Shown here: positions 1 to 29,127 of the stretch, in pieces
How the letters are laid out: the number at the start of each line of letters is the position of its first letter
Numbering within the stretch: position 1 is the stretch's first letter
Origin: a virus
Strand: one strand, 5' to 3'
DNA: 29,127 nucleotides
Virus record (IMG/VR): IMGVR_UViG_3300005288_000030
Coordinates: 1 to 29,127 of that record
Notes under the pieces: model-generated
Told to the model about the DNA's origin: nothing
Databases searched by the model: none
Seen by the model: the letters and a program-made list of their open reading frames with translations, nothing else
Position numbers and translations under genes: made by a program

Positions 1-180
1 TAGGCACGCTTCGCCCATTAGTGGACTTCCGTCAGCATCAACCATGCGTAGGGAATTAAACACCTCCATGGCGTAGGCGGCTTCGTCCGGGAATATCGGA
101 TCTACCGGCGTCAACGTGTGTCCGGCGACGATTCGTTCTTCCCAGTCGGTGCAAGACGTATCCCAAAGCGGTTGGTTCAT
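1..180 (-). CDS. terL: Terminase large subunit, N-terminal fragment
   Basis: The first 60 residues of the packaging ATPase/nuclease are present; the gene runs off base 1. It starts at the ATG at 180-178, overlapping the small terminase stop by 4 bp (ATGA). The fragment reads MNQPLWDTSCTDWEERIVAG, followed by a DPIFPDEA segment, SLRMVDADGSP and MGEACL. This matches the usual opening of siphovirus large terminases (DWEERI, PLFPDEA, GSPTMGE). The Walker A and nuclease motifs lie outside the window, so only position, coupling to the small subunit and N-terminal style support the call. Large terminases drive DNA into proheads and cut the genome ends. Confidence 0.85.
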   Translation of the reverse strand, partial: MNQPLWDTSCTDWEERIVAGHTLTPVDPIFPDEAAYAMEVFNSLRMVDADGSPLMGEACL

Positions 181-650
181 TTGGCGTTACTCGAAACCAG
201 GGTCGGTTTGCTGCGCTCACGGGGGCCGAACTTGCCACCTTTGGTTTCTCCCGCCTGATCCTGCTTGGATTCCTTCTTCCCTTTCTCCCCTACCCTGGCG
301 TGCTGGAAAGGGGCCAAAGCTTTTGCCGCTTCGAGCCTAGCCTTTACCCCCGCCTTCGGACAGTTCATCAGCGCTTCCAGAAAGACCAGGGAATCTTCGG
401 TTTCTGGAATTTCGATGGTAACGATATCCGGTTCTGATTCGTCCTCGGTCGGCGCTGGTTTGCCTGTAGGGGCGGACTTGGTGCCGATACCTACGGCTGC
501 CAGTGCGGCCACGATTGCGGGGTGTTTACGCATACGAAAGCCCGCGGCCTTTGCGGTCTTCGGGCTGAGCCCTGCGCTAATGGCGGCCTGCTCGGGCTTT
601 TCGCCGCGCAGAGTCGCTTTAAAAAACAGTTCCTGGGATTCGTTGAGCAT
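177..650 (-). CDS. terS: Terminase small subunit
   Basis: A 157-residue protein that would recognise packaging-site DNA and recruit the large subunit. Residues 8-50 form a helix-turn-helix-like segment (GEKPEQAAISAGLSPKTAK, then KHPAIVAAL). It matches the Terminase_2 pattern of an N-terminal DNA-binding domain with AAI.AG.SPKTA. The middle is acidic (DESEPDIVTIEIPETED) and the C-terminus is highly charged (EKGKKESKQDQ), as expected for a linker to the large subunit. The ATG at 650 has only a weak ribosome site (AGG about 10 nt upstream). Upstream lies a 360 bp non-coding region with repeats, then an HNH gene: the HNH-TerS-TerL order of HK97-type cos phages. Confidence 0.85.
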   Translation of the reverse strand: MLNESQELFFKATLRGEKPEQAAISAGLSPKTAKAAGFRMRKHPAIVAALAAVGIGTKSAPTGKPAPTEDESEPDIVTIEIPETEDSLVFLEALMNCPKAGVKARLEAAKALAPFQHARVGEKGKKESKQDQAGETKGGKFGPRERSKPTLVSSNAK

Positions 651-1010
651 TACGTGTTACCTGCGTGTTACTGATGTGGGCGATCCTAACACGGGTCACA
701 AAACTATAGGGACGACATTCTGCTTCCGTGTGGTCGGCGCGATCAGGGCTGGCGGAAGGGGTGTAGCACGCCACTACCCCCCGGTATCGCGAATTTTTCT
801 CATTTCCGCCCCGTTTTGCACCGAAATAGTGCGAGAATCGTTCTCATTTGACCGTTCGTTGCCTTTTCGCATCGAAATCTGCGCGAATCATTCTCATTTC
901 GGTCGAGTTGGCACGATCGATGCAATGCCGAACGCGCATTGGCTGCGCGGACGAACGGTCATTGCGTGGATGGTGAGTCGATGGTAGCGCGAACGCGCAG
1001 CCATTGCGGA
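651..1010. other. Non-coding packaging-region candidate (cos)
   Basis: About 360 bp without a convincing gene between the HNH and small terminase genes. A rightward open frame crosses it but has no family resemblance and overlaps the terminase antisense. The stretch holds three direct repeats (788-899), a run of six C at 777-782 followed by GG, and several GATC/GCGC-rich short palindromes. In HK97-like phages the cos site lies between the HNH gene and terS, so position alone makes this the best cos candidate. The cut site cannot be located from sequence alone. Confidence 0.5.
788..899. repeat. Three direct repeats, GAATnnTTCTCATTT type
   Basis: Three copies of a CGCGAATYNTTCTCATTT-like unit occur at 788-805, 831-849 and 882-899. 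The TTCTCATTT cores start at 797, 841 and 891 (spacings 44 and 50). The middle copy contains the perfect dyad GAGAA-TCG-TTCTC. Copies 2 and 3 share a longer block that includes GCAYCGAAAT and TGCG upstream of the core. On the minus strand the units read AAATGAGAAnnATTC, reminiscent of Fur boxes. By position they are better explained as terminase-binding (cosB-like) sites or operators. Confidence 0.65.
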
Positions 1011-1358
1011 TCAGCCTCTACGCGCAGTGCCTACGCCTTCGGCTGCCGTCTTAACGCTGTGGCATGGCTGGCATAGGGCCTGGTGATTCGCCTTGTCCCA
1101 AAACAGATCCTGGTTCCCTCGATGGTCAACGATGTGGTCGACCACGTTGGCTGCTGTCACCTTGCCTTGTGCCTGGCACATCACGCACAGCACATTCCGC
1201 TCCAGGAACTTCAACCTGTAGCGCTGCCACTTCCCACCGTACCCACGCTGCGCTGTGGTCAGCCCTTCGCGCCATGCATCAGGATTCAGCATCTGCACGG
1301 ACTGGGTACTGACCTCACGCGCTCGGGTGGGCTGCATGGTGACCCTGGACTTAGCCAT
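1011..1358 (-). CDS. HNH endonuclease, packaging-associated
   Basis: A 115-residue HNH nuclease. Zinc-binding C58 and C61 (VLCVMC) precede the catalytic segment VVDHIVDHRG (H75, H79). N91, then C96 and C99-H100 (ALCQPCHSVKTA), complete the fold. The preceding segment GYGGKWQRYRLKFLERN is the usual lead-in of HK97 gp74-type proteins. HNH nucleases next to the terminase stimulate terminase cutting at cos in HK97-like phages; here the gene sits two features from terL with the presumed cos region between. It starts at ATG 1358, overlapping the upstream gene by 8 bp, with AAGGA just before it. Confidence 0.9.
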   Translation of the reverse strand: MAKSRVTMQPTRAREVSTQSVQMLNPDAWREGLTTAQRGYGGKWQRYRLKFLERNVLCVMCQAQGKVTAANVVDHIVDHRGNQDLFWDKANHQALCQPCHSVKTAAEGVGTARRG

Positions 1359-1545
1359 TGTCCTTCATCCCGAATCTGTCGCACAGGGCCTGTATGAGCG
1401 CCTCGAAACGCGCCTTCTCCTCAGTGGTAGAGGGCGGGGGCGTAACGACCTTCTCGCCTTTCTCAAGTAGCCAAGTGCTGCCTTCCATGGACTTAGCCCA
1501 AGAGGCCCACTCTTCTGGTGTCCAGTCTTCGCCCATAGCGCTCAT
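1351..1545 (-). CDS. Small acidic protein, unknown function
   Basis: 64 residues beginning MSAMGEDWTPEEWASWAKSM, with a second amphipathic helix EEKARFEALIQALCDRF near the end. It is tryptophan-rich at the N-terminus and mostly helical, with no recognised domain. It overlaps the HNH gene by 8 bp and the upstream gene by 4 bp (ATGA), so it belongs to the same leftward operon between primase-helicase and packaging genes. Confidence 0.65.
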   Translation of the reverse strand: MSAMGEDWTPEEWASWAKSMEGSTWLLEKGEKVVTPPPSTTEEKARFEALIQALCDRFGMKDNG

Positions 1546-1847
1546 CGTGAGTTCAACCCTGTCGGCCTAACGTTGAGCGCCTGTGGTGCGATCTGAGCCT
1601 CGCTAAGCTCAGGAGCCCTACCTTGCTGTGCGATTTCCTCTAGCGCCGCGCATACGCGCTCCAGCAAAGCCGAGGAGCCCAGCTTCAGCTCTACTTCAAC
1701 TCCGGCGGAGAGAACCATAGGCTCAACGCCCAGGGCTTCCGCTGTCGGGGTTATCGCCGCTGTGAGCTTCTCGGCGTCTTCGCCCGTCAGGGCGTGAGCC
1801 ACCTTCAACACCAGTAATCCGTTGCTTGAGTTCTTCGAATCGTTCAT
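1542..1847 (-). CDS. Hypothetical protein, 101 aa
   Basis: A mixed helix/strand protein, MNDSKNSSNGLLVLKVAHAL onward, with alternating hydrophobic segments (VEPMVLSAGVEVELKL; LLERVCAALEEIAQQG). The family is not recognised. The stop overlaps the next ATG by 4 bp. The start has little ribosome-site support (GGA about 12 nt upstream) and lies inside the preceding gene, so translational coupling is likely. The 125 bp overlap with the upstream gene is unusually long; one of the two gene ends may be misjudged. Confidence 0.6.
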   Translation of the reverse strand: MNDSKNSSNGLLVLKVAHALTGEDAEKLTAAITPTAEALGVEPMVLSAGVEVELKLGSSALLERVCAALEEIAQQGRAPELSEAQIAPQALNVRPTGLNSR

Positions 1848-2019
1848 TGGCTAAGTCCAATAGTTTTTTGAGTTTCGCCCGACGTCGAGCGCATCCGGAA
1901 CATGCCATGGGTTCCGCTCCATGTGGTGAGTGATCAGCGTACCCGTAAACCGCGAACTGGGGTAGGCGTCTCGGCCAGGGGGTCGTGATCTGCATTACGC
2001 GCAATTCTTGCGGGTTCAC
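1723..2019 (-). CDS. Hypothetical CxxC protein, 98 aa
   Basis: Starts at a GTG preceded by AAGGAAAGGA, a strong ribosome site. The first 65 residues look like real protein: a short strand region, then a CSGC pair followed by the basic coiled-coil-like helix RRRAKLKKLLDLANERFEEL. The last 30 residues (Arg/Gly/Ser-rich, overlapping the next gene) look like out-of-frame sequence. The tail may therefore be unstructured, or the true end altered by a mutation. No family recognised. First gene after the repeat-rich gap downstream of the primase-helicase. Confidence 0.55.
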   Translation of the reverse strand: MNPQELRVMQITTPWPRRLPQFAVYGYADHSPHGAEPMACSGCARRRAKLKKLLDLANERFEELKQRITGVEGGSRPDGRRRREAHSGDNPDSGSPGR

Positions 2020-2057
2020 TCCTTTCCTTCAAATCCGCAATTGTTGCATTTTCCCGG

Positions 2058-2178
2058 TTGCTACACTTGCTACACTACTACACCCCTACGGGGTGTTTGT
2101 AGTAGATGTAGCAGAAGACTTAGCACCTTCCGCTACATCTACAAATAGCTAAAAGTAGCGTATGTAGCATTTGTAGCA
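2058..2178. repeat. Inverted array of 9-bp repeats, possible origin
   Basis: The left arm has TTGCTACAC at 2058-2066 and 2067-2075, then TACTACAC at 2076-2083. The right arm has the reverse orientation: AGTAGC at 2154, TGTAGC at 2163 and TGTAGC at 2172, exactly 9 bp apart. Between them are a 7-bp hairpin (ACACCCC-TAC-GGGGTGT, 2080-2096) and an 11-bp dyad (GTAGATGTAGC 2102-2112 with GCTACATCTAC 2132-2142). The array lies just after the primase-helicase stop codon. Iteron-type arrays beside a replication initiator gene often mark an origin; regulatory operators are the alternative. The hairpin lacks a U-tract on the minus strand, so it is not a good terminator for the upstream gene. Confidence 0.65.
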
Positions 2179-2211
2179 GCAATCTTTGCGGATTCGCATT
2201 TCTTGCGTATT

Positions 2212-4179
2212 TCATTCTTCAGGCAGCGCCAGCTTGCCGGGTGCGATTTCGATCAGATGTTCCGCCTTAATAAGAGAAGAAATCGCCCTGGCCGCTACCC
2301 CTTTTCGTTGGTCGCGTTCACCTTCTTTGATCACCATTTCGGGCACCATCAGCGCGATCAATTCTTCGGTGCTGATCTCTCCGCTATCGGCTGCCAAGCC
2401 AATCAGATCGTGTGCCTTATTGAAGGCCAGCTTTTGCACAGCGCCTTTAGGGCCTTTGCCGGCCTTCATACGGGCTGAGACATCGCCGTACTCGACAATA
2501 CAGCTCGTGATGTCGTCGCCGTCCTCATCTTCCCCTAGCACGACCGTGTGCAGCTTGAAGCCGATCTGGATACCGTCGCGACCGTCCTTTAGCTTGGAGG
2601 CGGACACGGCGCGGTCATCGTCGCTACGGGACACCTCGAGCTCAACATCGCAAGCGCCTTTAAGGCCGGACCAGCCGCGCGATCCTTTACTGGCGTCCTT
2701 GCCACTGTGGTGGACGAGCAGCACCATAGCGCCGGTGTGGCGATGGATACGACGGCATTCAGCCAAAGCCTTGCCCACGTCTTCACCGCTGTTCTCGTTG
2801 GCGCCTGCCATCACCTGGGCGAACGTATCCATCACGATCAGATCGTAATGGCCGCGCGCCTTGATTTCCTTTATCAGATCGGTGATCAGGGCCGCTTCCA
2901 TCAGGTTCGGGACTAGATCGCTGATGTAGTCGATCTCGAAGTCGTCCGGCGAAATGCCCTGCTGATGGCAGTAGGCGTGAATGCGGTTGACGAAACCAGC
3001 TTCGCCTTCCGCCACCACGTACATCACTCGGCCTTTCTTTACCTTTTTGCCATTCCACTCGTCCAGGCCACGGGCGATGGCCGCGCACAGGTCGTAGGTA
3101 AGGAACGACTTGCCCGAACCGGATTCGCCGAACAGCACGCCGAGCGTAGCCTTAGGAAGGAAGTTCTTCACCAGCCACGAGATTGGCTTAACCTGGCGAG
3201 CGAACTCGCCTTGCGATCGGATATTGAACTTTCCGCCTTTAGGCATCGGCAGTGCTTCAAACTCATCAGGCGAAGCCGTTTCTAAGCCTGTCTCGCCGCC
3301 AGCTTCCCGGATCATCAACAGGATGGAACCCATGGTCGTGTATTCAGCCGAGCTGTTGCGCCCGAAGGATACCCAACGCTCCATGCTGTACTCAGTCGAT
3401 GTGTACTTCGGCGACTGTGAGGACCATTCGTCCCATATGTCAAAGCCCTCGCCTTCCGTCTCGTGGTGGACCGCCATGCCGACGTTTCGCCAATCGTCGT
3501 AGCTCAGATCGTCCGGCAGCTTCTTTAGCAGGTCGGTGATCTGCTCCGGCGACATGCCGAAGGTCGGCTTGCCAGCGCCTACGCATTCAGCGCGAACCTT
3601 GGACAGCCGAGTAAACCTGGTATTACAGAAAGCTTTCACTTCAGGCGTCAGCGGCGCGACGGTGTTCTCGTCGCCGGTTAGTTGGGTCGTCTCGGTCACG
3701 TTTCCGGTGAAGGTCACGAAGCCTTTGCCGTGGAACGTTTCGAAGCCGAACGAGTTGTCGGCCGGCGAACTGTCTTTGCTGTCCGGCGACTCGCCGAGCA
3801 TGAAGGCGCGCACACCAGTTCCCGACGGGCTGAGCTCAGCGTAGGTGCCTATCGTCAGGCGTTCAACGCGTGGATCGATCTCGCCGTCCTTTACGCAGTT
3901 GTCGAAGTCCAGCGCGGTTACGCCGAACTCCGGCATCAGCGCCAGGCCTACACCGGCGAAGTCGTGCTGATCCGCCGCACGCTTAGCCTCCTCGAAAGTA
4001 ACCAGAAGCGCGCGGTCTTCGGCGGATCCGTGGGTGTGCTTGCGAACAGGGCCAGAAACGTAATAAGGCATCTTCAGAGCTTTTGGCCGACCCGGGCGCC
4101 GTACCCAACGCCATACGAGCCACCCTTTCAACTCCCGCAGCGCGTCCGGCGCCTGCAGGCCTGCAAATTTTGTAGCCAT
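2212..4179 (-). CDS. Primase-helicase (AEP-like, PriCT-2, RepA-type AAA)
   Basis: A 655-residue replication protein. The N-terminal 170 residues resemble archaeo-eukaryotic primase-polymerase domains: ALDFD (D91, D93) is the metal-binding acid motif, and LSPSGTGVRAF and FHGKGFVTFTG follow, although the histidine of the classical SxH motif is not evident. Residues about 210-290 fit a PriCT-2 linker. The C-terminal half is an AAA_25/RepA-type hexameric helicase with Walker A GESGSGKS (351-358), Walker B LIVMD (447-451) and LLVHHSGKD. The start chosen is ATG 4179 (GGAG 8 nt upstream) rather than an in-frame GTG 15 bp earlier. It follows the Cro-like gene directly. Likely role: replisome priming and unwinding. 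Confidence 0.88.
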   Translation of the reverse strand: MATKFAGLQAPDALRELKGWLVWRWVRRPGRPKALKMPYYVSGPVRKHTHGSAEDRALLVTFEEAKRAADQHDFAGVGLALMPEFGVTALDFDNCVKDGEIDPRVERLTIGTYAELSPSGTGVRAFMLGESPDSKDSSPADNSFGFETFHGKGFVTFTGNVTETTQLTGDENTVAPLTPEVKAFCNTRFTRLSKVRAECVGAGKPTFGMSPEQITDLLKKLPDDLSYDDWRNVGMAVHHETEGEGFDIWDEWSSQSPKYTSTEYSMERWVSFGRNSSAEYTTMGSILLMIREAGGETGLETASPDEFEALPMPKGGKFNIRSQGEFARQVKPISWLVKNFLPKATLGVLFGESGSGKSFLTYDLCAAIARGLDEWNGKKVKKGRVMYVVAEGEAGFVNRIHAYCHQQGISPDDFEIDYISDLVPNLMEAALITDLIKEIKARGHYDLIVMDTFAQVMAGANENSGEDVGKALAECRRIHRHTGAMVLLVHHSGKDASKGSRGWSGLKGACDVELEVSRSDDDRAVSASKLKDGRDGIQIGFKLHTVVLGEDEDGDDITSCIVEYGDVSARMKAGKGPKGAVQKLAFNKAHDLIGLAADSGEISTEELIALMVPEMVIKEGERDQRKGVAARAISSLIKAEHLIEIAPGKLALPEE

Positions 4180-4197
4180 CTTCGCGGCTCCCACGGC

Positions 4198-4512
4198 TTA
4201 TACGTCAGACGAGAAGGTAGGTTCAGCGAGCGCCGCCGCGTATTTCGGGTTCATCAATTCTTTGCGCGGAACGCCGTAGGTGCTTTCGATCTCAGGGATA
4301 CGGCCCAGGGGCACGTAGCCTAGCTTTAGCCAGTGCTGGACAGCCTGGTAGGTAACGCCTAGCTTTTCCGCTACGTCGTCTAGGCTGCCGGCGCGCACGA
4401 CCGTATCAAGGATGCCGCTGTAGGACTTGGCGCTGACCAGTGCGTTCATCACGGCCAGGGTGGCGCGGTGCTCCAGTGCGTACTTGTTCAGTGCGTCGAG
4501 TTTCTTGTCCAT
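4198..4512 (-). CDS. Cro/YdaS-type HTH regulator
   Basis: 104 residues. Positions about 42-90 form a helix-turn-helix: SLDDVAEKLGVTYQAVQHWL, then GYVPLGRIPEIESTYG and VPRKEL. This matches the YdaS/Cro pattern, in which the recognition helix is followed by a 'VP..R..EIE' segment. The start at ATG 4512 is preferred over an upstream extension because AGAAGAGAG sits just before it. It is divergent from the early rightward genes with a 131 bp gap holding a promoter and an inverted repeat, so it probably represses the early rightward promoter and/or its own. No CI-like partner is present in the window. Confidence 0.8.
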   Translation of the reverse strand: MDKKLDALNKYALEHRATLAVMNALVSAKSYSGILDTVVRAGSLDDVAEKLGVTYQAVQHWLKLGYVPLGRIPEIESTYGVPRKELMNPKYAAALAEPTFSSDV

Positions 4513-4643
4513 CGGTTGCTCTCTTCTGTTTAGGTAGTCGATGGAGCGCATCCTACGGTATTTAACAGGAAAAGCAAATAGCACTAGACAAAGCAAGAAA
4601 ACACAATTAGATTTGCTTCACACCAACCAGTCGGAGATCCACC
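4513..4643. promoter_or_regulatory. Divergent control region with operator-like dyad
   Basis: Gap between the leftward regulator gene and the rightward early genes; AT-rich compared with its surroundings. An 8-bp perfect inverted repeat, AAGCAAAT at 4572-4579 and ATTTGCTT at 4611-4618, flanks the rightward promoter, with a related AAAGCAAG inside at 4590-4597. These are candidate operators for the adjacent Cro-like protein. A leftward promoter must lie here, but no convincing -35/-10 pair was found for it. Confidence 0.6.
4585..4613 (+). promoter_or_regulatory. Early rightward promoter (sigma70-like)
   Basis: TAGACA (4585-4590, five of six to the -35 consensus), a 17 bp spacer and TAGATT (4608-4613), 31 bp before the first early ATG. 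The element aligns without gaps to the promoter at 11991-12019 (shared GACAA, CAAG and ATTTGCTT blocks). Confidence 0.6.
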
Positions 4644-4913
4644 ATGAAAAAGAAAACCGCAAACGAAAAGCTGATCGACGCAGCAGTTGCAGCAGCTAAA
4701 GCCGAACTCGCCGGCACCTCGGTAAGCAACAGCACCTTCGTGGGCGTCCAGTGGGATGCCAAAGCCGTAGACGCGATCACGGCCATCGCTTCCGCACTCG
4801 GTAAGAACGCCGAATCGCAGCTAGAAACAGCGCGCGGTCTGAAAGCTTTGAGCGAAGTGCTGAAGGCTTCTAACGTAGAAGTGGAGTGCATGCTCAAAAT
4901 TCAAGGTAGGTAA
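4644..4913 (+). CDS. First early protein, unknown function
   Basis: 89 residues, helical and alanine-rich: a basic MKKKTANEKLIDAAVAAAKA start, a VQWDAKAVDAITAIASALG helix and a last helix LKALSEVLKASNVEVEC. No family recognised. GGAG sits 8 nt before the ATG. As the first gene after the main rightward promoter it would be among the earliest expressed, where host-takeover proteins are common; that role is only inferred from position. Confidence 0.75.
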   Translation: MKKKTANEKLIDAAVAAAKAELAGTSVSNSTFVGVQWDAKAVDAITAIASALGKNAESQLETARGLKALSEVLKASNVEVECMLKIQGR

Positions 4914-4918
4914 CCCCT

Positions 4919-5041
4919 ATGCCCAAGCCTAAAAAACCCAAGATGCCCAAAGTCAACACCAGCGACTGCGCCAAAGGTCAGATGCACGACCAGCTAGCGC
5001 GGCGATACGTGAAAACCATGCCAGGAGGATTTATAGCGTGA
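4919..5041 (+). CDS. Lysine-rich microprotein, 40 aa
   Basis: MPKPKKPKMPKVNTSDCAKG onward: a Lys/Pro repeat (PK-x-KKPKMPK) followed by a short helical tail ending GGFIA. AGGTAGG lies 8 nt before the ATG, and its TGA overlaps the next gene's GTG by 4 bp, which supports a real coupled cistron. Strongly basic N-terminus, possibly nucleic-acid binding. No homologue recognised. Confidence 0.6.
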   Translation: MPKPKKPKMPKVNTSDCAKGQMHDQLARRYVKTMPGGFIA

Positions 5042-5361
5042 ACGAGATAAAACCAGTCGCCGTGATTAGCACCGAAGCTAAAGAGGCCGGGCACTACTTC
5101 ACGCCATGCCAGCTAGTTCGTTTTGAACGTCTCTACGGCCGCGCATCCGGCTACCACATTAACCTGTATTCCGAAAGGGATGTAAAAGCGCTGGAGCACC
5201 GCGTTGCAGTCCTAGAACTGGCCTTAGGCGGACTGCTCCACGACTTTGACGACGGGGTAAATGGTGGGTGCGAGCACCGACTGCACTCCCTTGACTACGC
5301 CAGGGTTGTCTGCCCCGCCGTTAAGTTCAAAAGGAAGGCGGCGAAGGCTCTCGGCAAATGA
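5038..5361 (+). CDS. Hypothetical protein, 107 aa
   Basis: GTG start with a strong AGGAGG 8-9 nt upstream. The protein has an N-terminal mixed region (GHYFTPCQLVRFERLYG), a heptad-like helix (DVKALEHRVAVLELALGGLL) and a basic C-terminus (KFKRKAAKALGK). The helix could mediate dimerisation. No family recognised. It is coupled to both neighbours by 4 bp overlaps. Confidence 0.7.
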   Translation: MNEIKPVAVISTEAKEAGHYFTPCQLVRFERLYGRASGYHINLYSERDVKALEHRVAVLELALGGLLHDFDDGVNGGCEHRLHSLDYARVVCPAVKFKRKAAKALGK

Positions 5362-5516
5362 CCCTCCAATGCCCAAAGTGCGGTAACCCGGACGTGATAC
5401 GCATGAGCAGCCTACGCATTATTTACTGCCCGGATTGCCATACGGAATCACCTTGGCCGTTAAAGGACGGCCAGAAGCCTTTGATTGGATCTGCTAGAGG
5501 AGATAGGAAGAAATGA
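5358..5516 (+). CDS. Zinc-ribbon microprotein, Lar-like
   Basis: 52 residues beginning MTLQCPKCGNPDVIRMSSLR, with a second pair CPDC ahead of HTESPWPL. Two CxxC knuckles about 16 residues apart form a single zinc ribbon. The layout (CP.CG..DV, then C..C) resembles Lar-family restriction-alleviation proteins and other small phage zinc ribbons; similarity is at motif level only. ATGA overlaps with both flanking genes show it belongs to the operon. Confidence 0.7.
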   Translation: MTLQCPKCGNPDVIRMSSLRIIYCPDCHTESPWPLKDGQKPLIGSARGDRKK

Positions 5517-5737
5517 CTACGCAAAAAGACAGATGGCTGACCGTGGTAATGCGCGTCATAGACAGCGAAGCCAGCAAAGAGCTTCGCCACTCCCTCTCGG
5601 CGTCCTTTTCAGGCGAGAAGGAATTGCCCGGTCTTACCGTCACCGGCATGTCGGTCTATGACGAAATGTCTCGGGTCGAATACCTGGAAGCTTTGCTGGA
5701 CGGCGAAGGCATCGATTACGAACAGCCGAAACCCTAA
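5513..5737 (+). CDS. Hypothetical protein, 74 aa
   Basis: A small acidic protein with an N-terminal strand (DRWLTVVMRVIDS), a central LPGLTVTGMSVYDEMS and a C-terminal helix (RVEYLEALLDGEGI). GAGGAGATAGG lies upstream of the ATG. Last gene before the promoter-like element at 5754. No family recognised. Confidence 0.7.
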   Translation: MTTQKDRWLTVVMRVIDSEASKELRHSLSASFSGEKELPGLTVTGMSVYDEMSRVEYLEALLDGEGIDYEQPKP

Positions 5738-5753
5738 CCGTTCGTCGGACATA

Positions 5754-5783
5754 CAAGCAATCGCAAGTTTCGTGTTGTATAGT
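5754..5783 (+). promoter_or_regulatory. Internal early promoter-like element
   Basis: CAAGCA (5754-5759), an 18 bp spacer and TATAGT (5778-5783, five of six to the -10 consensus) lie in the 79 bp gap before the gene at 5817. The surrounding 45 bp (TCGTCGG, then CAAT..CAAGT, then GTTGTA and TTGC) is clearly related to the region at 11977-12022. Confidence 0.5.
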
Positions 5784-5816
5784 TGCGTCACACAGTAAAT
5801 GAATAGGAGAAGGACG

Positions 5817-6200
5817 ATGACCACGCACCTGATCGAAGGATGGTTAAAGGTAGAGGAAGTAGGCGGAAGCTACGAGGAGCACGACGCGCTTTTGGTCCGC
5901 AATTCTGGGCTGCAGGAGGAGAACGAACCCCTAGCCGTGCGACTGGAATTTATGGATCACAAGCAGGTTACCGTTCGTTATTGGGTCTGCGAGCAGAAGT
6001 GCTCAAAAGAAGACGCGGCGGAAGATTTCCTGCGAACTCTTATGGGTCTCGGCGTAAGCGATTACGGCGCCAGATATAGCGAATACACCGGCTACCTGTG
6101 GACGGACGAGGATATCCAAGTCGGGGGCCACGATATCCTCGAGGAGCTGAAAAGCTACCTCGGCGAGTACTTGATCCTCGAAGTGGAAGTCCATGAATGA
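5817..6200 (+). CDS. Hypothetical acidic protein, 127 aa
   Basis: Start at ATG 5817, with AGGAGAAGG just upstream, preferred to an in-frame ATG 18 bp earlier that would bury the ribosome site. The protein is rich in Glu/Asp and aromatics (VRLEFMDHKQVTVRYWVCEQ; YSEYTGYLWTDEDIQVGGHD) and looks like an alpha/beta fold. Family not recognised. Very acidic early proteins sometimes mimic DNA, but nothing specific shows that here. Confidence 0.72.
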   Translation: MTTHLIEGWLKVEEVGGSYEEHDALLVRNSGLQEENEPLAVRLEFMDHKQVTVRYWVCEQKCSKEDAAEDFLRTLMGLGVSDYGARYSEYTGYLWTDEDIQVGGHDILEELKSYLGEYLILEVEVHE

Positions 6201-6367
6201 ACCGCTTCAAACCCAATCAGACCGTTCGCATTAACGACACGCAGAGCGAGTACCACAAGTGCCTGGCGCGTGTCGTGAAGGTCGGCCAGAAGAGCTACGA
6301 CGTAGCCGTAGGGCCTACCACCATGTGCGTCGTCCCCGAACAACTGCTAGGAGTACGCAAGCCGTGA
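6197..6367 (+). CDS. Small basic protein, 56 aa
   Basis: Begins MNRFKPNQTVRINDTQSEYH. The VRINDTQSEYHKCLARVVKV segment followed by YDVAVG and TMCVVPEQL suggests a small beta-barrel (SH3/KOW-like), with strands V-R-I, A-R-V-V-K-V and Y-D-V-A-V. This is a fold guess only. It overlaps the previous stop (ATGA) and the next GTG (GTGA). Confidence 0.65.
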   Translation: MNRFKPNQTVRINDTQSEYHKCLARVVKVGQKSYDVAVGPTTMCVVPEQLLGVRKP

Positions 6368-6567
6368 AGAATCCCTTAAGAGAAAATCCTTTCGCGATAT
6401 CGCTGACTTGCCTGTTCGCCTTGGCCGCTAGTCTGACAGTGCCGCGGCCTACAGGCTTGGAAGAATGGGCTTTCGGCATTGGTTTGCTGACCTCGATAGT
6501 CTTCTGGATCTCTTGTGTCATTTACGCTTCGGTGCAGAACGGAGAGCAACCATGCCAACTCGGCTAA
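6364..6567 (+). CDS. Two-helix membrane protein, 67 aa
   Basis: GTG start with AGGAG about 10 nt upstream. Two hydrophobic helices (FAISLTCLFALAASLTV, residues about 10-26; FGIGLLTSIVFWISCVIYA, about 37-55) are joined by a short polar loop containing PRPTGLEEW. Likely an inner-membrane hairpin. Function unknown; small early membrane proteins of phages may act in exclusion or membrane takeover. Confidence 0.65.
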   Translation: MKNPLRENPFAISLTCLFALAASLTVPRPTGLEEWAFGIGLLTSIVFWISCVIYASVQNGEQPCQLG

Positions 6568-6731
6568 GCACCAGCACTGGTGATATGCAGGCCCGCAGGC
6601 TACGCCAGCAGATCGTAGAGATACTTAAACGCAGGATCGGATTAGACGTACCGGAAAAGCAAACCTTGGACCAGCTGGTTCGCCACGCCGCCAAAGCCGG
6701 AATAGGGCTGACCATAGGAGAGATGAAATGA
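6552..6731 (+). CDS. Small basic helical protein, 59 aa
   Basis: GGAGAG 6 nt before ATG 6552. The protein is Arg-rich with a helix (MQARRLRQQIVEILKRRIG), then LDVPEKQTLDQLVRHAAKAG and IGLTIGEMK. It could be a short DNA-binding helical protein; no family recognised. Overlaps the preceding gene by 16 bp and the next by 4 bp. Confidence 0.62.
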   Translation: MPTRLSTSTGDMQARRLRQQIVEILKRRIGLDVPEKQTLDQLVRHAAKAGIGLTIGEMK

Positions 6732-7045
6732 TCACCCGCGCACAGGCTGAAGCGTTACTGACCCTGGCCGAGTCGCTGGAAGCGTGCGAGAAGCTAGATA
6801 TCCGGTTCCATCCAGGTACTAAGGTCACGTGGCTACATCGCCCCGGGGAGCACTGCGCTCTCGAGGATGGCGTAAGTGGGATGTCACTGCGACTTTACGT
6901 TAACGAGCGTGTTCCAAAGCAGGACACGATCGACTGGCGCCCCAAACCGCCAACTAGGGATTACCTAGTAAACGACCCTGATTTAGGAATCGTTCCTTCA
7001 AATATTCAAAAGAACAAACCGTCAAATCGTCGCAAGGATACCTAA
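6728..7045 (+). CDS. Hypothetical protein, 105 aa
   Basis: An N-terminal helix (AQAEALLTLAESLEACEKL) is followed by strands containing HPGTKVTWLHRPGEHC and MSLRLYVNE, and by a Pro/Lys-rich tail. No family recognised. ATGA overlap with the upstream gene, and AGGAG a few bases earlier, support the start. Confidence 0.72.
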   Translation: MITRAQAEALLTLAESLEACEKLDIRFHPGTKVTWLHRPGEHCALEDGVSGMSLRLYVNERVPKQDTIDWRPKPPTRDYLVNDPDLGIVPSNIQKNKPSNRRKDT

Positions 7046-7046
7046 C

Positions 7047-7115
7047 ATGGACGACGCCGACTTCATGTTCCTGACCATCGTTGCCTTGATGCTCATCGCG
7101 TTCTATTTCTCCTAG
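7047..7115 (+). CDS. Membrane microprotein, 22 aa
   Basis: MDDADFMFLTIVALMLIAFY and two further residues: an acidic N-terminus and one hydrophobic helix of about 16 residues. CAAGGA lies 8-10 nt before the ATG, and the stop merges with the next gene's AGGAGG. Its position exactly between two genes and its transmembrane composition favour a real gene, but the length makes this tentative. Confidence 0.5.
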   Translation: MDDADFMFLTIVALMLIAFYFS

Positions 7116-7125
7116 GAGGTGCGCC

Positions 7126-7319
7126 ATGCTTCAGCCGCCAGTATCAGACCTAGCGCCGTGGCGCCGTGGCGCCCCGGACACTGGATCACGCAGACCGGTT
7201 ATGCGCTTAACGAAAAGGATTTGATTGCGGGAACGAAACGTGTACCTGAGCGACGCATGGACATGCAGTCCAGTGTGTTCGAAGTCGATTTGATAATTGA
7301 AAGGGTGATGAGCGAATGA
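7126..7319 (+). pseudogene. Small gene broken by an 8-bp tandem duplication
   Basis: An ideal AGGAGG sits 6 nt before ATG 7126, but that frame ends at 7224 after 32 residues. The unit GCGCCGTG occurs twice in tandem at 7153-7168, with a partial third (7169-7173). Removing one unit restores a single 61-residue frame ending at 7319: MLQPPVSDLAPW, then RPGHWITQTGYALNEKDL, ending IIERVMSE. The downstream part can also be read from a GTG at 7119, but that start lies directly on the ribosome site. The gene's end overlaps the next ATG in the normal ATGA way, which supports the restored frame. Product unknown. Confidence 0.6.
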
Positions 7320-7624
7320 TTATTCCAAAGGGAACAACGCACAAGTGGTCCGTATCCGGCCAGTTCGCTAAGCGCTGCGGCGGCAACACCTGGGCGATTT
7401 GGCAAGACGACGAATGGTTGTGGATCGGTGACGGATTCAAAGGCTCTATGGTCCAGTTCATCGTAGAACCAGAACCCTCGCAAGAGGAGAAGGCTGTCGA
7501 CAGCATGGTCCAAGTTATTTTGGACTCCATCCGGTGGCCTTCTGACCAAGATGCGAGAAAATACTGCATCGCTCTTTACAAAGCAGGCTACCGCAAATTC
7601 GAAATCGTCGAGGAAGACGTATGA
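7316..7624 (+). CDS. Hypothetical Trp-rich protein, 102 aa
   Basis: Many tryptophans (WSVSG, TWAIWQDDEWLWIGDGFKG), then an acidic linker and a C-terminal helix that includes ARKYCIALYKAGYRKFEIV. The ending (C-A-LY.AGYRK) resembles small phage proteins containing a nudix-like or beta-sheet domain, but I do not recognise the family. Coupled to both neighbours by ATGA overlaps and placed directly before the CsrA-like gene. Confidence 0.7.
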   Translation: MIIPKGTTHKWSVSGQFAKRCGGNTWAIWQDDEWLWIGDGFKGSMVQFIVEPEPSQEEKAVDSMVQVILDSIRWPSDQDARKYCIALYKAGYRKFEIVEEDV

Positions 7625-7905
7625 CCAATCTAGTGTTGACCCGTAAAGCCGGCCAGTCCGTTCGCCTTCTGATCGGCGACAAAACGGAATACGTCGAGAT
7701 CCTCGATGTGACCGGCGGCTTCTGCAAATTCCGTTTGCTGTCCACCCTCCAGGTGGAACGCGTCCGGTTCCGCGACTCCATGCAAATTGCAGAGGGTGTT
7801 TCCGTCTGCGTCGTAGACCTCGCCAAAGGCCATGCAAAGCTCAATTTCACCGCGCCGCGTGATGTTCACATCCTGCGTACTGAACTGATAAAGGAAGAAA
7901 TCTGA
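7621..7905 (+). CDS. CsrA/RsmA-like RNA-binding protein with insertion
   Basis: A 94-residue protein. Residues 4-33 (LVLTRKAGQSVRLLIGD, then EYVEILDVTGG) match the first strands of CsrA (LILTRRVGE, then V.VLGVKG). Residues 74-90 (LNFTAPRDVHILRTELI) match its end (IGVNAPKEVAVHREEI). R8 and R86 correspond to the RNA-contacting arginines near positions 6-7 and 44 of CsrA. About 37 extra residues (34-70) are inserted where canonical CsrA has a short turn, giving 94 rather than about 62 residues. CsrA dimers bind GGA motifs in mRNA leaders and control translation and decay. Overlaps the previous stop (ATGA). Likely role: rewiring host or phage mRNA control. Function is inferred; the homology rests on motif reading. 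Confidence 0.72.
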   Translation: MTNLVLTRKAGQSVRLLIGDKTEYVEILDVTGGFCKFRLLSTLQVERVRFRDSMQIAEGVSVCVVDLAKGHAKLNFTAPRDVHILRTELIKEEI

Positions 7906-8486
7906 TGACCCGTATGACAAATGCTCTCCGTGATGCAATCGTTTCCGCCGCCCTCGATAAGTGCGGCCATACCGCAGCGCGAGTTGCCTATCACAAACGC
8001 AAAGAAGAGTGGAGCGAAGCGGTACGCCTTGATTCCCTCGGCATGCCAGAAGCAGAACTACTGAAGATCGAGCAGCGTGCCAAGAAAGAAATGGCTAAAG
8101 CGCCCGAAGCCGTAGTTAATCGTGAAGGTAGTCTGCGCCGCCGCAGTAACCTGATCCTGAACGTGGCGGGCCAGCGCGACACCGTATGGTTTTCCGGTGA
8201 CGAAGAAAAGGTATCGAACTTCAAACACGACTTAGCCTTCGACCATCCACTAGCTGTTGAGCGCGAAGCCCTGATCAACGAAGACGCACGGTTGGCCAAG
8301 TGGCATGGCGACGTTAAAGCACCTGTCCGAGCGGCGGTTAACGCAGTGAATACGGTAGGGCAACTGCTCAAACAGTGGCCCGAAGCTAAGGAGCTGATCC
8401 CGGCGCACGTACCAGAATCGAAGTCGCAATTGCCTGCTGTTCAGGCAGCGGATCTGAATGCGCTGATCGGCTTACCGAGTGAATAA
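7905..8486 (+). CDS. Nmad5-like protein (nucleotide-modification associated)
   Basis: 193 residues. The N-terminus MTNALRDAIVSAALDKCGHT plus a long charged helical region, a central strand block RSNLILNVAGQRDTVWFSG, then VGQLLKQWPEAKELIP and a final LPAVQAADLNALIGLP fit my memory of Nmad5 (TN.LR..I, then WPE...., then LPAL...DLN..LGL). Nmad5 was named for genomic association with nucleotide-modifying systems; its biochemical role is not established. No base-modification enzymes are visible in this window. AAGGAAG precedes the start, and the ATG overlaps the CsrA-like stop. Confidence 0.68.
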   Translation: MTRMTNALRDAIVSAALDKCGHTAARVAYHKRKEEWSEAVRLDSLGMPEAELLKIEQRAKKEMAKAPEAVVNREGSLRRRSNLILNVAGQRDTVWFSGDEEKVSNFKHDLAFDHPLAVEREALINEDARLAKWHGDVKAPVRAAVNAVNTVGQLLKQWPEAKELIPAHVPESKSQLPAVQAADLNALIGLPSE

Positions 8487-8793
8487 GTTTCCATGCCGCT
8501 GTAGATCTTGCGATGGCCGCAGAACGCTTACGCAGCTACCCGAGAACATGCGCAACGGCTGCAAGTGCAAAGCATGCCGGGAAGCACGAGCAAAAGGTAT
8601 AGAGCCGATCGTGCATTGCGACTGCGGCGGCACGTACCGGGTAGACGTGTACCGGCTCAAGACTGAGCACAAGAAATACGGGTGCCAGTGCTCGGGATTC
8701 CCGTTCGACAACGGCACCCACCGCAAAGGCAGTTCCAGCCCATCGAACGGGTGGTACTGCATCCATAACGTGAAAGGAGAAGGAAATGCTTGA
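8479..8793 (+). CDS. Cysteine-rich zinc-binding protein, 104 aa
   Basis: GTG start overlapping the preceding gene's end by 8 bp. It has at least four paired cysteine motifs: CRCRSC (6-11), CKCKAC (29-34), CDCGG (47-49 region) and CQCSG (69-71 region), plus CIH near the end. It likely folds as two tandem zinc ribbons, with basic residues suited to nucleic-acid binding. Family not recognised. Next gene overlaps by 8 bp. Confidence 0.72.
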   Translation: MNKFPCRCRSCDGRRTLTQLPENMRNGCKCKACREARAKGIEPIVHCDCGGTYRVDVYRLKTEHKKYGCQCSGFPFDNGTHRKGSSSPSNGWYCIHNVKGEGNA

Positions 8794-9055
8794 TCAACAA
8801 AACAACGAAATCCGTATCGGCGTTGCTTACCAATTCATTTTCGGTATGCCAGGGCCTGACGTAACCTGCCTAGTGGTTGAAGGCTTCAACGAAGACGGCA
8901 CCGTCCAGTGCTACGACGTGCATTTCAAAATGCGTTTGGAAAGCGTAAAGCCGGATCGGTTGTGGCGCCCGCTTAAGCACACGTGGGCGGCGTGGCCTGG
9001 TGATGTAAAAGCTGTGACCGAGTACGTCGGTGCGCAGGCTTTGGATCTGAACTGA
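8786..9055 (+). CDS. Hypothetical protein, 89 aa
   Basis: Beta-rich: IRIGVAYQFIF, VTCLVVEGFNEDGTVQCYDV and MRLESVKPDRLW are probable strands, followed by WAAWPGDVKAVTEYVGAQAL. The pattern of short strands resembles small SH3-like phage proteins; no family recognised. AAAGGAGAAGGAA gives a strong ribosome site. Last gene before the promoter at 9085. Confidence 0.7.
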   Translation: MLDQQNNEIRIGVAYQFIFGMPGPDVTCLVVEGFNEDGTVQCYDVHFKMRLESVKPDRLWRPLKHTWAAWPGDVKAVTEYVGAQALDLN

Positions 9056-9084
9056 ATAGCTACAAGTATTAGCAACTAAACCAC

Positions 9085-9113
9085 TTGACATACCTTGTGC
9101 CGCTCTCTACCAT
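9085..9113 (+). promoter_or_regulatory. Strong sigma70-like promoter for replication module
   Basis: A perfect TTGACA (9085-9090), 17 bp spacer and TACCAT (9108-9113), in the 93 bp gap before the gene at 9149. Best match to host sigma70 consensus in the window. An 8-bp inverted repeat overlaps its -10 element. Confidence 0.65.
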
Positions 9114-9123
9114 CTGCGGCACA
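9096..9123. promoter_or_regulatory. Operator-like inverted repeat on the -10 element
   Basis: TGTGCCGC (9096-9103) and GCGGCACA (9116-9123) form a perfect 8-bp dyad with a 12 nt centre that contains the -10 hexamer. There is no U-tract after it, so it is a repressor site or 5' RNA hairpin rather than a terminator. Confidence 0.5.
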
Positions 9124-9148
9124 CCTTAACCAAAAAGGAACTTGCAAC

Positions 9149-9577
9149 ATGTCGATCGAAGCCCTGATCCAAGCCCATACCGAAGCGCTGCTCGCGAACA
9201 CCGAAGCCGTCAAGCTGCTGACCCTCTCCCTGGCCGGCCGTACTCCTACCGCTGAAAAGCCGAACGTCAAGAAGGACGCGGCAAAGGTCGAAGTGAAGAA
9301 AGAAGAAAAGGCCGCAGAGAAAGCGTCCACGGACGAAGCTCAAGAAGCTATAGACAAAGAGCAGGACGGGAAAGCCGAGGCCGTTCCATACGAAACCGTC
9401 CGCGCACTGGTGCTCAAGCTGGCCCCGACGCAGCGTGACGCGATCAAGGGGCTGAACGCAAAGCACGGTATTGCGAACCTCAAAATGCTGCTGGACAAGG
9501 AAGACGACTTTAGCACCGTTAACGACCAGGCGAAGCTCGAAGCCGTCTACGCCGATCTTCAAGCGCTTGAGGGCTAA
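9149..9577 (+). CDS. Conserved-type protein upstream of DUF2800, 142 aa
   Basis: Start at ATG 9149 after AAAAAGGAA. Three parts: an N-terminal helix (SIEALIQAHTEALLANTEAV), a charged Lys/Glu/Ala linker (about residues 35-80), and a C-terminal helical domain (ETVRALVLKLAPTQRDAIKG; LKMLLDKEDDFSTV). The layout suggests two helical domains on a flexible tether. It heads the DUF2800/DUF2815 module, so a role with ssDNA or recombination is likely, but the function is unknown. Confidence 0.72.
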   Translation: MSIEALIQAHTEALLANTEAVKLLTLSLAGRTPTAEKPNVKKDAAKVEVKKEEKAAEKASTDEAQEAIDKEQDGKAEAVPYETVRALVLKLAPTQRDAIKGLNAKHGIANLKMLLDKEDDFSTVNDQAKLEAVYADLQALEG

Positions 9578-9581
9578 GGCC

Positions 9582-10985
9582 ATGGCACACGCCTTTCTTT
9601 CGCCTAGCGGCGCGGCAGCGTGGATGCGCTGCAACGCTAAACCATACCGGGAGCGCGACTTCCCGGACCAAAGCAACGAGTCTGCCGAGGAGGGTACGGC
9701 AGCCCACTATCTGCTTGAGCAATGCTTAGAGCAGAACGTGGACGCGGCGCACTTCAACGGCCTGCGCATCAAAGTAGAAGACGGCAAAACTGAGTTCCAT
9801 ACTTCCGGCGCTTACCCGGTAGGGCCGGACATGACTCGCGAAATCCAGAAGGTATTGGACCTGGCGCGTAGTGATGCCGAAGGCGCAACGATCTATCCGG
9901 AGCAGGTTTTGCCGATCAGCCAGTTCACCGGCGAAGACGGGGCGACCGGCACCTGCGACATGGTGATCGTCAAAGGCAAAACGATTTGGATTCGAGATTT
10001 GAAATTTGGTCGTGGCGTTCAGGTCTTCGCCGAGGGCAACGAGCAATTGCTGCTCTACGGCGGCGCGGCGCTCGATGAGTTCGACGTTATGGGCGAGATC
10101 GAAAATCTAGTTCTTTGCATCGATCAGCCTCGCATGTCGCACTTCGACAAGTGGGAACTCACGGTAGCAGATGCGCGCTGCATCCTGGAGGGCATCAAGG
10201 AGACGGCTTCGCTGATCTTGGCTACCGAAGCGGAGAATCTGGAAGCAACGCCCGGCGATAAGCAGTGCCGATTCTGCAAAGCGTCGGCAACCTGTAAAGA
10301 GCGAACCGACTTCACGCTACAACTGATCACAGATACCTTCACGGATCTCGACAAAGGCTTCATCAAAGTCGAAATGCCGCAGGCTGAAAAGCTATTGGCC
10401 CAAGCGTTCGACGTGAAGCCAGCAGCGATGACTTATCACGAACAAACAGAAAGCGGTCACGACGGTCTGCCAAGCGCAGCGCACTTCACCGTCAAGAAGC
10501 CGAACATCCGGCCAAGTCTCGAAGCGGCAGAAGCCAAGTTGCCGGACGCATCGGATGAGCGCTTGGCTACGCTGATGGACGCGGCCGACATGATCGAGGG
10601 CTTCGCCAAAGCGGTACGTGCCGAGCTTGAGCGCAGACTTCTTAAAGGCAACTTCACCGACGCCCGCTACAAGCTGGTCGAAGGCCGGATGGGTAATCGT
10701 GAATATGAGGACGAAGATGCAGCAGAAGCCGAGATGAAGGCGATGCGCTTGAAGTCCGACGAGATGTACAGCAAGAAGATTATCAGCCCCGCACAGGCCG
10801 AGAAGCTGCTTAAAGAGAAGAACCCTCGCAAGTGGGCGAAGCTCCAGAAGCTGATCGTACAACGCCCCGGCAAGCCATCTGTAGCCCCGGCAAGTGACAA
10901 GCGTCCAGCTTTGAGCATGGCGATTGCCGAGCAGTTCGAAGAGCTGCCCGCGGAAGTAGAAGACAACTTCGAGGATTTGGTATGA
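9582..10985 (+). CDS. DUF2800 protein, Cas4/RecB-like PD-(D/E)XK nuclease
   Basis: 467 residues. An N-terminal FLSPSGAAAWMRCNAKP segment carries C17, GTAAHYLLE carries H42, YPEQVLP carries E107, GTCDMVI carries D126, IRDLKFGRG carries D139 and K141, and QLLLYGGA carries Q155. A CRFCKASATC cluster supplies C229, C232 and C238. This is the RecB/Cas4 motif order, with four cysteines able to hold an iron-sulfur cluster. The C-terminal 200 residues are helical and charged. Likely an exonuclease acting with the ssDNA-binding DUF2815 protein downstream in recombination or end processing. The ATG at 9582 is preferred to an upstream in-frame start that lies inside the previous gene. Confidence 0.88.
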   Translation: MAHAFLSPSGAAAWMRCNAKPYRERDFPDQSNESAEEGTAAHYLLEQCLEQNVDAAHFNGLRIKVEDGKTEFHTSGAYPVGPDMTREIQKVLDLARSDAEGATIYPEQVLPISQFTGEDGATGTCDMVIVKGKTIWIRDLKFGRGVQVFAEGNEQLLLYGGAALDEFDVMGEIENLVLCIDQPRMSHFDKWELTVADARCILEGIKETASLILATEAENLEATPGDKQCRFCKASATCKERTDFTLQLITDTFTDLDKGFIKVEMPQAEKLLAQAFDVKPAAMTYHEQTESGHDGLPSAAHFTVKKPNIRPSLEAAEAKLPDASDERLATLMDAADMIEGFAKAVRAELERRLLKGNFTDARYKLVEGRMGNREYEDEDAAEAEMKAMRLKSDEMYSKKIISPAQAEKLLKEKNPRKWAKLQKLIVQRPGKPSVAPASDKRPALSMAIAEQFEELPAEVEDNFEDLV

Positions 10986-11140
10986 AGCCGGTCAAGCCTA
11001 AACCTACCACTGAAGCGGAGTGGATGGAGCACTACAAAGATTTTACTTTCGACGAATTGTTACGTCGGGTAGCCGAATTAGAAGTCTTGAAAAAGGCTCA
11101 ACGTGACGCTTTACACAACCAGGGTAGCGGAAGCTACTAA
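10982..11140 (+). CDS. Small protein between DUF2800 and DUF2815, 52 aa
   Basis: MKPVKPKPTTEAEWMEHYKD onward, with a helix FDELLRRVAELEVLKKAQRD and a Gly/Ser end. Pro/Lys-rich N-terminus and one amphipathic helix. ATGA overlap with the nuclease gene. No family recognised; possibly an accessory subunit of the neighbouring proteins. The last codons lie in a small hairpin, GTAGC-GGAA-GCTAC. Confidence 0.62.
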   Translation: MKPVKPKPTTEAEWMEHYKDFTFDELLRRVAELEVLKKAQRDALHNQGSGSY

Positions 11141-11181
11141 CCGAAACCAACAGAACCCTAAACTGATACTGAGGATTTACC

Positions 11182-11730
11182 ATGAAACACACTTTCGCAA
11201 ACGCCCGCATCTCCTTCCCGAACATCTTCACCGCCAAGGCGAACGAGCAAGGCAAGGAGCAGTTCTCCGCTGCCTTCCTGTTCGAGCCTGATCACAAAGG
11301 CATTCCGGCACTCGACGCCGTGATCGAAGAAGTAGGTAAGGCCAAGTGGGGCGCCAAATGGCCGGCGGTGAAGAAGGAGCTGACTGCGGGTGGCAAGCTG
11401 CTCGTTCACAACGGTGACAGCAAAGCTTCCCTGGCTGGCTACGAAGGCAATCTGTTCTTCAACGCCTACAACACCGTTCGCCCAACGGTCGTTGACCGTG
11501 ACCGTTCGCCGTTGACCGCACAAGACGGCAAGCCGTACTCCGGTAGCTTCGTGAACGTGATCGTTGATATCTGGGCCCAGGACAACAGCTATGGCAAGCG
11601 CATCAACGCCCAGCTCCAAGGCATCCAGTTCGTCAAAGACGGCGAAGCGTTCTCCGGTGGCGGCACCTCGGCAGATGCTAGCGACTTCGAGGAGATCGCA
11701 GACGGCGCTGATGCGGACGACCTGGCGTAA
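11182..11730 (+). CDS. DUF2815 ssDNA-binding protein
   Basis: 182 residues. The start MKHTFANARISFPNIFTAKA and later LFFNAYNTVRPTVVDRDRSP, YSGSFVNVIVDIWAQDN and GKRINAQLQGIQFVKDGEAF are hallmarks of DUF2815, an OB-fold family related to T7 gp2.5. The C-terminal 17 residues are acidic (DFEEIADGADADDLA), as in proteins of this kind that recruit partners through an acidic tail. GAGG lies 8-9 nt before the ATG. It would coat single-stranded DNA during replication and recombination. Confidence 0.9.
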   Translation: MKHTFANARISFPNIFTAKANEQGKEQFSAAFLFEPDHKGIPALDAVIEEVGKAKWGAKWPAVKKELTAGGKLLVHNGDSKASLAGYEGNLFFNAYNTVRPTVVDRDRSPLTAQDGKPYSGSFVNVIVDIWAQDNSYGKRINAQLQGIQFVKDGEAFSGGGTSADASDFEEIADGADADDLA

Positions 11731-11740
11731 GGAGAAAGAC

Positions 11741-11926
11741 GTGGCCCAAGCTACCGCAAAGCAGCCTGATGAGATCGAAGTCGTGCTTCGACTTACGATG
11801 AAAGAAGCAGAAGCTCTGAAGGCTTTCACTCAGAACGAAATGCAGCTTGACGAATCAAAGGAGCTTTCTTCGATCCGTTACTCGATCTGGCACGCCCTAG
11901 ACGACGCTAAGGTCGCCAACCCTTAA
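11741..11926 (+). CDS. Small hypothetical protein, 61 aa
   Basis: GTG start after GGAG (AAAGAC spacer). MAQATAKQPDEIEVVLRLTM continues into two helices (KEAEALKAFTQNEMQ; SSIRYSIWHALDDAK). A short strand followed by a helix pair. Family not recognised. Last gene before a strong terminator, so it ends the replication sub-operon. Confidence 0.65.
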   Translation: MAQATAKQPDEIEVVLRLTMKEAEALKAFTQNEMQLDESKELSSIRYSIWHALDDAKVANP

Positions 11927-11941
11927 AACAAGCAACACCAG

Positions 11942-11967
11942 AAGGCCCGGCTCTCGTCGGGCTTTTT
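11942..11967 (+). terminator. Rho-independent terminator
   Basis: A 10-bp stem (AAGGCCCGGC with GTCGGGCTTT, including two GU pairs) and TCTC loop, with a five-T run at 11963-11967, 15 bp after the stop at 11926. Classic intrinsic terminator, ending transcripts of the DUF2800-DUF2815 segment. Confidence 0.85.
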
Positions 11968-11990
11968 GTTGACCGCTCGTCGGGATACGC

Positions 11991-12019
11991 AAGACAATAC
12001 AAGTAATGCGTTGTACATT
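11991..12019 (+). promoter_or_regulatory. Promoter restarting transcription after terminator
   Basis: AAGACA (11991-11996), 17 bp spacer and TACATT (12014-12019). It lies directly after the terminator and before a new run of genes, and it aligns in register with the promoter at 4585-4613. Confidence 0.55.
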
Positions 12020-12055
12020 TGCTTTAACGAAAACAAACGCAGGGAGTAACGGGAA

Positions 12056-12208
12056 ATGTCAGCATTCATTTTGTGGGTTTGGATTTACAGCTACCCGAAC
12101 ACATCCGTCGTTAGCGCGGAGTATTCGTCTCGCGAGAAATGCGAACAGGCCTACGTCGAGATCAAGAAAGAGGGTAATACTCGCGGCCACGTTTGCACGG
12201 AGAAATAG
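12056..12208 (+). CDS. Two-cysteine microprotein, 50 aa (type A)
   Basis: MSAFILWVWIYSYPNTSVVS, then AEYSSREKCEQAYVEIKKEG and CTEK. Hydrophobic, aromatic N-terminus, and two cysteines at 29 and 47. AGGGAG precedes the ATG. Layout and length match the 50-residue protein at 19748-19900 (cysteines at 30 and 47). If exported, the cysteines could form a disulfide. No known function. Confidence 0.6.
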   Translation: MSAFILWVWIYSYPNTSVVSAEYSSREKCEQAYVEIKKEGNTRGHVCTEK

Positions 12209-12212
12209 CCAA

Positions 12213-12329
12213 ATGAACATCGCATTCAGCATCCAGTGCTACAAGAAGCTCCGCGCCAAGGGCTACAAACCAGCCGCCGCGCTCTACGCTGCAAAGTTCT
12301 ACAAATCGCGTTATCCGTTCATCAAGTAG
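12213..12329 (+). CDS. Basic microprotein, 38 aa
   Basis: MNIAFSIQCYKKLRAKGYKP, then AAALYAAKFYKSRYPFIK. Very basic and Tyr/Lys-rich, likely one or two short helices. GGAG lies about 11 nt before the ATG, a loose spacing, and the gene is tightly placed between neighbours. Function unknown. Confidence 0.5.
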   Translation: MNIAFSIQCYKKLRAKGYKPAAALYAAKFYKSRYPFIK

Positions 12330-12340
12330 GGAGAAGGGAA

Positions 12341-12550
12341 ATGGCCCGTTGGGATGTCAAGCCAGTAAAACGCAGTGAACCGTACCGATACCTGATAGTC
12401 CTGCTCGAAGACTGGGGGAGCCATAAACCTTCTGGTCACGAGCGTTACCAAACCAAAGAACAAGCAATCGCCCGTGCAAAGTTTCTCGCCAAAATTGGCC
12501 AACGCTGCGATGTCTTGGTAGACGTTGCCGCCTCTTACGGAAAGGAATAA
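12341..12550 (+). CDS. Small hypothetical protein, 69 aa
   Basis: AGGGAGAAGGGAA precedes ATG 12341. Strand-helix-strand layout: YRYLIVLLEDWGSH, then TKEQAIARAKFLAKIGQ, then CDVLVDVAAS. Basic near both ends. The compact alpha/beta layout resembles many short phage proteins, with no specific family recognised. Confidence 0.65.
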   Translation: MARWDVKPVKRSEPYRYLIVLLEDWGSHKPSGHERYQTKEQAIARAKFLAKIGQRCDVLVDVAASYGKE

Positions 12551-12552
12551 TC

Positions 12553-12936
12553 ATGAAAACCCTTATCGCCGCTGCACTGCTCATCAGCCTTACCGGCTGC
12601 TCTACCATCATGAACGACCGCATTACCGACGTCAGTGTGCTGTCCGAGCCATCCGGCCAGCGCTACAGCATCACCGACGAAGACGGTAAGCGTGTACGCA
12701 CCGGCACTACGCCTGACCAGATCAAGCTGGACGCAGCGGCCGGATTCTTCGACGGGCAGACCTACCAGGTCAAGTACGAAGACGGTAAGACAACCGAACT
12801 CGACTCGCGCACCACGCCTTGGTACTGGGTCGGGTTCTGCATCACGGTCGTATCCGGCTTCATTGTCGATCCGCTGACCGGCGATATGTTCAGCCTTCCT
12901 GCGGAGGTGTCGAATGTTAACCCCGATCGTTCTTAA
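12553..12936 (+). CDS. Phage lipoprotein, 127 aa
   Basis: Signal peptide MKTLIAAALLISLTGCS with lipobox LTGC; C16 would be lipidated. The mature part has a strand-rich middle (DVSVLSEPSGQRYSITDEDG) and a C-terminal hydrophobic segment WYWVGFCITVVSGFIVDPLT ending GDMFSLP. The W-x-G...IDP.TG.MW pattern is shared with small bacterial lipoproteins of unknown function. In phages, early-expressed outer-membrane lipoproteins often block receptors against superinfection (as for T5 Llp); that role is inferred. The gene's end overlaps the next by 23 bp. Confidence 0.8.
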   Translation: MKTLIAAALLISLTGCSTIMNDRITDVSVLSEPSGQRYSITDEDGKRVRTGTTPDQIKLDAAAGFFDGQTYQVKYEDGKTTELDSRTTPWYWVGFCITVVSGFIVDPLTGDMFSLPAEVSNVNPDRS

Positions 12937-13060
12937 AGGTTACGTACAGTGGGTTCACCCCTGGCGCGCTGCGCAAGGCCAGTCCGTCTACCTGTACGGT
13001 GAGGACTACAATTCCCCGTACTGCCCAATCCAATTCGAGGTGCGCAATGACAGCGTTTGA
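12914..13060 (+). CDS. Small hypothetical protein, 48 aa
   Basis: MLTPIVLKGYVQWVHPWRAA, then QGQSVYLYGEDYN and CPIQFEVRNDSV. A strong GGAGG 7 nt before the ATG lies within the lipoprotein gene. Beta-rich and aromatic. Overlaps the lipoprotein by 23 bp and the Rmf-like gene by 14 bp, each in a different frame. No family recognised. Confidence 0.6.
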   Translation: MLTPIVLKGYVQWVHPWRAAQGQSVYLYGEDYNSPYCPIQFEVRNDSV

Positions 13061-13199
13061 ACAAGGCTACGCGGCTTTCCTGAGCGGCATGGATCGCAAG
13101 GAAAACCCATTTGACGCAGAGAAATGTTCGTTCTCCTGCAAACGTTGGACGGAGGGTTGGAACAAGGCTTATCGCGCACGGCAGGAGAAGCAGACATGA
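13047..13199 (+). CDS. Rmf/CrpP-family small protein, 50 aa
   Basis: MTAFEQGYAAFLSGMDRKEN, then PFDAEKCSFSC and KRWTEGWNKAYRARQ. The pattern GY.A...G......P, then W..GW..A..A, is that of ribosome modulation factor and its CrpP relatives. Rmf dimerises ribosomes and quiets translation in stationary phase; CrpP was reported as a quinolone-modifying protein, an activity that has been disputed. GAGG 7 nt upstream supports the start. A role on host ribosomes is inferred from the motif only. Confidence 0.68.
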   Translation: MTAFEQGYAAFLSGMDRKENPFDAEKCSFSCKRWTEGWNKAYRARQEKQT

Positions 13200-13297
13200 T
13201 CTGGTATTTCTCAATCGGCGTTGTACTTTTCTCGATCGTCATATCGCTCCTGGCCGGCGCGATCATCAAGTGGGCGGATTCGGAGGACGTGCGGTGA
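13196..13297 (+). CDS. Single-helix membrane microprotein, 33 aa
   Basis: MIWYFSIGVVLFSIVISLLA, then GAIIKWADSEDVR: one transmembrane helix and a short polar tail. ATGA overlap with the Rmf-like gene, GCAGGAG upstream and GTGA overlap with the next gene make it a plausible coupled cistron. Function unknown. Confidence 0.6.
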   Translation: MIWYFSIGVVLFSIVISLLAGAIIKWADSEDVR

Positions 13298-13827
13298 CCA
13301 CGAAGCGACAAGTCGAGGAGAAGTTTGGCAAGGAATTCTGGCAGCTTATCAGAGAATTCGCCGACAAAGGGTATACCCGATTTGATACAGCCAGGGCGAT
13401 CGGGTATAGGCCGGACAGCTTTTGTCATCTGCTTTCGCACACACCTGGCAAAGACCCTTTCGAACCTTCAGCGCGTGCCCTTGGATACCTGAAGGACACT
13501 GGGGAAAACTTACGTGAGGCCCTAGAGCGCATGGCGAAGGAAGGGCGAAGTTGGAACTATGCAGCCCGGGTAATCGGATACGCCAGGGGGCAAAATCTAA
13601 AGAAGGCCGCAGAGCACCGCGGGATATTCGTAGAAATGAACTCGAAGCACCCGGGACGCCCACGCATTCACCCGATCCCCGAACCGCGCGGCGACCTGAC
13701 TTTGAACTGGCCGACTTGGGAAAAGATTTACGAGATCGGCGGCGGACCGCTACCAGAATTCAGGAGAAAGAAAAATGTCAAACAAAATTCGCGAAGAAAT
13801 CCTCAAGACCCTGCGCGACAGTCTTAA
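13294..13827 (+). CDS. Tandem HTH DNA-binding protein, 177 aa
   Basis: GTG start after GGAGG. Two internal repeats: residues 15-48 (FWQLIREFADKGYTRFDTAR, AIGYRPDSFCHLL) and 74-107 (REALERMAKEGRSWNYAAR, VIGYARGQNLKKA). Each has the form hxxLxxhAxxGxxxxxAAR.IGY, a helix-turn-helix resembling AraC/resolvase-type units. The C-terminus is basic and partly unstructured (GRPRIHPIPEPRG) and overlaps the next gene by 53 bp. It may bind DNA as a two-headed monomer. Family not recognised. Confidence 0.7.
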   Translation: MTTKRQVEEKFGKEFWQLIREFADKGYTRFDTARAIGYRPDSFCHLLSHTPGKDPFEPSARALGYLKDTGENLREALERMAKEGRSWNYAARVIGYARGQNLKKAAEHRGIFVEMNSKHPGRPRIHPIPEPRGDLTLNWPTWEKIYEIGGGPLPEFRRKKNVKQNSRRNPQDPARQS

Positions 13828-14017
13828 CCGACTTGTATGGACACGAGGGATGTCAACATCGAGTATCCGGCGCCAGCTTTTCGACAACCCAGTGCTGCGC
13901 CTAGAAAGCACCAGTCTGTTGATCGTCCGTAGTGAACTGCGCGCCATGGAAGCCGAAGGTTTGGTAACCGCGGATCGCCGGGCGCGGAATGTAACCGTTT
14001 GGACAGCAGTCGAATGA
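13775..14017 (+). CDS. Winged-helix-like protein, 80 aa
   Basis: AGGAG before the ATG. An N-terminal basic helix (MSNKIREEILKTLRDSLNRL) is followed by STSSIRRQLF and a helix-strand end, ELRAMEAEGLVTADRRARNV then TVWTAVE. The end looks like the recognition helix and wing of a winged-helix domain. It immediately precedes the DNA polymerase genes (ATGA overlap). Possibly a regulator or replication accessory protein. Confidence 0.65.
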   Translation: MSNKIREEILKTLRDSLNRLVWTRGMSTSSIRRQLFDNPVLRLESTSLLIVRSELRAMEAEGLVTADRRARNVTVWTAVE

Positions 14018-15117
14018 ACCTCGACAAATGCATTTTCCTCGACACGGAAACCTTCTGCGAAACGCCGATCAACAACGGCACGCACCGTTACGCAGAAGGC
14101 GCCGAGATCATCATGTGGCAGTGGGCGGTCGGCGATGGGCCTGTCGAGATTCGCGACGGGGATGAAGATATCAGCGACTTGCTCGCTTTGCTTGAGGATG
14201 AAAGTTATGAAGTGGTTATCCACAATTCGGCGTTTGATCGGAATGTCATCAGACACGCCACCGGAATCGTTATCCCCGTCGAGCGAGTCTTCGACACCAT
14301 GGTCTGCGCTATGGCACACAGCTTGCCAGGAGCCCTCGGGACGCTATGTGCCATTCTTGGCGTCGCCACCGACAAAGCGAAGGATAAAGAAGGTAAGGCA
14401 TGGATCAGTCTTTTTTGCAAGCCTCAACCCAAGGGGCGGAAGATTCGTCGTGCGACGCGGGATACCCACCCAGTGGAATGGCAACGCTTCCGAGGCTACG
14501 GGGGTCTTGACATTGAGTCTATGAGGGAGATCTACAAAAAGCTGCCACGATGGAATTACCGTGGCGCCGAAAAAGAGCTTTGGCACCTAGACCAGAAGAT
14601 CAACGAACGCGGTGTGCTTATGGACCTCGACTTGGCGCACGCTGCTATTCGCGCTTCGGATCGTGCTCAGAAGCTGTTAGGCGCTCGAACGCAGAAGCTG
14701 ACCGGCTACGTCGACGAGGAGGGCGAACTGACCGGCCAGGGTGTCGCCAGCGCCAACCAGCGCGACAAGATGCTGGAGCACATCCTGGAGGCTTACGGGG
14801 TGGGCCTACCTGACCTTCAGATCAGTACGCTGGAACGCCGCATCGACGATCCGGATTTACCGATTGAGTTGCGCGAACTACTGGCCGTCCGGTTGCAGGC
14901 GTCAAAAACCAGCGTGTCGAAGTACAAACGCGTTCTGAACGGTGTTAGTGCAGACGGCAGGCTGCGGGGGCTTCTTGCGTTCTGTGGTGCGTTGCGCACG
15001 GGCCGGTGGGCTGGTCGCCTAATCCAACCACAAAATTTATCGAGGGGTACGCTGACGCCGGAAGGCGTAGAGCATGCCATCGAAGAGCTTCTTGCCGACG
15101 CGGAGGACTTGCTTTGA
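14014..15117 (+). CDS. DNA polymerase A, N-terminal part (3'-5' exonuclease and thumb)
   Basis: 367 residues. The exonuclease motifs are IFLDTETF (D10, E12), VIHNSAFD (N71, D75) and YGGLD (Y162, D166). The polymerase region begins afterwards and includes KTSVSKYKRVL and the family A motif RTGRWAGRLIQPQNLSRG (R328-G345). It then stops at EELLADAEDLL, just before motif A. The missing polymerase motifs are in the gene at 15650. A 179-residue HNH-AP2 gene sits between. The TGA overlaps the HNH TTG start by 4 bp. Proofreading and template grip would lie in this chain; catalysis needs its partner. Confidence 0.9.
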   Translation: MNLDKCIFLDTETFCETPINNGTHRYAEGAEIIMWQWAVGDGPVEIRDGDEDISDLLALLEDESYEVVIHNSAFDRNVIRHATGIVIPVERVFDTMVCAMAHSLPGALGTLCAILGVATDKAKDKEGKAWISLFCKPQPKGRKIRRATRDTHPVEWQRFRGYGGLDIESMREIYKKLPRWNYRGAEKELWHLDQKINERGVLMDLDLAHAAIRASDRAQKLLGARTQKLTGYVDEEGELTGQGVASANQRDKMLEHILEAYGVGLPDLQISTLERRIDDPDLPIELRELLAVRLQASKTSVSKYKRVLNGVSADGRLRGLLAFCGALRTGRWAGRLIQPQNLSRGTLTPEGVEHAIEELLADAEDLL

Positions 15118-15653
15118 AAGATCCTATTAGCCATGAAAAGCTGCTTGAGCTTTTCGATTACGACGCCGAGACTGGGGAACTCGTCCGGCGTTGCAACGTT
15201 CGCGGTTTGGGGCTCAACAGAAAAGGCGACCGCCCGCGGCATAAGGGACCGAACGGATATGCGGCAATCGGCGCCGACGTGAAAAAGTATCTCTATCACC
15301 GCTTAGTTTGGTTCTGGCACCACAACGAATGGCCGGAGGTGATCGACCACGTCGACGGCGATAAGCAGAACAACCGTATCGAGAATCTGCGCGCCTGCAC
15401 TCAGTCGCAAAACCTTTGCAACGCGCAGATCCCGAGCGACAACAAGTCAGGCTTTAAAGGCGTCAGCTTTCACAAACAGGCGGGTAAGTGGCGGGCGCGT
15501 TGCGGCCTTCACAAAGTTCAGCACAACCTAGGCGTATTCGATACGCGCGAAGAGGCAGCCGACGCGGTTCGAGCTTTCCGCGCGGGGCTGCACGGCGCCT
15601 ACACGAACCACGGAATCCACTTGAAGGATCTACGCCAGGAGCTAGTAGGATGA
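15114..15653 (+). CDS. HNH-AP2 homing endonuclease splitting the polymerase
   Basis: 179 residues from a TTG start. The HNH part has YHRLVW (H62), VIDHVDGDKQNN (D78, H79) and NRIENLR (N91). An AP2-type DNA-binding segment follows (SDNKSGFKGVSFHKQAGKW, LGVFDTREEAADAVRAF). Same architecture as the gene at 24947. Such free-standing endonucleases cut unoccupied alleles and spread by repair. The whole insert is coding, with 4 bp overlaps at each end and no space for a self-splicing intron. Confidence 0.9.
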   Translation: MKDPISHEKLLELFDYDAETGELVRRCNVRGLGLNRKGDRPRHKGPNGYAAIGADVKKYLYHRLVWFWHHNEWPEVIDHVDGDKQNNRIENLRACTQSQNLCNAQIPSDNKSGFKGVSFHKQAGKWRARCGLHKVQHNLGVFDTREEAADAVRAFRAGLHGAYTNHGIHLKDLRQELVG

Positions 15654-16645
15654 GCGCTACCGTAATGGAAAAATGCTCCAGCGCCGTGCGAGGAGTCTTC
15701 ATCGCGCCGAAGGGCAAAAAGTTCGTGATCGCCGACCTGGCCGGTATTGAAAACCGTGTCTTGGCCTGGCTGGCGGGCGAAGCGTGGAAGCTTGAAGCGT
15801 TCCTTGACTTCGACCTGCGCGACGGCCACGACATGTACAAACTGGCCTATGCGAAGGCTTTCGGCATTGATCCGGCGGACGTCGGTAAGCACGAGCGGAG
15901 CATAGGCAAAGTTTTGGAACTCATGCTGGGCTACGCCGGCGGTGTAGGGGCGTACATTACAGGGGCCTTGACCTATCGCATCGACCTGGAAGACATGGCG
16001 GAAAAAGCGTGGGACGCGATCCCTGACGCTACCCGGCTAGAAGCGGCGGACTTCCTAGAATGGCAGCTCGGCCAGGGTCGTACGCAACACGGCTTGACGG
16101 ATCGCGCCTTTATCGTATGCGAAAGCTTCAAGCGCCTGTGGAGGGGTTCAAACCCGGCGATTAGCAGTTGGTGGAAAGAACTTGAGGAAGTAGTCCGCCG
16201 CGCCATAAACAGCCCAGGCCAAACGCTGACCTGCCGCATGCACAAGATTCGTCGCGATGGCGCATGGCTCCGTATCATGCTGCCATCGGGCCGATATCTC
16301 TGTTATCCGTCACCTCGGGTAGAGGACGACGGAAAAATCACCTTTATGGGAGTCAACCAGTACACCCGGAAGTGGGAGCGCCTTACCACATTTGGGGGCA
16401 AAATTTGTGAAAATATTTGCCAAGCAGTGGCCCGCGATGTCCTCGCCTCTTCTATGCAGCCGATTGAATCCGCCGGTTATGAAATCGTTCTGACCGTCCA
16501 CGACGAGATTATCAGCGAAGCGCCGGACACTGACGACTACACGCACGAACACCTGGCCGAACTGATGTCTGCCGGTTGCGACTGGACAGAAGGCTTACCG
16601 CTCGCCGCCGCCGGCTTCGAAGCGTATCGCTATCGGAAAGGTTGA
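15650..16645 (+). CDS. DNA polymerase A, C-terminal catalytic part
   Basis: 331 residues. Begins MSATVMEKCSSAVRGVFIAP, then motif A VIADLAGIENRVLAWLAGE (D29), motif B RSIGKVLELMLGYAGGVGAY (R83, K87) and motif C LTVHDEII (H284, D285, E286). These are the catalytic centre of family A polymerases. The ATG overlaps the HNH stop by 4 bp, and AGGAG lies 8 nt before, so it is translated as a separate chain that must pair with the N-terminal product. In unsplit relatives the sequence from 14014 to here is a single protein of about 700 residues. Confidence 0.9.
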   Translation: MSATVMEKCSSAVRGVFIAPKGKKFVIADLAGIENRVLAWLAGEAWKLEAFLDFDLRDGHDMYKLAYAKAFGIDPADVGKHERSIGKVLELMLGYAGGVGAYITGALTYRIDLEDMAEKAWDAIPDATRLEAADFLEWQLGQGRTQHGLTDRAFIVCESFKRLWRGSNPAISSWWKELEEVVRRAINSPGQTLTCRMHKIRRDGAWLRIMLPSGRYLCYPSPRVEDDGKITFMGVNQYTRKWERLTTFGGKICENICQAVARDVLASSMQPIESAGYEIVLTVHDEIISEAPDTDDYTHEHLAELMSAGCDWTEGLPLAAAGFEAYRYRKG

Positions 16646-16668
16646 CTACAAGTCGAATCTTGCATAAG
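16642..16668 (+). promoter_or_regulatory. Promoter-like element before helicase module
   Basis: TTGACT (16642-16647), overlapping the polymerase stop codon, and CATAAG (16663-16668) with a short 15 bp spacer. The core CAAGT-N6-TTGCATA matches the spacing seen at 5765 and 11999. Weakest of the four related elements. Confidence 0.4.
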
Positions 16669-16697
16669 CTTGCGTACATCTAGAGGAGGGGCTGAAC

Positions 16698-17012
16698 ATG
16701 GCATTCGTAATATTTTTCAAATGCAAACAGGCTTTGGCGTTCGACAAAACCGTTTTGGTCAAAGCTGGTGAACTGGCCGCGGTAATGGAAGAGCCCGAAG
16801 GATGGGTAGAGGCCACGGCGTGGAATGTTCCGGATACGAGCACCATTCCGGGTTGCGCGAAGACTTTCGAGACTTACGTAGAGGCAGAGAAATTCATAAA
16901 GCGCTGGAAAGGACATCCGTGGTACTGCATCCCGAACGGTGAATACGAAATCGTCGAGGTAGCACCTCACATGGTCACCATCCAGAAAGGTTGGGAGCGC
17001 AAGCCATGTTAG
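16698..17012 (+). CDS. Hypothetical protein, 104 aa
   Basis: GAGGAGGGG precedes the ATG. Residues FVIFFKCKQALAFDKTVLVK and WVEATAWNVPDTS suggest a beta-rich domain; FETYVEAEKFIKRW is a helix near the end. No family recognised. Starts the VRR-NUC/SNF2 sub-operon. Confidence 0.7.
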   Translation: MAFVIFFKCKQALAFDKTVLVKAGELAAVMEEPEGWVEATAWNVPDTSTIPGCAKTFETYVEAEKFIKRWKGHPWYCIPNGEYEIVEVAPHMVTIQKGWERKPC

Positions 17013-17323
17013 AACGCGATATCGAAGCGTACCTCGTCAAGCGCTGCAAAGAGATTGGCGCGCTGTGCGACAAGTTTTGCAGCCCCCAGCGTCGTTCGGT
17101 GCCTGATCGGATGATCACCTTCAGCGGTCGCGTGTTGTTCGTTGAACTGAAAGCGACCGGCAAAAAGCCTACCGAAGCTCAGGTGCGCGACCACGAGCGT
17201 CGCCGTGCTGCGGGTGCCGAAGTGGTTTGGCTGGACAGCAAAGAAGCTGTGCTTTGGCTGGAGATTCACTTGGAGCGCAAAGAGCGGATACCCGTAGACG
17301 AAGAATTCAAGGTGGCTTGCTGA
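17006..17323 (+). CDS. VRR-NUC nuclease
   Basis: 105 residues. LERDIEAYLVKRCKEIGALC is the usual opening. RSVPDRMITF (P33, D34, R35), VLFVELKATG (E47, K49) and EAQVRDHERR (Q59) are the PD-(D/E)XK core of VRR-NUC proteins, and GAEVVWLDS is the last strand. A single-domain phage version such as this can act as a Holliday-junction or structure-specific nuclease. Start at ATG 17006, with GGGAG 8 nt before. It is followed by an ABA-sandwich-type gene and then the SNF2 helicase, a common phage trio. Confidence 0.9.
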   Translation: MLERDIEAYLVKRCKEIGALCDKFCSPQRRSVPDRMITFSGRVLFVELKATGKKPTEAQVRDHERRRAAGAEVVWLDSKEAVLWLEIHLERKERIPVDEEFKVAC

Positions 17324-17664
17324 TGGACGACAAACAGCTAGTAGACTTTGCCGCTAAAGCTTGCGGTTTCGAAGTCCTGCGTGACGATCTTAACTATCCA
17401 TGGCGAAGCGATAAACCTCACGAGGTGTTTGACCCGCTGCACGACGGTAACGATGCGATCTACTTGGCGGTGACGCTGAACCTCAGTGTGATTACGGGCT
17501 TCAACTTGAAAGGTGAACCGCACCAAGGGGCGGCTACCATGCTAGGTAGCCATGACGACCTGCGCGAGACACATGTGCCCTACGGCGATAATCCCGCCGC
17601 TGCGTGGCGACGCTCGGTTACGGTAGCTGCGGCCACTATGGGGAAGGCGAAGGATGGCGATTGA
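17323..17664 (+). CDS. Phage ABA-sandwich-like protein, 113 aa
   Basis: TGATG overlap with the nuclease gene. N-terminal helix (LVDFAAKACGFEVL), then YPWRSDKPHEVFDPLHDGND and VTLNLSVITG, and a C-terminal PAAAWRRSVTVAAATMGKA. The form 'P..W.P..D....E', then 'A.RRA..AAA', is that of the phage ABA sandwich (DUF2591-like) proteins whose role is unknown. Match is by pattern only. Confidence 0.6.
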   Translation: MDDKQLVDFAAKACGFEVLRDDLNYPWRSDKPHEVFDPLHDGNDAIYLAVTLNLSVITGFNLKGEPHQGAATMLGSHDDLRETHVPYGDNPAAAWRRSVTVAAATMGKAKDGD

Positions 17665-19072
17665 CTTCATACCGCGCCGCTATCAGGAACTGATCGGTGG
17701 CTTCATCGTCGGCAATAAGCGTTGCGCCGTCTGGTCGTCGCCTGGTACAGGCAAGACAGGTGCCACTCTGTCGGCGCTCGAAGACCTTACCTTCGTCGAA
17801 GACGTTTACCCGGCGCTAATCGTGGCCCCGCTCCGTGTCGCCCGTACCACATGGCCGAACGAGGTGCGTAAGTGGAACCACCTCAAGCACCTGCGCGTCG
17901 TCGTCGTCACCGGCACGCTCAAGGAGCGCCGCGCCGCGTTACGCATTCCGGCAGACATCTACACGACCAACTTCGAGCAACTTCCCTGGCTGGTCGAGGA
18001 GTTGGGCGACCGCTGGCCCTTCAAGACCGTCGTAGCGGATGAGGCGACCAAGTTGAAGGGCTTCCGCTTACGGCAGGGCACGCAGCGCGCCAAGGCGCTC
18101 GCCAGGGTCGCGCACACCAAGATCAAGCGCATCATCCTGCTGACCGGTACGCCCAGCCCTAACGGCTTACAGGATCTGTGGGGGCAGATGTGGTTCGTAG
18201 ACAAGGGCGACCGCCTTGGCCGAACCTTCGACGCCTTCAAACAACGCTGGTTTCGCGCTTCACATACCGGGTTCGGCGTAGAGGCTACCGACCAGGCGCA
18301 AGGCGAGATCCAGGCAGCGCTTAAAGACGTGTGCATCACGATCGACGCCGCCGACTGGTTCGCGCTGGAAGAGCCGATCATCAACCGCATCATGGTTGAG
18401 CTGCCGGCAGCGGCCAAGGTGATGTACAAGCAGATGGAGAAGCAGTTCTTCATGGAGTTGGAGGGTGGACAGCAGATCGAAGCGCTGAACGCGGCGGCCA
18501 AGTCCATGAAACTGCTGCAGATCGCGAATGGCGCGGCATATTTGGAAGGTGGCGAAGCGTGGGAGGTTGTGCATAACGAGAAGCTAGACGCACTGGAGGA
18601 AATCGTAGAGGAAGCCGCGGGCATGCCGATACTCTGCCTGTACAACTTCAAGAGCGACTTGGCACGTCTCAAGAAGCGTTTCCCGGATGGCATCGACCTT
18701 AGTGACGGCAAAGGTGCGCGCGACGGGTTAGACGGTCTGTCGAGAGCGCAGCGCGGCGAAGGGCGCATTTGGTTCGGCCACCCCGCTTCCATGGGCCACG
18801 GCGTTGATGGATTGCAGTATCACACGAACATCATGGTGTTCTTCGGCTACTCGTGGTCGCTGGAGAACTACCTACAGGCTATCGAACGCATCGGGCCTAC
18901 CCGCCAGTTGCAGGCCGGCTTCAAGCGTCCTGTGTTCATGCACATGATCATGGCGGCGGATACCGTGGACGAGCTGGTACTAGAGCGGCTGCACAGCAAG
19001 CGCGAGGTGCAGGACATCTTGATGGAAGCGATGAAAGAACGTGGGTTTAAAACTTTGGAGGATGCAGCATGA
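17654..19072 (+). CDS. SNF2-family DEAD-like helicase/translocase
   Basis: 472 residues. Walker A SSPGTGKTGATL (29-40), motif Ia PALIVAPLRVARTTW, motif II VVADEATKLKG (DEAT 129-132), motif III LLTGTPSPNG (163-171) and motif VI QAIERIGPTRQ (408-418). GHGVDGLQYHTNIMVFFGY is motif V. The usual QxxxRxxRxGQ end is altered (R-I-G-P-T-R-Q), though both arginines and the glutamine are kept. Phage SNF2 proteins are thought to remodel or unwind DNA in replication or recombination. The ATG overlaps the previous gene by 11 bp; GGGAAGGCGAAGG precedes it. Confidence 0.9.
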   Translation: MAIDFIPRRYQELIGGFIVGNKRCAVWSSPGTGKTGATLSALEDLTFVEDVYPALIVAPLRVARTTWPNEVRKWNHLKHLRVVVVTGTLKERRAALRIPADIYTTNFEQLPWLVEELGDRWPFKTVVADEATKLKGFRLRQGTQRAKALARVAHTKIKRIILLTGTPSPNGLQDLWGQMWFVDKGDRLGRTFDAFKQRWFRASHTGFGVEATDQAQGEIQAALKDVCITIDAADWFALEEPIINRIMVELPAAAKVMYKQMEKQFFMELEGGQQIEALNAAAKSMKLLQIANGAAYLEGGEAWEVVHNEKLDALEEIVEEAAGMPILCLYNFKSDLARLKKRFPDGIDLSDGKGARDGLDGLSRAQRGEGRIWFGHPASMGHGVDGLQYHTNIMVFFGYSWSLENYLQAIERIGPTRQLQAGFKRPVFMHMIMAADTVDELVLERLHSKREVQDILMEAMKERGFKTLEDAA

Positions 19073-19449
19073 GCGATATAGGACCATGGACTTGCGAGAA
19101 GCATTCAATCTATCTGCGACATGATCAAGACTGCCCAGCCTGTACGGCCGATCGCATGAAGGGCGAACAACACCAGAAAACCGGCGGCAGCGTCGACTAC
19201 TACAAATGCCGCGTAGCCGACCCGATCGACCCGAACGCCAAGCCGTACACCGCCGAGAGCATCGACATTATCGAAGCGTTGGGTATGACCTTCGCGGAAG
19301 GCGAAGCGTTTAAAGCGATCTGGCGTACCTGTACTGGTCGCATGGGTGGCGCGGTAAAGGCGGACAACAAAGCGTTGTACAACGCTGAAAAAGTCGAATT
19401 CTTCGGCGCTCGCATGGTGCGGGCCGCGAAAAGGAGTGAAGCGGAATGA
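19069..19449 (+). CDS. DUF3310-like protein with zinc knuckle, 126 aa
   Basis: N-terminal C9, H12, C22 and C25 (TCEKH; DCPACTADR) make a likely zinc site. The remainder, VDYYKCRVADP, ESIDIIEALGMTFAEGEAFK, AIWRTCTGRMG and YNAEKVEFFG, matches the DUF3310 style (YY.v..P.., cDiIe.L, eGn..KYi.R.g, d..KA.wf). DUF3310 proteins are sometimes labelled phage nucleotide kinases; the activity is unproven. ATGA overlap with SNF2. Confidence 0.6.
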   Translation: MSDIGPWTCEKHSIYLRHDQDCPACTADRMKGEQHQKTGGSVDYYKCRVADPIDPNAKPYTAESIDIIEALGMTFAEGEAFKAIWRTCTGRMGGAVKADNKALYNAEKVEFFGARMVRAAKRSEAE

Positions 19450-19748
19450 GTAATCGGCAGTGGGACACGAAGAAAGAATTCAAGCCGGATTATAAGCACT
19501 TGGCGAGGGTTTGCTTCCTCGGGATCTTCGACGCGTGTCGGCATCCGGATTGGCGTTACGCCTTCTCTTCATTAGGCTCTGCGCTCTGGAGAATGGCCGG
19601 CCACTTCGGCAACATCTTGGCAGCAGTATTAATCCTAGCGCTAAGCCCGGTTCTTTTCCCGCTCCTGTGCCTGACTCTCGGCAGCCTAAACCGAAGAGCA
19701 CGACTGCATTACCTGAAGTCTAATCGCGCTGCGGATGAGGACATCTGA
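19446..19748 (+). CDS. Membrane protein, 100 aa
   Basis: A basic N-terminal region (RQWDTKKEFKPDYKHLARV), an amphipathic middle and one long hydrophobic stretch with a proline (GNILAAVLILALSPVLFPLL, about 55-75) that could be a helical hairpin. Basic C-terminus. No family recognised. ATGA overlap upstream, TGATG overlap downstream. Confidence 0.68.
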   Translation: MSNRQWDTKKEFKPDYKHLARVCFLGIFDACRHPDWRYAFSSLGSALWRMAGHFGNILAAVLILALSPVLFPLLCLTLGSLNRRARLHYLKSNRAADEDI

Positions 19749-19900
19749 TGGAAATCCTAGCGATGCTCTACATGCTTACCGCAAACGGCCCGGAACCAGT
19801 GGCCGCGTACTTCACGCAGGACGCCCAGGTTATCTGCCAGGCGACAGCCGCTGCGCAAAATGCAACTGAGGAAGAGGAGTATTACTGTGAGGGCTACTAG
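19748..19900 (+). CDS. Two-cysteine microprotein, 50 aa (type B)
   Basis: MEILAMLYMLTANGPEPVAA, then YFTQDAQVICQATAAAQNAT, and EEEEYYCEGY. Short hydrophobic N-terminus, cysteines at 30 and 47: the same length and layout as the protein at 12056. TGATG overlap with the previous gene. Possibly a periplasmic disulfide microprotein if exported. Function unknown. Confidence 0.6.
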   Translation: MEILAMLYMLTANGPEPVAAYFTQDAQVICQATAAAQNATEEEEYYCEGY

Positions 19901-20141
19901 GAGAGATCCGTGCAAAGGCTGCGGAATAACTATAGAGCACGACGGTAAACCGTTTGATGTCGAGTGCTCTTATTGCGCTATAAAAGTCGGTCGTGATCCG
20001 TTCAAGAAACAGCCGCCACCCCCTCCGCCGTTGCGCAATCCAAATGCAGGCCATGACCATTCGGGCGTAATCGTTTGGGTAACCGCCATGATGTGCTGCG
20101 TCGCCTTCGGCATCCTAATTGGCTGGAAGATGCACGGCTGA
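19887..20141 (+). CDS. Zinc-ribbon membrane protein, 84 aa
   Basis: GTG start with GAGGAG 7 nt upstream, preferred over an ATG 27 bp earlier that lacks a ribosome site. CKGCG (C10, C13) and CSYC (C28, C31) form a zinc ribbon. A run of six prolines links it to a C-terminal transmembrane helix (VIVWVTAMMCCVAFGILIGW). A membrane-tethered zinc ribbon. Last rightward gene; its end overlaps the leftward Rz gene by 27 bp. Confidence 0.65.
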   Translation: MRATRRDPCKGCGITIEHDGKPFDVECSYCAIKVGRDPFKKQPPPPPPLRNPNAGHDHSGVIVWVTAMMCCVAFGILIGWKMHG

Positions 20142-20585
20142 CCGCTTCCTCAATTCCGACCGGCAGAACTGCAGCTCTGCGAACTGCCGGTAGAGTCCTT
20201 TCTTCAGTAGGAAATAATCCGATCTAACAGAGGCGTCAAGTTCTGCGGTTCCGCTGACAGCTCCGCCGGGAACGGTTCCATCGGCGCGCACTGCTGGACA
20301 ACTGGCTTTGACACGCAGCCGCTTAGAACCATCAGCAACAGCCCGCTCAAGAGCACTCGTTTCATTTTCTTTACCCGCCTTGTACTCGATGAACGTCGCC
20401 CGAATGGCTTCCGTCTGTGCGCGTGACGCGATTAGCTGTTGGTTCACTGCGTCCACGTTGGCGCTGATCGCTTGCGCCGTTACGACTTCGGCTGCCTGCA
20501 CCTCGTTATCCCAACGCAACCCCTGGACGTACCACGAGCCGGCAGCGCCGATCAGGAATGCGGCGACGTAGCCGTACCCCTGCAT
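20115..20585 (-). CDS. Rz: Inner-membrane spanin (Rz)
   Basis: 156 residues from ATG 20585 (a GTG directly before is an alternative). N-terminal anchor YGYVAAFLIGAAGSWYVQGL, then a long periplasmic coiled-coil-like helix (about 30-95, VTAQAISANVDAVNQQLIAS, ERAVADGSKRL) and a Cys/Pro-containing end. Classic i-spanin layout. It follows the endolysin gene and contains an out-of-frame Rz1. It fuses inner and outer membranes at the final lysis step. Confidence 0.85.
   Translation of the reverse strand: MQGYGYVAAFLIGAAGSWYVQGLRWDNEVQAAEVVTAQAISANVDAVNQQLIASRAQTEAIRATFIEYKAGKENETSALERAVADGSKRLRVKASCPAVRADGTVPGGAVSGTAELDASVRSDYFLLKKGLYRQFAELQFCRSELRKRSAVHLPAN
20159..20191. terminator. Hairpin at the convergent gene junction
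   Basis: ACCGGCAG (20159-20166) pairs with CTGCCGGT (20184-20191), with an inner GCAG/CTGC stem. It lies 18 bp after the rightward stop and inside the 3' end of Rz. Only a weak T-rich tail (TCCTTTCTTC) follows on the plus strand. It is a candidate terminator for rightward transcripts. Confidence 0.4.
20204..20365 (-). CDS. Rz1: Outer-membrane spanin lipoprotein (Rz1), nested in Rz
   Basis: 53 residues, entirely inside Rz in another frame. MKRVLLSGLLLMVLSGC has a textbook signal peptide and lipobox LSGC (C17). The mature part (VSKPVVQQCAPMEPFPAEL) is short and Pro-rich, as in o-spanins. The ribosome site is weak (GCGGGTAAAG). Identified by translating the third leftward frame under Rz. Rz and Rz1 form the spanin complex across the periplasm. 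Confidence 0.85.
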   Translation of the reverse strand: MKRVLLSGLLLMVLSGCVSKPVVQQCAPMEPFPAELSAEPQNLTPLLDRIISY

Positions 20586-21115
20586 CACTTGAGCACCGTC
20601 AGCGCGTATTTGTACCGCGCCTTCCTGTCTTCGAGCCCATTGGTTCCGCCGTTGATTGCACGAGTAATATCAGTGAACCGATCCTGATCCGCCAGCGCGT
20701 TAAGGTTGCGCGTCGTCCAGTACCAGACGGCAGACTTCGCCGCCCACTCCGGTTGTTCCAAAAGCTCGGGGGTTTTCAGCAGCCGGTCATCGCCGAACAG
20801 CGCTTGGCTGGCTCGTCCATAGTTCGCTCGTCCGGTGACCTGGATCAGCCCGCGGCCGCAGAACTTGGCGCCGTCGCCGGGTTGCGTGTTGCCGAGATCT
20901 TTACGCCCGTCGTACTTGGCGAAGTAGCTCGGGCCGCCCAGCTCTTTCGAATAGACCAGGGAGCCGCTCTCGTGGCCGATCTGAGCGAGGAAAGCGGCGA
21001 TGCGCAGTCTGGTATTGATCTTGCCGCCTTCCATCGCCAGCGTAAGCGCAGCGGCCCACTTCTGAGCGCGGGTTAAAGGAATGTTCATCACCAGCATAAG
21101 TTCGGCGGCGTCCAT
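20585..21115 (-). CDS. Endolysin, glycoside hydrolase family 19
   Basis: 176 residues. AAFLAQIGHESGSLVYSKEL holds the two acidic residues (E49, E58) expected in GH19 catalysis. YDGRKDLGNTQPGDGAKFCG, RGLIQVTGRANYG, PEWAAKSAVWYW and ITRAINGGTNG are family hallmarks. GH19 endolysins cleave the glycan strands of peptidoglycan. There is no signal peptide or N-terminal anchor, so release depends on the holin. TAATG overlap with the upstream membrane gene; its TGA overlaps Rz. Confidence 0.9.
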   Translation of the reverse strand: MDAAELMLVMNIPLTRAQKWAAALTLAMEGGKINTRLRIAAFLAQIGHESGSLVYSKELGGPSYFAKYDGRKDLGNTQPGDGAKFCGRGLIQVTGRANYGRASQALFGDDRLLKTPELLEQPEWAAKSAVWYWTTRNLNALADQDRFTDITRAINGGTNGLEDRKARYKYALTVLK

Positions 21116-21420
21116 TATAGGAATAACCTCGGATTAATCGGCGGGATCATCTTCGCAACGTTACCCTTCGCCCTAACCAACAAACCTAACACGCAGCCGA
21201 AGGCTACAATCATCAAGCCATGAACCATGGCCGGACCGGGCTTTACGATATGGAAGAGGATAAGCGTGAAGAGTCCGACGTTCGCTGCGGCGAGCCCTAC
21301 GGCCAGCATAGAGACGCCCCAGCGTTGTCGTGAGTGGGAACCGTTGTAGACGAAGAGGATCAGGAAGGTTGCGAAATGGATGACGCACTCTACCCAAAGC
21401 AGAATCACGTTAAGCTCCAT
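21115..21420 (-). CDS. Holin-like membrane protein, 101 aa
   Basis: Start at ATG 21420 (GGGGTGG upstream) rather than a longer in-frame extension. Three transmembrane helices: about 4-25 (NVILLWVECVIHFATFLILF), 36-58 (VSMLAVGLAAANVGLFTLIL) and 64-83 (AMVHGLMIVAFGCVLGLLV). Short polar ends with a basic C-terminus. Size and topology fit a class I holin, placed right before the endolysin. The membrane partner upstream could be the antiholin, or the roles reversed. Confidence 0.7.
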   Translation of the reverse strand: MELNVILLWVECVIHFATFLILFVYNGSHSRQRWGVSMLAVGLAAANVGLFTLILFHIVKPGPAMVHGLMIVAFGCVLGLLVRAKGNVAKMIPPINPRLFL

Positions 21421-21793
21421 CGTTGCCACCCCGGCTTTTGAAAAATGGAATGAGACCGATGATCGTCTTAATCCACTCTGGCACTGGGCCATCTTTCTCA
21501 ACCATATAGCCTAGAGCGGTAAATACGACCGCGATAAGCGCACCTATGGCCCCTGATACGAACAATGCTTTCTCATCGTATGGCGGACCTCCACCATAGA
21601 AATACACACCGCCACCGTAGGCCATACCCCATGAGAACACGGTAAGCATAAAACGTTCCCGAAAAGAGGTGGCCCGAGGTGCGGCCAAGTAGAAGCAACA
21701 ACCTATCGCGGCGCCGGCGGCGGCGTAACCGTTCATTCCGGCTAGCAAAGCACAAACCCAAAGGTATGCGTAAGTCTCGCACTGATCCCGCAT
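21410..21793 (-). CDS. Holin/antiholin-like membrane protein, 127 aa
   Basis: Three hydrophobic segments: about 10-36 (YLWVCALLAGMNGYAAAGAA), 48-66 (FMLTVFSWGMAYGGGVYFY) and 76-97 (LFVSGAIGALIAVVFTALGY), with a charged end containing WIKTIIGLIPFFK. Glycine-rich membrane protein of the type annotated as phage holin superfamily proteins. It is the first gene of the lysis cassette and overlaps the second membrane gene by 11 bp. Confidence 0.7.
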   Translation of the reverse strand: MRDQCETYAYLWVCALLAGMNGYAAAGAAIGCCFYLAAPRATSFRERFMLTVFSWGMAYGGGVYFYGGGPPYDEKALFVSGAIGALIAVVFTALGYMVEKDGPVPEWIKTIIGLIPFFKSRGGNDGA

Positions 21794-21834
21794 GGCCTAA
21801 CCCCTATGTGTTTCGGCCATGATACCACGCACAA

Positions 21835-24567
21835 TTAGCTCGGCGGGAACGCGTCGTCGTCTGCGTACATCCTCACATCGTAATTGACAGCCTTTACGCT
21901 GCATGTGCGCGTTCCGCTTGGTGACACATCCGTAATCAATGCGGGAAAGGCCCACGTCGATTCGTGCCCAAACTGGATGATCGGCGGCGTGTCGATGTTG
22001 CCTGACACGTTCGGAACGAAGTCCAATGTAGGGATGGTGAACGTGTAGTCGTCGACGTAGGTTGCGACGTACGGGCCGGAGGCGCTGCCGTCCAGGCGAC
22101 GTACGACTACTTTGTGAACTCCGGGCACCGACCAGTCGAGCGGCTGCGACACTTCCAGCGTAATCGGATTGCCCGGCGTGTAAGGCGACGGCGAGTAGCT
22201 GACTACCTCCGCGCTCTGCCCATAGCCAGGCGTGGCAACGCCGAGCGCTACATAGTCAAAGTAGGCGCTGTTCAGTGCGTCCAGCTCAGTCTTGAAGCTG
22301 TACTGGCGCTGGCGATAGATATGGCCGCGGCGGCGACGCATACCGATGCGCCACGCTTTGTACCGAACGCCCACGCCGTCTACGCGGATCTTTTCCACGC
22401 GTTCGCCTGCGTCGCCTGGCAGTCTGCATTCTACTGTTTCGTCTTGACGCGTGATGTGATCGTAATACTCGACGTCCACGCCGTCGAAGTCGTCCGGCTG
22501 GTCCGGCATCACGAAGTTATCCGCCAAAGGCTCGAGCATGATGTGAGGGTTGTAAACGTGGTCGAACGCAGGGCCTCGCGGCTCGTCGCGCACCGGCACC
22601 AGCAGGCCGCGGTCAATCGTCAGTTCCGAGAAGCCGGCCTGCAGAGCATCGATCAAGTTCGACTTCACCGTCTTCGAGTCGTTCACGATGCGGTCATAGG
22701 TATCGCCGCGCGGTGTCCAGCGTGTTGACTCGAGGCGATCCAGTTCGGCCAGGTCGATGTCTGTGACGTCGTTGTACCCGACGTTCCTGATTATGTGCCC
22801 GATTGCTGCGGAGATCTCCCGGGTCGGCTCTGGCGATTGCCATACCCCGCCGCGCAACACCGGCAGGATACGAGTGCACGACAGATTGATAAGGCTTTCG
22901 CTCTGTGAGGAGATCCGGTCGCCGCCACGGATGTTACAAGTTAGCACTGTCATCCCTGGGTAAAAGGCAGGCGAAGAGTTAATCATCAGCCCTTTAAGGG
23001 CCTTCCACATCATGGTGTCGTTCTGCTCCTTGTCCGGATCGCCGCTCCCCTGGTTGACGAAGATCTTCTTCATGCGCACTTCAGGCCGCATCGCGTATGG
23101 CAGATCGATACGGTACGTATATCCCTGCGCATCCAAGGTGTTGTCAGTAGCAGCTATCTGAGTAGCAGTCCACGCGCCGCCGATCGCCATGTCGCGGTAT
23201 TCCCACGACTGGTACGCGATGAGCTGGCCGTAGTTCCCCTTCGCGTCCAAGAACACGATGCCGCTCGGATAGAAAATGTCTACCTCAATAGCAGTTACTA
23301 CTTGCCCGACCGGGCAAGCGGGGAATGGTCCGCGATACCCGGAAACTAGGTTAGAACTGTCCAGTAGGATTTGCGCGGTGTTTGACGACAACGCGTCCCA
23401 TCCCGGCCAAGAGTTGTCGTCAGTGCCGTCTGCGCGCAGGCGTTTAACCTGCATCGTCGAGCTAGTGATCGCCAAAATGCGGAACTGGAAATTCCGGTAG
23501 GACATCGCCATAACGACCGGCCCAATAACCAAGCCTGTCCCCGGTGCGCCGCCATCGTAGTCCAGCTCCAACGTGGTCGGGCTAACAGCGGTGACCGTGT
23601 AGAAACCTTGGTTCTGCCCGGTGATCTGGATCTGATCGCCCACGATAAAGTTGAACTGGGCTATCGGCCCGGAGATCACATCACGGCCGCCTGTACCAGT
23701 GCCGTCAGCTACGGTGAAGTTGTACGGCGCCGCGGGGTTGACGATCAGTCCGACCGTCCAGTCTGCAGGGAACGTACCCGCCCCACCTGGAAGCGTTACA
23801 GTGTCGCCCGCGAAGTTCATCACCGAAGCGGTGACATTAGAAGTAAGACCGCCTGTACTTACTGTCAGCTCGAGGCCGGAGGCTCCAGTGTTGCTGGCCC
23901 CGACTTCTGGCGCGGTGTACCAAAACAAACGAGCGGGGTTCGTAGTGAGATCTGATCCGGGTCCGTAAACAGAGAACAACGCATCGGTACCAAGCGAAGT
24001 AAGAGGTGTTTCGCCCGTCTTAATCTCGTTGGCGTTTATTTGGTACGAACCTTGCCCTACGGCCAAGCACATTTCCGTCCGGATCTCACGAGGTGCAGCA
24101 AAGTAGCTGCGCGGCGGAACCAAGTAGTCCGGGTAGCGCTGAGGGTTGTATCCGAACAGCTCCGGGCGCACGTCGTTGATCTTGACCTTGTTGCCTTTAC
24201 TACTGGACTGGTCGAGCGGTTTGCCTTGTTGCCCTGCGCTAGTGTTGGGCATCCCCGGCAGCTTCGGCATCAGCAGGCCGACCACGGCTTTGGCGCCTGC
24301 TACCAGGGCGAAGGTAATAGAAAAGGGGTCCGTGCCTTTCGGCTCCCTGTAGATCTCTACGCGGTCTTCTGCAGTGATCAGCGTGTTTAGCCACTGACGC
24401 GGCAGCAGGCGCTCGTCATTCACGTACAGGCTGATCGCCAACTTGTCCAGTGGCGTGCGTTTAGAGATCCCGTGACGGTAGAGCCACTCCGCGACCATCT
24501 GCGGCTTGCGGATCTTATAGGTTTCCTTCCCTTCGTCCGAAAGGCGGCTCGCGTAGACTTCAATCAT
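21835..24567 (-). CDS. J-like tail tip / host specificity protein
   Basis: 910 residues from ATG 24567 (ATGA overlap with the NlpC gene). The N-terminus has a beta-grasp-like domain (about 1-75), then a hydrophobic Gly-rich stretch (82-101, SITFALVAGAKAVVGLL). The middle is typical of TipJ-family tail tips (RYPDYLVPPRSYFAAPREIR; MTVLTCNIRGGDRI). Late segments VDGVGVRYKAWRIGMRRRRG and YFDYVALGVATPGYGQSAEV precede a beta-sandwich end. Such hubs form the tail tip and hold the fibres or the tape-measure end. No lambda-type fibronectin end was recognised; it is somewhat shorter than lambda gpJ (about 1130). Confidence 0.85.
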   Translation of the reverse strand: MIEVYASRLSDEGKETYKIRKPQMVAEWLYRHGISKRTPLDKLAISLYVNDERLLPRQWLNTLITAEDRVEIYREPKGTDPFSITFALVAGAKAVVGLLMPKLPGMPNTSAGQQGKPLDQSSSKGNKVKINDVRPELFGYNPQRYPDYLVPPRSYFAAPREIRTEMCLAVGQGSYQINANEIKTGETPLTSLGTDALFSVYGPGSDLTTNPARLFWYTAPEVGASNTGASGLELTVSTGGLTSNVTASVMNFAGDTVTLPGGAGTFPADWTVGLIVNPAAPYNFTVADGTGTGGRDVISGPIAQFNFIVGDQIQITGQNQGFYTVTAVSPTTLELDYDGGAPGTGLVIGPVVMAMSYRNFQFRILAITSSTMQVKRLRADGTDDNSWPGWDALSSNTAQILLDSSNLVSGYRGPFPACPVGQVVTAIEVDIFYPSGIVFLDAKGNYGQLIAYQSWEYRDMAIGGAWTATQIAATDNTLDAQGYTYRIDLPYAMRPEVRMKKIFVNQGSGDPDKEQNDTMMWKALKGLMINSSPAFYPGMTVLTCNIRGGDRISSQSESLINLSCTRILPVLRGGVWQSPEPTREISAAIGHIIRNVGYNDVTDIDLAELDRLESTRWTPRGDTYDRIVNDSKTVKSNLIDALQAGFSELTIDRGLLVPVRDEPRGPAFDHVYNPHIMLEPLADNFVMPDQPDDFDGVDVEYYDHITRQDETVECRLPGDAGERVEKIRVDGVGVRYKAWRIGMRRRRGHIYRQRQYSFKTELDALNSAYFDYVALGVATPGYGQSAEVVSYSPSPYTPGNPITLEVSQPLDWSVPGVHKVVVRRLDGSASGPYVATYVDDYTFTIPTLDFVPNVSGNIDTPPIIQFGHESTWAFPALITDVSPSGTRTCSVKAVNYDVRMYADDDAFPPS

Positions 24568-24959
24568 GGGCGGTCTCGGTGAAAGGTCACGGTAGAGTGG
24601 TCTCGCAGCCACTTATGCAGCGGCAGGCAGCGCGGACCGCGCGCCGGGTTTATCTCCAGTATGCGCAAGCCGTCCGGCGAATCGATCACCAGAGCGACGT
24701 GAGTACAGATGCGCCCGATCATTACCGCAGCGATGGCGCCATGCTCAGGCTCGCAACGCTCCATGCACGACGACTCTTCCTCGTAAGCACGGGTGAACTC
24801 GCGAGGATCGGTGTTGCGCAGGCTGCCGTACTCGGCCAGTAGACGCTTACCTAGTTCAGCATGGCGGACGAGACGGACTAGGCCCCAGCAATCGAACTTG
24901 TCAGGGCCGCGAGCGCCGTCCTCATACGTGCAGGAAAGATACTTATTCACCCAGAGCAT
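24564..24959 (-). CDS. Tail assembly NlpC/P60 peptidase
   Basis: 131 residues. MLWVNKYLSCTYEDGARGPD is followed by KFDCWGLVRLV (catalytic C24), then THVALVID (H87) and LEINPARGPR. These are the hallmarks of phage tail-tip NlpC/P60 proteins, which cut peptidoglycan crosslinks and complete tip assembly before the J-like protein. The N-terminus is complete even though an HNH gene overlaps it by 13 bp. The ribosome site for ATG 24959 is weak. Confidence 0.85.
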   Translation of the reverse strand: MLWVNKYLSCTYEDGARGPDKFDCWGLVRLVRHAELGKRLLAEYGSLRNTDPREFTRAYEEESSCMERCEPEHGAIAAVMIGRICTHVALVIDSPDGLRILEINPARGPRCLPLHKWLRDHSTVTFHRDRP

Positions 24960-25492
24960 ACGGAGTTCTCACGATTATACGGCGCGGGGATTTTGCCGTG
25001 ATCGGGATCGAATTTACCTTTCCTAAACTCTTCGACCTTTCTCTCAGCTTCGTCAAATTCCTGGAAGCGCCCGAGATATACTCCGGCGGCGTAGACTTGC
25101 CACTTTGCCTTTCTACTGTTCCAGCATACACCCGTTACTCCGGATTTATTATTCCGATTCTTGCTTCTATTCCTCTGATTCTCTCCGTTTGAATCCCGTA
25201 GGTTCAACCACCGATTATCAGTGGCATCTCTGTTTTCGTGGTCAATTTCTTCTGGGGGCAGCGCGCCCGTCATGTATGCCCACGCCAAACGATGCGCTGC
25301 GTGGGAGACACCCGCTAGGCGTATTAGGACGTCCTTGTACCCTCCGGGAGCGGTTCGTATACAGCCCGCTTCTTTCCCCGCGTAATTAGTATTCCACTGT
25401 TTTGGGAAGGTCGGCTGCGGCAGCCAAGTGAAAATGCCCGACGCGGGGTCGTAGCTAAGACGCGATTTCAAATATTCTTGGGAAATTTTCAT
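24947..25492 (-). CDS. HNH-AP2 homing endonuclease, second copy
   Basis: 181 residues. HNH part: AAHRLAWAYMTG (H67) and EEIDHENRDATDNRWLNLR (D84, H85, N93); AP2-type segment: NNKSGVTGVCWNSRKAKWQV and YLGRFQEFDEAERKVEEF. Same architecture as the polymerase-splitting gene but diverged in sequence. GAGGTGATGGT precedes the ATG. It sits between the DUF1833 and NlpC genes without visibly breaking either, consistent with a free-standing mobile endonuclease in the late operon. Confidence 0.9.
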   Translation of the reverse strand: MKISQEYLKSRLSYDPASGIFTWLPQPTFPKQWNTNYAGKEAGCIRTAPGGYKDVLIRLAGVSHAAHRLAWAYMTGALPPEEIDHENRDATDNRWLNLRDSNGENQRNRSKNRNNKSGVTGVCWNSRKAKWQVYAAGVYLGRFQEFDEAERKVEEFRKGKFDPDHGKIPAPYNRENSVCSG

Positions 25493-25585
25493 ACCATCAC
25501 CTCGTGGTTCACCTAAGAGGAAATAGCAGCAGGGGTAGGTGAAACCCTTTTCGACTGGCCGGCCTAGCTGCTTGATGCGATTGTA

Positions 25586-26080
25586 TCAGATGTACCTGAG
25601 CGCTGGAGCGTAGTTCACAGTGTACAACGCTCTCGGCCAGGCGACACCGATCATGTTGAAGTAGCCGGTCTCCAACTGGGCCTCCTGCCCCTGCAGCGTG
25701 CCGCCGAGCACCGTCAGGACGTACGGCTTTTCGGCCGGCGCAGATAGGTTCGTATTCAGGTACGTCCGGTAGACCGCGGTAACCCGGGCATTCGTCGCTA
25801 TCGCTTGGTCTATGCGTCGCGATACCTCGCCCGTCGTGTTGTCCACCGCGAAGGCCAAAGTCTGGTTCCCCTTGTTGTTCTTCGCGGCCAGGGCGATATC
25901 TATGTTTGCAGCGATGAAGGTCACCGTTCTGGCGTCCTCCGTCACTGCGGTTACGTCGTCGAACCCGTTGCAGATGAATACTGGTTCGTCCCACCCCGGG
26001 CAGGTCAGTTCGAGCGTCCTGATAATTGCATCAAGACGCTCGTTGGCCCCTGCGTTAACTTCCGCGAGTATTTGGCTCAT
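25586..26080 (-). CDS. DUF1833 tail protein
   Basis: 164 residues. The chain goes from a short helical start (MSQILAEVNAGANERLDAII) to strand-rich TLELTCPGWDEPVFICNGFD, VDNTTGEVSRRIDQAIATNA and GYFNMIGVAWPRALYTVNYA. This fits DUF1833, in which the last strand reads FN.....P...Y and ends near PALRY. The family sits just before NlpC/P60 and J-like genes in siphovirus tail operons. AGGA 5 nt before the ATG. About 90 bp without a gene separate it from the HNH gene. Confidence 0.75.
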   Translation of the reverse strand: MSQILAEVNAGANERLDAIIRTLELTCPGWDEPVFICNGFDDVTAVTEDARTVTFIAANIDIALAAKNNKGNQTLAFAVDNTTGEVSRRIDQAIATNARVTAVYRTYLNTNLSAPAEKPYVLTVLGGTLQGQEAQLETGYFNMIGVAWPRALYTVNYAPALRYI

Positions 26081-26122
26081 AAATCCTAATCGCCGGTTGA
26101 GTTGAGAATCTTATGCAACATA

Positions 26123-28270
26123 TCAGGCGATAGGTGTTGCGTCGATGATGTTAGTCACGGTGTTCGCGGTAGTCGTGCCGTCTGGTCCGGCCACCGTGAA
26201 CCCAACTGTGGCGATGTTGCCAGATAGCATGGACTTAAGGGCGGTACCAACTGTCTGCACCGACGCGCCAGAACCCGTTGCGAGGTTCCAATTATTCGCT
26301 GTTATACGGAACGATCTAGGATTGTTGATCAGCAGCGAGCCAGGGGCTTTAACCGTGAGGTTCTTTGTGGTGTTTCCCGAGAACGCGGAATCAGAGATGC
26401 TGGATGGTGTGCCGAGATAAGCGCCGTAGTTCACCACCTCTAAGCGGTTATTCAGGATGCTCAGCCCCTGCCACGCGCCTGTGCCAACACTACCGATGCC
26501 AGTATTAGACTTGATGAGATTACCTTGAATGGTCAGACCGTTCAGCGATAGGGCATTCAGTTGGATTCCGAGGTCTATGGTGTTCAGGACGTTATCCGCG
26601 AGTAAACCGATGTTAGGCAGCCATGCTATGCCGATGGTCCCACCGTTCACGGTGTTGCCCTGCACGATGGCCGCCGTAGTGGTGACAGTCTGCGCGGATC
26701 GGATGCCTATAGCGTTGATACTGGCCGCGTTGATGATGTTGTCACTGATAACGAGCTGGCCTGCATGGGCGAACCCCGTAACCTGGCCGCAGTCGATGCC
26801 AACGCTGATGCTGCCCGCGAAGTTGTTACCGGTGACTATGACGCGATCCGCTGCACTGTTCGCGAAGAACCCGATGAGCTGCAACCCGGCAACCGTGTTG
26901 CCTGTTACCGAGATGTCTCGACTTGCCGCGATTAGTGGGTCGGCGTTAATAACGCCGCCGCCTACATAGGAGTTTGAAGACTCCGCCTTGCCGAAGTACT
27001 GCACGTTTAGCGCCGTGTTATCCGCAAGGATGCCGCCGCGTGTTCCTTGCGAGAAATCGCAGCAGAAGCCGCCGTTGATGTTCTCGAAGTGATTGTTCAT
27101 CACCCAAGCTCGGTCGCAGTTGCTCACCATGAAGGCGTGCACAATGATGTTCCGAACGTCACACCCGACCATCCAGATGTTCGAACTGGACTTAGCCGCG
27201 GGGTCTAACGCGAGCTGACGGCCACCGATCGGACCGGTTATGCAGCCGTCGACAATGCAGTTCAGCAGGCCGATGTTATCGACCGATCCGTTGCTTACTG
27301 GATCTACGATGAACGGGGCATACCCGCCTGTGAACTTGATGTCACTGATCGTGATGTTCTTCGAGTTTGTCACCCCAAAGAACGCCTGCTTGGTGGCGTT
27401 GTTCCAGATCAATTCAGACTGCGCACCTTCGCCGGTTACGTTCTGGCCTGTCGCCAGGACCGCGCCAGACGTTCGATTAGGCTCGCTACCAGTCGGATAG
27501 ACAACGGTCGGGCCGATTGGCGCTACCTTGAACTTTCCGACTGGGACATGGAACGGCAGACCTGAGTTAACGGCCGCCAGGTAACCCGCCGTGTCGTCGG
27601 TTACGTCGTCTCCTTTACACCCCCACTGACGAAGTGTCATGGGCTCAGCTTGCGATATTTTCCACCGGCCGCCGTCTGCGGCGACGATGATTGAGCCGCC
27701 GTTGTCGATGGATGTCGAATCGGCGATATCTAGCCAGTAGTGGCCTCCGCCGCCATCCCCGAGGGAGTAATACCCTAAGACACTCGCAAAGGTTGAGATA
27801 GAAGTCTTCAGCAACAAGCGGAGTGCGGCTATAGACGCTACGGTTTGCTGGGCACCGAAAATAATAGCCGCACCCTGCGTTGCGAGATCCGTTCGCAGGG
27901 ATGAGTCCGTCACGTCAACCAGTAGGAGCTGGTCGGTCGCCCAAGTGCCGGTCAGGTTCACCGGAAAGCTGGCCGGCTGCTTAACTTTGTACACCGAACC
28001 CGCGCGGTCGATTAGTTGCGTAGGGCGCAGCACAGTAAGCGGCGTGCCGTCCACGTAGACCAGGTGGGTGGCTTCGAAACCCATAGCCTCGAGAAAGTCG
28101 GCGACCATCTTCTGCATGCCGGCCCACGTCTCACGACGCTTGTTGAAGCGGTCACAGAACGATGGTAGCTCCGAGTTCATCGCGTCATCGAAGTTCGAGG
28201 CGTTGTTGAACAGCACCTTGACTTCGGTCGAGCCTAGCGGGAACTGCGTGGTTGGGTACGTGTTGGCCAT
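26123..28270 (-). CDS. Tailspike with pectate-lyase-type beta-helix
   Basis: 715 residues. The N-terminal domain (MANTYPTTQFPLGSTEVKVL to about residue 125) is a particle-binding domain shared by several phage tailspikes. It then has LGYYSLGDGGGGHYWLDIAD and MTLRQWGCKGDDVTDDTAGY (the Pectate_lyase_3 opening). About 400 residues of parallel beta-helix repeats follow, rich in N, T, G and V (DNIINAASINAIGI, VQGNTVNGGTIGI, IQGNLIKSNTGIG). Such spikes bind or degrade capsule, O-antigen or exopolysaccharide. Catalytic residues cannot be assigned from sequence alone. AGAGG lies 6 nt before the start. Confidence 0.88.
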   Translation of the reverse strand: MANTYPTTQFPLGSTEVKVLFNNASNFDDAMNSELPSFCDRFNKRRETWAGMQKMVADFLEAMGFEATHLVYVDGTPLTVLRPTQLIDRAGSVYKVKQPASFPVNLTGTWATDQLLLVDVTDSSLRTDLATQGAAIIFGAQQTVASIAALRLLLKTSISTFASVLGYYSLGDGGGGHYWLDIADSTSIDNGGSIIVAADGGRWKISQAEPMTLRQWGCKGDDVTDDTAGYLAAVNSGLPFHVPVGKFKVAPIGPTVVYPTGSEPNRTSGAVLATGQNVTGEGAQSELIWNNATKQAFFGVTNSKNITISDIKFTGGYAPFIVDPVSNGSVDNIGLLNCIVDGCITGPIGGRQLALDPAAKSSSNIWMVGCDVRNIIVHAFMVSNCDRAWVMNNHFENINGGFCCDFSQGTRGGILADNTALNVQYFGKAESSNSYVGGGVINADPLIAASRDISVTGNTVAGLQLIGFFANSAADRVIVTGNNFAGSISVGIDCGQVTGFAHAGQLVISDNIINAASINAIGIRSAQTVTTTAAIVQGNTVNGGTIGIAWLPNIGLLADNVLNTIDLGIQLNALSLNGLTIQGNLIKSNTGIGSVGTGAWQGLSILNNRLEVVNYGAYLGTPSSISDSAFSGNTTKNLTVKAPGSLLINNPRSFRITANNWNLATGSGASVQTVGTALKSMLSGNIATVGFTVAGPDGTTTANTVTNIIDATPIA

Positions 28271-28290
28271 TGGAACCTCTGATTAAAATT

Positions 28291-29127
28291 TTAGCTTGAT
28301 TTTGTCCAGTTAGTGCCGTCAAAAACCAAGAGGATCCTGGTAAATCCGGTCAAGATCAAGTCCGCGCCTATTCTGATATTACCGCCCGAAGTTTTCAGCG
28401 TGATAGGTTCGGCACCAACACCGGATGCGAGCCACAAGATATCCCCGAGAGTCCCCCCATTGATGGTCGAAAGATCTACCCCGGCTCCCGTTCCGCTTAC
28501 GATGTTGTGATAGCTACGGGTCATAGTCACGGCACCTGCCGCCACGGTCAGTGTCGAGCGTTGTAAGCGATGCTTCTGCCCTTCGTTCACTATTGGGGCG
28601 AACAAGCCTGCGCTCGTCATACTGGCTCGAACCGAGCCTCCCGAGACAATCTCAAAGGTGTCAGCCGCAGAGTTGCGAAGGATGGTTCCTGCGGAGCTTG
28701 ACGTGGTGCTATTGGCGAGCTGGATAGAGGGGCCTTCGGTTGGCATACGCAGGCGAATCACTTTCCCGCCGCGAATCACTTCGACAGCTGCAGCGGGGGT
28801 GAAACCGATGGTGCCGCCGACCATGATGATATCGCCGTCTATCAGTGCGTCGAGTTTCCCCGCACCATGGATCGGGTCGTCAGTGAAGCGGCATCCTACA
28901 AAGCCTATTTTGTCGCAGGTAGAGTTACCAATGAATTTTGACGTTGTAGCTCCGGGGCTAGCCAAGTCAGGTAGCTCCATGACTGTCCCATAAAACCATA
29001 CGTTACTACAATCGTTTAGGATCAATGGGGTATCGCAGTAAGTATTTAACCTTCCCCCGTAGACGTAAAGGCCGTCGATATTATACCCGCCGGTAGACGA
29101 ATACATAAGAGCGCATATGCCCCACTG
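28291..29127 (-). CDS. Second tailspike, C-terminal part
   Basis: The frame is open to the window end (first visible codons read QWGICALMYSS), so the start is missing. The visible 278 residues contain beta-helix-like rungs (NIDGLYVYGGRLN; NDCSNVWFYGTVMELP; DKIGFVGCRFTDD), then a connector and a trimer-tip-like domain (GAVTMTRSYHNIVSGTGAG, ending LVFDGTNWTKSS). It ends 20 bp before the other tailspike gene. Probably a trimeric spike or fibre for a second glycan target. Confidence 0.82.
   Translation of the reverse strand, partial: QWGICALMYSSTGGYNIDGLYVYGGRLNTYCDTPLILNDCSNVWFYGTVMELPDLASPGATTSKFIGNSTCDKIGFVGCRFTDDPIHGAGKLDALIDGDIIMVGGTIGFTPAAAVEVIRGGKVIRLRMPTEGPSIQLANSTTSSSAGTILRNSAADTFEIVSGGSVRASMTSAGLFAPIVNEGQKHRLQRSTLTVAAGAVTMTRSYHNIVSGTGAGVDLSTINGGTLGDILWLASGVGAEPITLKTSGGNIRIGADLILTGFTRILLVFDGTNWTKSS

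Follow-up and report, generated by a model that had tools for sequence, protein, structure and literature searches.

A short array of inverted iterons at positions 2058–2178 of a 29,127-nt stretch of viral DNA from an IMG/VR virus record (the window, by which we mean the whole of the stretch that was analyzed) very probably serves as a phage replication origin, bound through the C-terminal winged helix of the primase-helicase whose gene lies beside it. A sequence-only reading of the window had put the array forward either as an origin next to the primase-helicase or as a cooperative operator. The comparisons described here lend strong support to the origin because the majority of relatives also have an array 3' of this gene and because differences in the repeated word go together with differences in the C-terminal domain of the primase-helicase and with those of no other neighbor that was tested; the proposed tie to the adjacent protein is borne out in the same way.

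The iteron array and the adjacent primase-helicase

There are 11 TGTAGC-type sites at no more than one mismatch in these 121 bases, including six exact TGTAGC cores, where the chance level for any 121 bases, from 200 dinucleotide shuffles of the whole window, is 8 sites at most and 5.3 on average. Read on the plus strand, three minus units, a hairpin and two plus units are followed by a second set of two to three minus units and three plus units. The features referred to below are as follows (strand given where one applies).

2000–2048: two CGCAANAATTGCG elements, 2000–2012 and 2036–2048, independent of the iteron word
2058–2178: inverted iteron array, marked by its site count and kept 3' of the same gene in relatives
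2060–2082, minus: left run, three iterons with cores at 2060, 2069 and 2077 and steps of 9 and 8
2080–2096: hairpin ACACCCC-TAC-GGGGTGT between inverted iterons; relatives have other stems
2098–2112, plus: two iterons in the opposite orientation, 2098 and 2107, step of 9
2102–2142: second dyad, with arms of 16 bp (94% complementary, perfect over 11 bp) around a 9-nt spacer
2132–2153, minus: iteron at 2132 and imperfect ones at 2138 and 2148
2154–2177, plus: right run of three iterons, 2154, 2163 and 2172, steps of 9 and 9
2178–2207: two CGCAANAATTGCG-like elements, 2178–2190 and 2195–2207
2212–4194, minus: primase-helicase gene (AEP/NrS-1-like primase, PriCT_2, AAA_25 helicase of RSF1010 RepA type, C-terminal winged helix)
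2227–2442, minus: predicted C-terminal winged helix, residues 585–656, proposed iteron reader
2266–2316, minus: RDQR motif (residues 627–630) and recognition helix a3 (630–643)
2296–2298, minus: code residue y, V633
2308–2310, minus: code residue x, Q629
4198–4515, minus: YdaS-type HTH protein, upstream, rejected as reader of the array

All six units of the sequence-only reading, three each way, are present, as are its 11-bp dyad (perfect arms 2102–2112 and 2132–2142) and its 7-bp hairpin (arms 2080–2086 and 2090–2096), and we agree that no plausible gene accounts for 2058–2178. As a description of the array, however, six units are too few: the plus pair at 2098 and 2107 and the minus units at 2132, 2138 and 2148 were overlooked, about half of the array, and the steps of exactly 9 bp that were given hold for the right run (9, 9) and the plus pair (9) but not for the left run (9, 8). 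Also absent from that reading are four CGCAANAATTGCG elements (0–2 mismatches), two per side, that enclose the array; no copy with one mismatch or fewer occurs elsewhere in the window. Flanking elements of this kind are seen in relatives with other iteron words as well, and their presence beside arrays that differ in word suggests that a second, word-independent factor may bind the origin at the CGCAANAATTGCG-type flanks. Within the window A+T content peaks in the ∼180 bases that surround the array (rank 1 of 2895 segments, GC 0.43 vs 0.56). The 40-mers of lowest GC (2133–2176) fall inside the second iteron set (2132–2177), and the 19-base gap (2113–2131) that separates this set from the one at 2060–2112 is not A+T-rich.

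The array begins 34 bases past the stop codon of the primase-helicase gene, in the interval that separates it from the following gene on the minus strand. A profile built from 55 relatives gave matches to the NrS-1 primase-polymerase (E = 2e-17), to 7ola, also a DNA primase (E = 2e-30), and to 1g8y, the RepA helicase of RSF1010 (E = 1.9e-10), and the predicted structure agrees with the matches to NrS-1 PrimPol and RSF1010 RepA. The last ∼75 residues are predicted to form helix a1 (585–600), strand b1 (606–608), helices a2 (609–619) and a3 (630–643) and a two-stranded wing, with RDQR (627–630) at the start of a3, the recognition helix of the predicted fold. A fold search with this domain returned many winged helices (the C-terminus of archaeal MCM with Z 9.6, ORC, BlaI/MecI); it gave no family assignment, and P4 was not among the matches listed.

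Several observations concern the remainder of the window. The family A DNA polymerase is split into an exonuclease part (13999–15117) and a polymerase part (15488–16645), with an HNH_3/AP2 endonuclease ORF (15006–15653) between the two; no Rfam intron model matched at the split gene (13999–16645). A second HNH_3 endonuclease ORF (24947–25492) adjoins the tail genes, and repeated GCGAGAATCGTTCTCATTT and GCGCGAATCATTCTCATTTC stretches occupy 780–905, a gap between genes. The coding strand switches at ∼4550 and ∼19900, and GC and AT skew switch there too.

Arrays in relatives and the protein part that follows the word

Related loci were collected from two viral scans and one genome scan, with a further test set drawn from two additional viral scans, giving ∼98 usable relatives with arrays; array detection was heuristic and the words were aligned on the assumption that they share a frame. 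In most relatives an array of the same plan, with a strongly repeated word, lies 3' of the primase-helicase gene, generally in the first ∼100 bases after it and in some cases 0.2–1.7 kb away. The word itself varies widely: TGTAGC is that of the window group, and TGGAGC, TGGATC, TGAAGG, TGTTGC, TGGTGC, TGCAAC, CGAGTA, TGTACC and others are found elsewhere, with at least 34 changes of the word core among 98 loci on a tree of the protein body (the protein minus its last 110 residues). The strict 9-bp periodicity, whose loss in close relatives had been named as evidence against the original reading, is indeed lost, steps of 7–11 bp being common, but the array, the strand order of its units (largely constant) and the hairpin are kept despite the variable spacing. 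Automatic unit detection, working with short cores, gives noisy strand strings and broad steps (6–14 bp, mode 8). A stem of at least 4 bp lies between opposed units in 59 of 87 arrays, as against 16% of shuffled inner sequences; the stems vary by group, CCCTTTAGGG, CTATAG and the like being the commonest.

In about a dozen relatives, most of which have I, V or F at the residue termed x below and some of which have T, no convincing array was seen in the 2.3 kb downstream of the gene; loci in which none was detected over this distance are L157, L158, L160–L163, L169, L334, L342 and L084. By DNA similarity to known phages the 1–6 kb stretch of the window gives weak matches only. The window is probably part of a ∼47-kb phage, as several close relatives measure 46–48 kb. 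Cumulative GC skew had been suggested as a check on the origin, and in four longer relatives the minima (at 11.0, 11.5, 45 and 24.5 kb) do fall some 4 to 24 kb from the arrays (near 16, 15.5, 21 and 12.8 kb, respectively); yet the skew correlates with coding strand in these genomes (0.29–0.37), and since it tracks coding strand it speaks neither for nor against an origin.

Which part of the protein goes with the word can be asked by correlation. Word similarity correlates with the identity of residues 601–660 at r = 0.64 (75 loci), the highest value for any part of the protein, and the correlation stays at 0.53–0.61 (p = 0.0005) when corrected for identity of the N-terminal part, PriCT, helicase or linker (0.55, p = 0.0005, for the partial correlation given the helicase). 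Conversely, the body shows no signal once the C-terminus is corrected for (−0.01 to −0.08). Within the window clade (28 loci) identity over the last 60 residues is 0.78 for pairs that share a word and 0.37 for pairs that do not; for the helicase the values are 0.87 and 0.62, an association that is expected if helicase, C-terminus and array travel together and that limits the fine mapping. The window and relative L097 illustrate such travel: their leader and next gene are 98% identical, whereas the arrays (identity 0.59, with 0.56 expected by chance) and the sequences coding for the C-terminus (0.59) are not, a contrast that points to exchange of helicase, C-terminal domain and array as a cassette. 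In L006 and L090 the N-terminal part of the primase has diverged from that of the window and the helicase, C-terminal domain and array are nearly identical; judging from these two loci, the primase and helicase parts probably recombine separately as well.

The same arrangement occurs in cultured phages. Roseobacter phages CRP-811, CRP-821, CRP-823 and CRP-831 all have it, with a AAACCCTTTAGGGTTT hairpin. CRP-821 and CRP-823, isolated on the same host strain, Roseobacter FZCC0197, are the closest pair by protein body (96% identical), their last 80 residues are 72% identical and their words are GTATAAA and TGTAGT, respectively. CRP-823 has a C-terminus 97% identical to that of CRP-811 and shares its word, TGTAGT, while CRP-821 has a C-terminus 99% identical to that of CRP-831 and shares GTATAAA; CRP-821 and CRP-823 are a natural swap. 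Word arrays also lie 3' of related genes in Salicola phage CGphi29, Idiomarinaceae phage 1N2-2, Rhizobium phage RHph_N65 and EBPR siphovirus 5, and no array was found 3' of the gene in Mycobacterium phage Minerva, a Vibrio phage and Caulobacter phage RW.

A search of viral contigs with the pattern TGCTACACTTGCTACAC produced 46 matches, mostly outside this protein family. TGTAGCA-type arrays follow DUF3987 helicase genes in L045 (9770–10091), L047 (2624–2682) and L048 (242–500), where the helicases end in a winged-helix-like domain, and the array of L043 follows an AAA_25 helicase gene. The DUF3987 family seems to be a separate one that uses this origin plan too, with almost the same word, and these four loci were counted as parallel cases, not as family members.

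Recognition-helix residues and iteron bases

Comparison of the recognition helices with the words suggests a protein-DNA recognition code that may be partly readable from sequences. For this comparison the 3' arm set the orientation of each word and base 4 was left out of the alignment to TGTnGCA; the code applies to proteins of the RDxR group; the YKNQAF, NTKTN, QDMR and GDCR types need other rules. Within the RDxR group base 4 is T when x is T or S, A when x is Q or N, G when x is K or R, and T when x is A. Arg or Lys with G, Gln or Asn with A and small side chains with T are familiar pairings. The rule, set down before the second set of loci was read, fits 82 of 84 cases, 46/48 in the first set and 36/36 in the second, the latter testing constancy more than the code because 35 of its 36 loci have T or S. 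One of the two misses, L156, is an error of orientation (GGTGCA and TGCACC being reverse complements) and the other, L121, is without a convincing array. L156 was re-oriented by hand, and the words of L094, L112, L154 and L156 were set by hand for the test on the tree, in which x offers only four independent pairs on the body tree, three of them concordant.

A further rule, noticed after both sets had been read and thus post hoc, involves residue y, three positions past the last R of RDxR. When y is H, base 3 is G (TGGTGC) in 18 of 19 cases; with any other residue at y the RDTR/RDSR group almost always has T at base 3, L166 and L262 being exceptions, and L166 (RDARKQRA) breaks the rule. On the body tree eight of nine independent pairs are concordant for y and none is opposite (p = 0.008).

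It is possible, and we propose it tentatively, that single residues at the start of the recognition helix specify single bases of the iteron and that words keep changing because sharing a word is punished, whether by related phages, by satellites or by nucleases directed at origins, within a common host, with CRP-821 and CRP-823 as an example.

Rival readings, mechanism and known systems

We consider it unlikely that the array is instead a cooperative operator, by which the primase-helicase or another phage regulator would control the downstream early minus-strand genes (CxxC, HNH, TerS). Its location between co-directional genes would suit such a function, the flanking CGCAANAATTGCG elements could be regulator sites and replication initiators often autoregulate. 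Scans of the intergenic region, however, found neither a sigma-70-like promoter nor a terminator, the word tracks the domain of a replicative helicase and not the YdaS HTH, and in some relatives the array is as far as 1.7 kb away. An extra role as operator, beside that of origin, is possible. The YdaS-type HTH protein, whose gene lies upstream in this operon, is itself a DNA-binding protein adjoining the primase-helicase gene, but that it should read the array is very improbable, the idea being largely refuted by comparisons in the window clade, where its identity is 0.68 for same-word and 0.64 for different-word pairs (p = 0.06), and by other groups, which have an unrelated small ORF or none at its position. 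Its helix GVTYQAVQ[QH]W hardly differs between loci with four different words. TerS, with an identity of 0.63 for both types of pair (p = 0.41) in the window clade, was rejected as a reader as well, as were HNH, CxxC and another small protein, for which same- and different-word pairs differ by 0 to 0.04, and identical TerS, HNH and YdaS proteins are found beside different words.

The terminase small subunit gene lies 1.4 kb away and iteron arrays occur also at centromeres, so a site for packaging (pac/cos), partition or recombination deserves mention; we give it very little credence in view of the TerS identities, which are the same whether or not the word is shared, and of the proteins searched in the window, among which there is no ParA/ParB or integrase. 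Least expected of all is that the primase-helicase mRNA ends here in a terminator or a structured RNA. A hairpin and dyads directly 3' of the gene might be taken for either, but no T-run follows the hairpin, the terminator scan was empty, an Rfam scan of the array region returned weak microRNA models only, below threshold, and the order and word of the iterons co-vary with a DNA-binding domain.

The origin reading would work as follows. The C-terminal winged helix, its recognition helix beginning at RDQR, would bind the 6–7-bp iterons, as the co-variation suggests, and on the two opposed sets of ∼5 sites each, two helicase assemblies would be placed facing opposite ways. Aided by the hairpin and by the A+T-richness of the region, binding would open the DNA near the hairpin, whereupon the RepA-type ring would load and the fused primase would make the first primers, starting two forks and hence replication both ways. 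Like binding, origin activity, the loading of two rings and the role of the hairpin are inferred. The C-terminal domain and the array would form a matched lock and key, changing together partly through cassette recombination and partly through point changes of recognition-helix residues and bases in step.

No description of these origins was found in the literature searched. At the IncQ origin of RSF1010 iterons of ∼20 bp are read by a separate RepC, the primase being separate too, and the words of the window, 6–7 bp at 8–9-bp steps, are unlike those iterons. The likeness to RSF1010 lies in the homologous hexameric helicase of the RepA family (PDB 1g8y), and that to the phage NrS-1 PrimPol (PDB 6jon, 6a9w, 7rr4) in the fold of the N-terminal primase. 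A paper on roseophages (PMC12629253) makes no mention of a replication origin, repeats or intergenic arrays.

The closest parallels in layout come from satellites. The SaPI Rep protein reads iterons just 3' of its own gene by means of its C-terminal domain, according to PMC7581432, which cites Ubeda et al., and PICI origins so placed are functional (PMC6092414). In SaPI/PICI elements, as in the window with its putative origin, the origin is directly 3' of the gene for the initiator helicase, there are two sets of short iterons, an AEP primase is fused or adjacent and the iterons are read by the C-terminal domain of the helicase, for which in the window the co-variation argues. The SaPI/PICI helicase, however, is of the SF3/D5 or DUF927 type, whereas that of the window is RepA/RecA-type (SF4), AAA_25; the SaPI/PICI sets flank an A+T-rich spacer and those of the window do not; each set in the window is itself inverted, one of them around a hairpin, unlike SaPI/PICI; and SaPI/PICI are phage-dependent satellites while the window is from a phage with DNA polymerase A, SSB, TerS and tail proteins. 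P4 alpha (ori1/crr) likewise unites primase, helicase and an iteron-reading C-terminal winged helix in one protein, as generally described and as cited in PMC4234260, but with a Toprim primase and an SF3 helicase in place of AEP and RepA-type, the comparison here covering the general fold. ORF904 of pRN1 has an AEP primase, a helicase and a C-terminal winged helix, and the pRN1 origin (∼100 nt, just 3' of the gene) contains a stem-loop and is variable in sequence with conserved flanks; its helicase, in contrast to the RepA-type one of the window, is SF3, and it has no iterons where the window has hairpin and iterons (PMC4234260). In the PLE satellites of Vibrio cholerae it was established by experiment that the reader domain and the origin iterons co-vary and swap as a module, an origin-directed nuclease being the suspected driver of the swaps (PMC8263062), although PLE RepA differs from the protein of the window in its N-terminal RepA_N, ∼30-bp iterons, lack of a fused helicase and small number of known alleles (PMC8263062).

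The array of the window would thus work like SaPI/PICI, P4, pRN1 and IncQ but is a member of none of them, because in each case the type of helicase or primase fails. What sets it apart from these systems are the set of enzymes (AEP with a RepA-type helicase) and the near-palindromic [3|2][2|3] plan with hairpin, and also the word-independent flanking elements and the number of natural changes of the word.

Replication origins are known for very few environmental phages, and in the present case sequence alone is enough to call one, beside its reader, in many phages that are uncultured and in some that are cultured. Such matched changes amount to a natural mutational series of how a DNA-binding domain shifts its target without losing an essential function, and they bear as well on why the origins of close relatives diverge. 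The word also offers a simple way to predict which phages would be able to replicate one another's DNA.
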